Notes under the pieces: generated by a model
Database searches by the model: none
Told to the model about the DNA's origin: nothing
What the model saw: the letters and a program-made list of their open reading frames with translations, nothing else
Source of the DNA: a bacterium
GTDB taxonomy: Bacteria; JAJRZV01
Direction of reading: 5' to 3'
NCBI GenBank assembly: GCA_024275095.1
Contig: JAJRZV010000065.1
Span: 1-49,265 of the forward strand
Length of the DNA stretch: 49,265 bases
Position numbers and translations under genes: made by a program
Part shown: in pieces, positions 1-49,265 of the stretch
Layout: each line of letters begins with the position of its first letter
Numbering within the stretch: the stretch's first letter is position 1

Positions 1-2
1 AA

Positions 3-1163
3 ATCCAGGCATTCCCGTGGGAAATCAGCGCCGCTGAGGTTGCTGCGTTTCAGGCGGGTCTCTTCCCCAATCCAGAGCTGGAGGTGGAAGTAGAAAACAT
101 CGCAGGGTCCGGCCCTTACCGGGGAATTTCAGGACTGGAGACCACTGTGTCTTTATTCCAAACAATACCCCTGGGAGGAAAACTCTCCAAAGCTCGGCGT
201 GCATTGCTACAGAACAAAAAAGTGCTCCAGTGGGAGCTTGAAATAAAAAAGCAAGAAATTATTTCAGAAGTCTTTACTACCTTCATGCACCTTCTTGCTG
301 CACAGGAAAAAGTTCGGCTCCTTGAAAGCATGAAGGAAGTGGCACATCAGGTGCTTAAAGATGTTGCACGTCGGGTCAGCGCGGGAAAAGTACCTGTTGT
401 AGAAGAAATACGAGCCAGCAATTCGCTCTCCCAGGTGAGCATTCAGTTGAACATCGCGCGTGAGAAACTTCGGGCCGTCCGCAAACACCTCTCTTTCTTG
501 CTGGGATATTCAGAACCCTTCTTCAAGCGTGTAAAAGGAAATCTCGAACAGATACGGAGTATGCCTCCCATTACATGCCTTAAAGAACATCTCTCGGAAA
601 GTCCCGCAATGATAAAAGTACGTGAACAGGTCAAGCTTGCTGAAAAGGTGATTGAACTCGAGGAAGCAAGAAAAATTCCTGATTTGAATATCGGCGGTGG
701 ATACCGCTGGATCAACGAAACAGGAGATGGTGCAGCGGTTGTCACTCTATCAATAGACATTCCTTCGTTTGACCGCAATCAGTGGGCGAGGAAAAGCGCT
801 TATTACAAATTGCGCAGCGCCCGGGAACACCAGCGGAGCGTTTACCTCGCGCTTTATTCAGCTCTTGTCAGCGCATACACGTCCGCTTCATCGGCTCTGA
901 AGGAAATCAATGCATTGAAAAAAGACATTCTGCCACGAGCAAAAGAAATATTTGAGGAAATCCGCAAAGGATACACCAGCGGGAGATTCACCTACCTGGA
1001 CGTCCTGGACGCTCAGAGGACACTCATGGAAGCACATCTGATATATATGGAAGTACTCAGTACATACCACGAAGCCCATGCTGATCTGGAAAAGATTTTC
1101 GGCAAAGAAATCGAGGTTCTCTGTAACAAGGACTCACATTCACAGGAAGGAGGAAAGAAATGA
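3..1163 (+). CDS. czcC: TolC-family outer-membrane efflux protein (CzcC-like), 5' end missing
   Basis: Outer-membrane channel subunit of a tripartite heavy-metal RND exporter. The frame is open from base 3, so the N-terminus lies outside the window; a GTG at 84 is in frame, but the residues before it already fit the family (a run ending FPNPELEVEVEN, typical of CzcC, is read through it). The rest is long amphipathic helix and coiled coil with two OEP-type repeats, including the typical GYTSGRFTYLDVLDAQRTL segment near the C-terminus. The stop overlaps the start of the next gene by 4 bp (ATGA), so it is co-translated with the adaptor and pump. The CzcC assignment rests on the neighbours and the NPEL motif; substrate is not readable from this subunit. 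Confidence 0.85.
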   Translation: MQAFPWEISAAEVAAFQAGLFPNPELEVEVENIAGSGPYRGISGLETTVSLFQTIPLGGKLSKARRALLQNKKVLQWELEIKKQEIISEVFTTFMHLLAAQEKVRLLESMKEVAHQVLKDVARRVSAGKVPVVEEIRASNSLSQVSIQLNIAREKLRAVRKHLSFLLGYSEPFFKRVKGNLEQIRSMPPITCLKEHLSESPAMIKVREQVKLAEKVIELEEARKIPDLNIGGGYRWINETGDGAAVVTLSIDIPSFDRNQWARKSAYYKLRSAREHQRSVYLALYSALVSAYTSASSALKEINALKKDILPRAKEIFEEIRKGYTSGRFTYLDVLDAQRTLMEAHLIYMEVLSTYHEAHADLEKIFGKEIEVLCNKDSHSQEGGKK

Positions 1164-2131
1164 AAAACAAAAAAATTCTTATCCTGGTGTGTGTGTTGCT
1201 GGTGGGGATACTCGGCGCATTTCAGGTACTGCTCACACGACATTACTGCAATGCACTTTCTGAAACCACGACCACCGGTGCATCACCCACCCATCACGAT
1301 GAAGAAGCGGAAATTATCCGTTTAAGTGCACAGGAAAAAGAGGAATTCGGCATCCAGGTGCAACGTGCATCTGAAGGAGAGCTGGACCTTTACGCTGTCA
1401 TGCCTGGAGAAGTGGTTTACAACGCAGACACGGTGGCACATATTGTACCCCGCTATCCAGGAGTAGTACTGGAGGTCAAAAAAAATATTGGTGACCACGT
1501 AAACCGGGGAGAGGTGGTGGCTGTTATTGAAAGTAATGAATCCCTTGTGCCTTATCCTCTAAAGTCTCTCATCAACGGTGTGGTAGTAGAAAAGCATATT
1601 ACACTGGGTGAAGTGCTCACAGAAGATACGGTCGCTTATGTGGTTGCCGACCTCAGCACTGTATGGGTGAACCTTACTCTTTATCAAAAAGACATCCCTT
1701 TCGTAAAAATAGGACAGGATGTAGTCATACATGCCGGTGGTGAACTGACTGCAAAAGGCAAAATTTCCTATATCAGCCCGGTGGTCAATGAAGATACGAG
1801 AACGGGCATTGCCCGGGTGGTCCTTCGCAATTCCCGGGGATTGTGGAAACCTGGAATGTTTGTTACAGCACGTGTTCTGATAGGGAAGACCCGTGTAAAA
1901 GTGCGCGTTCCACTCAGTGCTATCCAGCAGGTGGACGAAGACAACGTTATATTCGTCAAAAAAGAGGAAAACGAGTTTGTACCCCGAAAAGTTCACCTGG
2001 GCAGAAAAGACAGGAAATACGCAGAAATTACAGAAGGTCTCAATCCCGGAGAGGAATACGTAGCTCGAGGAGCTTTTTTCCTCAAATCAGAACTGCTCAA
2101 AGCCTCCTTCACTGGAGGACACGCACATTAA
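1160..2131 (+). CDS. czcB: RND efflux periplasmic adaptor (CzcB/CusB-like membrane fusion protein)
   Basis: 323 aa periplasmic adaptor linking the RND pump to the outer-membrane channel. An N-terminal hydrophobic signal-anchor (about residues 4-24) is followed by a His-containing stretch (THHDEEAE). Then come a lipoyl/barrel-sandwich half (VVLEVKKNIGDHVNRGEVVAVIES), a beta-barrel and a membrane-proximal domain. The C-terminus ends GGHAH, a short His tail like those of CzcB proteins that may bind metal. It starts within the last codons of the upstream channel gene with GGAGGAAAG as ribosome binding site, and is followed 15 bp later by the pump gene. The family call is firm; the metal (Zn/Co/Cd or Cu/Ag) is not determined. 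Confidence 0.9.
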   Translation: MKNKKILILVCVLLVGILGAFQVLLTRHYCNALSETTTTGASPTHHDEEAEIIRLSAQEKEEFGIQVQRASEGELDLYAVMPGEVVYNADTVAHIVPRYPGVVLEVKKNIGDHVNRGEVVAVIESNESLVPYPLKSLINGVVVEKHITLGEVLTEDTVAYVVADLSTVWVNLTLYQKDIPFVKIGQDVVIHAGGELTAKGKISYISPVVNEDTRTGIARVVLRNSRGLWKPGMFVTARVLIGKTRVKVRVPLSAIQQVDEDNVIFVKKEENEFVPRKVHLGRKDRKYAEITEGLNPGEEYVARGAFFLKSELLKASFTGGHAH

Positions 2132-2146
2132 AAAGGAGGAAGTACA

Positions 2147-5100
2147 ATGATAAAATTTATAGAGTTTTCCTTGCGCAACCGCCTGCTTGTAGTATCCCTG
2201 GCTGTACTAATGTTAGCAGGTGGTTACGCTGTATATAGAAATCTACCCATAGAAGCATTTCCGGACGTTTCTCCTGTGCTCGTACAGGTATTTACTGAAA
2301 CCCACGGGCTCGCACCTGAAGAGGTCGAGAAATACGTCACGTTTCCGGTGGAAGTGGCAATGATGGGACTGCCCAACCTCAAACTCATTCGATCGGTGTC
2401 CAACTTTGGATTATCCGTGGTCAACATTTATTTTGAAGACGGTACGGATATCTACTTTGCCAGGCAGGTGGTCAACGAACGCCTTCAGGAAGCAAGAGAG
2501 CAGATTCCTGAAGGATTTGGTGAACCACAAATGGGCCCTATATCTTCTTCCATGGGGCTGATACTCTTTTATTACTTAAAAGACGAATCAGGGAAATACT
2601 CCCTCGAAGAACTGCGTACAATCCAGGACTGGATCATCAAATACAACCTTCAAAACATTCCCGGCGTAACCGAAGTGTTAAGCATAGGTGGTTACGAAAA
2701 ACAATTCCAGGTAATCGTCAATCCCTTTGCCCTTCTGCGTTACGATCTCACAATAAACGAGGTTATTGAAAAAATCCGCGCCAACAACCTCAACGTGGGA
2801 GCGCAGTTTCTCGTGAAAAACAGAGAAGAATATATTGTCCGTTCAGTAGGACTTGTTAAGGGCACAGAGGACATAGAAAACATTATTCTCAAATCCGTAG
2901 ATGGAGTGCCCGTCTTTCTCAAAGATGTAGCTGAAGTGAAAATCGGCGGCGCCATCAGGCGCGGGATTCAAACAATGAACGGCGGGAAGGAAGTAGTGGC
3001 TGGAATGGTCATCAAACTCTACGGTGAAAATTCCTCTACAGTAATTGAACGTATTGAAAAAAGGCTTGAAGAAATAAATCGCATGTTGCCCGAAGGAGTA
3101 AAAATAGCACCTTATTATGAACAAAAATCTCTTATTGAATCGTGTGTATCCACTGTTACCACCGCACTCGGCCAGGGAATAATATTAGTCATCTTTGTTC
3201 TCATGTTGTTTCTTGGAAGTTTCAGACCCGGGCTGGTTGTCGCCCTTTCCATTCCCTTTTCCATACTTTTTGCAGCTATCTGGATGAGATATTTCGGTAT
3301 CACAGCAAATCTCATGTCCCTGGGAGGGCTTGCCATTGCTATTGGCATGATGGTGGACGGAACGATTGTGATGGTGGAAAACGTGGACCGAATGCTCCGC
3401 TCTGCCGAACCAGGAGACAGCAAACTCCGTATCGTCATGCAAGCATGTAGTGAAGTTGCACGTCCTATTACATTTGCGATTATCATCATCATTGTCGTGT
3501 TCCTTCCGCTGTTTACCTTGAAAGGTGTAGAAGGAAAAATGTTTCGGCCGCTTGCGTACACAGTAGCTCTTGCCATGTTCGGCTCTCTTGTTTTCGCCGT
3601 TTTTATCGCACCTCCACTTGCTTCACTGTTCGTGAAAGTAAAAACCGCTTCCAATAACACGGCTCCAAAAAATCAAGGAACAGGATGGCTTCTCAGAAAA
3701 TACCAGCCTCTTGTTGAATTCTTCGTAACCCACTGGCGTTCGTCAATTGGTTTCGCAATCGCACTTACGATTATTGGAATAATCGTTTTTGGTAGACTGG
3801 GATCCGAATTTACTCCTACGTTGCAGGAAGGCACCATCGTTGTAAGGCTCACTATGGCACCTTCAATCTCTCTCGAAGAAGGAAGTAAGGAAATTGTCAA
3901 AATCGTGGAAAAACGCCTGCTCAAAATTCCAGAGGTAAGTGGTGTAATCACCCGCATCGGTCGTGGAGAAGTCGGTGCTCATACCGATCCTGTCAACAAT
4001 GCTGAAATGTACATCCTGCTCAAGCCCCCACATACATGGGAAAGAGCAAAATCACAGGAAGACATTGAAAGAATTATTCGGCGGGAACTGGGTGAAGTCC
4101 CGGGAGTGCTTATCAACCTCACCCAGCCCATAGAAATGACTGTAGATGAATTGCTTGAAGGAGTCAGGGCTCAGCTTGCCATAAAGATATTCGGAGACGA
4201 CCTCCACGTGCTCGAAAAAAAAGCAGAAGAAATTGCTGCAGTAATAAGAGAAATCCCAGGAGCTGCGGACGTACAGCGAGACCAGGTTTCCGGTACACCT
4301 CAAGTAGTTATATTGCCGGATAGAGAAAAAATCGCTCGATACGGCATTAACATTCAGGATGTACAGGGAACCATAGAAGCTGTAGTGGGCGGCGTGGAGG
4401 CAAGTTACGTATTTGAGGGAGTACGCCGGTTTGCCGTTTACGTACGTTTCGCACCTGAGTTCAGAAACACCTCCGAGGATATCGGTAACATCCTCATCCG
4501 TTCCTCAAGCGGGGTAATGGTACCCTTATCCCAAATTGCAGAAATAAAGGAAGTCACAGGCCCGCGTCAAATTACCCGGGAAAATGGGCAACGATTCATC
4601 ACCGTACAGTGTAATGTCGTGGATCGCGATATCGGTTCATTCGTGAACGAAGCACAGAGAGCCATCCGTGAAAAAGTGGAATTACCATCCGGATACTTCG
4701 TAACCTGGGGAGGCCAGTTTAAGCTTCAGCAAGAAGCAAACCGGAGACTGGCTGTGGTGGTTCCCGTTACCCTGCTCATCGTTTTCATCCTGCTTTATTC
4801 CAGCTTCAACTCCATGAAAAATTCACTTCTCATTCTGCTCAACATTCCACTGGCATTGGTCGGTGGCGTAGTAGCACTCTGGCTCAGCGGTCAAAACCTA
4901 TCAGTACCTGCATCTGTGGGATTCATCGCACTATTTGGCATAGCACTGGAAAACGCGATGGTTCTGGTTACCTATATTAACCAGCTTGTACGTGAAGGAT
5001 TACCACTTAAAGATGCGTGTATAAAAGGAGCGTGCCTCAGATTGCGTCCGGTACTCATGACAGCCCTTACCACCGCTCTTGGGCTTATTCCCCTGCTCTT

Positions 5101-5251
5101 TTCTCACGGGACGGGGAGTGAAATACAGCGTCCCTTAGCTACCGTCGTCATCGGTGGATTACTCACTTCCACCGCTCTGACTCTGCTGGTTATTCCCGCT
5201 CTTTACCGCTGGTTTTCAATAAAACCCGAAATTGAGGCAATACTTGATTAA
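2147..5251 (+). CDS. czcA: Heavy-metal RND efflux pump (CzcA/CusA family, HME-RND)
   Basis: 1034 aa inner-membrane proton-driven pump, full length for the HME-RND family. It shows the usual two repeats of one transmembrane helix, a large periplasmic loop and a six-helix bundle. The N-terminus (MIKFIEFSLRNRLLVV) and the TM4 motif GMMVDGTIVMVEN are typical; the VDG..VMVEN part carries the acidic proton-relay residues. Compared with the divalent-cation type DFGxxxDGA motif, the first Asp is Ala here (AIGMMVDGT), which might mean a different ion preference; that is inference. RBS AAGGAGG lies just upstream. The gene is third in the czcC-czcB-czcA-PII order and ends one base before an ATG of the PII gene region. 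Confidence 0.92.
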   Translation: MIKFIEFSLRNRLLVVSLAVLMLAGGYAVYRNLPIEAFPDVSPVLVQVFTETHGLAPEEVEKYVTFPVEVAMMGLPNLKLIRSVSNFGLSVVNIYFEDGTDIYFARQVVNERLQEAREQIPEGFGEPQMGPISSSMGLILFYYLKDESGKYSLEELRTIQDWIIKYNLQNIPGVTEVLSIGGYEKQFQVIVNPFALLRYDLTINEVIEKIRANNLNVGAQFLVKNREEYIVRSVGLVKGTEDIENIILKSVDGVPVFLKDVAEVKIGGAIRRGIQTMNGGKEVVAGMVIKLYGENSSTVIERIEKRLEEINRMLPEGVKIAPYYEQKSLIESCVSTVTTALGQGIILVIFVLMLFLGSFRPGLVVALSIPFSILFAAIWMRYFGITANLMSLGGLAIAIGMMVDGTIVMVENVDRMLRSAEPGDSKLRIVMQACSEVARPITFAIIIIIVVFLPLFTLKGVEGKMFRPLAYTVALAMFGSLVFAVFIAPPLASLFVKVKTASNNTAPKNQGTGWLLRKYQPLVEFFVTHWRSSIGFAIALTIIGIIVFGRLGSEFTPTLQEGTIVVRLTMAPSISLEEGSKEIVKIVEKRLLKIPEVSGVITRIGRGEVGAHTDPVNNAEMYILLKPPHTWERAKSQEDIERIIRRELGEVPGVLINLTQPIEMTVDELLEGVRAQLAIKIFGDDLHVLEKKAEEIAAVIREIPGAADVQRDQVSGTPQVVILPDREKIARYGINIQDVQGTIEAVVGGVEASYVFEGVRRFAVYVRFAPEFRNTSEDIGNILIRSSSGVMVPLSQIAEIKEVTGPRQITRENGQRFITVQCNVVDRDIGSFVNEAQRAIREKVELPSGYFVTWGGQFKLQQEANRRLAVVVPVTLLIVFILLYSSFNSMKNSLLILLNIPLALVGGVVALWLSGQNLSVPASVGFIALFGIALENAMVLVTYINQLVREGLPLKDACIKGACLRLRPVLMTALTTALGLIPLLFSHGTGSEIQRPLATVVIGGLLTSTALTLLVIPALYRWFSIKPEIEAILD

Positions 5252-5266
5252 ATGGAGGTGAAAACC

Positions 5267-5608
5267 ATGAAAGAAGTCAAGGCTTATATTAAACCCTACA
5301 AGCTCTCCGCCGTAACACAGGCTCTCAGAAAAATGAAGGGCATCACCGGAGTAACCGTTACAGAAGCCCGGGGGTTTGGAAGGGGAAGAGCAAAAGATGC
5401 GAGAGATAAAATTATTAAGGACTTTATTGACTACGTTCCCTGTGTAAGGGTTGAAGTCATCTGCAAAGACAGTCTTGTAAATGATGTGGTCAATGCCATT
5501 GAAAAAGCAGCCCACACCGGGCTTCGGGGCGACGGTAAAATCTACGTGATTCCTGTTGAAGAGGCAGTACGCATCAGCACAGGGGAAAGGGGAGAAGACG
5601 CTGTGTAA
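5267..5608 (+). CDS. PII-like signalling protein of the metal-efflux-associated type (PII-NG)
   Basis: 113 aa GlnB-fold protein. GGAGGTG at 5254-5260 fixes the start at ATG 5267, not the ATG at 5252 that overlaps it. The N-terminus (MKEVKAYIKPYKL), the T-loop base (TEARGFGR), the B-loop (TGLRGDGKIYV) and the C-loop (RISTGE) are all PII. In the T-loop the position of the uridylylated Tyr51 of GlnB is Asp52, and Tyr46 is also Asp, so GlnD-type modification is excluded. The second C-loop Arg (Arg103 of GlnB) is Ser. It directly follows czcA in the operon, as described for the PII-NG group, so the likely partner is the RND pump or its ion, not nitrogen enzymes. Function is inferred from context. 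Confidence 0.85.
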   Translation: MKEVKAYIKPYKLSAVTQALRKMKGITGVTVTEARGFGRGRAKDARDKIIKDFIDYVPCVRVEVICKDSLVNDVVNAIEKAAHTGLRGDGKIYVIPVEEAVRISTGERGEDAV

Positions 5609-5887
5609 ACAATTCACTCATCACATCTGAGCCTTAAACTATTGTTCCGACAGCCAAAACTCTGCCTCTACAAATGCGAAGTACATGACACTCCCAGAGC
5701 AAACGACACAAGCATTGTTCCCATTGCCTTGTTTCCACTTTATGAGAGTATCTGACTGCTCATCCTTGATCCCCTGGCATTGAATTCTTCAGGACACTCC
5801 TTGACTGATATGCTTAACTCTTCACCCGTGCCCAATACTTGAAACAGAACAAAAAGAGAAATTTATTCATCTGAGACAGGACTTTTT
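5609..5887. other. Gene-free stretch after the RND operon
   Basis: No credible coding frame, RNA gene, repeat or clear terminator seen. Base composition and short broken frames suggest decayed sequence, probably the lost 5' part of the WYL regulator whose 3' remnant follows. Confidence 0.4.
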
Positions 5888-6278
5888 GACGGCACCAAAT
5901 GGTATTTAGGTCTCGTTCGTAATCACCCCACTTTTTTGAATCTGGCGATTAATGCAACTAAAACACTTCCGTGCACCGCAAGCGTTCATCAGATCCGAGT
6001 GATCGTCTGCTCCCGATGGCACGCTACATTCTTCCCGGTCGCGCAGGCGTAACAATCCGTCAGATAGCCGGAACTTTACCTCAAAGAATGCCTGGCCGGA
6101 CATGAAACAGATAGAAAGCAAAAAACAATCATGGAACTTCATGTGGGCGTGACACAGGAATCCGTCGTCTGGGTCTTCCAGTTTTGGAGAACCGGTGAAA
6201 GTGCTTGAGCCTCCTTCACTCCAGCAGGAAATTAAAGAAAAGACCCGGAAAATTTCAGGTTATCACAGCGGTGATTGA
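5888..6278 (+). pseudogene. Remnant of a WYL-domain transcriptional regulator
   Basis: Broken 3' half of a WYL-domain regulator. From 5888 the frame reads DGTKWYLGLVRNH, then TFLNLAINATKTL, resembling the WYL segment (wYL, then F.L.RI), and RWHATF, resembling the conserved WH region. In-frame stops lie at 6050-6052 (TAA) and 6065-6067 (TAG). The frame resumes as TIMELHVGVTQESVVWVF and then shifts by +1 at about 6179-6180 into SFGEPVKVLEPPSLQQEIKEKT and a stop at 6276-6278. That last part matches the classic C-terminal pattern 'sFG..vevLePp.L..ei'. Two stops plus a frameshift and no 5' half make it non-functional. Homology was judged by eye. Confidence 0.55.
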
Positions 6279-6347
6279 TCGATTATATTCCCTTGCCATT
6301 TAAGCAAAAATCTCTTCATACCCCGGGCGGCACGACGCTTGAGTATC

Positions 6348-6376
6348 TTGATAATGAACAAAGTTTACTGTATTGT
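6348..6376 (+). promoter_or_regulatory. Sigma-70-type promoter for the antiporter/ATP synthase operon
   Basis: TTGATA (6348-6353), 17 bp spacer, TATTGT (6371-6376). It lies 30 bp before the TTG start at 6407, which has AAGGAG six bases upstream. This placement is the main reason for choosing the later start. Confidence 0.6.
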
Positions 6377-6406
6377 TCACCTAATTTCTTGTCGAAGGAG
6401 CCCAAA

Positions 6407-7639
6407 TTGGATATTGCACATCTCTTTTTCATTATTGTGGCCATTCTCGTCAGTGCCAAGGTGGGGGGCGAGTTGGCAGAGCGAATCGGCCAGCCCGCTG
6501 TACTCGGAGAGATGATCGCGGGTGTAATTCTCGGCCAGAGCGTTTTGGGCGTGATTCCACCCCACGCAGAAGTGCTTGAAGTACTTGCCGAAATTGGAGT
6601 GTGCATACTCCTTTTCGAAATTGGTCTCGAATCCGACGTTAAAGAACTGCTGCGGGTGGGTGTGGATAGTTTTCTCGTTGCAGTTGTAGGCGTTACCATG
6701 CCGTTTCTCTTCGGGTACCTTGTCATTCATTACTGGGCATATTTCTGGACAATCGGTGAATATTCAGGACACGAGCTCACAGCACTCGCCATCTTCACCG
6801 GGGCCACGCTAACGGCAACTTCGGTGGGAATCACCGCCCGGGTTCTTTCAGACCTCAAAAAACTCAGTACATCCGAAGCAAAAATCATTCTCGGCGCGGC
6901 TGTATTCGACGACATTATAGGGCTTGTCATTCTGGCTGTGGTCAGTGCCATGGTGGTAAAGATTGAAGCCGGGGAAAACGTCGCATCAGTTCTCTCCTTC
7001 TGGTTCATTGCAAAAAGTTTCATTATAGCCATGGGATTTATCGTGGTTGCCGTGGTTCTCGGACTTATTTTTGCGAAACCCCTCTTTGATCTTGTCGAAA
7101 GGATGCGGGTGAGGGGATTTCTCATTGTAACTGCTTTCTCCCTGGCCCTGCTCGTTGGAGCGCTGGCGGATGTGGCGGGTTCTGCCATGATTATAGGGTC
7201 ATTCGCTGCAGGACTGGTTCTGTCCCGAACCAACCAATTCAATGTGATCGAGGACCGTATCAAACCCGTGGCAGATATTCTTACACCTTTCTTCTTCGTA
7301 ATGGTGGGCGCTATGGTTGATGTAAAGATTTTCAATATCTATAATCCCGAAATGCTCGAATACCTTCTCATAGGGTTGGCGCTACTTGTTATTGCCATAA
7401 TAGGAAAAATGATGAGCGGCTTTGGCATTGTTAAGAAAGGAGTTAAAAGATTGCCGGTAGGCGTGGGCATGGTGCCCCGTGGAGAGGTGGGGCTTATTTT
7501 CGCCAGTGTAGGGCTTAAATCGGGGTTGCTGACAGTTCCCATGTACTCATGTGTCACCTTTGTAGTCATGATGAGCACCTTTGTCACACCGCCCGTGCTC
7601 AAGGTGGTATTTGCACGCGTAGGAGGTGAAGGAGAATGA
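6407..7639 (+). CDS. Monovalent cation:proton antiporter, CPA2 family, NapA-like
   Basis: 410 aa integral membrane Na+(or K+)/H+ antiporter with about 12 hydrophobic segments. The chosen start is TTG 6407 (AAGGAG at 6395-6400, good promoter upstream). An in-frame TTG at 6275 would add 44 residues that look non-coding and overlap the WYL remnant. Family signs are GEMIAGVILGQSVLG, TGATLTATSVGITARVL and AAVFDDIIGL. The last holds an Asp-Asp pair (D168-D169), the signature of electrogenic 2H+/1Na+ exchangers such as NapA, unlike the Gln-Asp of KefB/C. There is no C-terminal TrkA/RCK domain. The stop overlaps the ATP synthase b' start by 4 bp, so it is translationally tied to that operon. Ion specificity is inferred from the DD motif. 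Confidence 0.85.
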   Translation: MDIAHLFFIIVAILVSAKVGGELAERIGQPAVLGEMIAGVILGQSVLGVIPPHAEVLEVLAEIGVCILLFEIGLESDVKELLRVGVDSFLVAVVGVTMPFLFGYLVIHYWAYFWTIGEYSGHELTALAIFTGATLTATSVGITARVLSDLKKLSTSEAKIILGAAVFDDIIGLVILAVVSAMVVKIEAGENVASVLSFWFIAKSFIIAMGFIVVAVVLGLIFAKPLFDLVERMRVRGFLIVTAFSLALLVGALADVAGSAMIIGSFAAGLVLSRTNQFNVIEDRIKPVADILTPFFFVMVGAMVDVKIFNIYNPEMLEYLLIGLALLVIAIIGKMMSGFGIVKKGVKRLPVGVGMVPRGEVGLIFASVGLKSGLLTVPMYSCVTFVVMMSTFVTPPVLKVVFARVGGEGE

Positions 7640-8067
7640 TTGTCATTCAATGGCAGTACTTTTTGATTTTTACCATAACATTTGCCATTACGGCATTCTT
7701 TCTGCAAAAGTTTCTCATATCGGACATGTTGAAGGTTTTTCAAAAGCGTGACGCGCTTTCAGAAGGCGTGCTGGAGGAAGCGAAATCTCTTCGAGAAGAA
7801 GCGCTTGCAGTGCTTGCGGAAATAGAAGAGACAATAAACACGGCACGCCGGGAGGCTCAGGAAAAAGCCCGGTCTCTAATAGAAGAAGCCTCGGCACGCG
7901 AGAAAGAAATTATTTCTGTAGCAAGGGAAGAGGTAAAAAAAGAACTGGATAAAATTCGCGAAGAAATCGCCCGCGAGGCGGAAAGGGTCAGAGAACAACT
8001 CATTCAAGAAGTCGAAAGCATGGCACAGCAGGTGGTTGAGAAAATTTTGGAAAGGAAGGTGGCCTGA
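7636..8067 (+). CDS. F-type ATP synthase subunit b' (second peripheral stalk b)
   Basis: 143 aa peripheral-stalk subunit: one N-terminal transmembrane helix (about residues 7-27) followed by a long charged coiled coil rich in Glu, Lys, Arg and Ala. It is shorter than the next gene (179 aa), which has the same layout, so the two form a b/b' heterodimer as in many deltaproteobacteria, Aquificae and phototrophs. The ATG lies inside the antiporter stop (ATGA overlap) and the stop shares a base with the next start (TGATG). The assignment is from position and architecture; sequence conservation is low in this family. Confidence 0.85.
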   Translation: MIVIQWQYFLIFTITFAITAFFLQKFLISDMLKVFQKRDALSEGVLEEAKSLREEALAVLAEIEETINTARREAQEKARSLIEEASAREKEIISVAREEVKKELDKIREEIAREAERVREQLIQEVESMAQQVVEKILERKVA

Positions 8068-8606
8068 TGGCTTGGGACATCATTGCCATTGCTGCTGCAT
8101 TCGGAAGCACCGGCGCAGAAGGATCCTTTTTTTCAATAAACCTGATCTGGTCCGTACTGAATTTTCTCATTTTTATCGCGCTTTTATACTTGCTGACACG
8201 GCGACAGGTGAGAGAGCTTTTCATGACAAGACGCAACCATCTGGCAAAGGCCATAGAGGAAGGACAAAAGCAGAAAGAGGAAGCAGAACGTCTTTACGAG
8301 GAAGCTCTAAGGCGCAAGGAAACCCTTGAGGAAGAGATTAAGTCCATTGTGGATGCGACTTCACGGGATGCTGAAGTAATGGCTCAGCGAATTATCAATA
8401 ATGCTGAAGCTCTTGCAGAGAAAGTGCGCAAGGAGTCTGTCCGTCTTGCCGAGGGAGAGGTCAGCAGGGTCAAGCGCGTTCTTGTAGAGGAAGTTTCACA
8501 CATAGTGGAAAAACGAGCCCGTGAAATACTCCAGGAGCACCTTCGCCCTGAAGACCACGAGCGGCTTGCTTTTAAAGTGATAGAGGAACTGGAGGAAGGG
8601 AAATGA
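8067..8606 (+). CDS. atpF: F-type ATP synthase subunit b
   Basis: 179 aa peripheral-stalk subunit of the F0 sector. A hydrophobic N-terminal helix (about residues 24-46, SFFSINLIWSVLNFLIFIAL) anchors it in the membrane, and the rest is a charged coiled coil contacting delta and F1. The first 20 residues are somewhat hydrophobic too (MAWDIIAIAAAF) and may be a signal peptide or re-entrant stretch, as in deltaproteobacterial b subunits with extended N-termini. It overlaps its neighbours on both sides (1 bp with b', 4 bp with delta). Confidence 0.93.
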   Translation: MAWDIIAIAAAFGSTGAEGSFFSINLIWSVLNFLIFIALLYLLTRRQVRELFMTRRNHLAKAIEEGQKQKEEAERLYEEALRRKETLEEEIKSIVDATSRDAEVMAQRIINNAEALAEKVRKESVRLAEGEVSRVKRVLVEEVSHIVEKRAREILQEHLRPEDHERLAFKVIEELEEGK

Positions 8607-9145
8607 TTGGCGGTTCTGTAGCACGACGCTATGCAAAAGCACTGGCCATGGTAGCGGGGGAAAAAGGTCTGTGGGATGAACTCATGGAGGACCTTAAAGC
8701 ACTTCTACCGTTCTGGAACACAAAGGACATTATGAATTTTATACATGAGCCGTCTCTTTCCCGGCGTGAGAGAGCCAAGGTTGTTGTGAACATTGCAAAG
8801 GAGATGGGGCTCAACGAAATGATAAAAAACTTTCTTGAGCTTCTTGCTCTTAAAGGACGACTTGAATTCTTTCCCGACATCGTTCGAGAGTTTGAAAAGG
8901 TCTGGGAAGAGGAGCGCAAACGCGTACGCGTGGTGGTACGCACTCCACAAAAACTGAGCGACCGTCTGCGCAGCAGACTTGCTACAGCAGTAAAAAATCG
9001 TACCGGCCGAGAGCCCATCATTATGGAAGTCATCGACGAGGAACTCCTCGGTGGCATTACAGTAGAGATTGAAGGATGCGTGTACGATGGCAGTGCCGCG
9101 TCCATGATCAAAAAGTTTGTGGAATCGCAGGATACGAACATTTAA
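8603..9145 (+). CDS. atpH: F-type ATP synthase subunit delta (OSCP)
   Basis: 180 aa, normal length for delta/OSCP, which joins the peripheral stalk to the top of F1. The helical N-terminal domain begins VARRYAKALAMVAGE, the standard family opening. The C-terminal part carries the IDEELLGGITVEIEGCVYDGS motif conserved in OSCP. It overlaps the b gene by 4 bp and is followed by a Shine-Dalgarno (GGAGGT) and atpA. Confidence 0.96.
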   Translation: MIGGSVARRYAKALAMVAGEKGLWDELMEDLKALLPFWNTKDIMNFIHEPSLSRRERAKVVVNIAKEMGLNEMIKNFLELLALKGRLEFFPDIVREFEKVWEEERKRVRVVVRTPQKLSDRLRSRLATAVKNRTGREPIIMEVIDEELLGGITVEIEGCVYDGSAASMIKKFVESQDTNI

Positions 9146-9160
9146 AAAAGGAGGTTGACC

Positions 9161-10669
9161 TTGAGACTGAAAGCAGAAGAAATAAGCAGGATTCTCAAGG
9201 AACAGATTGAAAAGACTGCCAAAGTTGTAGAAACCGCAGAAACAGGAACCGTTCTTTCAGTGGGAGATGGCATCGCGCGTGTCTACGGGCTTGATAACGT
9301 AATGGCAGGTGAGCTGGTAACCTTCCCAAATGAGATCTTCGGCATTGCGCTGAACCTGGAAGAGGACAATGTGGGTATTGCTATCCTCGGCGAGGACTAC
9401 GAAATCCACGAAGGAGACGTGGTCAAACGTACGGGACGCATTGCTCAGGTGCCGGTGGGCGAAAGTGTCATCGGTCGCGTGATCAATCCTGTGGGAATAC
9501 CTCTGGACGACAAGGGACCCATCGAAGCAGATGAGTATCGCTTCGTAGAAATTAAAGCACCTGGCGTGGTCCAGCGTCAGCCGGTTAAAGAACCGCTCCA
9601 GACAGGGATCAAGGCGATCGACGCGATGATTCCCATTGGTCGTGGTCAGAGAGAGCTCATTATTGGTGACCGCCAGACAGGAAAAACAGCTATCGCCATT
9701 GATACGATCATCAATCAACGTGATACAGACGTGTACTGCATTTACGTAGCCATTGGCCAGAAACGCTCCACTGTCGCCCAGATCATCGAGAAACTCAAGG
9801 AATTCGGAGCAATGGAATATACAACCGTTGTATCTGCCACCGCTTCGGACCCCGCCACACTCCAGTATCTGGCACCTTACACAGGCTGTACGATCGGTGA
9901 GTGGTTCCGTGATAACGGCAAACACGCGCTTGTGATATACGACGATCTGTCCAAACACGCGGTGGCCTACCGTCAAATGTCCCTTTTGCTCCGGCGTCCA
10001 CCCGGTCGAGAGGCTTTCCCGGGAGACGTTTTCTACCTCCACTCCCGCCTTCTGGAGCGAGCCGCCAAATTGTCTGATGAACTTGGCGGAGGCAGTCTCA
10101 CAGCACTTCCCATTATCGAGACGCAGGCCGGCGACATCTCGGCCTACATTCCTACCAACGTAATCTCTATCACGGACGGCCAGATTTATCTTGAAACAGA
10201 TCTGTTCTACGCCGGTATTCGACCGGCAATTAATGTAGGACTTTCTGTTTCACGCGTGGGTGGCTCCGCCCAGGTGAAGGCCATGAAAAAAGTCGCTGGA
10301 ATGCTTCGACTCGATCTTGCTCAGTACAGGGAACTGGCGGCATTCGCCCAGTTTGCCTCTGACCTCGATAAAGCAACAAGGCGGCAACTTGAAAGGGGCA
10401 TGCGACTTACAGAACTTCTAAAACAGGACCAGTACAAACCAATGCCTGTGGAGCAGCAGATTGTGGTGATATTTGCCGGCACAAGGGGCTTTACTGACAA
10501 GTATCCAGTGGAAGTATTGAGCAGGTATGAAAAAGAGCTCCTGTCCTATATGGAAAGCAGGCATGCGGACCTCCTCAAGGAGATCGCAGAGAAAAAAGAT
10601 ATCGATGAAAACCTGGAAAAACGCCTCGCAGATGCATTGAATGCTTTTGACGGAGTGTTTCAGCCGTGA
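9161..10669 (+). CDS. atpA: F-type ATP synthase subunit alpha
   Basis: 502 aa non-catalytic nucleotide-binding subunit of F1. The start is taken as TTG 9161 because GGAGGT sits at 9150-9155 and the protein then opens MRLKAEEIS as in homologues; an in-frame TTG at 9155 lies within the Shine-Dalgarno. It contains the P-loop GDRQTGKT, the [31 protein letters not shown] block and [10 protein letters not shown], whose Arg is the finger reaching the catalytic site on beta. Length and motifs are normal. The stop overlaps the GTG start of atpG by 4 bp. Confidence 0.98.
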
Positions 10670-11529
10670 AAGGTCTGCGCTTCATCAGACGTCGAATTAG
10701 AAGTATTAAAAACACCCAGCGCATTACCAGGGCCATGAAAATGGTGGCCGCGGCAAAACTCAACCGCGTTGAAGGAACCCTGAAAACATTCAGGGCTTAT
10801 AGCGACGAGTTCAACCGGGTTGCAGGTGAGATGCTCGGAGGACTTGAAAACATTTCTCATCCATTTCTCGAGGAAAAACCGGAAAAACGTGTTCACATAG
10901 TTGCAATTGCTTCAGATAGAGGATTGTGCGGCAGTTACAACCACAACATTCTCAATCTTATTGAAAAACACTGGAAGGATTTAAAAGCCAGAGGAGTGGA
11001 AGTTGATTTCACCGCTGTTGGAAAACGCAGTGCTGACTTTATAAAGAAAAGAGCCGGGAATGTAATCGAATCTTTTGTGGGTTCCATTGACCGCGAACTT
11101 TTGAATATTGAAAATGCTCTCGTAGAGATCGTATCGGGTCGGTTCCTCAGCGGAGAAGCAGATGCTGTGTACGCAGCATATACCCGATTCGTCAGTCCCG
11201 TATCCCAAATTCCTCAGTGGCAACGGCTACTACCCGCACCTTTTAAGACAGAGGAAAGCTATCGTGTGGTACCCATTATCGAGCCATCCACGCAACGGGT
11301 GGTGGACAGAATTATGACGGAGTATCTCCGTGTGAGTATCCGGAGAACCCTCATGGAGGCCATCACCAGTGAACACGCTGCCCGTATGACAGCGATGGAT
11401 AACGCCACAAACAATGCTGAAGACCTTATAAATCGTCTCACCCTTCTTTACAACAAAGAACGACAGGCTTCCATTACCCGTGAGCTTCTGGATATCACAA
11501 ATGGTAAGGAAGCCATCGAATTTGGATAA
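10666..11529 (+). CDS. atpG: F-type ATP synthase subunit gamma
   Basis: 287 aa central-stalk rotor subunit, normal length. It starts with GTG inside the atpA stop. The N-terminal helix ([20 protein letters not shown]) and the C-terminal helix ([21 protein letters not shown]) form the coiled coil that turns inside the alpha/beta hexamer; both are strongly conserved here. The central Rossmann-like part carries [10 protein letters not shown]. There is no redox-regulated Cys pair and no obvious insertion. It lies 12 bp upstream of atpD. Confidence 0.97.
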
Positions 11530-12966
<1,437 letters not shown>

Positions 12967-12969
12967 TAA

Positions 12970-13203
12970 ATGAAAGTTCGCATTATTCACTACGAAAAGG
13001 GCACGGTTTTCGAGGGGGATGTTGAAGCCGTGTACTTTCCTTCTGAAGCTGGAGACACAGGTGTTTTACCCGGTCATGCTGAATACTATGCCCTTCTAAG
13101 CAGTGGCGCAGTAAAAGTTTACGGGAAAGAGTCGTTAGAGCTGGAAATAAACCGTGGTACTGTTGCTGTAAAATCTGATAGTGTGGTGATGCTCATCCGG
13201 TAA
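12970..13203 (+). CDS. atpC: F-type ATP synthase subunit epsilon, lacking the C-terminal helical domain
   Basis: 77 aa, against roughly 130-140 aa for most bacterial epsilon subunits. It is recognisable by the beta-sandwich pattern: MKVRIIHYEKGTVFEGDVEAVYFPSEAGDTGVLPGHAEYYALL split as strands with the conserved G-x-x-GVLPGHA loop, then a G-x-V strand and an ending VAVKSDSVVMLIR. The two C-terminal helices that inhibit ATP hydrolysis in E. coli and Bacillus are absent. The stop at 13201-13203 is followed at once by the converging minus-strand gene, so this looks like a naturally short form, as reported for green sulfur bacteria, not a frameshift. It is the last gene of the cluster. Confidence 0.9.
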   Translation: MKVRIIHYEKGTVFEGDVEAVYFPSEAGDTGVLPGHAEYYALLSSGAVKVYGKESLELEINRGTVAVKSDSVVMLIR

Positions 13204-13215
13204 TTTCGGAAAGTT

Positions 13216-13752
13216 TCAACACACGGGTTTGACAGTAATCTTTACCTTTCCCCCTTCTACTTTCACCCGCACGTTCACGTCCCGGGCATTATATTTCTTC
13301 TTAATGGTCTCCACGTTTTTGCGAATTGTCTCTGCCAGTTTGTTTTCGTCTTCAATCTTTAACCGAAGGCCCAATTGTTTATGCGCTTCAATGTACTTTT
13401 TCGCTGCTTCTTTGATCGGGTCGGCAACAGGTTGCGACTGGAAAGCGGCTTTCTTTTTAACAGGAGCCTTTTGCAAAAGTTCTTTCTCAACGTGAGAGGT
13501 ATCCATGATCGCACGCAACTTTCTGTTCCACAACGTTGTGTAAGATGTATATGAAGCACAGATGCTTTGAAACAGGTATTTATCGCCCGTATTGACAATT
13601 CTCTTTTGCGAAAGTTCTCGAATGAGTGCTTCCACTTCTCCTCTTAACTCCACAGGTTCCTTCTTTAAAAGACCGGCAAAGAACTGGTCATAATCTTTTT
13701 TCAAGCGTTCAAACTTGGATTTTAAAAGCTGTATTTTTTCTCTCACCGACAT
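13216..13752 (-). CDS. MXAN_5187 C-terminal-domain-like protein, function unknown
   Basis: 178 aa soluble, strongly charged, mostly helical protein. The central block (about residues 16-85: YDQFFAGLLKKEP, then RGEVEALIRELSQ, RIVNTGDKYLFQSICASYTSYTTLWNRKLR) fits the pattern of the MXAN_5187 C-terminal domain of Myxococcus and relatives (YFxGxxKxEP, N..xRFxxxxL.xRfnty..yW.R). A Lys/Ala-rich linker follows, then a C-terminal region repeating basic residues and Val (VNVRVKVEGGKVKITVKPVC). It converges on atpC with 12 bp between stops. The family has no known biochemical function; the match is by recalled pattern. Confidence 0.6.
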   Translation of the reverse strand: MSVREKIQLLKSKFERLKKDYDQFFAGLLKKEPVELRGEVEALIRELSQKRIVNTGDKYLFQSICASYTSYTTLWNRKLRAIMDTSHVEKELLQKAPVKKKAAFQSQPVADPIKEAAKKYIEAHKQLGLRLKIEDENKLAETIRKNVETIKKKYNARDVNVRVKVEGGKVKITVKPVC

Positions 13753-13767
13753 GGTTGCTATTTTACA

Positions 13768-13857
13768 TCAGTTAACATCTTCTTCAAATCCGTCTTTGAA
13801 TTTACAGTAGAGGCCTCCTTTCAAACGCCCATAAAAAGGGCATTCAGGAGTTGACAC
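13768..13857 (-). CDS. Possible 29-residue Cys-containing small ORF
   Basis: In-frame GTG at 13857, stop at 13768, 15 bp upstream of the 13752 start on the same strand. The peptide reads MSTPECPFYGRLKGGLYCKF followed by KDGFEEDVN, with two Cys 12 residues apart flanked by aromatic and Gly residues, which looks like a small zinc-knuckle-type fold more than random sequence. No Shine-Dalgarno is seen, and it overlaps the -35 of the hup promoter on the other strand. It could equally be chance. Confidence 0.22.
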   Translation of the reverse strand: MSTPECPFYGRLKGGLYCKFKDGFEEDVN

Positions 13858-13878
13858 CACGGCATAAAGGTATAAAAT
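13851..13878 (+). promoter_or_regulatory. Strong sigma-70-type promoter for hup
   Basis: Perfect TTGACA (13851-13856), 16 bp spacer, TAAAAT (13873-13878). It predicts a leader of about 45 nt before ATG 13932, which has a purine-rich GGTGGAAGGA directly upstream. Confidence 0.65.
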
Positions 13879-13931
13879 AAAGGCTGTGGGCAGGGTGGAC
13901 ATTTCAATAATTCCAACAGGGGGTGGAAGGA

Positions 13932-14222
13932 ATGACAAAAGGTGAACTGGTAGCAGAAATTGCAAAAAAGGCTGGCCTGTCCAAGGCAGCCGCGGAAAAA
14001 GCACTCAATGCATTTGTTGAGACAGTAACCGGTGCTCTTAAGAAAAAGGACAAGGTGGCTATTGCTGGATTCGGTATATTTTCAGTGGCCAAGCGTAAAG
14101 CTCGTACCGGAATCAACCCGCTGACCAAAGAGAAAATTAAGATTCCCGCTCAGACAGTACCCAAGTTCAAACCCGGCAAAGAACTCAAGGAAGCTGTTGG
14201 AGGAAAGAAGAAGAAAAAATAA
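13932..14222 (+). CDS. hup: HU-family DNA-binding protein
   Basis: 96 aa histone-like protein that bends and compacts DNA as a dimer. The ATG at 13932 is preferred to the GTG at 13923 because the family starts MTKGELV and GGAAGG precedes it. It shows the N-terminal helices (LVAEIAKKAGLSKAAAEKALNAF), the GFGIFSVAKRKAR strand turn and the beta-arm GINPLTKEKIKIPAQTVPKF. The Pro in the DNA-intercalating tip is conserved as NP. The C-terminus has an extra run of Lys (GGKKKKK) that may add non-specific DNA contacts. It is transcribed alone. Confidence 0.96.
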   Translation: MTKGELVAEIAKKAGLSKAAAEKALNAFVETVTGALKKKDKVAIAGFGIFSVAKRKARTGINPLTKEKIKIPAQTVPKFKPGKELKEAVGGKKKKK

Positions 14223-14330
14223 AAGGGGCAGAAAACCCTCTACAAAAATCTCTCTGTCCACCCTGCTCACACGTAAAAGATAAAAGTTCTTCAGAAAATA
14301 CCATCAAACAGAGCGGATAAGATTTTATTT

Positions 14331-15776
14331 TTATCCCTCCGGGAATGTATACCGAAGCCTGGGGTTGCGAGCAGCACCAACTTCGTCGAGCCTGCCCACA
14401 GGAGTGTTCTGAGGACTCTTTTTTACCTCTTCCGGTTCTGAGGCAGCGATTTCAAGAAGTGCTCTCGCAAAGGCTTCCAGGGTCTCTTTTGATTCCGTCT
14501 CGGTCGGCTCAATCATAATTGCACCCTGTACAGTAATGGGGAAATACACTGTCGGTGGATGAAAACCCCTGTCGAGGAGAGCCTTGGCCATATCCAGAGC
14601 GGTGATACCTTTCTTTTCTTTTTGATATTTGTCCGTGATGACGAATTCGTGAAGTGTCTCGGTGGCATAAGGCATGTAAAAATGTTTTTCGAGAAGTGCA
14701 CGAAGATACCTGGCGTTGAGCACCGCAATTTCTGCAACTCGTTTGAGACCGTCGCTACCCAGGCGGATCATGTAAGCCAGAGCCTGTACTGCCACCGCGA
14801 AGTGACCCGGAAATGCCCGCACACGACCAATGGTGTGAGCACGCTTTTCGAGAACAAACTTTCCATCTTTTTTTACAATGCGCTCACCCGGCAGAAACGG
14901 TTCCAAAAAATCTCTCACAGCCACTGGACCACTACCAGGGCCTCCGCCTCCATGAGGTGTACCGAATGTTTTGTGTAAGTTCAACTGAACAATGTCTGCG
15001 CCCATATCACCGGGCCGCACAATTCCTAACAAAGCGTTCATGTTCGCACCATCCATATATACAAGCCCACCGGCTTCGTGAACCATGTGCGCGATTTTTT
15101 TAAAGTCACGTTCGAATATTCCGAAGGTGTTGGGATTGGTAAGCATAATCCCTGCTGTTTCGTCGTCTATCATTGATTCCACGTCCTTTGCCCGGACAAA
15201 GCCTTCGGGGCCAGATTTCACTTCCACAGCCTCGAATCCCGCCATGGTACAGGATGCAGGATTGGTTCCGTGGGCTGTATCAGGCACAATAATCTTTTTC
15301 TTCTTCGTAAATCCGTTTTCTCGAAGGTACGCTGCGAGTATGAGCAGTCCGGTCAACTCTCCATGGGCTCCGGCAGCGGGCATGAGAGTGACAGCGTGAA
15401 GACCGACGGTTTCCGCAAGCATTTGCTCCAGATGAAACAACACCTCCAATGCTCCCTGAAGGTCGTCCAGAGGCTGTAAGGGGTGAATGTCGGTTGCACC
15501 TGCATGTGATGCAAGCCTCAGGGAAAAACGTGGATTGTATTTCATCGTACACGAACCGAGTGGGTAAAATGTATGGTCCACACCGAGATTCATCTCGGCC
15601 AGACGCGTGTAATGACGAGTGACCTCAACTTCAGCCACTCGAGGGAGACGAGGAGCATCTTTTCTCTCAACCTCCGGTGCAAAGAAGTACGGCTTTATTC
15701 CTTCGGAATTCACAATCCGGCCGGTTTGCTCCTGGTCTGAAATTTCGAATACAACTTGATATTCCTCTTTCTTCAC
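14331..15776 (-). CDS. gcvPB: Glycine dehydrogenase (decarboxylating) subunit 2, GcvPB
   Basis: 481 aa C-terminal half of the split P-protein, which decarboxylates glycine on PLP and passes the aminomethyl group to lipoylated H-protein. The PLP lysine lies in NLHKTFGTPHGGGGPG; other hallmarks are YPLGSCTMKYNP and LLILAAYLRENGFTKKKKI leading to PDTAHGTNPAS. The start is taken as GTG 15776, which overlaps the gcvPA stop (GTGA) with AAAAAGG 6-7 bp upstream; an in-frame GTG at 15782 sits on the Shine-Dalgarno. GcvT, GcvH and Lpd are not in this window. Confidence 0.96.
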   Translation of the reverse strand: MKKEEYQVVFEISDQEQTGRIVNSEGIKPYFFAPEVERKDAPRLPRVAEVEVTRHYTRLAEMNLGVDHTFYPLGSCTMKYNPRFSLRLASHAGATDIHPLQPLDDLQGALEVLFHLEQMLAETVGLHAVTLMPAAGAHGELTGLLILAAYLRENGFTKKKKIIVPDTAHGTNPASCTMAGFEAVEVKSGPEGFVRAKDVESMIDDETAGIMLTNPNTFGIFERDFKKIAHMVHEAGGLVYMDGANMNALLGIVRPGDMGADIVQLNLHKTFGTPHGGGGPGSGPVAVRDFLEPFLPGERIVKKDGKFVLEKRAHTIGRVRAFPGHFAVAVQALAYMIRLGSDGLKRVAEIAVLNARYLRALLEKHFYMPYATETLHEFVITDKYQKEKKGITALDMAKALLDRGFHPPTVYFPITVQGAIMIEPTETESKETLEAFARALLEIAASEPEEVKKSPQNTPVGRLDEVGAARNPRLRYTFPEG

Positions 15777-17119
15777 TGACACACCTTTTTCATTGCTGTT
15801 ACAAATTCATCCATTGATTGGGGAGCAACCTTTTCTGTAACCGCGACGAGAAGCTGTTTGTCATCTGCGTCGGCGTCTATCTCTACTACAGGTACTCCAG
15901 CGAGAAATCCCATCTCCAGCAAACTGTCACGTGCTTTTGCGGCTGGTACGGGTAAACACACGGTAAACTCATTGAAGAATTCTCCATCGAAGGCGGGTTT
16001 TACCCCCGGAACTTCCTGTACTTTCTTGTAGAGATAATGGGCCCGAGCCGCATTGTCCCGTGCTAAATCCACCAGTGAAGGCCCCATAAGGCTCAAATAT
16101 ACAGCTGCTGCTACTGCGTTAAGCTGTACATTAGTACATACATTACTGGTGGCCCGTGCCCTGCGGATGTGTTGCTCGCGGGTGGAAAGGGTGAACACGA
16201 ATCCACGCCGGCCTTTCGCATCGCGTGTTTCTCCGGCCACACGCCCGGGCATCTGTCTCACGTACTTCATGCGTGTTGCAAATACCCCGAGCAGAGGTCC
16301 CCCAAAGGACGGAGGCAGTCCAAAGGACTGACCCTCTCCCGCTGTGATGTGAAATCCGGCTTCACCTGGAGACTTCAGAACAGCGAGAGACAACGCCTCT
16401 GTAAAAACATGAACAGCAATAGCGCCTTTTTCTTCCGCCGCTTTTGCCCAGGCATCCAGATCCTCTATAACACCGAAGAAATTGGGACTCTGCACCACGA
16501 CCACATCACCTTTTCCCAGGTCCTCATTTCGCAAGTCTGCGGTGGTTCCAGTTGAGCTTAAGGGCAGTTCTTTCACAACAGCAATACGGTCTGACAGGTA
16601 CGTTTTAATAACCTCCCGGTAATACGGATGGATTCCTTTCGAAAGAAAAACCCTCTCTCCCTTTCCAACCCTCAGGGCCATAAGAACAGCCTCTGCTGCC
16701 GCCGTGCTCCCATCATAGAGACTTGCATTTGCTACCTCCATGCCTGTGAGTTCACAGACCATGGTCTGATATTCAAAAGCAGCAGTGAGAATCCCCTGGC
16801 TTGCTTCCGGCTGATAGGGCGTGTACGGCGTCACGAAACCCGGCAGGCTTACTATGGAGTTCACGGCCGCAGGTATATAGTGATTATATACACCCGCGCC
16901 CACCAGACTTACCTTGTACGAGCTCAATGTCTTGTTGGAATTTAACATGTTCTCCATGAGCTGCGTGGTCTCCTGTTCACTTAGACCCTCGGGCAATTCG
17001 AGGGGGCGATTGAGCTTCACATCTTCAGGAATGGAGCTGAAAAGGTCCTCGATAGATGAAAGACCCAGCGAGGTTAACATCTCTTCAATGCTTTTGCGCG
17101 TGTGGGTGGTAAACGGCAT
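15773..17119 (-). CDS. gcvPA: Glycine dehydrogenase (decarboxylating) subunit 1, GcvPA
   Basis: 448 aa N-terminal half of the split glycine decarboxylase; it forms an alpha2beta2 enzyme with GcvPB. It is recognised by the opening MPFTTHTRKSIEEMLTSLG, the run YQPEASQGILTAAFEYQTMVCELTGMEVANASLYDG and QSPNFFG. The start ATG 17119 is chosen because homologues begin there and because a TTGACA box with 17 bp spacing places a -10 7 bp before it. The frame could extend to 17155 (12 more residues), but that region would contain the promoter. It overlaps gcvPB by 4 bp. No glycine riboswitch is apparent upstream. Confidence 0.95.
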   Translation of the reverse strand: MPFTTHTRKSIEEMLTSLGLSSIEDLFSSIPEDVKLNRPLELPEGLSEQETTQLMENMLNSNKTLSSYKVSLVGAGVYNHYIPAAVNSIVSLPGFVTPYTPYQPEASQGILTAAFEYQTMVCELTGMEVANASLYDGSTAAAEAVLMALRVGKGERVFLSKGIHPYYREVIKTYLSDRIAVVKELPLSSTGTTADLRNEDLGKGDVVVVQSPNFFGVIEDLDAWAKAAEEKGAIAVHVFTEALSLAVLKSPGEAGFHITAGEGQSFGLPPSFGGPLLGVFATRMKYVRQMPGRVAGETRDAKGRRGFVFTLSTREQHIRRARATSNVCTNVQLNAVAAAVYLSLMGPSLVDLARDNAARAHYLYKKVQEVPGVKPAFDGEFFNEFTVCLPVPAAKARDSLLEMGFLAGVPVVEIDADADDKQLLVAVTEKVAPQSMDEFVTAMKKVCQ

Positions 17120-17126
17120 GGTGAGG

Positions 17127-17155
17127 TTACTACCCTTCATTTTGCTGAATGTCAA
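17127..17155 (-). promoter_or_regulatory. Promoter for gcvPA-gcvPB, probably giving a leaderless mRNA
   Basis: On the minus strand: TTGACA (17155-17150), 17 bp spacer, TAGTAA (17132-17127), then seven bases and ATG 17119. The -35 is perfect, the -10 weak. No Shine-Dalgarno lies before the ATG. Confidence 0.45.
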
Positions 17156-17214
17156 GAGAAGCGAACGTTTTTTTAAGCCCCGCGAAAAAAATTGTTTACT
17201 TTATATTCTTAACA

Positions 17215-17243
17215 TTCACACAAGCGCAGAGCTCATGTATAAT
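17215..17243 (+). promoter_or_regulatory. Sigma-70-type promoter for the pseudokinase/SUMF1 gene
   Basis: TTCACA (17215-17220), 17 bp spacer, consensus TATAAT (17238-17243). A start about 7 bp downstream leaves a short leader containing AGGAG (17256-17260) before ATG 17267. Confidence 0.65.
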
Positions 17244-17266
17244 GCCTTTGCAATCAGGAGAAAGTG

Positions 17267-19279
17267 ATGGAGCACCTCAAGCCAGGGGATGTTTTTCTCG
17301 ACACTTATGAAGTAAGGGAGTGTCTCTGGAAAAGCAAGAGCGAACTCACATTCCGCGTTAAAGATCTCATTTCTGACAAATCTTACGTGTTAAAAGCTTT
17401 CAAGGCTCAGGGAACCATTGATGAGGAGATACGATTTCGCAATGCCGTATCCCGCGCTTCTCGCATCTCTTCCCGACACGTGGCAGCAATTCATCAGTAC
17501 GGGGTTCAGGAAGGGTATTTATATTTTATTGAAGAGTTCATAGAGGGTGTACCCCTGTCCCAGCTCGTTGAAGCCAGGAAAGACAGGCCATTTCTTCCTG
17601 AAGAGGTGGAATCACTTATCAGCGACCTTATCGTGGCGCTGGATGCAGTGCATTCAGAAATTCCTCATTTATTAATTCACCCCGATAATGTGATAGTACT
17701 TGCTGACAGAGCCGTACTTACCGATGCCGGCAAAGCACTGGCGTTGCCTCCTGAAGTTGTGGTTCACAGTGAGGAAGAAAAAGGCCGCCCTCCTGTAATA
17801 TTCCCGCCTGAATTTCGAAACAATTCATCCACCATCACCACAACAGCAGACATCTACTGCCTGGGAGTGCTTCTGTACATGCTGTTCACCGGGGATTACC
17901 CTCGAGAAGCCGAGCCATCTATGCCCAGCGAAATCAATGAGGACCTCACTGTAGATGTAGATGATTTTGTACTCGGTTGCATGGCCGCCGAGACAAACAT
18001 GAGACCTGCCTCTACCAAACAATTTCTCGTTGCCTTTTACGAGCTTCTCGGAAAGGAAGCACCTTCAAGAGGCAGTGAAGCACGAGAGTTCAATATCGGG
18101 GAGATGCTCGTGGAGAAGAGTGCCGTAGAAGAAGAGGACCTGATGTCTCTTCTCTCAGATCTCACCGGAGAAGAAAAGAAAGAATTGGAGAAAGTTCCAC
18201 CTCCTGTTACGGTAGAGGAGCCGGAAGAACCTGAAATCGTAATATCACCCCCCCGTTCGAATGTTACTCTCATTGTAATATCTGCACTTATTTCTGCAGC
18301 TGTGGCAGCAGGGGCTGCTTATTTCGTGGTGAGGATGAAGTCAGCAGAGCGCTCGTCGATCTCACCGCCTCCCCCACCTGCAACAAATAAGATTGCAAAA
18401 GGTGTAACCGTACCGGTAAAACCATCGCCACTCCCTGGTGTGCCTCCATCAGCAAAACAGGCAAAGACTGTGGAACAAAATGTGCCTCCAAAAAGTCCTG
18501 CACCACTCACATCCGCGCCCGTTCCACTTACGAAAGAACAGAAAAAAAGTGCCGAAAAAAAACGGGAAGAAAAGGCGATCAAGACAGCAGCCATTCCCGC
18601 TTCCCGGAAGGGTGAAAAAAAACCAGCTCCACCTCCTCGAAAAAAACGGGTACACATACCTCCCGCCAAGAAAAGTGTAAAGAAAAAAAAGGAACCCTGC
18701 CCTAAAGGCATGGTTTTTATCCCTGGCGGGTCTGTAATTGTAGGAACCCCTCAGGATGACGAAATGTGGGACCCTACTGATTTATCTGCAAAAAAGGTTC
18801 ACTTAAAAGCTTTTTGCATAGATAAATACGAATACCCCAATAAAAAAGGAAAACTCCCGCAGGCCGCAGTAACCTGGTATGAAGCAAAAGAAATGTGTCA
18901 AAAAGAGGGCAAACGCCTGTGCACAGAAGAAGAATGGGAAAGAGCATGCAAGGGAGATAAATCTTTTAGATTTCCATACGGCAACAAATGGAAAAGTGCT
19001 TATTGTGTCACAGAGGATGCTCGGGGACGAGACCGCAGCTTGTATCCTTCTGGCAAGGCAAGACGCTGTGTCAGTCCCTTTGGGGTATATGACATGAGCG
19101 GTAATCTGGCAGAATGGGTCGCCGATATTTTCGAAAAAGGCCTTAATGATAGAACGGTAAAGGGTGGCTCTTACAAAAGACCCGACTATGCTGTTCGTTG
19201 TGCGTCGCGCATGAATGCCCCCCCTGATACCCGCGATGATGAAGTGGGTTTTCGGTGCTGCGCCGATACCGCAAAGTAA
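17267..19279 (+). CDS. Transmembrane pseudokinase with a C-terminal SUMF1 (FGE-like) domain
   Basis: 670 aa. Residues 1-265 have the Ser/Thr kinase fold: ATP lysine K43 (YVLKAF), a PE motif (FPPEF, about 180) and DIYCLGVLLYMLFTGDYP. The catalytic loop HRDLKPEN reads HLLIHPDN (134-141), so the catalytic Asp and Lys are gone; the DFG motif is DAG (D153). A transmembrane helix (333-356) follows, then a Pro/Lys-rich linker (about 365-475). A SUMF1 domain (478-668) has GMVFIPGG, RLCTEEEWERAC, GVYDMSGNLAEWV, GGSY and VGFRC. The paired catalytic Cys of true formylglycine-generating enzymes are absent after GGSY, so sulfatase activation is unlikely. Topology suggests a cytoplasmic kinase-like domain and a periplasmic SUMF1 domain. 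ATG 17267 fits the AGGAG better than GTG 17264. Confidence 0.85.
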   Translation: MEHLKPGDVFLDTYEVRECLWKSKSELTFRVKDLISDKSYVLKAFKAQGTIDEEIRFRNAVSRASRISSRHVAAIHQYGVQEGYLYFIEEFIEGVPLSQLVEARKDRPFLPEEVESLISDLIVALDAVHSEIPHLLIHPDNVIVLADRAVLTDAGKALALPPEVVVHSEEEKGRPPVIFPPEFRNNSSTITTTADIYCLGVLLYMLFTGDYPREAEPSMPSEINEDLTVDVDDFVLGCMAAETNMRPASTKQFLVAFYELLGKEAPSRGSEAREFNIGEMLVEKSAVEEEDLMSLLSDLTGEEKKELEKVPPPVTVEEPEEPEIVISPPRSNVTLIVISALISAAVAAGAAYFVVRMKSAERSSISPPPPPATNKIAKGVTVPVKPSPLPGVPPSAKQAKTVEQNVPPKSPAPLTSAPVPLTKEQKKSAEKKREEKAIKTAAIPASRKGEKKPAPPPRKKRVHIPPAKKSVKKKKEPCPKGMVFIPGGSVIVGTPQDDEMWDPTDLSAKKVHLKAFCIDKYEYPNKKGKLPQAAVTWYEAKEMCQKEGKRLCTEEEWERACKGDKSFRFPYGNKWKSAYCVTEDARGRDRSLYPSGKARRCVSPFGVYDMSGNLAEWVADIFEKGLNDRTVKGGSYKRPDYAVRCASRMNAPPDTRDDEVGFRCCADTAK

Positions 19280-19360
19280 AATTTATTTTTTACATTTTTT
19301 TCCATATTCTCTTCACAGAACATTTGAAAATGCAGCTCACATCAAGGAAAATGTATTATC

Positions 19361-20284
19361 GTGTGGGGGAAAATTCTGACGACACTTTTGATTGGAGGAC
19401 TCCTCATTGCAAGGGAGGGAGGACCTGCATTTTATATCGTTCAATCTGACGATATCGGCCCCTACAACAAAGCTGTTACCAGTTTCAAGGTTTCATGTGG
19501 TGGAGAGAGCCCTGTTTTTAATCTCAAAGGTAACAGAGGCGATGTAGACAAGGCTGTCTCCCATATAAGAGAAACGTCACCGTCGGTACTTGTGACAGTG
19601 GGCAAACTGGCAACCATTGCACTTGCTCAAAAAGTGAAGGATATCCCTCTGGTTTTCGGCCTCGTGCTCAATCCTCCTGAAGAACTGGTGAAATCCGGAC
19701 GTGTAGCAGGAGTCTCTCTCACTATTCCTGTGGGACGTCAGCTCGAAACCCTGCTTGATATTATTCCTAATGTGAAGGCAGTGGGAACCCTTTACAATCC
19801 CAAAAAATCCCGAAATGAAATCAAGGAACTGTTTCGCATCGCCAGAGAACGAGGCGTCAAGGTCGTCGCTTCACGCATAGACGAGCCTGACGATGCTCCC
19901 AGAGCAATAAGAGCACTGGTTGGCGAGATGGACGCGTTTTTGTTGTTACCCGACCCTACCGTTGCCAACAAGAAAGTATTTTTTCAATTACTTACATTTG
20001 TGGCTCAGAAAAAAATTCCTCTATGGACTCCCTCACGCGCGTTTGTGGAAGCAGGAGCACTGGTCTCACTCGCTCCCAGCTACGAAGGTATTGGAGAGCA
20101 ACTCTGCCGTATTGCCAAAAAAGTGGCACAAGGAACACCTCTTTCAGAAATCGGCGTTCAAAGTCCCGATGTATTTGAATTAACTTTTAACCTTAAAACA
20201 GCGGAACAGCTTAACCTCAATACATTACCCCTCGCAGCGGCGAAATACTGCGTAAAGGCACGATGCAAAATCAACGTATTCTAA
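19361..20284 (+). CDS. Solitary ABC-type substrate-binding protein (TrpX/ABC_sub_bind family)
   Basis: 307 aa periplasmic binding protein of the ABC_sub_bind type. A signal-peptide-like N-terminus (KILTTLLIGGLLIAREGGPAF) precedes a two-lobed fold with PSVLVTVGKLATIALAQ, IPLVFGLVLNP, TLYNPKKSRNEIKELFRIA, DAFLLLPDPTV and PLWTPSRAFVEAGALVSLAPSYEGIGEQ, all typical of the family. It starts with GTG 19361; an ATG at 19351 is out of frame. No permease or ATPase gene lies nearby. Instead its last 22 bases overlap a CpoB-like lipoprotein gene, suggesting an envelope role not tied to a classical importer. The ligand cannot be read from the sequence. Confidence 0.8.
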   Translation: MWGKILTTLLIGGLLIAREGGPAFYIVQSDDIGPYNKAVTSFKVSCGGESPVFNLKGNRGDVDKAVSHIRETSPSVLVTVGKLATIALAQKVKDIPLVFGLVLNPPEELVKSGRVAGVSLTIPVGRQLETLLDIIPNVKAVGTLYNPKKSRNEIKELFRIARERGVKVVASRIDEPDDAPRAIRALVGEMDAFLLLPDPTVANKKVFFQLLTFVAQKKIPLWTPSRAFVEAGALVSLAPSYEGIGEQLCRIAKKVAQGTPLSEIGVQSPDVFELTFNLKTAEQLNLNTLPLAAAKYCVKARCKINVF

Positions 20285-20976
20285 TAATTCTCTTAGCGGT
20301 TCTTATTTCCGGATGTGCCAGATACAAGGCAGAAGACGCCATGCTGAAAAGCATCCAGGAGAAAATGTCAGAAATGAACCAGCGAATGGAATCCCTTAGG
20401 CTAAAGCTCAAAGACCTTGAAGATGCAATTTTTATCCTCAACGACCGGGTAAAGGAAATGGAAAACAAGCAGGCCTTGCTTCAAAATCAACTTCAACGCA
20501 TTAAGGAGCACATGCTTGCATCCACACAACACCCGAAACAAAAGAAAGTGCAGGGCTCGAAACCGTCTTCGTCCCTCTCTGCTGCCAGCAAAAAAATCAT
20601 GTCCCCGGAGAATCTATATCGACGTGCATACGACCTCATCATGTCCACCAAATACGACAAGGCCATAAAACTGCTGCTGGAATTTCTTCAGGATTTTCCT
20701 CAACATTCACTTGCAGACAATGCTGCATACTGGTTGGGAGAGTGTTATTACACCCAAAAAGATTATGAAAGTGCACTCAACTATTTTCTCATGGTGATCG
20801 AAGACTATCCAAACGGTAACAAGGTGCCTGATGCTCTTCTCAAACTCGCTTACACGTATGAAAAACTGGGCAATATGGAAAAATCAAAATTTTATCTACA
20901 CAAGCTGCTCACAGAATTTCCTTTTTCTGAACCGGCAGAAAAGGCTAAAATTAAACTAAAAAAGAAGACACAGTGA
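20263..20976 (+). CDS. CpoB/YbgF-like lipoprotein with coiled coil and TPR repeats
   Basis: 237 aa. The signal peptide ends in a lipobox LISGC (Cys18), so it should be a lipoprotein. Residues 25-85 form a coiled coil (repeated KSIQEKMSEMNQRMESLRLK-type heptads), and 115-237 hold three TPR-like units (YDLIMSTKYDKAIKLLLEFL, LGECYYTQKDYESALNYFL, LAYTYEKLGNMEKSKFYL) ending FPFSEPAEKAK. This layout matches CpoB/YbgF, which links Tol-Pal to cell-wall synthesis, except that CpoB is usually soluble. The gene is not next to pal here; its neighbours are a substrate-binding protein and a LysM protein. Confidence 0.8.
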   Translation: MQNQRILIILLAVLISGCARYKAEDAMLKSIQEKMSEMNQRMESLRLKLKDLEDAIFILNDRVKEMENKQALLQNQLQRIKEHMLASTQHPKQKKVQGSKPSSSLSAASKKIMSPENLYRRAYDLIMSTKYDKAIKLLLEFLQDFPQHSLADNAAYWLGECYYTQKDYESALNYFLMVIEDYPNGNKVPDALLKLAYTYEKLGNMEKSKFYLHKLLTEFPFSEPAEKAKIKLKKKTQ

Positions 20977-20986
20977 GGTGAGGGTA

Positions 20987-22099
20987 ATGGTGAAAATCAA
21001 AAAAGCAATCTTATATATGAGCTTTATATTCGCGTCAGCAGCTTTGGGACAGATGGCGTCCGGACCCGTCTACATTGTCAAACGCGGAGACACGCTGTGG
21101 AACATTGCGGAGAGATTTCTCAATAATCCCTGGCTGTGGCCCAAGATCTGGGAACAGAACAAATATATTGAGAACCCTCATCTCATATTTCCCGGTGATC
21201 CCATTGTGCTGCCTGCCGAGGTGAAACCTGCTGTGGCGGCTGCTCCCGCTCCCGCGACTCAACCTGCTGCAGCCGCTGTGACAGCTCCTGCTCCTGCCAA
21301 AGTGGCAGCAGCTCCAGAAAAAGTCCCGGCAAAGGAAGCCCGGGCACCCTCACCGGTGGCCGTAGAGGTGGCAAAGCCTGCGTATGTATCCATACCCCAT
21401 GGATTCGTGGGAGAAGTCTTCAATTATCCTGCACGAAATTACCTGTCCTACCTGGCACCCACGAGACCGGAACCTGAAGGACGAATACTGGAAGCATGTG
21501 ATGAAATGAAGGGAATTCTGGGCGAAGGGGATACGGTGTACATCACATTTCGCGCGGGTGCGTCTCCCCAGGTGGGAAAGTTATATTACATCGTGCGTGT
21601 GGAAGATGAAGTCAGCCATCCGATAACACACAAAAAAATCGGATACAAAGTGAGAAAAGTCGGCCTGTTGAAGGTAACATCCCTCGAAGGCGAAATCAGC
21701 CGGGGCATAATCGAACAGTCGTATTATGAAATACAGCGAGGAGACCTTCTCGTTCCATACACCTCTCTGGGAGCTACCGTAACCATTACGAAGACAGAAC
21801 GTCCGCTAAAGGGTTACATTATCGCCTCCCCTGAATGGCGCAGGATATACGGTGAAGGTGACGTGGTATACATAGACCTCGGAAGCAACCAGGGTGTTCG
21901 AGAGGGCAACCTTTTTCTCGTGTACAGACCCGGAAAAACCGTTTACGATCCGCTAAACAAACGCAAAAGCATTCTTCCTGCGGAAGTAGTGGGAAAATTA
22001 GTGGTTCTCAAGACTTACGACAACATGTCCGTGGCGCTCATAACACGAAGCAAGACCGAGCTCGAAATTCCAGAGCACATCATGTCTGATTTTTATTAA
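20987..22099 (+). CDS. Secreted LysM-domain protein
   Basis: 370 aa. ATG 20987 has GAGGTGAGGG upstream and is preferred to GTG 20978. A signal peptide (about 1-25) is followed by one LysM peptidoglycan-binding module (about 28-76: YIVKRGDTLWNIAERFLNNPWLWPKIW, split here, to LIFPGDPIVLP). An Ala/Pro-rich linker (about 80-125) leads to a C-terminal region of beta-rich repeats such as EGDTVYITF, GKLYYIVRVE, GEGDVVYIDLG and GNLFLVYRP. The single N-terminal LysM with WLWPKIWEQN is typical of deltaproteobacterial envelope proteins of unknown function. It lies 10 bp after the CpoB-like gene and is probably co-transcribed with it. Confidence 0.85.
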   Translation: MVKIKKAILYMSFIFASAALGQMASGPVYIVKRGDTLWNIAERFLNNPWLWPKIWEQNKYIENPHLIFPGDPIVLPAEVKPAVAAAPAPATQPAAAAVTAPAPAKVAAAPEKVPAKEARAPSPVAVEVAKPAYVSIPHGFVGEVFNYPARNYLSYLAPTRPEPEGRILEACDEMKGILGEGDTVYITFRAGASPQVGKLYYIVRVEDEVSHPITHKKIGYKVRKVGLLKVTSLEGEISRGIIEQSYYEIQRGDLLVPYTSLGATVTITKTERPLKGYIIASPEWRRIYGEGDVVYIDLGSNQGVREGNLFLVYRPGKTVYDPLNKRKSILPAEVVGKLVVLKTYDNMSVALITRSKTELEIPEHIMSDFY

Positions 22100-22117
22100 A
22101 TTCCAAATTCTTATCCT

Positions 22118-23227
22118 ATGCTGGAAATTCGAGGACTTCCTCTCAAAAAGGCCTGGAAGGTATTTCTCCGGCTCCAGCGGCGCATTTACAGAAACGATTC
22201 CAACTGGGTGCCCCCTCTCGTTTCCGACAGAAAGAAATTCTTAAATCCAGAAAAAAATCCTTTTTTCGAACATGCAACAGCGGAAGCCTTTGCGGTATAT
22301 GACGATGCTGAACCCGTGGGAATGCTTTTCGCATTTGTGGACCACGATTACGTAGACTTTCATAACGAAAAGGCTGCACATTTTGGCTTCTTCGAGTGCG
22401 AAGATAATCCAGAGGCAGCAGCTCTTTTAATGGAAGCAGCCGAAGAATTAGCCAGAAAAAACGGAATGAAAGTCGTGAGAGGCCCCTATAATTTCTCCAC
22501 GAATCATGAATGCGGCCTTCTCGTAGACGGATTCGACGGTCCTCCAGTAATTCTCATGACTTACAATCCTCCGTATTACCGCACCCTTCTGGAAAACCTT
22601 GGCTACACCAAAGCCATGGACCTGCTGGCATATTACATTGAAGCACGCCCTGTTCCCGAGGGTTTGAAAGAAGCGGTGCATCGCGTACAGCAGAAGAAAA
22701 AAATCACCGTGCGTAATCCCTCAATGAAACGTTTCAATGAGGAGTTGGAAATAATTAAATTAATTTATAACGATGCGTGGAGTCGCAACTGGGGATTCGT
22801 GCCGTTGAGGGACAATGAATTCAACTTTATTGCGAAAGATTTAAAATTCGTACTCGATCCAGAACTTGTATTTATCGCAGAGATAGAAGGCGAGCCTGCA
22901 GGTTTCGCTCTCTCTCTTCCTGACTTTAATCAGGTTCTCATTCACATGAACGGGCGCTTATTCCCCTTAGGTGTATTCAAAGCTCTTTACTACCGCAAAC
23001 GCATAAACCTTCTGCGCGTGTTCGCTCTGGGAGTAAGAAAACAGGATCAGGATGTGGGATTGGGCGCTGTACTCTATTTTCACACGTGGGAGGCCGCTCT
23101 CAAAAAGGGATACAAAGGAGCGGAAATGTCCTGGATATTAGAAGATAATGAGCCTATGAGAAGAGGCATAGAGCTCGCAGGGGGACGGGTTTACAGAACT
23201 TATCGAATCTACGAAAAACAGGTTTGA
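22118..23227 (+). CDS. GNAT-fold N-acetyltransferase-like protein, substrate unknown
   Basis: 369 aa cytoplasmic protein that appears to hold GNAT-like folds. The N-terminal part has FLRLQRRIYRNDSNWVPPL, a common opening of this conserved family, then FFECEDNPEAAALLMEAAEELARKNGMKVVRGPYNFSTNHECGLL, read in pieces. The C-terminal part has VFIAEIEGEPAGFALSLPDFNQ and LGAVLYFHTWEAALKKGYKGAEMSWILEDN, the beta4/alpha motif A region of GNAT enzymes. The acetyl donor site is less clear than in classical GNATs. There is no obvious Shine-Dalgarno before the ATG, and only 18 bp separate it from the LysM gene. No neighbour points to a substrate. Confidence 0.65.
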   Translation: MLEIRGLPLKKAWKVFLRLQRRIYRNDSNWVPPLVSDRKKFLNPEKNPFFEHATAEAFAVYDDAEPVGMLFAFVDHDYVDFHNEKAAHFGFFECEDNPEAAALLMEAAEELARKNGMKVVRGPYNFSTNHECGLLVDGFDGPPVILMTYNPPYYRTLLENLGYTKAMDLLAYYIEARPVPEGLKEAVHRVQQKKKITVRNPSMKRFNEELEIIKLIYNDAWSRNWGFVPLRDNEFNFIAKDLKFVLDPELVFIAEIEGEPAGFALSLPDFNQVLIHMNGRLFPLGVFKALYYRKRINLLRVFALGVRKQDQDVGLGAVLYFHTWEAALKKGYKGAEMSWILEDNEPMRRGIELAGGRVYRTYRIYEKQV

Positions 23228-23242
23228 CGGTTTGTATCCCTC

Positions 23243-23271
23243 TTGACGCGCTGTCGGGAAGCTGCTACGTT
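23243..23271 (+). promoter_or_regulatory. Promoter candidate for thioredoxin
   Basis: TTGACG (23243-23248), 17 bp, TACGTT (23266-23271). The -10 is weak. The thioredoxin ATG at 23310 has a strong AAGGAGG upstream (23297-23303). Confidence 0.45.
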
Positions 23272-23309
23272 ATTCTGCAGTAATTTATGTACTACAAGGA
23301 GGCTGGAGA

Positions 23310-23636
23310 ATGGTACTTCACGTAGGTGATGGAGATTTTGAGAAGGAAGTCATTAACTCAGACATTCCTGTAATGGTGGATTTTTGGGCCACATGGTGCG
23401 CTCCATGCCGGGCAATTGAGCCAATAATAGAGAAACTTGCTCAGGAATACGAAGGAAAAGTGAAATTTTGCAAAGTGAACGTAGACGAGAGCAGGAAACT
23501 TCCTCTTGAATACAGTATTCGTTCCATACCCACCCTTCTCTTTTTCAAAAACGGAAGGGTTGTCAACTCCATCATCGGAGCCGTTCCGCCGTCCGAGATA
23601 AAAAAGGTTCTGGAGAATTTGCTCGGCGCGTCATAA
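23310..23636 (+). CDS. trxA: Thioredoxin
   Basis: 108 aa, standard length. The active site is WCAPC (Cys30, Cys33), the variant with Ala in place of Gly that is common in this family. FWATW, KVNVDES and the cis-Pro loop SIPTLLFFKNGRVVNSIIGAV are all present. It is a cytoplasmic disulfide reductant, with no signal peptide. It has its own promoter and strong ribosome binding site, and a dyad lies between it and the Rrf2 gene. No thioredoxin reductase is in the window. Its position before a sulfur operon is suggestive but may be incidental. Confidence 0.95.
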   Translation: MVLHVGDGDFEKEVINSDIPVMVDFWATWCAPCRAIEPIIEKLAQEYEGKVKFCKVNVDESRKLPLEYSIRSIPTLLFFKNGRVVNSIIGAVPPSEIKKVLENLLGAS

Positions 23637-23680
23637 ACTTCACCCCAAAATTCAAATGAACCTTTTGGAGAAAATTACTT

Positions 23681-23705
23681 ATTACGTTGCAGTCCAACGT
23701 TAATT
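23681..23705. promoter_or_regulatory. Imperfect palindrome upstream of the Rrf2 gene
   Basis: ATTACGTTG - CAGTC - CAACGTTAAT: a six-base perfect core (ACGTTG/CAACGT) extended by a one-base bulge to about nine-base arms. No T-run follows, so it is a poor terminator. It ends 22 bp before the -35 of the Rrf2 promoter and could be an operator or an RNA hairpin at the 3' end of trxA. Confidence 0.35.
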
Positions 23706-23727
23706 GAGATTTACACAGGGGAATTCT

Positions 23728-23757
23728 TGACGTTTTTAATAAGGTAATGTTATTGTC
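23728..23757 (+). promoter_or_regulatory. Promoter of the Rrf2/sulfur region, probably leaderless
   Basis: TTGACG (23728-23733), 18 bp, TATTGT (23752-23757). Only seven bases separate the -10 from ATG 23765, and there is no Shine-Dalgarno, so transcription should begin at or next to the start codon. Confidence 0.5.
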
Positions 23758-23764
23758 CTGTATC

Positions 23765-24241
23765 ATGATGAAACTAACCACGGAGGCGAAGTACGCAGTG
23801 CTTGCGCTCCTCGACATGGCACTTTACAGCGATGAAGGTCATACAACCCTTGCAGAAATCGCTGCGCGTCAGGGCATACCTCTACGATTCTTAGAGCAAA
23901 TTTTTCACAAACTTAAAAAAGCAGGAATTGTTCATGCACGCAGAGGTCCAGGTGGAGGATATGCCTTCAGCCGTGCCACATCTCAAATCACCGTGGGTGA
24001 TGTAATAGAGGCCATCGAAGGGCCCATATCTCTTTCCGGATGCCACGTGGCAAGCGAACAGAGCCTGCGTTCATGTGCCATCTCAGACAGGTGTTTGACC
24101 GACTTTCTCTGGGCCGAACTCGGCAAAATGATCAGCAATTTCTTCGATTCCATTACTATTGAAGATCTGTGCGAGAAACGTAAGCGCATCAAGGCTCCAC
24201 TTGCCGGTGATAGCAGCAAGGGTGGAGTGGAATGCGCTTGA
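23765..24241 (+). CDS. Rrf2-family transcriptional regulator with IscR-like cysteines
   Basis: 158 aa winged-helix regulator. The start is ATG 23765 or the adjacent ATG 23768; the frame could run to 23747, but this would include the -10 box. It begins MMKLTTEAKYAVLALLDMAL, the standard Rrf2 opening. The wing and recognition helix lie in IPLRFLEQIFHKLKKAGIVHARRGPGGGY. Three Cys (93, 104, 110) match IscR-type Fe-S ligands, here spaced Cx10Cx5C where IscR has Cx5Cx5C. The His ligand of IscR (CLTH) is Asp (CLTD). Its stop is 17 bp from threonine synthase, so it probably heads and senses for the sulfur operon, comparable in role to CymR; that role is inferred. Confidence 0.85.
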   Translation: MMKLTTEAKYAVLALLDMALYSDEGHTTLAEIAARQGIPLRFLEQIFHKLKKAGIVHARRGPGGGYAFSRATSQITVGDVIEAIEGPISLSGCHVASEQSLRSCAISDRCLTDFLWAELGKMISNFFDSITIEDLCEKRKRIKAPLAGDSSKGGVECA

Positions 24242-24258
24242 AGTAAGGAGGTGCCCCC

Positions 24259-25518
24259 ATGGGATTTGTAAAAGGCTTGCGTTGTAGAGAATGCGGGAAA
24301 GAATTTCCCAACGAGCCATTGCACGTGTGCGATATGTGTTTTGGACCGCTGGAGGTGGTCTACGATTATCAGCGTATTCGGGAGCACCTCAACCGTAAAG
24401 TCATTGCCAAACGCCCCCACAACATGTGGCGGTACAAGGAACTTCTGCCGCTGGACGGCGAACCGACTGTCGGACTGGAGGTAGGCTGGACACCTCTCAT
24501 TCGAGCTCACAATCTCGAACGATATCTGGGCGCCAAGGAAATATACATCAAAAATGATGCGGTAAACCATCCGTCACTCTCTTTCAAAGACCGTGTGGTC
24601 GCAGTGGCCCTATCCAAAGCCAAAGAATTCGGTTTCACCACTGTGGCCTGTGCCTCCACCGGCAATCTTGCCAATTCAGTGGCATCCAATGCTGCAAGTG
24701 CGGGGCTTGAAAGCTTTGTATTCATTCCGTACGACCTGGAGGAAACCAAGATCACAGGAACGTTAATCTATGGCTCGCAGGTCATTGCCATACGAGGAAC
24801 ATATGACGAGGTTAACCGCCTCAGCAGTGAAATTGCAGGTAAATACGGGTGGGCATTTGTAAACATTAACATCCGTCCTTATTATGCCGAAGGTTCCAAG
24901 ACCTTTGCTTTTGAGCTGGTTGAACAACTTGGCTGGAAAGCACCCCTTCATATTGTGGTGCCCATGGCAGGCGGGTCTCTCATTACAAAGATATGGAAAG
25001 CCATCCGCGAAATGAAGGAAGTTGGTCTCATCGACAAGTTCAATACAAAAGTATACGGAGCCCAGGCCACCGGATGTGCACCCATCACGACCGCTGTAAA
25101 GGAAGGCAGGGAACTCTTCAAGCCTGTCAGACCTAACACCATAGCAAAGTCCCTGGCCATTGGTAATCCTGCTGACGGTTACTACGCCATTAAAGCCATC
25201 AACGAGAGCGGCGGCTGGGCAGAAGACGTGAGTGATGAGGAGATTATTGAAGCAATGAAAATCCTGGCGCGCACTGAAGGGATATTTACAGAAACAGCAG
25301 GAGGAGTAACGCTTGGAGTGGCCATCAAACTCATGCAACAGGGCAAGCTACCCAAGGATGAACCCATTGTTATCAGTATCACCGGGAACGGACTCAAAAC
25401 CCAGGAGGCCCTGCAGGGGCACCTGGATACTCCACTCACCATAAATGCTAAGCTGGACGAGTTCGATGCCCTTTTAAAAGACATCAAGAGACAAAAAAAG
25501 GGTGCCTCTGCTTCCTGA
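24259..25518 (+). CDS. thrC: Threonine synthase
   Basis: 419 aa PLP enzyme converting O-phospho-L-homoserine to threonine. An N-terminal zinc-ribbon-like Cys set (C9, C12, C24, C27) precedes the fold-type II core. The PLP lysine is K110 in HPSLSFKDR; ACASTGNLANSVASNAA binds the cofactor phosphate, and ETAGGVTLGVA and SITGNGLKT are conserved near the C-terminus. RBS AAGGAGGTG lies upstream. It sits between the Rrf2 regulator and a cysteine synthase homologue, 6 bp apart. A threonine gene inside a sulfur operon is odd; a related phospho-amino-acid substrate cannot be ruled out. Confidence 0.88.
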   Translation: MGFVKGLRCRECGKEFPNEPLHVCDMCFGPLEVVYDYQRIREHLNRKVIAKRPHNMWRYKELLPLDGEPTVGLEVGWTPLIRAHNLERYLGAKEIYIKNDAVNHPSLSFKDRVVAVALSKAKEFGFTTVACASTGNLANSVASNAASAGLESFVFIPYDLEETKITGTLIYGSQVIAIRGTYDEVNRLSSEIAGKYGWAFVNINIRPYYAEGSKTFAFELVEQLGWKAPLHIVVPMAGGSLITKIWKAIREMKEVGLIDKFNTKVYGAQATGCAPITTAVKEGRELFKPVRPNTIAKSLAIGNPADGYYAIKAINESGGWAEDVSDEEIIEAMKILARTEGIFTETAGGVTLGVAIKLMQQGKLPKDEPIVISITGNGLKTQEALQGHLDTPLTINAKLDEFDALLKDIKRQKKGASAS

Positions 25519-25524
25519 AGGGGA

Positions 25525-26487
25525 ATGGGTTTGGAAACGCTGAAAGCTCACAACATCATCACGCGTGAAGAGTATGAGGCTCTGAAAAGGAGGTCAGTAC
25601 TGGAGCTTATCGGCAGCACCCCCATGGTAGAATTGAAGAAAATACGGGCTTATACAGGCGTTAAGGGACGTATTTTCGCCAAGTTGGAAAGTTACAATCC
25701 CGGCGGTTCTGTCAAAGACCGTCCGGCCATTCGAATGATCGAACAGGGTATACTTTCGGGCGAGCTTACACGTGATAAAGTCATCCTGGATTCCACCTCG
25801 GGCAACACCGGAATCGCTTATGCCATGATCGGGGCGGTGCTGGGAATTCCTGTGGAACTCTGTGTGCCAGCCAATGTTACCGAGGAAAGAAAAAAAATTC
25901 TTAAGGCCTTTGGAGCCAAGGTCATTTACACCGACCCGATGGAAGGTTCTGATGGTGCCATCAAGGAGGCTCAAAGATTGTACCAGACCTATCCCGAGCG
26001 GTATTTCAAACCCGACCAGTACAACAATCCTGAAAATGCAATGGCTCACTATCTCGGCACAGCCGAGGAGGTCATTCATCAAAGTGACGGAAAGGTCACC
26101 CATTTTGTTGCAGGTCTTGGAACAACCGGCACACTTATGGGTACAGGAAGAAGATTAAAGGAGTTCCGCAAGGACATTCAGATTATCGCTGTGGAACCAT
26201 CATGCCCCCTTCACGGAATCGAGGGGTTGAAACACATGGAAAGTTCAATAGTTCCGGGACTGTATGATCCTGGATTTCCAGATAGAACAATATTCGTGGA
26301 TACTGAAGATGCGTACGAATGGGTGAGAAAAATTTCTGAACTGGAAGGTATCTTTGCGGGTGCATCTTCAGGTGCCGCTCTTGCAGCAGCGGTAGAGGTG
26401 GCCAGGGAGTCCAGGGATGCATATGTGGTAACAATTTTTCCCGACGGAGGGGACCGCTATCTCAGCACACGAATCTGGAGCGCGTAA
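25525..26487 (+). CDS. cysM: Cysteine synthase of the CysM type (possible carrier-dependent)
   Basis: 320 aa fold-type II PLP enzyme. PLP lysine K64 lies in NPGGSVKDRPA; STSGNTGIAYA, GLGTTGTLMGTGRRLKE and FAGASSGAALAAA are the cofactor and substrate loops. The C-terminus FPDGGDRYLST is the CysM form. Family enzymes make cysteine from O-acetylserine plus sulfide, or, as in Mycobacterium, from O-phosphoserine plus the thiocarboxylated carrier CysO. A JAMM protease gene 2 bp downstream and then a CysO-like carrier point to the second reaction. RBS is weak (GAAGGGGAATG region). Some 25 residues precede the usual start (SVLELIGSTPMVEL), typical of a longer subgroup. The carrier route is inference from context. 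Confidence 0.85.
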   Translation: MGLETLKAHNIITREEYEALKRRSVLELIGSTPMVELKKIRAYTGVKGRIFAKLESYNPGGSVKDRPAIRMIEQGILSGELTRDKVILDSTSGNTGIAYAMIGAVLGIPVELCVPANVTEERKKILKAFGAKVIYTDPMEGSDGAIKEAQRLYQTYPERYFKPDQYNNPENAMAHYLGTAEEVIHQSDGKVTHFVAGLGTTGTLMGTGRRLKEFRKDIQIIAVEPSCPLHGIEGLKHMESSIVPGLYDPGFPDRTIFVDTEDAYEWVRKISELEGIFAGASSGAALAAAVEVARESRDAYVVTIFPDGGDRYLSTRIWSA

Positions 26488-26489
26488 CC

Positions 26490-26903
26490 ATGGGAATTGT
26501 TATAGATGGAGAGAGCCTTCGAATCATGCAAGAGCACGCCCTCAAAACCTATCCGTATGAATGTTGTGGAGCGCTTCTGGGTCTCGATGGTGAAGTTAAA
26601 GAGGCTCTACCTCTTCAAAACGTGGAAGAGGAAAATCCACGCCGCCGTTTTCAAATAGACCCGAAGGATTTTATGTATATAGAAAACAGGGCCCGTGAAC
26701 TGAGATTGCAACTGCTGGGTATCTATCACTCCCACCCTGATCATCCTGCGCGCCCTTCGGATTTTGACCTTTCCATGGCGTGGGAGGGATTATCGTATGT
26801 AATACTTTCAGTAAGTGAAGGCAAGGTAGAAGATGTGCGATCTTTCCGCCTGAAAAAAGGCGGAGGAGGGTTTGTGGAAGAAGACATTCAATTCAAAACT
26901 TAA
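26490..26903 (+). CDS. JAMM/MPN+ metalloprotease (Mec-like)
   Basis: 137 aa zinc isopeptidase-type protein. The JAMM set is complete: E24 (YPYECCGALLG), H80-S-H82-P, then S90 and D93 (PSDFD). In Mycobacterium, the Mec protein releases cysteine from the CysO-cysteine adduct; bacterial JAMM proteins of this size sit in cysteine and siderophore gene clusters with MoaD/ThiS-like partners. Here it lies between the CysM-like synthase (2 bp) and a MoaD-NIL fusion (16 bp). It could cut carrier-cysteine, or could free the carrier's internal Gly-Gly from the NIL domain. Both are inferred; the catalytic residues are seen directly. Confidence 0.9.
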   Translation: MGIVIDGESLRIMQEHALKTYPYECCGALLGLDGEVKEALPLQNVEEENPRRRFQIDPKDFMYIENRARELRLQLLGIYHSHPDHPARPSDFDLSMAWEGLSYVILSVSEGKVEDVRSFRLKKGGGGFVEEDIQFKT

Positions 26904-26919
26904 AAATAGGAGGTTGGTG

Positions 26920-27438
26920 ATGGCTGTGAAAGTAAGAATTCCCACACCCCTGAGGAACCTCACAGAAGGCAAGGATGAGGTCACAATTGAAGGAAGCACA
27001 GTAAGAGAAGTGCTGGAGAATCTTGAAAAAGCACATCCTGGCATAAAGGAAAGGCTTTTCGACGAAAACGGCAACCTGCGACGTTTTGTAAACCTGTTCC
27101 TCAACGATGAGGATATCCGCTTCCTGAAGGAACTGGATACAGCACTCAAAGATGGTGACATACTCTCCATCGTTCCAGCCATAGCAGGCGGAGTGGAGGT
27201 GAAAAAAAAAATCTATCTCACATATCCTCCTGAACTGGTAAAAGAACCCATCATCTGGAAGGCAGGGCAAATGTTCCGCATTGTAACGAACATTCGCTCT
27301 GCCTCTGTTAAAAAAGACGTGGGACTGGTGGCTCTGGAGATAGACGGGGATGAAGAGGAAGTAAACAAGGCCCTGCGGTGGTTCGAAGATCAGGGTATCA
27401 AAGTAGAACCCATTGAACAGGATGTTGTGGAGGGTTGA
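26920..27438 (+). CDS. MoaD/CysO-like sulfur carrier fused to a NIL domain
   Basis: 172 aa; ATG 26920 has TAGGAGGT at 26907-26914 (a start at 26872 would run through this site). Residues 1-91 have the beta-grasp fold of MoaD/ThiS/CysO: VKVRIPTPLRNLTEGKDEV, TVREVLENLEKAHPGIKERLF, RRFVNLFLNDEDIR, then LKDGDILSIVPAIAGG. The Gly-Gly at 90-91 corresponds to the C-terminal thiocarboxylate site. In a classical carrier the chain would end here. Instead it continues through VEVKK into a NIL domain (about 97-170: IYLTYPPELVKEPIIWKAG, SVKKDVGLVALEIDGDEEEV, LRWFEDQGIKVEPI), a ferredoxin-like ligand-binding fold known from methionine transporters. Use as a carrier would need cleavage after GG, or the protein acts in another way. 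No E1-like activating enzyme is in the window. Confidence 0.88.
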   Translation: MAVKVRIPTPLRNLTEGKDEVTIEGSTVREVLENLEKAHPGIKERLFDENGNLRRFVNLFLNDEDIRFLKELDTALKDGDILSIVPAIAGGVEVKKKIYLTYPPELVKEPIIWKAGQMFRIVTNIRSASVKKDVGLVALEIDGDEEEVNKALRWFEDQGIKVEPIEQDVVEG

Positions 27439-27492
27439 GTTCCCGATTGATTTTTGATCTGGACAAGCCTCAGTTGGTGTGAAACCGTATCT

Positions 27493-27735
27493 ATGAAAAA
27501 AGAGAACAAAAAGCACGTGATAGAGGCACGCGGCACAGTATGCCCCATGCCAATTATAAAACTTTCGCAGAAGATGGCCTTGCTTTCGCCCGGAGAGGTT
27601 GTGGAGCTCATGGCTACAGACCCGGGAGTTCTGGAAAACGTTCCGGCGTGGTGTCAAAGCACCGGGCATGAATGTATAGAAGTGAAACGGGTTGAAGATT
27701 ACTACGTGGCGGTTGTGCGCAAAAAGGAGGTCTAA
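27493..27735 (+). CDS. tusA: TusA-family sulfur carrier protein
   Basis: 80 aa. The start ATG 27493 gives MKKENKKHVIEARGTVCPMPI, with the sulfur-accepting Cys17 in the CPxP motif that defines the family. An upstream TTG (27454) would add 13 unlike residues. The second half has SPGEVVELMATDPGVLENVPAWCQSTGHE, also typical. TusA proteins pass persulfide sulfur between enzymes. Lying between the MoaD-NIL fusion and ATP sulfurylase, it may feed sulfur to the carrier or take part in sulfite/thiosulfate handling. Its end contains the ribosome binding site of the sat gene (AAAGGAGG). Confidence 0.9.
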   Translation: MKKENKKHVIEARGTVCPMPIIKLSQKMALLSPGEVVELMATDPGVLENVPAWCQSTGHECIEVKRVEDYYVAVVRKKEV

Positions 27736-27736
27736 G

Positions 27737-28894
27737 ATGCTGAATTTTCACGGTGGCAGACAGGTAGAAAAACTCGTGTCTGAGGAAAAACGTGAGTCGT
27801 TGTTAAAAGATATAGAAAAACATCCCGCTTTAGAAGTCGATGAGGCATTCCTGTGCGATATTGAAATGATGGCTACCGGAGCGCTCTCTCCTGTAGGGGA
27901 GTCCATGAAAAAGGAGGACTATCAAAGCGTACTTTCAGAAATGCGACTCTCTGACGGTGTGCTCTGGCCTTTCCCCATTGTCGTGAGAGTGAGCGCAGAG
28001 GATGTCGAACGTTTTAAAAAAGTGGATACATTGCGTCTGGTCCACAAGGGAAAATGCTACGCACTTCTTCATGTGGAAGACATCTATTCCTACAATCGTG
28101 AAGAAGAGGCGCTTCGGGTGTACGGTACAACCAGCACTGAGCATCCCTCGGTAAAACGCCTCGTAGAAGCTGGAAGTTACATCATCGCCGGCCCTATTGA
28201 TGTGCTCCGGCGACCCCTGGAAACTCTTTTTCCGGAGCACAACCGGACGCCGTCACAGTTGCACCAGCTCATCATTCAAAAAGGCTGGAAAACGGCCGTG
28301 GGGTTTCAGACACGCAATCCCATACATCGGGCACATGAGTACATTCAGAAATGTGCTCTTGAAATTGTAGATGGTCTTATCGTCAATCCGCTGGTAGGCC
28401 TTACCAAAAAAGATGATATTCCCGCTGATGTACGCATGAGATGCTATGAGGTACTTCTTGAAAATTACTATCCCGAAGAACGCGTGATACTTTCCATCTA
28501 TCACGGTGCCATGAGATATGGTGGTCCCAGAGAGGCTGTGTTTCATGCCATCACGCGTAAAAACTACGGATGTACGCATTTTATCGTTGGACGTGATCAT
28601 GCGGGCGTTGGCAATTTTTACGGTCCGTACGATGCCCAGAAAATTTTTGACACCATCGACTCTTCTGAGCTGGGTATTACCCCTCTCTTTTTTGAAAACA
28701 GCTTTTACTGCCGTCGGTGTGGTGGAATGGCCTCTTTCAAGACCTGTCCCCACGACGGAGAAGGAGACCGCCTTGTATTCAGCGGCACACGCGTGAGGGA
28801 AATGCTCTCGAGGGGGGAGGTTCCTCCACCTGAATTCAGCCGACCGGAAGTGATATCGATTCTTCTGGAATATTACCAAAGTAAAAACTCATAA
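27737..28894 (+). CDS. sat: Sulfate adenylyltransferase (ATP sulfurylase)
   Basis: 385 aa, a compact single-domain homo-oligomeric type. It activates sulfate with ATP to APS, or works in reverse in sulfur oxidisers. Active-site motifs are QTRNPIHRAHE (191-201), GRDHAG (285-290) and FSGTRVREML (348-357). A zinc-binding set C325, C328, C337, H339 matches bacterial enzymes of this class. ATG 27737 has AAAGGAGG at 27723-27730; an upstream in-frame start at 27692 would lie within tusA. No APS reductase or APS kinase is in the window. It closes the sulfur operon. Confidence 0.95.
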   Translation: MLNFHGGRQVEKLVSEEKRESLLKDIEKHPALEVDEAFLCDIEMMATGALSPVGESMKKEDYQSVLSEMRLSDGVLWPFPIVVRVSAEDVERFKKVDTLRLVHKGKCYALLHVEDIYSYNREEEALRVYGTTSTEHPSVKRLVEAGSYIIAGPIDVLRRPLETLFPEHNRTPSQLHQLIIQKGWKTAVGFQTRNPIHRAHEYIQKCALEIVDGLIVNPLVGLTKKDDIPADVRMRCYEVLLENYYPEERVILSIYHGAMRYGGPREAVFHAITRKNYGCTHFIVGRDHAGVGNFYGPYDAQKIFDTIDSSELGITPLFFENSFYCRRCGGMASFKTCPHDGEGDRLVFSGTRVREMLSRGEVPPPEFSRPEVISILLEYYQSKNS

Positions 28895-28933
28895 TATTTT
28901 GGTTTTTAAAACTTCCCTCAAGGAGGATGGTAC

Positions 28934-29791
28934 ATGGCGACCGAAAAAGTCCGTATTACCGTCTTGGTGACCAACTCCGTGGGGTTGAGCTTCATGCTGT
29001 TTGCAGAACACGGGCTTTCATTCTGGATAGAAAAGGGAGAAAACGCTGTACTCTTTGATACCGGCCAGGGCAGAGCGCTTTTTGAAAATGCTCCTTTTCT
29101 TGGAAAGGATTTGAGACTTTTGAAAAAGGTTGCACTCAGCCACGGGCACTTCGACCACACACGAGGGATAAAGACGGTGCTGGAACAGGCTGAGAACAAC
29201 GTGGAGGTCTATGCCCACCCGGCAGTTTTTGAACACAAGTATTTCCGCGGGCTGCGCAAAGGGCAACCCGTTGAACTGTTTATCGGACTCCCCTTCCCCC
29301 GGGAGGACCTGAAAAACGCAGGAGCCCAACTCCACCTCAGCACTTCTTTTCAGGAACTCGTGCACGGACTCTACATCACAGGAGAAATCCCGCGCCGGAA
29401 CGACTTTGAGGTTCCTGAAGAAGGCTTTTACGTAAAAGAACCGGGAGGGTCTTTCAGGGAAGATTCAATCCCTGATGACCAGGCAATTGTGGTGGAAGGA
29501 GAAAAGGGCATAAGCGTCATTACGGGATGTGCTCACGCAGGCGTATGTAACACCCTTGACCACATCGCAAACTTCACAGGCACACGGTCTTTTTATGCTC
29601 TCATCGGGGGCACGCACCTTGTGAAGAAGGATATAAAAAGATTCGAGCACACGCTTGAATGGTTGAAAAAATACAATGTCCAGCTCTTTGCACCAGGGCA
29701 CTGTACCGGATGGGATGCTCTGGCATTTTTCAGCGAACATCTTGAAGGGAAGTTTGTCCCCTTAGAAGTGGGGGCAACCTTTGATTTGTAA
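28934..29791 (+). CDS. Metallo-beta-lactamase-fold hydrolase (dihydropterin-phosphate synthase-like type)
   Basis: 285 aa. The metal-binding motif is HGHFDH (H70, H72, D74, H75), with later His in GCAHAGVCNTLDH and PGHCTGW. FDTGQG is the first acidic strand. The sequence type, with GLSFWIEKG at the start and SVITGCAHAGVCN, matches proteins annotated as 7,8-dihydropterin-6-methyl-4-(ribofuranosyl)aminobenzene phosphate synthases, though this activity is proven for few of them. It has its own RBS (AAGGAGG) and ends 3 bp from the converging mazG, with no terminator between them. It may be read from the sulfur operon (39 bp gap). Confidence 0.85.
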   Translation: MATEKVRITVLVTNSVGLSFMLFAEHGLSFWIEKGENAVLFDTGQGRALFENAPFLGKDLRLLKKVALSHGHFDHTRGIKTVLEQAENNVEVYAHPAVFEHKYFRGLRKGQPVELFIGLPFPREDLKNAGAQLHLSTSFQELVHGLYITGEIPRRNDFEVPEEGFYVKEPGGSFREDSIPDDQAIVVEGEKGISVITGCAHAGVCNTLDHIANFTGTRSFYALIGGTHLVKKDIKRFEHTLEWLKKYNVQLFAPGHCTGWDALAFFSEHLEGKFVPLEVGATFDL

Positions 29792-29794
29792 CGA

Positions 29795-30589
29795 TCATTC
29801 CTCGGGAGAAGATTTCCTCTCTTTCTCTTTCGCCTGTCTCCAGAACTTATCGAGGTTTTCCTCGTCAAGACGTTCCGGCTTGAGCCCTTCTGCTCTTATC
29901 GCTTCCACTGCCATAACAACGCGTCTTCGAAAGCGTTCTACAGCCTTAAAAAGAGCAACCTCGGGATCGATTTTTAACTTTCGAGAAAGATTTACCACGC
30001 TGAACAGAAGATCCCCGATCTCATCTTCTACCACGCTTTCCGAGGGTGAACCGCGACAAATTTCTTCAACCTCTCCAAGCTCTTCTTTGATTTTATTGAC
30101 CACGTCTTGCGGTGTTTTCCAATCGTAACCAAAACCTTCCGCCCACTCTCCTGCTTTAACCGCCTGTAGCATTGCAGGCAGACCTTCCGGACTTTCGTGT
30201 AAATCTTTCTCTTTTCCCTTGAGTTCACGCCACCTCTGGAGAACTCCCTCGGGTGTGTGAATGCGCTCGCTTCCAAAAACGTGAGGATGACGTTTAACGA
30301 GCTTGTGATTGATCCCTTCTATAACATCACATATATCAAACAACCCTTCTTCTTCTGCAATTCGAGAGAGAAAAACCACCTGAAGCAACAAATCACCCAG
30401 CTCTTCCCTGATATATTCGGATCTCTTCTGGTTGATCGCCGAGACAACCTCGTAAGCCTCTTCCAGCACGTACTTTCTAAGGCTGTCCATGTTCTGCGCT
30501 CTGTCCCAGGGACAACCGCCCTCACCCCTCAAACGTTTCATTATACCGAGAAGTTCTCTGAAGAGAGACTCGGCATCTTTTGGTTTCAT
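29795..30589 (-). CDS. mazG: Nucleoside triphosphate pyrophosphohydrolase MazG
   Basis: 264 aa house-cleaning NTP pyrophosphatase with the usual two tandem MazG domains. The first has GGCPWDRAQNMDSLRKYVLEE followed by AYEVVSAI and EELGDLLLQVVFLSRIAEE (the ExxE...ExxD metal site); the second has VEDEIGDLLFSVVNLSRKL and FRRRVVMAVEAI. Length and motifs are normal. RBS GGAGGAGAC on the minus strand precedes ATG 30589. It is divergent from the TPR membrane protein gene and converges on the MBL gene. Confidence 0.96.
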   Translation of the reverse strand: MKPKDAESLFRELLGIMKRLRGEGGCPWDRAQNMDSLRKYVLEEAYEVVSAINQKRSEYIREELGDLLLQVVFLSRIAEEEGLFDICDVIEGINHKLVKRHPHVFGSERIHTPEGVLQRWRELKGKEKDLHESPEGLPAMLQAVKAGEWAEGFGYDWKTPQDVVNKIKEELGEVEEICRGSPSESVVEDEIGDLLFSVVNLSRKLKIDPEVALFKAVERFRRRVVMAVEAIRAEGLKPERLDEENLDKFWRQAKEKERKSSPEE

Positions 30590-30660
30590 TGTCTCCTCCT
30601 CAAGTGATGCTGGTTTAAGATAACATAAAACGCTAAAATACCAACTGATTCAAAAACAAG

Positions 30661-30666
30661 TATAAT
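30661..30666 (+). promoter_or_regulatory. -10 box for the 30.7-37.9 kb operon
   Basis: Consensus TATAAT at 30661-30666 with no clear -35. It is 12 bp before the TTG start at 30679, which would give a very short leader of about six bases. Confidence 0.4.
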
Positions 30667-30678
30667 GAGGGTAAGGAT

Positions 30679-32532
30679 TTGGGCGGCAGAGTAACAAAAA
30701 TTTTCATAGGCGCATTGCTTGTTGCAGCAGCATGGAACGGTTACGCTGCTGATACCCTTAATTCCTTTGCACCTCCTGTGGACGAGGCATCCAGAAAAAT
30801 ATCGTCCATATTGCACACGCTGGATGTGCGGTTACCACTTGCTTACAATGACCTCAAACCAGTAGAAGATGTACTCCTTAACAAGGGGCTGTGGTCTTCT
30901 CCCCTGCATGCATCGGTACTGCTCTTGTGGGCTTCTGCAAAAGAGTTTTCACCAGCCAACATAGATCCTGTTGTAGACGTGGTAATGGATATATGCCCCT
31001 CGTGCCCCTCCGTACTTTACAGAGCAGGGCGTCTGGAAGTAGAGAAGGGGGGCATTGCTCGTGTTCCATCGGCAATGGTTCACTTCCTCAAGGGCTGGTT
31101 CCATTCCGTGGGTTTCTGTATATCAAGGCTACTCGCCCTACCACCACTTTTTGAACTGCTGGCGTTTTCGATCATTATCGCCCTCTTCTTTGTTGTACTT
31201 GTGGACCTCTTTCTCAACAGCAAAACATTGGCCCACTTCATGAAAGACTGGCTCTTCATGAAGGGGAATGCTCTCGTGTCCCCATTTCTCATTCTCGCTC
31301 TGGCAGGACTCCCTATTGCCGTTGGATTCGGGGCAGATATGGCAATTATCATTCTTCTGGCTACATCCCTGATCTGGACGCCCGTGGAGGACCGTGTTTT
31401 CCTGCGGGTGGCAGCGGCATTCGTAATTATTGCTGCTTTGTTCATGGGACTTTCGAGGCCGGGCTACCGGTTTCTCAGTGATTCCAGAACCACCACCTTC
31501 CTGAAGTTCGAAACATTTTTCTGGGATAACAGCTTCCTGAAGCAGCTTGAATCCCTTGCTTCCAAGGACACGACCTTTGAACGGGTAAGGGGCATTTATC
31601 TCCTCAAATCAGGCAGGTATGCGGAAGCTATAGGTGTGTTTGACTCTCTTACAAGAAAAACAAAATCCCCAGCGGATTACGTGAACGCAGGGGTGGCATT
31701 CTTTGCATCAGGCATGGATGAACAGGCCCTTGCGTCATTCCAAAAAGCTCTAAAGCTCGCCCCTCGCCTTGTGTCCGCACATTACAACATTGCCCAGTAT
31801 TACTACCGCAAAGCTAAAGTTTTCGAGGGTGAGAAAGAACTCAACACAGCCAAAGATCTGAACCCGCAACGCGTATCCTTTTTTACAAAGATTTTTAATA
31901 AGGACGTGCCCCTGAGAAGCTTGATGATTGAAGAAGATACGGGATTTTCGTACCCTCGTGTGTTTTTCCTGAACCTTAAAAAGGGGCTGGCGGATCTGCT
32001 ATTACCGTATTCCAGCTTTACATCCGGGCTCCTCATCTCGGGCATTTGTGTCATTTTTCTCCTCATCATAGCGGGAACATTGAACAAAAGATTTGCAACA
32101 GCACCACCTGTAAGTACATGCAATTCCTGTGGAGTTCCTTACTGTGCCAACTGCCTCGATGTGGGTACCGAAGAGGAAGGCTACTGCAATGCATGTCATG
32201 CCATTTTTCTAAAGAAGGTGGCAACAGAGGCTGAAGCTCGACAGAAAAAAGAAATAGAGGTAAGAGCATATCGTCGGCGCAACGAACTATTCATGGGCAC
32301 GTTATCTATAATTCCAGGCCTGGCACACATTTATATGGGGCGACGCAGCAAAGCATTCGTGTATTTATTCTTTCTCATCCTTCTTGGAGGATTTATCCTG
32401 CTGAGAGAGCGTTTCGATTTTTATTTCAATCCTCATGCCCTGTCATTTACCCCCGGCCAGGTTCTGGCAGCGGCAGGGATGTTGATGGTGTATGTGATCA
32501 TGCTGATTGATGTAAGATTAACACGAGGTTGA
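30679..32532 (+). CDS. Polytopic membrane protein with TPR repeats and a zinc-binding Cys cluster
   Basis: 617 aa, start TTG 30679 (GTAAGGA upstream). It has a signal peptide or first helix (1-24), hydrophobic segments at about 145-175, 195-230 and 235-262, TPR-like repeats at about 305-400 (VRGIYLLKSGRYAEAIGVFDSL, AGVAFFASGMDEQALASFQKALKLAP, AHYNIAQYYYRKAKVFEGEKEL), a further helix near 445-465, and a Cys cluster (CNSCGVPYCANCLDVGT, then CNACHAIF) resembling a small zinc ribbon. Three C-terminal hydrophobic segments (GTLSIIPGLAHIYMGRRSKAF region) resemble TM2-type proteins. Function unknown. It is followed 1 bp later by the DUF4388 gene. Confidence 0.7.
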   Translation: MGGRVTKIFIGALLVAAAWNGYAADTLNSFAPPVDEASRKISSILHTLDVRLPLAYNDLKPVEDVLLNKGLWSSPLHASVLLLWASAKEFSPANIDPVVDVVMDICPSCPSVLYRAGRLEVEKGGIARVPSAMVHFLKGWFHSVGFCISRLLALPPLFELLAFSIIIALFFVVLVDLFLNSKTLAHFMKDWLFMKGNALVSPFLILALAGLPIAVGFGADMAIIILLATSLIWTPVEDRVFLRVAAAFVIIAALFMGLSRPGYRFLSDSRTTTFLKFETFFWDNSFLKQLESLASKDTTFERVRGIYLLKSGRYAEAIGVFDSLTRKTKSPADYVNAGVAFFASGMDEQALASFQKALKLAPRLVSAHYNIAQYYYRKAKVFEGEKELNTAKDLNPQRVSFFTKIFNKDVPLRSLMIEEDTGFSYPRVFFLNLKKGLADLLLPYSSFTSGLLISGICVIFLLIIAGTLNKRFATAPPVSTCNSCGVPYCANCLDVGTEEEGYCNACHAIFLKKVATEAEARQKKEIEVRAYRRRNELFMGTLSIIPGLAHIYMGRRSKAFVYLFFLILLGGFILLRERFDFYFNPHALSFTPGQVLAAAGMLMVYVIMLIDVRLTRG

Positions 32533-32533
32533 T

Positions 32534-33631
32534 ATGGCTCTTCAAGGAAACCTTAAAGACTTTGAAATTCCGGAAGTTTTTCAGCTTATAGCAACACAAC
32601 AGAAAACCGGAATTCTGAAAATTGAATCAGGAGACAGCTCCTTTGGAGTGTATTTTTCTCGCGGGTTCATTCAGTTTGTAGAAAGGAACCCATCCGCTCC
32701 CGGCCTCCATTTTGTCAACTTTCTGGCACGCTCTGGCATAATCAAGAAAAGGCTTGCGCAGGAGATCAACAGAATTGCCAGTAAAACGTCAGAATCCGCC
32801 ATCAGAATTCTTCTCAAAGAAGAAGATCTGGACGTAGAAGCTCTCAAGCGGGGGGTGAACCTTTACATCATGGAACAAATGCTTAACATCATCACACTCA
32901 AACGGGGAGAGTTCCAGTTTGTGACCCGAAAGGTGGACCTGGACCAGCAAATATTTGAACCTCTAACCGCCGACCACGTGCTCATGGAAACATATCGGAT
33001 TGCCGACGAGCTGAAAAAAGAAGTCGGAGACGCGCAGCCATGGAACGATGTATACGAACTTGTGATGGAAAGGCGCGACGCCTTTGAAGAGGCAAAGGGA
33101 CTCGGCCTCAAAGGCGATGAATTGAAGCTTGTGCTTCTCATTGATGGCCGCAGAACCCTTGAAGACCTTGCATTTCGTTCAACCCTGGGGCGTCTGGAAG
33201 CATGGCGAACCATATCACGTCTTATATCTGCAGGGATTGTTCACAAACGCGAGATTGAAAAAGTAGAGAAAAAAGAAGAACCTCTCAAATTAAAACCCAA
33301 AGAACGGGCCTGGACATTCTATCTCTTCACTACAATCGTCGCGGCGGTGTTCGCCTTTGTTGTGTTCGCAAGGATCACTGCTGCAGAAAGCGGCACAAAA
33401 ACCTCCACGGCCACCTTTGCTGATTTTTACCATCGAGTAGGCACAGCGAAAATACGCTCAGCACTTTATGTGTACAAAAAACTTACCGGGACTTATCCGT
33501 CAGAACTCAAAGTCCTCTTTCAGAACGGGAGCATCTCTCCACATGAGTTGACTTTTCCACTGAAAGACGTTTATTATATTTATATAACCAATGAAGATAA
33601 TTACGTCCTTTTGATTCCCCTCCAGCAATGA
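32534..33631 (+). CDS. DUF4388 (PATAN-type) protein with a C-terminal transmembrane segment
   Basis: 365 aa. The N-terminal DUF4388 domain starts ALQGNLKDFEIPEVFQLIATQQKTG and continues LKIESGDSSFGVYFSRGFIQFVE; such domains occur in gliding, chemotaxis-like and regulatory proteins of Myxococcota, Deinococcota and Cyanobacteria. A middle part (about 185-240, LLIDGRRTLEDLAFRSTLGRLEAWRTISRLISAGIV) resembles a helix-turn-helix-like module seen in the same family. A transmembrane helix follows (about 258-278), then a short extracytoplasmic tail with GTYPSELKVLFQNG and YYIYITNEDNYVLLIP, reminiscent of the C-terminal part of type II secretion pseudopilins. It overlaps phoH by 4 bp. Confidence 0.75.
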   Translation: MALQGNLKDFEIPEVFQLIATQQKTGILKIESGDSSFGVYFSRGFIQFVERNPSAPGLHFVNFLARSGIIKKRLAQEINRIASKTSESAIRILLKEEDLDVEALKRGVNLYIMEQMLNIITLKRGEFQFVTRKVDLDQQIFEPLTADHVLMETYRIADELKKEVGDAQPWNDVYELVMERRDAFEEAKGLGLKGDELKLVLLIDGRRTLEDLAFRSTLGRLEAWRTISRLISAGIVHKREIEKVEKKEEPLKLKPKERAWTFYLFTTIVAAVFAFVVFARITAAESGTKTSTATFADFYHRVGTAKIRSALYVYKKLTGTYPSELKVLFQNGSISPHELTFPLKDVYYIYITNEDNYVLLIPLQQ

Positions 33632-34587
33632 AAAAAACCTTAAAGCGCGAGATTGTGTTTGATGCAAACGATGTGGCAAAGATTGCTTTTGGTGAGCACA
33701 ATATTAATCTGAAAAAGATTGCGGATACTTTTGGTGTAACTATCGGGTCCCGTGGCAATCGAGTATTCATTCTGGGAGACGAAAAATCGGTGAGACAGGC
33801 TGAACGTGCAGTCACGGAACTGTATTTAAAAGCTGAAAAGGGAAGCGGCGGCTCACTTGTAGAGATGGTATCTCTTTCAGAAAAAGCAGGTACCCAGCTT
33901 CGCAAAGAAATAACAGAAAACAATACTGTTATATCCACCAGAACAGGACGGCGCATAGAACCTCGTTCTCCCAATCAGGCACGCTACGTGCAGGCCATGC
34001 TTCAACATGATATCGTGTTTGCTATCGGTCCCGCAGGGACCGGGAAAACGTATCTTGCTGTTGCCATGGCTGTAAGGTTCCTGCGCGAACGCCTTGTCAA
34101 CCGTATTGTTCTCACGCGTCCAGCAGTGGAGGCGGGGGAAAAATTAGGATTTCTTCCGGGTGACATCACTGAAAAAGTCAATCCATACCTCAGGCCCATT
34201 TACGACTCGCTCAACGACATTCTCAGTCGGAACGAATTTTTCAGCCTCATGGAACGCTCGATCATTGAAATTGCACCGCTGGCCTTCATGAGAGGCAGAA
34301 CCCTTAATGATGCATTTGTTATTCTGGACGAGGCACAAAACACCACAAAAGAACAAATGAAAATGTTTCTCACGCGCATTGGCTTCAACACCAGAGCCGT
34401 GATCACAGGAGATATAACCCAGATTGACCTCTCGGAAAGAGAAAAATCCGGACTTTTGCATGCCCGAAAAACTCTCAAGCACATTCGTGATATTGCGTTT
34501 ATTGAACTTACAGAAGAAGATGTGGTGAGGCACCCGCTTGTTCAACAGATCATCCGTGCTTACGAAGAGGCGGAAAAACAGGACTGA
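33628..34587 (+). CDS. PhoH-family ATPase (PhoH-like)
   Basis: 319 aa. An N-terminal KH-like region (NLKKIADTFGVTIGSRGNRVFI) precedes the P-loop ATPase core with GPAGTGKTYLAVAMAV, LTRPAVEAGEKLGFLPGD, VILDEAQNTTKEQMKMFLTRIG and VITGDITQIDL. This is the standard bacterial PhoH2/YbeZ form, whose gene is commonly found in the order phoH-pgpH-ybeY-corC as here. YbeZ works with YbeY in rRNA processing. It overlaps neighbours at both ends (4 bp with DUF4388, 1 bp with the HD gene). Confidence 0.95.
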   Translation: MKKTLKREIVFDANDVAKIAFGEHNINLKKIADTFGVTIGSRGNRVFILGDEKSVRQAERAVTELYLKAEKGSGGSLVEMVSLSEKAGTQLRKEITENNTVISTRTGRRIEPRSPNQARYVQAMLQHDIVFAIGPAGTGKTYLAVAMAVRFLRERLVNRIVLTRPAVEAGEKLGFLPGDITEKVNPYLRPIYDSLNDILSRNEFFSLMERSIIEIAPLAFMRGRTLNDAFVILDEAQNTTKEQMKMFLTRIGFNTRAVITGDITQIDLSEREKSGLLHARKTLKHIRDIAFIELTEEDVVRHPLVQQIIRAYEEAEKQD

Positions 34588-36824
34588 TGAACAACGCATC
34601 AGGAAAAAAGCCCCCTGATGCGGGGAGCAATTTTGTTTCACTTTTTGTAAAAACATCCTTGGTTTACCTGATTGCCGCCCTTCTCGTTTCAACTATCTTT
34701 TTAAGTGTACAGAAGTACAAGTATGTTTTTCGGGTCAACTATCCTTCGCCGGTAGACGTGACAGCTCCACATGACATGCAAATAGAAGATAACGAGGCGA
34801 CCAAAAAGGTTTTATCCGAAGCGCGCAAAAAAGCACCGGCATTTTTCATCTTTGATAATACGGTCAACACAACATCCTTACAGAAAATCAGAAAACTTCT
34901 GCGACGCAGAGATGCCGGCACGTTGAAGTCCTTTTTGTATTCACAGTACCCGAAGATTAAAACAGCCACCGTTGAAACGCGGGATGTATTAAAGCTGGGA
35001 AAGGTACTCCTGAAAATTCTCTCTCAAACGGAAAGAGCCTTTATCGTTGAAGAGCGTCCTGCCGAATTCCGCCGTGCCGTAATACGCAAGGGCGATACCG
35101 ACCAGATGGTGGATATACGAATGCTGGAAACTGTAAACCAGTTCATCAAACGCACGTTACCGACACTTTTACAAGATTACAAATTATCGGCATATCAGGA
35201 CTTGGTCACGCCTGTACTTCGTTCTCTTGTACGACCCAACACGTTCTTGAACGAAGCACGTACAAAAAATGCTGTCATGGCAGCAGTATCCAGAGATGTT
35301 CCTGTTCGGTATATTTTGCGAGAAGGAGAGGTAGTAATCAGGAAAGGCGACATTGTCACCTCGGAGGACATGACAAAAATCAACGCAATCATGAAAGAAA
35401 AACGATTCTATCATACACTCAGCTGGTACATCTCAGCCTCTTTTCTGCTGGCTTTAATACTTATCGTGGTTTCATATTTGGTCCACCAGTTTGCAGATGC
35501 TCACATAACGCTCAAGGACGCAGGGTTTGTGGGGTTGCTCGTGATACTGCAGGCAACATTTCTTCGAACACTTGCACTTACAGGCTGGACGAGCAGTTAT
35601 GTCATACCATTCATATATCTACCCCTGCTTGCAGCGTCCATTATTCGCAAGCGGCATTTAGGGCTTATTCTCATACTTTCTGCAGGGTTGCTGCCCGGCC
35701 TTTATGGTCTTCCCTCCGGATGGTTTCTCTCGCTAACGTGGTTCCTCTCAGGTGCTTTTCTCCTGACAGTACTCATCGCAAGACAGATCAAAAGAAGGCT
35801 GGATTTTCTCATTTACGGATTTGCAGGAGCAGCAGCGGGAGCACCCATTGCCTTTTTTGTCTGTGTACTGGGGGGTGCAGAAACCCCGGAAGCACTACAC
35901 TCCGGTCTTTTTTACGGTGCTGCCTGCATGTTTTCGGGAGTCCTCGCAATAGGAGTTCTCCCAGCAGTAGAGCGAATCTTCCGCTATACCACCAACGTAT
36001 ACCTTCTCGAACTGGCAAGCCTCAACCACCCTCTGCTCAGAGAACTGGCCATTCGTGCGCCCGGGACGTATAACCACAGCATTATGGTAGGAACTCTTTC
36101 AGAAGCAGCGGCTGAAAGTATCGGGGCCAACCCCGTTCTCGTGAGAGTAGCGGCATATTTCCACGACATAGGAAAAATGAAAAAGCCCAACTATTTCGTT
36201 GAAAATCAAAAAGGCGGCGAGAATCCGCATAATCGTTACACTCCGAGCATGAGCGCGCTTGTGATTATCTCTCACATCCGCTATGGAGTGGAAATGGCCC
36301 ATCGCCACGGGTTGCCGGATGAAATCGTCGACGCCGTCCGAGAGCACCACGGCACCAGCCTGATCCAGTATTTTTACGAAAGAGCACGCGAAAAGTCGGA
36401 AAATCCGGATGAAGTACCAGAGGAGGATTTCCGTTATCCAGGACCCAAACCCCGAACTAAAGAATCTGCCATTATTATGCTGGCAGATGCCGTGGAAGCA
36501 GCGGCAAGAACGCTTAAAAATCCCACAGATGACCAGATCGCAGGCATGGTACAGCGCATTATTAATCGCATCTTTGCGGATGGTCAGCTCGAGGATGCTC
36601 CTTTAACCCTCAAAGACCTTCACCTTATCGCCCGTTCGTTTATTCACGTGCTTGTCGGTATTTACCACAGGCGTATCGACTATCCCCGTCCTGCTTTCAA
36701 GGGAACTCCACCGGGAGAGGAGGTGTCAGGTGCCGAAAAGGAAAACCACGAAAGACAATCTGAAAGAAAAACTGGAGGAGAAGATAAGGAAGAGATTAAA
36801 CGCCTGGGGACTCCGAAATATTGA
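34587..36824 (+). CDS. 7TMR-HD family phosphohydrolase, PgpH-like (c-di-AMP hydrolase)
   Basis: 745 aa membrane protein. One N-terminal helix (about 20-42) is followed by an extracytoplasmic 7TMR-HDED domain (about 45-280), seven transmembrane helices (about 285-480) and a cytoplasmic HD domain. The HD residues are in NHSIMVGTLSEAAAE, AAYFHDIGKMKKPNYFVENQ and REHHGT. Characterised relatives (PgpH) split c-di-AMP to pApA. No diadenylate cyclase is seen here. The C-terminal tail (KENHERQSERKTGG onward) is translated over the ribosome binding site and first codons of the next gene, an overlap of 95 bp. Confidence 0.92.
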   Translation: MNNASGKKPPDAGSNFVSLFVKTSLVYLIAALLVSTIFLSVQKYKYVFRVNYPSPVDVTAPHDMQIEDNEATKKVLSEARKKAPAFFIFDNTVNTTSLQKIRKLLRRRDAGTLKSFLYSQYPKIKTATVETRDVLKLGKVLLKILSQTERAFIVEERPAEFRRAVIRKGDTDQMVDIRMLETVNQFIKRTLPTLLQDYKLSAYQDLVTPVLRSLVRPNTFLNEARTKNAVMAAVSRDVPVRYILREGEVVIRKGDIVTSEDMTKINAIMKEKRFYHTLSWYISASFLLALILIVVSYLVHQFADAHITLKDAGFVGLLVILQATFLRTLALTGWTSSYVIPFIYLPLLAASIIRKRHLGLILILSAGLLPGLYGLPSGWFLSLTWFLSGAFLLTVLIARQIKRRLDFLIYGFAGAAAGAPIAFFVCVLGGAETPEALHSGLFYGAACMFSGVLAIGVLPAVERIFRYTTNVYLLELASLNHPLLRELAIRAPGTYNHSIMVGTLSEAAAESIGANPVLVRVAAYFHDIGKMKKPNYFVENQKGGENPHNRYTPSMSALVIISHIRYGVEMAHRHGLPDEIVDAVREHHGTSLIQYFYERAREKSENPDEVPEEDFRYPGPKPRTKESAIIMLADAVEAAARTLKNPTDDQIAGMVQRIINRIFADGQLEDAPLTLKDLHLIARSFIHVLVGIYHRRIDYPRPAFKGTPPGEEVSGAEKENHERQSERKTGGEDKEEIKRLGTPKY

Positions 36825-37056
36825 TATTGTTTTCGTAGGACCGGAAGAGATGACACGTATCAACCGGAATTTCTTGGGACGTGAAGGCGACACCACGGTC
36901 ATTACCTTTTCTTATCCCTGCATCAACTCCTCCGAAAAAACAGGAGAGGTTTTTCTGTGTATTGATGCGATTGTGAAAGAAGCAAAAAATGTAAAAGCAG
37001 ATCTGGACGAATACATAGAACAAATTGCTCAACATGTCTTGGAGAGCCTTGGCTGA
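36730..37056 (+). CDS. ybeY: YbeY-like protein lacking the catalytic His motif
   Basis: 108 aa, against about 150 for YbeY. GGAGGT at 36718-36723 marks GTG 36730 as the start. The fold is recognisable: IDIVFVGPEEMTRINRNFLGREGDTTVITFSYP matches the 'LN..fR..d.pTDVLSFP' region in pieces, and GEVFLCIDAIVKEA the next strand and helix. The metal-binding HGxLHLxGYDH should follow, but the protein ends IAQHVLESLG: aligned to AHGVLHLLG, the first His is Gln, the second Glu, and the third is beyond the stop. No other frame supplies the motif. It may be a structural partner of PhoH or a decaying gene. Confidence 0.75.
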   Translation: MPKRKTTKDNLKEKLEEKIRKRLNAWGLRNIDIVFVGPEEMTRINRNFLGREGDTTVITFSYPCINSSEKTGEVFLCIDAIVKEAKNVKADLDEYIEQIAQHVLESLG

Positions 37057-37870
37057 CAAAAATTTAAAAAAAGCACTGCTCAACTTCCTTCTCAATCGGA
37101 TGGCACGGGGGCTTCCACCCCAGGACCTTGTTGCAAAGGTTTCACAACTCCTTGTCGAACACGACATTCTGGACTCCTCTGAGGGCATACTTTTGAGACG
37201 CCTGCTCACGTTTAAAAACAAAGATGTACGTGATGTAATGGTGCCCCGGGGTGAAATATTCGCTGTCGCCGGAGATGCACAGCTTCGGGATGTCATGCCT
37301 TCTCTCAGTAAACACGGCTTTTCAAGAGTTCCCGTATATGAAAAGAACCTGGACAACATCGTGGGGGTGCTTTACGTAAAAGACGTCGCATTTTTCTTTC
37401 CACCAGACGGAGATGTTCCAGTAAGCCAGCTCATGAGAGAAGCACACTTTGTTCCCGAAACCATGACGCTTCAGCAACTCTATGCAGAATTCACGCGCCA
37501 TCGGGTACATATCGCCATGGTTATAGACGAATACGGCTCTGTCACAGGCCTCGTAACCATGGAAGACCTGCTGGAGGAGATTTTCGGCGAAATCCAGGAC
37601 GAATATGACAGCGAAAGCGACCCTGAAATCCAGATGGTGGGCGAAAACGCCGCCCTTGTCCAGGGCAGGGTCAACATTGACAGGCTTTTTGAAATTTTCG
37701 GGGTTTCTATTGAAGCAGAGGGCATTGACACAGTAAACGGGCTCCTGTCACAATTGAAAAACGGGATCCCCCAGAAAGGGGACGTGTTTGAATATTACAC
37801 TCTCGTCTTCCGTGTACTCGAAAGTGACGAGCGCCAGGCGAAAAAGGTCCTCATCAGACGCGTCAATTAA
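37034..37870 (+). CDS. corC: CorC/HlyC-type CBS-domain protein (magnesium/cobalt efflux accessory)
   Basis: 278 aa. Two CBS domains (VRDVMVPRGEIFAVAGDA to VGVLYVKDVAFF; VPETMTLQQLYAEFTRHRVHIAMVIDEYGSVTGLVTMEDLLEEIFGEI, read in pieces) are followed by a CorC_HlyC C-terminal domain (GRVNIDRLFEIFG, GIDTVNGLLSQLKNGIPQKGD). No transmembrane DUF21 part, so this is the soluble CorC form. ATG 37034 is inside the ybeY end (23 bp overlap); TTG 37025 or 37049 are alternatives. The last base pairs overlap the stop of the converging receptor gene: both stops use the palindrome TTAA at 37867-37870. Confidence 0.92.
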   Translation: MSWRALADKNLKKALLNFLLNRMARGLPPQDLVAKVSQLLVEHDILDSSEGILLRRLLTFKNKDVRDVMVPRGEIFAVAGDAQLRDVMPSLSKHGFSRVPVYEKNLDNIVGVLYVKDVAFFFPPDGDVPVSQLMREAHFVPETMTLQQLYAEFTRHRVHIAMVIDEYGSVTGLVTMEDLLEEIFGEIQDEYDSESDPEIQMVGENAALVQGRVNIDRLFEIFGVSIEAEGIDTVNGLLSQLKNGIPQKGDVFEYYTLVFRVLESDERQAKKVLIRRVN

Positions 37871-39930
37871 ATCTCCAGGCGCAGGTATCCAGCCGCCGTC
37901 CACGGCATGGGCTCTCCACCATAATACATTGTAACTCTCTCGGTGGTGAGACCCGAACCGGTATAGGGATACATGCGCGAACGATCATCTTCAGCACTGA
38001 ACATGCCCCCGAGCGCATTGCGAATCATTACGCCCATACTGAATCCTTTAACAACTTCATATTCTATGTGTGCATTGAGCAAATAATTGGGACCAGCAGA
38101 ACGCGGTCCTGTGTTGGCACCTCCAGCGACAGCAAAAAGCGTATACCGGGGCCATGTGCGCCTGGAGTAATACGTAAAAAACAGGTCCACACTCAGACCT
38201 TCCACAGGCGAGTAATGAACTCCAACATTAATTTTATGCCGGGGTGAAGATGTAATGTCGTCACCTTTGTTGTAAATATTCGCGCCCTGCTCCGGGGAAG
38301 GCACATCCGAGCGTGCACGTATGACTTGAAATGCATAATTTGCACTGAACGAAAGATTGTGCATGACCAGCACGTCCACAGAGGCTTCTGCTCCCATGGA
38401 GTAAAAGTTGTTTTCCAGGTTGGAATATTGAAACGCATCCTGGGCATAATCAAAGTAGATGATATTCTGAAAATATTCACAAAAAATGCTGGTTTCTGTT
38501 TTAACCCATTTGCCAAAGCGCCCCATGTAGGCGATTTCAGCACTGTTTATAACCTCGTTAAACTGCTGTATTTCGACCTCTCCTCCGACAGACCCGTCCC
38601 AACCTTCTATGTCACCGCCGTATTCCAGAAACGATGGCCTACGGAATGCCCTGGCACCCGAGAGTCTCACTGTATGGCTTCCCCGGGTGTATATAAACGC
38701 AACGCGAGGACTCACCGTATCGGATGGCTGTTCATTCAAATATGTACTGTCATCATAGCGAACGCCCAACGTTATCTTAAATCCTTTGAAGGGTTTAACA
38801 TCACCCTGTGCAAATATACCGTAGCGGGTTTCGTTAATTGCCTCATATGCTGGTATCAGTCCTTCGTTTCGATACAGATTGAACCTCAACTCTCCCCCGA
38901 CAGTAACGCTCGCTACATCCCCAAAATTGCGACCGTATCGCATTTCTATGTCCAAGGTATTGACACCGAGAGTAAAAAGAGTCGTCTGGCTTTCCCGATT
39001 ATTCTTGTCGTAGAAAACTTTCAACTCTGTGGAATAGCGGTTCCAGAAGAATTGAAAGTAAGCACCGTGGGCATCACCCTGAATTCGCGCAAAGGCGTGT
39101 TTACCCTTCGCAAACGCAGGGGAGAAAGGAAAAATATAGATGAACTTACCGGCTGCACCACCGATGTCAAAGTTGATGTTGACATTTTCAGCAGGACTGC
39201 CTGATACGCGAAGGCGCCCACTACCTGAAAGAAGATCGGCGCGGGTGGTATTGAGCACGTCCATTGCTGTGTTCACATGACCGGCAACCGTAAATGTAAC
39301 CCGTCGGCCCCTCCCAGAATATCCGATGGCATTACGTGCCATGAATGGAGAAGCTCCTTCTATCGTCCGCAACCAGAACACATGACGTTTCTCTTCAGAA
39401 GCCGAACGGGTAATGATGTTGATAACTCCGGAAAACGCGTTGGGTCCATACAGAGTAGAACCGGGGCCGCGCACCACTTCGATTCGCTCGATTTCATCCA
39501 GCGATACAGGCAAAAGAGACCACATGGGTGCGCCAAACACTTCATTGTTGGTTTCCCGCCCATCAATAAGGAGTAACACCTGATTGTTGGATTCATCAGT
39601 AAAACCGCGCATGCCCACAATGGGAAAGCTCTCGTATGCCCAGTACGACTCCACGCCTGGAACGTATCGCAAAAGGTCCGGAACGGATAACGCGGGCAGG
39701 CGGCGAATTTCCTCACGCGTAAGCACGCTTACAGTTGCCGGGGCCTCCGTAACCTTTTCCTCCTTCTTGGAGGCCGTTATGGTAATATCCTCGGCCTGGA
39801 AGAGCTTGAACTCTTCTTCCAGTGCCTCCAAACCCTGCCCTGCCGAAGCGGTTGTTGCCAGCAGGCAGAACACCACAAGATGTTTTGTAATCCTCATGAT
39901 GGTAGAAACCATATTACTGCGATGGAGCAC
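37867..39930 (-). CDS. TonB-dependent outer-membrane receptor
   Basis: 687 aa. A signal peptide (about 12-32), a TonB-box-like stretch (EDITITASKK) and a plug domain (VSVLTREEIRRLPALSVPDLLRYVPGV, GFTDESNNQVLLLIDGRETNNEV, IERIEVVRGPGSTLYGPNAFSGVINIITR) precede a beta-barrel of about 500 residues ending LRLEI. The plug resembles vitamin B12/colicin and unclassified receptors (BtuB/CirA type); the ligand is unknown. The start is GTG 39930 with GGGGAG 7 bp upstream; ATG 39897 would remove an 11-residue lead. It begins inside the end of the lipoprotein gene (17 bp overlap), so the two are made together. Confidence 0.9.
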   Translation of the reverse strand: MLHRSNMVSTIMRITKHLVVFCLLATTASAGQGLEALEEEFKLFQAEDITITASKKEEKVTEAPATVSVLTREEIRRLPALSVPDLLRYVPGVESYWAYESFPIVGMRGFTDESNNQVLLLIDGRETNNEVFGAPMWSLLPVSLDEIERIEVVRGPGSTLYGPNAFSGVINIITRSASEEKRHVFWLRTIEGASPFMARNAIGYSGRGRRVTFTVAGHVNTAMDVLNTTRADLLSGSGRLRVSGSPAENVNINFDIGGAAGKFIYIFPFSPAFAKGKHAFARIQGDAHGAYFQFFWNRYSTELKVFYDKNNRESQTTLFTLGVNTLDIEMRYGRNFGDVASVTVGGELRFNLYRNEGLIPAYEAINETRYGIFAQGDVKPFKGFKITLGVRYDDSTYLNEQPSDTVSPRVAFIYTRGSHTVRLSGARAFRRPSFLEYGGDIEGWDGSVGGEVEIQQFNEVINSAEIAYMGRFGKWVKTETSIFCEYFQNIIYFDYAQDAFQYSNLENNFYSMGAEASVDVLVMHNLSFSANYAFQVIRARSDVPSPEQGANIYNKGDDITSSPRHKINVGVHYSPVEGLSVDLFFTYYSRRTWPRYTLFAVAGGANTGPRSAGPNYLLNAHIEYEVVKGFSMGVMIRNALGGMFSAEDDRSRMYPYTGSGLTTERVTMYYGGEPMPWTAAGYLRLEI

Positions 39931-41785
39931 CGGTCAGGCTCCCCATGTCGCCCATAGCCTTGATAAGCTCCCCGGCCACCTTAGCGATTACTGCGTTGAG
40001 CTCGCAGTTGTCGGGAAGAGTATATTCACCCGGTGTCAGGTTTTTGTCGGGATTACAGGGATTGGTGGTGCTGTTGGGCCATACCCCGGAAAGGTCCACG
40101 TACAGGACACCTGCAAGGGTTGGATCCTTGAAGATCAAATAGGGTAGGGGGGACACGATCGTATCAGCAGGGATGGAAGGATCCGTGCCCACGGCGTTTT
40201 TGATCTCCGGTGAAAACTGGACCCAGCTCTGAGTGGAACCAAGGGGGTAGCCCTGTTTGTCCGTGAAGTGTCCAATATCGGGTATGGGATTGCCGTTTGC
40301 ATCCTCGAGCGCCTCTGCACGGCATGCAATGGACGCCAATCCCGGGTCGAGCCTGTCAAAGCCGGGTACCGTCGTTGTCATGTTGGGGGTGTAATAAAGG
40401 AGCTGGGGACCGCAGTCCCACTCCATGATGATGGTATCCGTTGTTTCTTTGGGAAAACCGCCGCTGTAGTCCTCGTGCATCGTCCAGGCTGGCAGAAAAC
40501 CACGAATTCCGTCAGACCCGGGGGTGGCAAGATATTCGAAGAGCTGGTCGAGGTCGAACTCGAAAATATCAGGAATGGCTGCTGTGAGAAGTGCCTGTAC
40601 CAAATCCACTGTGATAAAAGTGGGACTGAGGAGCTGCTGACACTCTTCCTGTATGTCAGCCTGGGCGCAGAGGCTGAAGATAATTTCGTCCAGCAGGTGC
40701 GACTGCAATATTCCTACCACCGTTACGGCAATGAGAGGGGCAATATCCTTTGCCCACGACGTGCGGGCATTCGGGGTTCCGTCAAGGTCTGCCTCGATAT
40801 CATCAAGAGCTTGGGATATTCTGCCATCAATGAGGAAGGTTACGGTTTCACTGATGGGTCTCTGCATCTCGTCAAAGCGTGTGAATCTCATGTCAAAGTA
40901 ATTCTCGTCATCAGGGTTGGGGGTGATAAACTGATTTTCACTGATGACTTCTGCTTTCGTATAGTCAATAAAAGACTTCACATCGCGGACTGCCTCGAGA
41001 AGCAATGAGCGTGATGTGTCCACCCGCTCCGGACCGGTTGCTGTGTTCACCTTCAGCATGTACGGTTCTGCATTGAGCAGGGTTGCCAGCAAGTTGGAAA
41101 CCGCAAATACGGGCTCTGTACCCAACTGTTGAAGGGCAGGGTAGCTCAGCAGGGTCTGAAACTGGAGAAGGTTGGTAATGGTAAGGTCCGTGGAGGCAAG
41201 CAAATAATACACACCCGTAACGAGTGTAATGAAAGCATCAACAAAGTAAATGTCTCCCAGGTCCCATTCAGCGCCCAGGTCCACCTTGAAGATGGTCGCA
41301 CCAACCAGGGGATCTTTTATTTCAATGGGAATGGAGTCAATGTAGCGCCGAAAATATCCAATGTCCTCCACCTTCTGGAAATCAGCTGCTGCAGACTCAA
41401 GCGGTCCGAATATATAAGGATAAAGGATGGAGTTTAAAATTTCCATCAGGCCTCCGGTCTGAAGTGCAGTCAGTCCTGAACTGCTCGAGAGCAGCCCGGA
41501 TTGAAAAACAATGTCCACGATACGCTCGAGAAACTCGTTAAGGTCCAGCAACATCTGGACAATGGTTGAAATACCGCGAAGTGCATAGGCATCCGGGGAG
41601 TCCTCTTTAAGGGAGATTGCTGAATCAAACACATCTATGGCCTGTTCGTAATCCCCCTTTGAAATATAGTTGACCCCTTCCTGAACCAGATTCTCGTACC
41701 GCACATCCAGAGGCGTTGTGGTACATCCGATCACACTCGCCACAGCCACAAAGATCACGAATTTCCACATTTTCCTGCCAGCCAT
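39914..41785 (-). CDS. Large lipoprotein with N-terminal TPR, partner of the TonB receptor
   Basis: 623 aa. The signal peptide ends in SVIGC (lipid Cys21). Residues 28-75 form one to two TPR units (YENLVQEGVNYISKGDYEQAIDVFDSAISL, read in pieces, with DAYALRGI). The rest is mainly helical with moderately hydrophobic stretches (ILNSILYPYIFGP, FITLVTGVYYLLAS), then a C-terminal part rich in Asp, Pro and Asn with several Cys (MEWDCGP, ASIACRAEA, TTNPCNPDKN, LPDNCELN). No known domain recognised there. GGAGGTGGGG precedes ATG 41785. Its overlap with the receptor gene suggests a surface or periplasmic component of the same uptake system. Confidence 0.75.
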   Translation of the reverse strand: MAGRKMWKFVIFVAVASVIGCTTTPLDVRYENLVQEGVNYISKGDYEQAIDVFDSAISLKEDSPDAYALRGISTIVQMLLDLNEFLERIVDIVFQSGLLSSSSGLTALQTGGLMEILNSILYPYIFGPLESAAADFQKVEDIGYFRRYIDSIPIEIKDPLVGATIFKVDLGAEWDLGDIYFVDAFITLVTGVYYLLASTDLTITNLLQFQTLLSYPALQQLGTEPVFAVSNLLATLLNAEPYMLKVNTATGPERVDTSRSLLLEAVRDVKSFIDYTKAEVISENQFITPNPDDENYFDMRFTRFDEMQRPISETVTFLIDGRISQALDDIEADLDGTPNARTSWAKDIAPLIAVTVVGILQSHLLDEIIFSLCAQADIQEECQQLLSPTFITVDLVQALLTAAIPDIFEFDLDQLFEYLATPGSDGIRGFLPAWTMHEDYSGGFPKETTDTIIMEWDCGPQLLYYTPNMTTTVPGFDRLDPGLASIACRAEALEDANGNPIPDIGHFTDKQGYPLGSTQSWVQFSPEIKNAVGTDPSIPADTIVSPLPYLIFKDPTLAGVLYVDLSGVWPNSTTNPCNPDKNLTPGEYTLPDNCELNAVIAKVAGELIKAMGDMGSLTGAPSQ

Positions 41786-41816
41786 GTCCCCACCTCCAGA
41801 ATATTATCTTAACACA

Positions 41817-41845
41817 ATTATAACTTAAAACCGGAAGCCTGACCA
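41817..41845 (-). promoter_or_regulatory. Promoter for the lipoprotein/TonB receptor pair
   Basis: Minus strand: TGGTCA (41845-41840), 17 bp, TATAAT (41822-41817). It lies about 30 bp before ATG 41785. A second TATAAT on the plus strand (41881-41886) makes the 41786-41936 gap a divergent promoter region. Confidence 0.5.
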
Positions 41846-41880
41846 AATAACTCTTTAAACAGCTTAGGCAGACACCTGAT

Positions 41881-41886
41881 TATAAT
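41881..41886 (+). promoter_or_regulatory. -10 box for the phosphoesterase-like gene
   Basis: TATAAT at 41881-41886, no clear -35. It would give a leader of about 44 bases to ATG 41937, with no obvious Shine-Dalgarno. Confidence 0.35.
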
Positions 41887-41936
41887 GAACAACCTTCACT
41901 TGATGACGACCCTCAAGGCGATGTATAAGTGCTCCT

Positions 41937-42581
41937 ATGGCCTTGGCGGGTATCCTGGCAAACACGTACGGTAATATAGACGCTCTGGCGGATGCATGTG
42001 ATTTTCTCCTGGGCCAGATAGGTGCAGAAAAGATACTGCATCTTGGAAATTTCGCCACCGATGTTGACCAGTACATTTCCCGGCTCACCCTACCTGAGGG
42101 CAAGGAAGAAGATTTGCTGGACGAAGTCGCTCAGTTTTTGGAGGACCAGATGGAAAAGGAAGATCTCTCTCTAAAAGTAGAGGCCACCGCAAATGGACGC
42201 AAACGTTTGAAACGGATGTTTATAAAAATCCGGGGGCATTCTGACCCAAACATTCCCGAACTTGAGAGCCGGCATGTGGAGGTTATAGCGGACAGGCTCG
42301 TACTTCTCACTGCAGAAGTAGACTCCTTGGGAGAAGACGAGCTCGCAACTGCTGAAATCATCTGTACTTCCCAGTGGAGCCGTCCCCTGCTTCGAAGGGA
42401 TCAGGGGCGCATTATCCTCTGCCCTGGTCACCTGAGCGATCCTGACAGCTCCCACGCACCAACCTTTGCCACTGTGGAAGTGACGTTTACAGAAGCAAAA
42501 TTTTGTTTTTATAACCTGAAATTGCAAAAGGTCCTTGAGAAAGCCGTACCTCTTAAAGGGCCACGATTTACAGCCCGGTAA
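41937..42581 (+). CDS. Degenerate calcineurin-like phosphoesterase-fold protein
   Basis: 214 aa. The N-terminus MALAGILANTYGNIDALADA followed by ILHLGNFATDVD has the spacing of the metallophosphoesterase motifs DxHGN and GD. The metal ligands are substituted: Asp to Asn9, His to Tyr11, and the Asp of GD to Asn38. Near the C-terminus, LCPGHLSDPDSSHAPTFATVEV resembles the 'NPGS...p.ya.v' end of MJ0936/YfcE-type enzymes. The middle is not the usual GNCD/GH pattern. It therefore looks like an inactive member with a new role, perhaps nucleotide or protein binding. The start is ATG 41937; an in-frame stop lies 33 bp upstream with no other start codon between. Function unknown. Confidence 0.6.
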   Translation: MALAGILANTYGNIDALADACDFLLGQIGAEKILHLGNFATDVDQYISRLTLPEGKEEDLLDEVAQFLEDQMEKEDLSLKVEATANGRKRLKRMFIKIRGHSDPNIPELESRHVEVIADRLVLLTAEVDSLGEDELATAEIICTSQWSRPLLRRDQGRIILCPGHLSDPDSSHAPTFATVEVTFTEAKFCFYNLKLQKVLEKAVPLKGPRFTAR

Positions 42582-43788
42582 AAAAATTGCGTGACCAGAT
42601 TACGTTTACCCTCCCATTTTCTGCGAAGCGCAATGAGTTCCCTTTTCGGACCAGATCTCCTGCAAAAAAGACATCACCACGGATAATGTCTTTGAAACCT
42701 GCTGTGTGTTCATTAATATGACGCTTGAGAAGTTCCACCCTTTCCACGGATGTGCCCGTGCAACCGTAACATTTGTACTTACCTTTCTCATCCATGGCAC
42801 GACTGATAGCGCGCATCAAACGAGAATCCTCTTGCGACATCCAGGCGTAGAATGGATTTTTTCCCTTGCTTTTACCTATCACCAGGTAACTCCACTTGAT
42901 TAACCATGCAGCATCCCGTCTGAGCTCTCGTGAGAGTCTTGTCATAACGGGAGGCGGAACATACGGGTATTTGAAATGGCACCATTCGCGCGTACCCCTG
43001 TAAGTGAGATAAGGACATGAATATCCTTCCGGCGGACAGGGAGCAATGATATAAAACCCTGCCGTTGCAAGTGGCTCTCGAAGCTTCATAAGATCACGAG
43101 ATACAGTTCGCAGTGACGGCTCAATAATTACAGCTATACCATCGTCCGTAAGATTCCGTCCGAGAATGCGCTTAAGAAGGTCGAAACGTTTTTCCAGCGG
43201 CTGGTTAATAAAAAGCTCGTTGAGCACATTCACCATGAATAACACGTGATATCTTTCTTTCAGCGGTGCTCCTTCCAGCATCGCTTCCAAGTCCGCTTTA
43301 ACAGGATCGAACCTCACCCGGAACTGAGGTCTTTCCTCACGCATCATTTTTTCCATTGCGGGCTTCATCATTTCCAGCAAGTCAAAGCGATAATCCACTG
43401 CTGTAATATCCACTCTCTCCAGCACGTTTTTCTCCTTCGCTAGAAACCACAACAGCCCCATGCTCGCGGCTCCTGGTCCGCATCCGAAATCTCCAACGCG
43501 CAGGGTTTTATCCTGAACTGGGAGCACAGCGTAAGTTTTTAACTCCCACAGGGTTAATACAACCTTGGCGAAACTTTGAGGAAATACGTAAAGAAGATAA
43601 GCATGCAGGAAAGAATCCTCTTTGTAAGGTGTGCCTCCCTCAAGCTTTTCCCTTTCCAGGGTAAGTACGTGCGTGAGTTTCTCCAGCATGGAAAGCATTT
43701 TATCTTCAGGTGGCAGACGCCCCCCGCCTGCAGAGGCCACAATCTCGAGCACGTGTTCTTCAAAATATGGAGGAACCGTCAATTTCAT
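42568..43788 (-). CDS. Rsm22/METTL17-type ribosomal small-subunit methyltransferase-like protein
   Basis: 406 aa. SAM-binding motif I is VGDFGCGPGAAS (98-109). MVNVLNELF, IEPSLRTVSRDLMKLRE and CPPEGYSCPY...EWCHFKYP follow the pattern of the Rsm22 family. Cysteines at 251, 258, 270, 340 and 343 match those that hold an Fe-S cluster in METTL17. The last about 60 residues (FAGDLVRKGNSLRFAENGRVNVIW) form the usual OB-like tail. Start ATG 43788 is chosen over 43821, because a TATAAT box lies between them. It overlaps the 3' end of the phosphoesterase-like gene by 14 bp, tail to tail. The role in 30S assembly is inferred from the family. Confidence 0.8.
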   Translation of the reverse strand: MKLTVPPYFEEHVLEIVASAGGGRLPPEDKMLSMLEKLTHVLTLEREKLEGGTPYKEDSFLHAYLLYVFPQSFAKVVLTLWELKTYAVLPVQDKTLRVGDFGCGPGAASMGLLWFLAKEKNVLERVDITAVDYRFDLLEMMKPAMEKMMREERPQFRVRFDPVKADLEAMLEGAPLKERYHVLFMVNVLNELFINQPLEKRFDLLKRILGRNLTDDGIAVIIEPSLRTVSRDLMKLREPLATAGFYIIAPCPPEGYSCPYLTYRGTREWCHFKYPYVPPPVMTRLSRELRRDAAWLIKWSYLVIGKSKGKNPFYAWMSQEDSRLMRAISRAMDEKGKYKCYGCTGTSVERVELLKRHINEHTAGFKDIIRGDVFFAGDLVRKGNSLRFAENGRVNVIWSRNFFTGL

Positions 43789-43801
43789 TGCTTTCGGGAT
43801 G

Positions 43802-43807
43802 ATTATA
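43802..43807 (-). promoter_or_regulatory. -10 box for the Rsm22-type gene
   Basis: TATAAT on the minus strand at 43807-43802, 13 bp before ATG 43788 and with no Shine-Dalgarno, giving a leader of only about six bases. Confidence 0.45.
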
Positions 43808-43861
43808 CAACATATGAACAATTAAACACTTTGTCCTGCGTGGAACGCTGTTCTGTTATGC

Positions 43862-43870
43862 TGGTATAAT
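43862..43870 (+). promoter_or_regulatory. Extended -10 promoter for the M6 protease operon
   Basis: TGGTATAAT (extended -10, TGnTATAAT) at 43862-43870, no good -35. ATG 43878 follows after seven bases with no Shine-Dalgarno, so the mRNA is probably leaderless. Confidence 0.55.
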
Positions 43871-43877
43871 AAATTAA

Positions 43878-45935
43878 ATGAAATTCTTATTGCCATTTAT
43901 TCTCATTGCATCTCTGCCCGTAGGTCGAATTCCCCCTGCGCTCCAGGATCTGGGGAACATGCTCATGCAACAGTTCATAGATCGTGCCATGGGCATTACA
44001 CCTCTTGCCAGCACGTATGAACCCCCTTTCGACACGACAGGCTCCGTAAGGTGTCTGGTTGTGCTTACAGAGACCCCTGCGGAGAGTCTTTCGAGCGTTC
44101 CTGGATGCGGTGACACACCAGAATGTCAAAGGGCTTACTTCCAGGAGATGTTTTTTCGCCCCCCTGGCCAGCCGCCCCGGTATTACAAGTGGCAGAGCGT
44201 GCGAGAATTTTATCAGGAACAGTCATGCGGGCGTTTTGATTTCAACGGTGATGTCATCGGACCTGTAACGATGCCGCAACCCATAGATTACTATGCCTGC
44301 GGGGCAGGTAATGGTAACTCGGGGTGCCTCGAATGGGATGAGAACGATGCCTGTCTCAATACAAGCCCGGGGGTCACACCCGGATGCCACGTGTACATAG
44401 AAGACGTGGTTGACGCAATAAATTCTCAGGTAGACTTTCGAGATTACGATGCAAACAACGACGGGGAAGTAGATTGTTTTATCGTCGTTCATCCAGGGCC
44501 CGGGGCCGAACAAACGTGCAATCAAAACCTCACTTGCGATCCCACCGCCATCTGGTCTCACTTCTGGTATCTCTCCTCGCCCAAATATACGGGTGATGGT
44601 TCCACCTTTGTGTACCGTTATCTTATAGGCCCTGACTGGTCGCTGGTATGGGACGAAAAAATCGAAATGGGTGTATATGCCCATGAATTCGGCCATTACA
44701 TGGGACTCGTGGACCTTTATGACAGAGATTTTACTTCCTGTGGACTTGGACCTTACAGCCTTATGGCATACGGAACTCACGGAGTAAGTCCCAATGGTCT
44801 GGATCCTCTCTCGCGTGATGTTCTCGGGTGGGACGATTTGATCTTTACTCAGGACAATACATGTGAATACGTCCTTTACCCGGTAGAAACCTCCTGCCAG
44901 ATTCTTGTGGTGGGTCGCGATGGTTCCGACGATCCTGAATTCTTTCTCATTGAATACAGAAAACCCATAGGCTCAGATGTAGATTTGCCTTACGAGCGCT
45001 CCCCCGACTTTGAAGGAGGCATACTCATTTATCACGTTGACCTGTCCGTCGAAAAAATGTTCTGCCAGGTGGATAAAGACATAGAGGGGCGCTGCAATCC
45101 CATTAATTACTGTCCCATGAGAAATGAGTGTGAATGGTATCCGGGAAAGGACCCGCGTTATCACTATTTAATAGCCCTGGTGGAAGCCTCGTGCGCGAGC
45201 TACGATCTGGAAACCCCCTCTGGGGTCGACGTGTGTGATGAACTCTCAAAAGATGACCACTTTTTCAATGACAAGGATAGAAACGTATTCACTCCGGAAA
45301 CCTGTCCAAACTCTCGCGATTATTTAGACGAGCTTGGAGTGGGACCTTTCGTTGAGATAAGACTTCTCGAGGATGAAAAGGCACTGCTTACCATCATGGG
45401 TACAAACGGAAACTTCGAAATGCCATTCTTTGTAAATGAAGCTCCATCCATCGCTTTGCCGGGCAGCACCTACGAATACCTTCCCGAAGTCACCGGCACA
45501 GCACCTTTCACGTTTCGCTTGCTCGAAGCTCCAGCAGGAGCAAGAGTTGACGTGAATTCCGGCAAGGTGCAGTGGGATGTGGACGAAAGCACACCCTCCG
45601 GCAAGTATAGATTTATACTCGAGGTATCCAGCTGTGCAGGAACCTCCACCAAGGAGTGGTACGTGCAGGTGTCCCGGGTGAACATAGAATCCATCCAGTC
45701 CAGCGATCGCTGTTTTATCGAAGAACTGCTGGACGGGAGGGATGTTTCTGCATACCGTAAAGTAAAAACAATGCTCTCAAACCTGCCGGGAGGTCCGCTG
45801 GTCGTGAAAGCTTATTACTCTATAATTTCTCCTTCGCTTAAATTTTTCATTCACCGTTTTCCTTTTTTCAAGGTCCCGGCTGCAGCCGTTCTCAAAACAG
45901 GGATTAAAATATTGAACCAGGTGATAAAACAATGA
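43878..45935 (+). CDS. Secreted M6-family metalloprotease (immune-inhibitor-A-like)
   Basis: 685 aa. A signal peptide (about 1-15) and short propeptide precede the catalytic domain. The zinc site is HEFGHYMGLVDLYD (HExxH at 269-273). A calcium loop DANNDGEVD (191-199) comes before FIVVHPGPGAEQT, as in M6 enzymes. SLMAYGTHG supplies the Met-turn-like region. About eight Cys lie in the catalytic part, suggesting disulfides. Residues about 520-600 form an Ig/cadherin-like module (APSIALPGSTYEYLPEVTGTAPFTF, split), and the C-terminus has a hydrophobic stretch that could help surface retention. Its stop overlaps the next gene's ATG by 4 bp. Likely a secreted or surface-bound protease; substrate unknown. 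Confidence 0.88.
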   Translation: MKFLLPFILIASLPVGRIPPALQDLGNMLMQQFIDRAMGITPLASTYEPPFDTTGSVRCLVVLTETPAESLSSVPGCGDTPECQRAYFQEMFFRPPGQPPRYYKWQSVREFYQEQSCGRFDFNGDVIGPVTMPQPIDYYACGAGNGNSGCLEWDENDACLNTSPGVTPGCHVYIEDVVDAINSQVDFRDYDANNDGEVDCFIVVHPGPGAEQTCNQNLTCDPTAIWSHFWYLSSPKYTGDGSTFVYRYLIGPDWSLVWDEKIEMGVYAHEFGHYMGLVDLYDRDFTSCGLGPYSLMAYGTHGVSPNGLDPLSRDVLGWDDLIFTQDNTCEYVLYPVETSCQILVVGRDGSDDPEFFLIEYRKPIGSDVDLPYERSPDFEGGILIYHVDLSVEKMFCQVDKDIEGRCNPINYCPMRNECEWYPGKDPRYHYLIALVEASCASYDLETPSGVDVCDELSKDDHFFNDKDRNVFTPETCPNSRDYLDELGVGPFVEIRLLEDEKALLTIMGTNGNFEMPFFVNEAPSIALPGSTYEYLPEVTGTAPFTFRLLEAPAGARVDVNSGKVQWDVDESTPSGKYRFILEVSSCAGTSTKEWYVQVSRVNIESIQSSDRCFIEELLDGRDVSAYRKVKTMLSNLPGGPLVVKAYYSIISPSLKFFIHRFPFFKVPAAAVLKTGIKILNQVIKQ

Positions 45936-48211
45936 AAAAACATCTCGTCAAAACAACCGTTTTTATTGCATTATTTGCACTGTTGGAAGGGTGTGAAGGG
46001 AGCAGGTCTTTGCCCGAAATCAATCCCTCTGTACTTTACTTCCCGTGCGGGATCCCGGCTCTTAATGTAGTAATCTCCGCGGCCGGGAAGGTGGAATATT
46101 CTGTCATTGCTACACCTTCATGGCTTTCTGTGACTCCTTCTTCAAGTTCGGGGGTGTATTCACTTGTGGTCACAGCAGCGGTTGCAAGGGAGGGTCTTTA
46201 CCCTGGGCAGTATTCAGAGCAGGTAATTTTTAATGTAAACGGCCATGAGATGGAAGTAACAGCCGTCGTGGACAACTGCGGAAGCGAAATATACGCATCG
46301 CCCGCCAGATTAAAATTCAGTGAAAGCGACGTGGAACTACCCCTTAGACTTTACTCCTTTAGTGATGCACCGGTGAACTGGGTGGCTTCTACAACGGCCA
46401 CCTGGTTAGAGCTCTCGCCTGTGTTCGGCACACTTTCAGAGGGACTGGATATCGTAAATGTGAGGGTTAACCGGTCAGGACTTTCCCCGGGAAGTTACAC
46501 AGCAACCATATCCATCTCAGGGCCTGTTTCTGCCACACATGTGGTGGTCGAAATGGTAAAGGCTGACCACCCGGTACTTTTCTTTCCTCAGGATCCCCTT
46601 ATCGTTGACGCATGTTCCGACTCGGTAACCCTTCCTGTAATCAACTTGGGAAGCGGCTCGTCACTGGTGCGACTCAACACCTCCTCTCCTCTCCTTTCTC
46701 CTGAACAGGCGTGGATGTTCTCCCGACCGGACGCTTTTGCCATACCACTGGTGGTTGATCGTTCAGCTTTCTCTCCAGACGCGTATCAGGTATCCATTAC
46801 CATATCTGATGCTTACGCCACTTACGGGGTAGATGCAAACGTAAAAGTCCAGGGGCAGAGTCTCGACTGGCTCCACATCACCAGGGTCGAACCACCACAG
46901 GGAGTAGTTACTCCTTCTTCATCTCTGAATTTTTCCTTTGATGCCACATCTTACATCGAAACAGCTCCATCCGGGGGATATTTGAACATCAACGTGTTCT
47001 CCAGCGACGGCAATACCATCCAGACATACCGGCAGAACGTATCCGCAGGACTTGTCGACTCCACGGTTTCCCTTTCTCTCACCGGTCTCGCTCCCGGTGA
47101 TTACCCGCTTTACATCGCCGTTCAGCTCGTCTCCAATACGGGCAGCGGAGTACCGGGTACTGTACTTGTCTATCCAGTTTCCAATACCTATTACGTACTG
47201 GTGAAAAACTACTCTTTCAGTAGAGGCTGGAGAGCGCGGTGGGCTGCGTCTGTAACGGCGGTGCTCGAATACAACCTGCCATACACGGCGACGGTGGGGT
47301 TATGGCTGCTGGACCAGTGGGGAAATACGATCGCATCGTGGAGCACAGTGAGGTACGGGAATGGTACAACGACAGTCTCGCTGGACTTTAATGCAAACGA
47401 ATGCACTAAATACCTGTACATTGAAGGACGAGTCTACGGCTTTTACTCGGGGAACCTGCTGGCGCGCAACACGTTCGTCGAAGAAAGGTGGGTGCGTTTT
47501 TCCGATGTGCCGGACAGGAAAGAACCAAATAGTCTCACCTCCCCTGCGGATGCTGGCACCATTGACGCAGTTAAAGTAATCGAGGGTAATTTTCACGCGC
47601 ATGATGAAAACGATGCCTATGTTATCTCCCTCACTCCTCCTGGATGGTTCACTTTCTACACCCTCTCACGTCACCCATTTCCAGAGGGGGTCAGTCTCTC
47701 GTTGTGGGACGAGGCATTTACCACTGCCATTACCTCCTCTTCAAGACGTGATCCCGTATTTTCCGATGCCGTGATCTCGCATTCTTTCACCGCACCGGTC
47801 ACAGTGGGAGTGCTGGTGTACCCTCTTTATTCGTGGAGAGGTTCGGGCAGTGAATATTCACTTGTAGCTGCGGCAGGAAAAATCACCGCCACAGTAACCA
47901 CATTCGCCGCCGCGGTGACTGAAAGTGTTATTTACTACACAGCCACAGTGACCAATACCGGCACCGCCCCTGCATATGGAGCCGTAGCAGGTGTGTACAT
48001 TGACGAACAAAGCGTTCCTTCTCAAGAAAAACATCCTGACCTGTACAAACGTGTGGACATTTCGTCCCTTTCTTCCCAAACAATCAGTTTTTCCTACCCA
48101 TGCCCTGCCTCCGGAACATTCAACTCATACTTCCGCATATGGGCGGGCGATAGTGACTTTGCAGACAATGTAACCGGTCCCGTGCAGGTGGTATGTCCCG
48201 ACAACAAGTAA
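45932..48211 (+). CDS. Lipoprotein with BACON-like and Ig-like repeats
   Basis: 759 aa. The signal peptide ends LLEGC (lipid Cys21). Two BACON-like domains follow at about 28-110 (TPSWLSVTPSSSSGVYSLVV, GLYPGQYSEQVIFNVNG) and 115-205 (TATWLELSPVFGTLSEGLDIV, GLSPGSYTATISISG), then a third divergent copy at about 210-300. The middle holds beta-sandwich modules (YPLYIAVQLVSNTG, YLYIEGRVYGFYSG). A PPC-like domain near 535-640 (DENDAYVISLTPPGWFTFYT) and a CARDB-like end (ITATVTTF, YYTATVTNTGTAPAYGAVAGVYID) complete it. Such proteins bind glycans or proteins at the cell surface. Translational overlap with the M6 protease suggests a shared task. Confidence 0.8.
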   Translation: MKKHLVKTTVFIALFALLEGCEGSRSLPEINPSVLYFPCGIPALNVVISAAGKVEYSVIATPSWLSVTPSSSSGVYSLVVTAAVAREGLYPGQYSEQVIFNVNGHEMEVTAVVDNCGSEIYASPARLKFSESDVELPLRLYSFSDAPVNWVASTTATWLELSPVFGTLSEGLDIVNVRVNRSGLSPGSYTATISISGPVSATHVVVEMVKADHPVLFFPQDPLIVDACSDSVTLPVINLGSGSSLVRLNTSSPLLSPEQAWMFSRPDAFAIPLVVDRSAFSPDAYQVSITISDAYATYGVDANVKVQGQSLDWLHITRVEPPQGVVTPSSSLNFSFDATSYIETAPSGGYLNINVFSSDGNTIQTYRQNVSAGLVDSTVSLSLTGLAPGDYPLYIAVQLVSNTGSGVPGTVLVYPVSNTYYVLVKNYSFSRGWRARWAASVTAVLEYNLPYTATVGLWLLDQWGNTIASWSTVRYGNGTTTVSLDFNANECTKYLYIEGRVYGFYSGNLLARNTFVEERWVRFSDVPDRKEPNSLTSPADAGTIDAVKVIEGNFHAHDENDAYVISLTPPGWFTFYTLSRHPFPEGVSLSLWDEAFTTAITSSSRRDPVFSDAVISHSFTAPVTVGVLVYPLYSWRGSGSEYSLVAAAGKITATVTTFAAAVTESVIYYTATVTNTGTAPAYGAVAGVYIDEQSVPSQEKHPDLYKRVDISSLSSQTISFSYPCPASGTFNSYFRIWAGDSDFADNVTGPVQVVCPDNK

Positions 48212-48912
48212 TCCAGTTTGTTCAGCAGCATCCGGGCACTGCTGCAATAACGCTTTCGTTTGTCATGCACGTGGTCTTTTTTACCACCCTTCACTGGTCT
48301 GCAACGCATCACAAACCGGCAATTTCATTCAATTCCGTCCGTGTCCGTCTTACCGCCATATCCAGACCCGCGCCGTCGCAACCTGGCACACTGACCGGAG
48401 GCTCCACGGGTACTGAAAAAGCTATTCAAGCCAAACCGTCCGCTCGCAAGCCGGTAAAGGTGAAGAAGCGAGCCGGCAAAAAAGGGAAAAAGACACGGGT
48501 GGCCTCGAGAACAGGACCGAGCAGCAGTGTGCTGGACATTCTCAAAGAAATCGGTGAAGGAGGAGCTTCAACATCGTCATCTTCCATATTTTCCAGCCTC
48601 ACGGCAGGGGGAGCTGAAGCCCGCAGCACCTCTGGCGAATCATCCATTGATTCCGCCGTATGGTCAAGATATGCCGACAGTGTATGGAGGCTGGTCCATT
48701 CACGCTGGCGGCCGCCACCTGGAGAAGGAGAAGAGGCGGTTATTGTTGTAGTGCTCAACCCCGACGGGTCCATAAAACAGGTGTATGTAGAAAAAAGTTC
48801 GGGATTTGTATCTTACGACTCGCGTGCATTGGAGGCAGTACGTAAAAGCGCTCCCTTTCCTCCACCCCCGGGGGGACAATCAGTGGAATTGGCCTTTCGT
48901 TTTATCCGATAA
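48193..48912 (+). CDS. TonB/TolA-like energy transducer
   Basis: 239 aa. A single N-terminal transmembrane helix (about 16-34, TAAITLSFVMHVVFFTTL) is followed by a periplasmic linker rich in Lys, Ser and Gly (KPVKVKKRAGKKGKKTR) and a TonB/TolA C-terminal domain (about 155-239: SIDSAVWSRYADSVWRLVHSRW, VIVVVLNPDGSIKQVYVEKSSGF, DSRALEAVRKSAPFPPPP). The domain style with LNPDGSI...SG...D..AL.AV....PFPPPP, together with TolB next, favours a TolA role. It overlaps the BACON lipoprotein gene by 19 bp. ExbB/TolQ and ExbD/TolR are not in the window. Confidence 0.85.
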   Translation: MSRQQVIQFVQQHPGTAAITLSFVMHVVFFTTLHWSATHHKPAISFNSVRVRLTAISRPAPSQPGTLTGGSTGTEKAIQAKPSARKPVKVKKRAGKKGKKTRVASRTGPSSSVLDILKEIGEGGASTSSSSIFSSLTAGGAEARSTSGESSIDSAVWSRYADSVWRLVHSRWRPPPGEGEEAVIVVVLNPDGSIKQVYVEKSSGFVSYDSRALEAVRKSAPFPPPPGGQSVELAFRFIR

Positions 48913-48988
48913 TTTGTGCTAATTTTTTGCCGGGGTTGTGATTGAACTGATGATAGCTATAGGATAAAGAACAACAGGATTTTATGAA

Positions 48989-49265
48989 ATGAGCTGCAAA
49001 ATATTATTCATAGTAATTGTATTGTGCCTTCTGCCTTTCCACGTAAAAGCGTTGAGGCTTTATATTGATGTGACCTCCGGAGAAATACAGCCTTACACGT
49101 TCGTGATCAACGAGTCGCATGCAGCAGAAACTGCGGGTGTGCTCAGGAAGGATCTTATTTACTCGGGATATTTTGTAGAACACCGCGGGGGCGAAATCAC
49201 CATCGAAGTCAAAGGGGCCGGTCGTGCGGTAAAATTTCGTGCCGTCGCCGGAAAGGAAGTAATAG
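48989..49265 (+). CDS. tolB: TolB, N-terminal part (cut by the window end)
   Basis: First 92 codons only. ATG 48989 (an ATG at 48984 hits a stop at once). A signal peptide (MSCKILFIVIVLCLLPFHVKA) precedes LRLYIDVTSGEIQPYTFVIN and a domain with AGVLRKDLIYSGYFVEH, the standard 'v...l..DL..SG.F' pattern of the TolB N-terminal domain that contacts TolA. The beta-propeller lies beyond the window. It follows the TonB/TolA-like gene after a 76-bp gap containing no clear terminator. Confidence 0.82.
   Translation, partial: MSCKILFIVIVLCLLPFHVKALRLYIDVTSGEIQPYTFVINESHAAETAGVLRKDLIYSGYFVEHRGGEITIEVKGAGRAVKFRAVAGKEVI

Follow-up and report, generated by a model that had tools for sequence, protein, structure and literature searches.

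In Wolinella succinogenes, methionine is reportedly made through the protein-thiocarboxylate pathway of Krishnamoorthy and Begley (2011), which uses HcyS, HcyD, HcyF and MetY. The tail of one residue that follows the Gly-Gly (GG) of HcyS is said to be removed by a JAMM protease, and the system reportedly also has an E1-like enzyme without rhodanese domain and a sulfate-assimilation gene in its cluster. In Mycobacterium, Mec releases the product from its carrier (PMC3227635). In Deinococcus, a linear MoaD-MoaE fusion is cut by the JAMM protease DRJAMM and needs this JAMM (PMC8832034). MoaX of M. tuberculosis is cut after Gly82, and uncut or uncuttable MoaX is inactive, with some residual uncut MoaX having been observed (PMC4326299). 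In Desulfovibrio, a NIL/ferredoxin protein and DUF39 are required for homocysteine, and at least one more homocysteine pathway is still to be found (Price et al. 2018, PMC5764234). Some bacteria possess methionine synthase together with no known homocysteine-making enzyme, and the gene cluster described here represents a concrete candidate for what they use.

The cluster lies in a window of 49,265 nucleotides (the whole stretch of DNA that was analysed), and its features are collected in Table 1. ORF calls, Pfam matches and motif residues confirmed the arrangement reported in the first-pass annotation, namely a MoaD/CysO-like carrier with Gly-Gly at residues 90-91 followed by a NIL domain, encoded downstream of a CysM-like gene and starting 16 bases after the stop codon of a complete JAMM protease gene. 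The Rrf2 gene, the ThrC-like gene (ThrC2), TusA and the ATP sulfurylase gene are neighbours that this annotation had left unmentioned. Against NCBIfam, the Rrf2 protein scored 144 bits with the IscR model and 80 bits with the CymR model, both below cut-off, while the top model for the CysM-like gene was cysM (366 bits versus a cut-off of 394), and Mycobacterium CysM (3dki/3dwg) is among the solved relatives of its product. The neighbourhood comparison placed Rrf2 genes and TusA close to carriers at several other loci as well, and Sat is close to the carrier also in L065, L074 and L084. Because a search of the window's own phylum returned the window's genome alone, these comparisons rest on 192 genomes spread across the domain.

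Table 1. Features of the carrier-NIL gene cluster, with positions in the window.
Feature	Position	Strand	Basis or remark
Rrf2-family regulator (IscR/CymR-like)	23747..24241	+	first gene of cluster; Pfam Rrf2 E 2e-37
ThrC2, threonine-synthase-like PLP enzyme	24259..25518	+	PALP E 4e-70
CysM-like cysteine synthase	25525..26487	+	PALP E 6e-63
JAMM/MPN+ metalloprotease	26490..26903	+	Prok-JAB E 4e-25
MoaD/CysO-like sulfur carrier fused to NIL domain, 172 aa (ATG start)	26920..27438	+	ThiS and NIL Pfam matches
Carrier domain, residues 1-91, ending PAIAGG	26920..27192	+	ThiS E 1.5e-16
Gly90-Gly91 codons, proposed cleavage and thiocarboxylation site	27187..27192	+	invariant in 9/9 fusions
A10 run just past GG codons, possible slippage site	27202..27211	+	A-run comparison
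NIL domain, residues 98-163	27211..27408	+	NIL E 2.8e-12
TusA/SirA-like sulfurtransferase	27493..27735	+	TusA E 4e-22
ATP sulfurylase (Sat)	27737..28894	+	ATP-sulfurylase E 7e-94

Both Pfam matches of the fusion protein, with ThiS covering residues 5-91, exceed the curated cut-offs. The fusion is more than a chance event because the 192-genome search recovered eight further full-length fusions with invariant GG, which share 49-60% identity over ~170 residues and come from other families and lineages of bacteria. In the nine aligned sequences the GG is followed by a linker of a few residues and then by NIL, and the motif PAxAGG is invariant in all fusions. Each relative that was extracted has GG closing its carrier domain, nearly always as AGG. 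As encoded, the GG of the window's carrier is internal (90-91 of 172 residues), leaving no free GG end. An AlphaFold2 model of the fusion consists of two folded domains (mean pLDDT 85, pTM 0.53), and pLDDT falls below 50 at residues 89-91, indicating a flexible joint at the GG. The nearest solved sequences to the carrier domain are CysO of Amycolatopsis (4n6e_B) and of Mycobacterium (3dwg_C), and Foldseek also matched this domain to CysO (4n6e, 3dwg). Standalone carriers end at GG or bear short tails beyond it (KF, AA, TH, R, SC and others). Another internal GG beside JAMM was seen in L015-L031 (mostly Acidobacteria), where MoaD-GG-linker-E1 fusions are encoded downstream of CysM and JAMM. The two-domain structure 1v8c was considered as a solved MoaD-NIL fusion and rejected, as its sequence aligns poorly past the GG and its whole chain matched the fold at 12 A rmsd.

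The JAMM protein carries the complete motif (E24, H80, H82, S90 and D93), and its nearest solved sequences are 2kcq, 2kks and 5lda. A survey of whether JAMM accompanies MoaD-NIL fusions, which the first-pass annotation had proposed, found a JAMM scoring above cut-off in each of the fusion genomes (9/9; 25/26 among all genomes tested). In six of the nine it is encoded no further than ~3 kb from the fusion, and in the remaining three it lies away from it. Split systems have JAMM just as often, so it is not specific to the fusion. Given the separate NIL genes described below, the short-tailed standalone carriers, the MoaD-GG-E1 fusions beside JAMM and the DRJAMM and MoaX precedents, a cut after Gly91 is the likeliest maturation. 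The earlier proposal that JAMM separates the carrier from NIL now appears very likely, as the GG is invariant, its joint is predicted to be flexible, NIL is separate and tails are short in relatives, and MoaD fusions and MoaX offer precedents; by this analogy, the JAMM protease next door probably cuts the window's fusion after Gly91. It probably frees the product from the carrier too, as Mec does in Mycobacterium.

Two other explanations of the internal GG were weighed. The fusion might work uncut, with GG as a mere flexible linker and NIL positioning or regulating a carrier that either does not become a thiocarboxylate at all or is charged otherwise. The three fusion genomes without JAMM near the fusion are compatible with this, and so is an uncut form as a possible regulatory state, given the residual uncut MoaX (PMC4326299). 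However, the invariance of PAxAGG in fusions, the closing of the carrier domain by AGG in nearly every relative, the inactivity of uncut or uncuttable MoaX (PMC4326299) and the need of Deinococcus MoaD-MoaE for its JAMM (PMC8832034) make it very doubtful. Alternatively, the carrier could be a ubiquitin-like protein modifier (SAMP-like) and JAMM its desampylase, as the NCBIfam SAMP1 model matched at 63.8 bits (cut-off 60) and the desampylase model matched JAMM at 68 bits. This is highly improbable, because the latter score falls well short of the 130 bits required by the desampylase model and the conserved neighbourhood is one of sulfur and amino acid metabolism, with dual roles being possible.

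Of all A runs in the window, the A10 just past the GG codons is the longest. Junction A-runs in the nine fusions are 10, 8, 1, 7, 9, 9, 10, 6 and 6 nucleotides in length, whereas the median where standalone NIL genes start is 3 (p = 0.0014). Wherever the run of a fusion reaches 7 or more, slippage by one base would stop translation ~7-27 residues past the GG, and the product would be a carrier with a short tail. Slippage on the A-run may thus let one gene yield a short-tailed carrier plus the carrier-NIL protein. The possibility that A10 is an assembly artefact was rejected, as the reading frame continues across the joint in all nine genomes, three of which are without a run longer than 6. Internal initiation was also considered as a way of freeing NIL, with a GTG at 27199, preceded by a GGAG-like stretch, giving MKKKIYLTYP, which resembles standalone NIL starts; it is not a general mechanism because most of the other fusions looked at are without such a start codon.

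NIL was found as a separate small gene (~80 aa) in 15 other genomes, often beside a standalone carrier, JAMM or E1. NIL thus belongs with the carrier system as a partner and is not a fixed part of the carrier. The fused and separate states are mixed on the ThrC2 tree, with at least five changes of state. The first-pass annotation had held that homologues with NIL beside a separate full carrier and without a JAMM neighbour would speak against its reading; NIL apart from a full carrier was indeed found, yet this counts in favour of NIL acting as a free partner rather than against it. Of 24 genomes with NIL, whether fused or small, 23 also have ThrC2 (p = 6e-20; p = 4e-5 among carrier genomes), the linkages having been found and tested on the same genomes, and the lone NIL genome without ThrC2 has a ThrC fragment at a contig end. 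NIL tracks ThrC2, not the CysM-only carriers. Tandem NIL arrangements were seen as well, namely one protein with two NIL-like halves (L076:4468-4962) and two adjoining NIL genes (L072:7932-8423), near Rrf2, TusA, E1 or carrier.

What NIL might bind was approached through its fold. Foldseek matched the second domain of the fusion to the C2/NIL domain of MetN, and alignment to MetN C2 (3dhx/3dhw) places N124 of the fusion (codon 27289-27291) at MetN N295. Given that the N295A mutation in MetN abolishes L-methionine binding (PMC12357092) and that N124 is invariant across fused and separate NIL domains, a methionine-responsive NIL is plausible. Reading from one aligned Asn and a generic fold, we tentatively suggest that NIL could bind methionine or a close relative. 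The first-pass annotation had taken NIL for a regulatory or targeting domain that perhaps senses methionine or metal, and the proposed sensing of methionine gains support from the nearest fold being MetN C2 and from the invariant equivalent of N295.

ThrC2 has threonine synthase models as its best NCBIfam matches and scored ~200 bits to 1uim (Thermus) and 2zsj (Aquifex); its Lys110 aligns with the PLP lysine, which is kept in the clade. In the tree, 31 ThrC2 rows group together (SH-aLRT 100) versus 26 canonical ThrC rows, and the window's ThrC2 does not fall with characterised ThrC. The clade has other residues at many sites that do not vary in ThrC, and 31 positions are switched between ThrC2 and ThrC, including T88L, S155N, N157R and R160Y, and the position of Asn191 is also uniformly replaced. 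The window's protein thus has L137, N204, R206 and Y209 in place of Thermus ThrC Thr88, Ser155, Asn157 and Arg160, each of which is swapped for one other residue in all or nearly all of the 31 ThrC2 rows. These four Thermus residues, we presume, sit at the substrate phosphate. ThrC2 is also the most constant neighbour of the carrier, lying within 2 kb of it in 30 of 35 genomes and mostly across a gap of less than 200 bp. It stays beside the carrier without nearby CysM in L064, L065, L070, L071, L075, L082 and L101, and CysM is likewise missing from the surroundings of several fusion loci. A canonical ThrC is encoded elsewhere in 25 of 26 genomes, the copy of the window's genome being on contig C37 and 41% identical.

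ThrC2 could be a second threonine synthase, diverged or sulfur-regulated, whose linkage to the carrier reflects co-regulation of aspartate-family and sulfur amino acids. Consistent with this, its top NCBIfam matches are threonine synthase models, and the complete genome G170 encodes ThrC2 without any further ThrC at E 1e-20, as would be expected if ThrC2 made threonine. By contrast, the uniform replacement of T88, S155, N157 and R160, the canonical ThrC kept by 25 of 26 genomes and the mostly short ThrC2-carrier gaps argue against such a role, and we regard it as quite unlikely. On balance, we lean towards ThrC2 being an enzyme that uses the carrier thiocarboxylate, and the chances that its product is homocysteine appear evenly balanced.

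The supply of homocysteine bears on this question. The window's genome encodes MetH, and searches of this genome gave no full-length match to the MetB/MetC/MetY/MetZ family (PF01053; best partial match 33 bits) and no match to DUF39 (PF01837). MetH without PF01053 was found in 18 ThrC2 genomes, and DUF39 is absent in all 16 of them checked, these gene-absence calls including MAGs, which can miss genes. PF01053 is present in 13/35 ThrC2 genomes versus 103/157 (Fisher p = 0.0037; p = 0.0024 for MetH-bearing genomes), in tests that, like those on NIL and ThrC2 above, treat the genomes, nearly all from different families, as independent with phylogeny uncorrected. The exclusion is partial, given these 13 ThrC2 genomes with PF01053 and two with DUF39. 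Moreover, MetH may serve S-adenosylmethionine recycling alone, so that a missing known homocysteine synthase is not proof of de novo homocysteine synthesis. Neighbourhood clustering of the loci placed no homoserine-activating enzyme in the conserved set. Across the 192 surveyed genomes, 22 have MetH but no PF01053, ThrC2 or NIL-ferredoxin-like match, and further hidden homocysteine routes are possible.

Taken together, the presence of MetH without PF01053 or DUF39, the negative association of ThrC2 with PF01053, the co-occurrence of NIL with ThrC2 and the participation of NIL in the DUF39 route point to the ThrC2-carrier-NIL set making homocysteine rather than cysteine, with CysM serving cysteine. 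The first-pass description of the locus as a variant of carrier-dependent CysM/CysO/Mec cysteine synthesis found no support as stated, since NIL tracks ThrC2 rather than CysM and several fusion loci are without CysM nearby. A CysO/CysM/Mec-type pathway for cysteine only would have CysM as the acceptor, JAMM both maturing the carrier and releasing cysteine, and the ThrC-like gene as an ordinary threonine synthase sharing the operon. That CysM, JAMM, carrier and E1 commonly go together in threes or fours where ThrC2 is missing (L008-L031; Iyer et al. 2006, PMC1779556), that the nearest solved relatives of the carrier are CysO proteins, and that CysM adjoins JAMM in the window, where CysO-like carrier, CysM-like enzyme and JAMM make up one neighbourhood, are all in keeping with it. 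Such a pathway is nevertheless unlikely to be the whole account, because ThrC2 forms a clade of its own whose loop residues are rewritten, a canonical ThrC is encoded elsewhere, ThrC2 stays by the carrier at seven loci without nearby CysM, and NIL follows ThrC2, not CysM.

Two ThiF proteins are encoded in the window's genome. The one on contig C11 (L001:1465-3426) has no rhodanese domain, is unlinked to the carrier and lies beside DsrE-like genes and a second TusA. It is 64-69% identical to the E1 enzymes adjoining most other carriers, and is likely the E1 for the window's carrier. E1 enzymes of such sulfur-assimilation clusters are known to be without rhodanese and to be accompanied by SirA/TusA proteins (Iyer et al. 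2006, PMC1779556). Contig C10 holds a small ThiS-like domain (C10:859-1023, locus L006) just upstream of a TtuA-like adenylyltransferase; they are probably a tRNA thiolation pair.

We propose the following mechanism for homocysteine synthesis by the cluster. The carrier would be made as a carrier-GG-NIL precursor, and there are strong grounds to infer that a JAMM cut after Gly91 exposes the GG end and sets NIL free. Judged by orthology, the E1-like enzyme of contig C11 would adenylate the GG end, while TusA and other sulfur-transfer proteins would supply the sulfur for the thiocarboxylate. Two fold-type-II PLP enzymes would then use this thiocarboxylate, CysM for making cysteine and ThrC2 for making homocysteine from activated homoserine, most likely O-phosphohomoserine, and JAMM would hydrolyse the carrier-amino acid adduct. 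NIL, acting in trans or before cleavage, might be a methionine/homocysteine sensor or a docking partner of the ThrC2 branch. Whether the cluster is a thiocarboxylate system like that of Wolinella, with ThrC2 as homocysteine synthase in the place of MetY, cysteine made by CysM and the product sensed by NIL, is a matter of even odds to us. A bolder reading, in which ThrC2 is an unrecognised thiocarboxylate-dependent homocysteine synthase for bacteria without known routes, NIL (as cleavable tail or separate gene) is its methionine-sensing subunit and A-run slippage is possibly added, has a probability of about 0.42. ThrC2 thus has a reasonable chance of being a new homocysteine synthase. If so, a widespread clade now labelled 'threonine synthase' would have to be reannotated, the recurrence of NIL domains in unrelated homocysteine routes would be explained, and a logic resembling ubiquitin fusions, with JAMM freeing a carrier from its partner, would be placed in amino acid synthesis. 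A literature search for MoaD with NIL, or for threonine synthase with MoaD and homocysteine, yielded no description of this system; its coverage was incomplete and an earlier description is possible.

Several solved proteins resemble parts of the cluster. The 'MoaD related protein' of Thermus thermophilus (1v8c) is likewise a two-domain protein with a MoaD-like domain, an internal GG and a second domain, but its second half aligns poorly to NIL in sequence. The C2 domain of MetN (3dhw, 3tui, 3dhx) has the same fold as the window's NIL and the same Asn in the NIL motif (N295 in MetN, N124 in the window), whereas the window's NIL is not on an ABC ATPase and has a putative ligand. ThrC2 has the same fold-type-II core and PLP lysine as ThrC (Thermus 1uim, Aquifex 2zsj), but differs from it in clade and in the residues at the Thr88, Ser155, Asn157, Arg160 and Asn191 positions.

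As to whole systems, the cluster resembles that of Wolinella HcyS in having a carrier with residues past the GG, a JAMM protease, a sulfate-assimilation gene in the cluster and a rhodanese-free E1-like enzyme in the genome, and in the proposed passage of sulfur as thiocarboxylate to activated homoserine. By contrast, its tail consists of an entire NIL domain instead of a single residue, CysM lies inside the cluster, and a ThrC-like fold-type-II enzyme stands in place of MetY (PF01053); given this absence of MetY, the cluster is not a member of the Wolinella type as defined. With CysO/CysM/Mec of M. tuberculosis it shares a CysO-like carrier, a CysM-like synthase and JAMM side by side. However, CysO ends at its GG and goes with neither NIL nor ThrC2, while the window's genome has a rhodanese-free E1, with TusA in the cluster; the cluster is thus not a plain CysO system, because its carrier has the GG inside the protein and the set is characterised by ThrC2 and NIL. 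The DUF39 and NIL/ferredoxin route of Methanosarcina and Desulfovibrio (PMC5764234) also places NIL in a homocysteine route without PF01053, whereas the window's genome is without DUF39 and its NIL, lacking a ferredoxin domain, is attached to a carrier. Finally, the Deinococcus MoaD-MoaE and MoaX proteins combine a MoaD-like domain, an internal GG and a fused partner, and in them the cut after GG is required (PMC8832034, PMC4326299); in the window the partner is NIL instead of MoaE, and the proposed pathway is one of amino acid rather than molybdopterin synthesis.

Follow-up and report, generated by a model that had tools for sequence, protein, structure and literature searches.

Introduction

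What can a YbeY still do when its reading frame ends inside its own active site? This question is raised by a ybeY encoding only 108 aa in a bacterial contig (JAJRZV010000065.1), all 49,265 nucleotides of which were analyzed here and are referred to as the window. The ybeY gene is a ribosome-maturation gene that is nearly universal in bacteria, and intact YbeYs carry the motif H-G-x-L-H-L-x-G-Y-D-H, which holds the metal-binding triad H3xH5xH. It is debated whether the contribution of YbeY to ribosome maturation is that of a nuclease or that of an assembly chaperone, since engineered active-site mutants often still work.

In E. coli, the RNase activity of YbeY requires H114, H118, H124, R59, and K61; the H114A H124A and R59E proteins keep their binding to S11 and Era, and mutants of the beta-sheet lose S11 (PMC5101352). 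H128A and R55A variants of human YBEY rescue a knock-out in mitochondria, and the E. coli change equivalent to human H128A also complements a knock-out; YBEY has been proposed to install uS11m, and the authors conclude that the link between its RNase activity and ribosome biogenesis is not a necessary one (PMC7515705). Like the E. coli H114A H124A and human H128A and R55A proteins, the YbeY of the window lacks a full metal site, but those mutants are point changes in full-length proteins, whereas the window YbeY is a natural truncation. Our searches of open-licence papers found no description of a naturally catalytically dead YbeY.

Results

A truncated ybeY downstream of phoH and pgpH

The truncated ybeY is a real feature of this assembly (contig JAJRZV010000065.1) and runs on the forward strand from a GTG at 36730 to a TGA at 37056 (36730-37056). 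Its product matched PF02130 at 42.1 bits (E=9.5e-11; cut-off 25) over residues 9-102, corresponding to positions 8-99 of the 129 in the model, and it shares Asn45, Thr55, Val57, Phe60, and Gly72 with the YbeY/UPF0054 family (PF02130, TIGR00043). Its TIGR00043 equivalog score, 38.4 bits, lies under the curated cut-off of 45 bits. The initial annotation had described a strong ribosome binding site containing GGAGGT, and this held: a Shine-Dalgarno (SD) sequence, AGGAGGT (36718-36724, + strand), is spaced 5 nt from the GTG and is as strong as the best other sites tested in the window, being equalled before 11542 and 24259.

The gene order phoH-pgpH-ybeY-corC, also proposed at that time, is present, with the neighbors identified by family matches on the same strand. 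A full-length YbeZ-type PhoH ATPase is encoded at 33628-34587 (PF02562, 320.7 bits, positions 2-205 of 205), followed at 34587-36824 by a full-length pgpH for a 7TM-HD phosphohydrolase (PF07697, PF07698, and PF01966, with the extent taken from the ORF list), the non-conserved 3′ tail of which overlaps ybeY by 95 nt. The corC gene (37049-37870; CBS and CorC_HlyC; PF00571 and PF03471) starts either at a TTG at 37049, which has an SD, GGAG (37041-37044), at 4 nt, or at an ATG at 37034, which has none. Both the GGAG and the TTG (37049-37051) lie in the degenerate end of the ybeY motif, V-L-E-S-L-G-stop (37036-37056, + strand), and from their placement they are likely where ribosomes bind and initiate for corC, which would put the codon equivalent to that of the second motif histidine inside the site for ribosome binding. 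Beyond corC, there is a convergent TonB-dependent receptor-like ORF (37867-39930, - strand), its stop and that of corC overlapping by 4 nt, and the region 43878-48912 holds an M6-type peptidase gene followed by genes for a BACON-domain protein and a TonB C-terminal protein.

The frame ends within the active-site motif

The window YbeY ends in Q-H-V-L-E-S-L-G-stop. It had been claimed that all three metal-binding histidines were lost; the loss of the second and third stands, but the first, His102 (37033-37035, + strand), is kept, as it aligns with the first histidine of HxxxHxxxxxH in the family HMM and is invariant in a 14-sequence alignment, which rules out the loss of all three. The second histidine is replaced by Glu105 in the best register, in which one residue is missing, or by Ser106 in the ungapped register, and the third histidine is absent together with the following ∼40-45 residues, leaving the first histidine as the sole member of the H3xH5xH triad. 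The motif itself is indeed gone before the stop, with no HxxxHxxxxxH ahead of the TGA in any frame. A frameshift that would restore it, which the initial annotation had named as a refutation, was ruled out in the assembly DNA: no frame after 37035 holds the motif or the missing end.

The tail VLESLG is probably a motif that eroded in place, because an equal resemblance to the motif arises in only 1.2% of random hexamers (98.8% are less motif-like); a simple junction is the less probable origin. Outside the motif, the conserved Arg and Lys equivalent to E. coli R59 and K61 are not in place; the R59 column holds Leu49, with an Arg51 two residues on, and is Arg in 71% of 52 other YbeYs. The same Leu is seen in YbeYs whose motifs are intact (L033 and L035). 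L035, from genome G043 (G043:C104:3366-3737), is among the closest core matches to the window protein, with 41% identity over 59 aa, and has in common with it the R59-to-Leu change and GDT-VITFSY. Its motif, HGILHGFDYEH, has a changed HLLG part but, unlike that of the window YbeY, keeps three histidines and is followed by the C-terminus.

As judged from the alignments, the product would not be expected to act as the zinc endoribonuclease, because it has only one of the three metal ligands and no C-terminal region. Unlike the YbeY/UPF0054 family, it is without the second and third histidines, the C-terminal region, and apparently beta1, has Leu as its R59 equivalent, and scores under the TIGR00043 cut-off. 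We conclude that the sequence is YbeY-derived, lacks the defining metal site, and should not be named YbeY endoribonuclease.

Predicted fold and sequence constraint

An AlphaFold2 (AF2) model built from a two-row alignment (pLDDT 79, pTM 0.70) was predicted as alpha-beta-alpha-beta-beta-alpha-alpha, with three strands and four helices, compared with the four-stranded sheet and flanking helices of the YbeY fold. The six solved structures that best matched this model were all YbeYs (1oz9, 1xm5, 1tvi, 7y7o, 1xax), and the model suggests that the 108-aa product has a YbeY-like core. The N-terminal strand beta1 appears to be lost and the C-terminal helix is absent from the model. Thus, of the initial proposal that the N-terminal fold is kept, the YbeY-like core is borne out by the prediction but beta1 is apparently missing. 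A start at an upstream TTG (36652) that might restore beta1 was rejected, having no SD and an AF2 pLDDT below 50 for residues 1-31. The predicted core fold, the place in a phoH/pgpH/corC operon, and the first motif histidine are the same as in E. coli YbeY (1xm5), A. aeolicus AQ_1354 (1oz9), and T. maritima TM1509 (1tvi).

When non-consensus positions in residues 7-101 were scored for compatibility with the family profile, the window YbeY reached a z of 8.7, compared with a median of 7.7 for other, intact YbeYs and 0.36±0.95 for shuffled sequences. By this measure, the body is diverged under fold constraint and is not the product of long neutral decay, a signature that fits a retained non-catalytic protein and a very recently broken gene alike and cannot tell the two apart. 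Relative to its own PgpH, the core is the most diverged in the set (mean residual -0.129; next lowest -0.093), and of the 20 most conserved positions the protein retains 9, where the mean elsewhere is 17.6. A search for the phylum among the sampled genomes returned only the genome itself, a PgpH search of genome contigs found one relative, at 44%, and phage records gave no match.

Distribution of YbeY and of its active-site histidines

We surveyed 389 genomes across the domain and aligned 52 other YbeYs. The first two motif histidines are present in all of these, and because none of the 52 lacks them, the missing second histidine of the window YbeY is, by this count, more than chance. The third is often replaced, for example in GYEDE and GYSDE; although H3xH5xH is described as defining, this third histidine is absent from L017, L020, L024, L040, L062, L064, L070, and L081 (GYEDE, GYSDE, GYDDE, GYLDS, GFEDD). 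In three YbeYs (L044, L046, and L048, from G097, G222, and G337), the last strand is followed by the motif helix without the intervening ISLETAKRQA, and HGYLHLxG is kept. Other truncated YbeYs were considered as parallels and rejected: the one in G078 is cut by the contig end, and the other weak matches examined keep the first two histidines.

A YbeY match was found in 373 of the 389 genomes and none was detectable in 16. On this sampling, ybeY has been lost repeatedly while phoH stayed, because a strong YbeZ-type PhoH is still encoded in 13 of these 16, and for the same reason a retained PhoH is no proof of a need for YbeY. Such lineages include f11 (G010, G150, G275), f97 (G096, G221, G336), and f4 (G003, G269), families in which all sampled members are without YbeY. 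In f11, phoH and pgpH are still adjacent, and G003 and G269 have no clear Era either (best matches about 80 bits). No YbeY remnant was found by HMM or phmmer downstream of phoH/pgpH in the YbeY-less genomes inspected. Lineages that keep PhoH without YbeY help in asking what PhoH does alone.

A second, active YbeY elsewhere in the genome, one of the two explanations first offered for the locus, finds no support: in this assembly (97% complete, 136 contigs) the window YbeY is the sole PF02130 match, and a DNA search of the whole genome for an HGxLHxxG-type motif (H-G-x-L-H-x-x-G-x-[D/E]-x) gave no match, so that neither a second YbeY nor a detached motif was found by family search or DNA pattern. 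The genome encodes Era, PhoH, an RNase R-like protein, a second RNB protein, and PNPase. The 16S rRNA, with its 3′ end and anti-SD, was looked for in the assembly and is absent from it.

Discussion

The single most likely reading of this locus, held tentatively at somewhat under an even chance and nearly matched by recent loss, is that the product is a YbeY that binds without cutting. A deletion would have removed the 3′ end of ybeY, so that the SD and start codon of corC came to lie within the gene, and the motif would have eroded in place. The 108-aa product may still fold as a YbeY core and may still be made from the phoH operon; its role, if any, would be binding, not cutting, as an assembly helper that acts on the small ribosomal subunit together with PhoH, Era, or uS11. 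Trimming of the 16S rRNA 3′ end would then fall to enzymes that the genome encodes, namely PNPase and the RNase R and RNase II-like proteins.

Such a role is plausible because published active-site mutants keep S11 and Era binding and rescue ribosome assembly. The single YbeY in the genome, the absence of the motif elsewhere, the open frame with its strong SD, the family-compatible residues 7-101, the YbeY-like core predicted by AF2, the motif-like tail, and the presence of Era, PhoH, RNase R/II, and PNPase all point toward it. Against it stand the extent of divergence, the greatest of any YbeY sampled, the low number of conserved positions kept, and the apparent loss of beta1, which by analogy with E. 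coli would count against a partner role, since beta1 belongs to the sheet whose face binds S11 there. The other explanation offered initially, a non-catalytic YbeY that partners PhoH as ribosomes mature, is plausible: PhoH and Era are present, the body is constrained, and mutants keep function (PMC5101352, PMC7515705), but several lineages have phoH without ybeY and beta1 is apparently lost.

Only slightly less probable is a recent inactivation, in which one ∼130-150 bp deletion joined the codon of the first histidine to the corC ribosome binding site, leaving a functionless protein that is starting to decay as a step towards complete loss of ybeY. This single event would account for both the missing C-terminus and the corC SD and start in the tail, and it is in keeping with the repeatedly tolerated loss in the phoH-keeping families f11, f97, and f4, with the position of the window YbeY as the most diverged sampled, and with the non-essentiality of ybeY in E. 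coli (PMC4047096). It leaves the prior divergence of the body and the missing beta1 unexplained, makes the motif-like tail a 1% coincidence, and requires a very recent break, given that residues 7-101 are uneroded.

An assembly or sequencing artefact, with a short-read contig skipping about 150 bp of a complete ybeY, appears improbable. The 136 contigs would be consistent with a metagenome assembly, and a misjoin would resemble a clean deletion; but there is no repeat of useful length at the junction, the N-terminus of CorC is complete in comparison with L029 and other CorC proteins, genes elsewhere in the window are not truncated (for example, AcrB, 1-1020 of 1021, and an ATP synthase alpha/beta protein), and the flanking motif residues (Glu/Ser and the missing Gly) are unlike any intact motif. 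Least probable is that the peptide has no role and that ybeY is a leader whose translation could be retained only to couple corC to the upstream genes, as might be suggested by the corC start inside the last ybeY codons and the weakness of corC's own SD (GGAG at 4 nt; none for the ATG), since coupling requires an open frame but not family-compatible residues through the body.

Returning to a YbeY that binds without cutting, a broader form is less likely than not: ribosome assembly across the whole lineage would rely on a shortened, naturally non-catalytic YbeY working with PhoH, Era, and uS11. If true, nature would have put to the test the proposal that YbeY mainly installs uS11, rather than cutting the 3′ end of 16S rRNA. 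A natural YbeY without its metal site would fit the view that ribosome biogenesis is not necessarily linked to the RNase activity (PMC7515705) and, as the sole copy in its genome, would separate the nuclease and assembly roles of the family without engineering.
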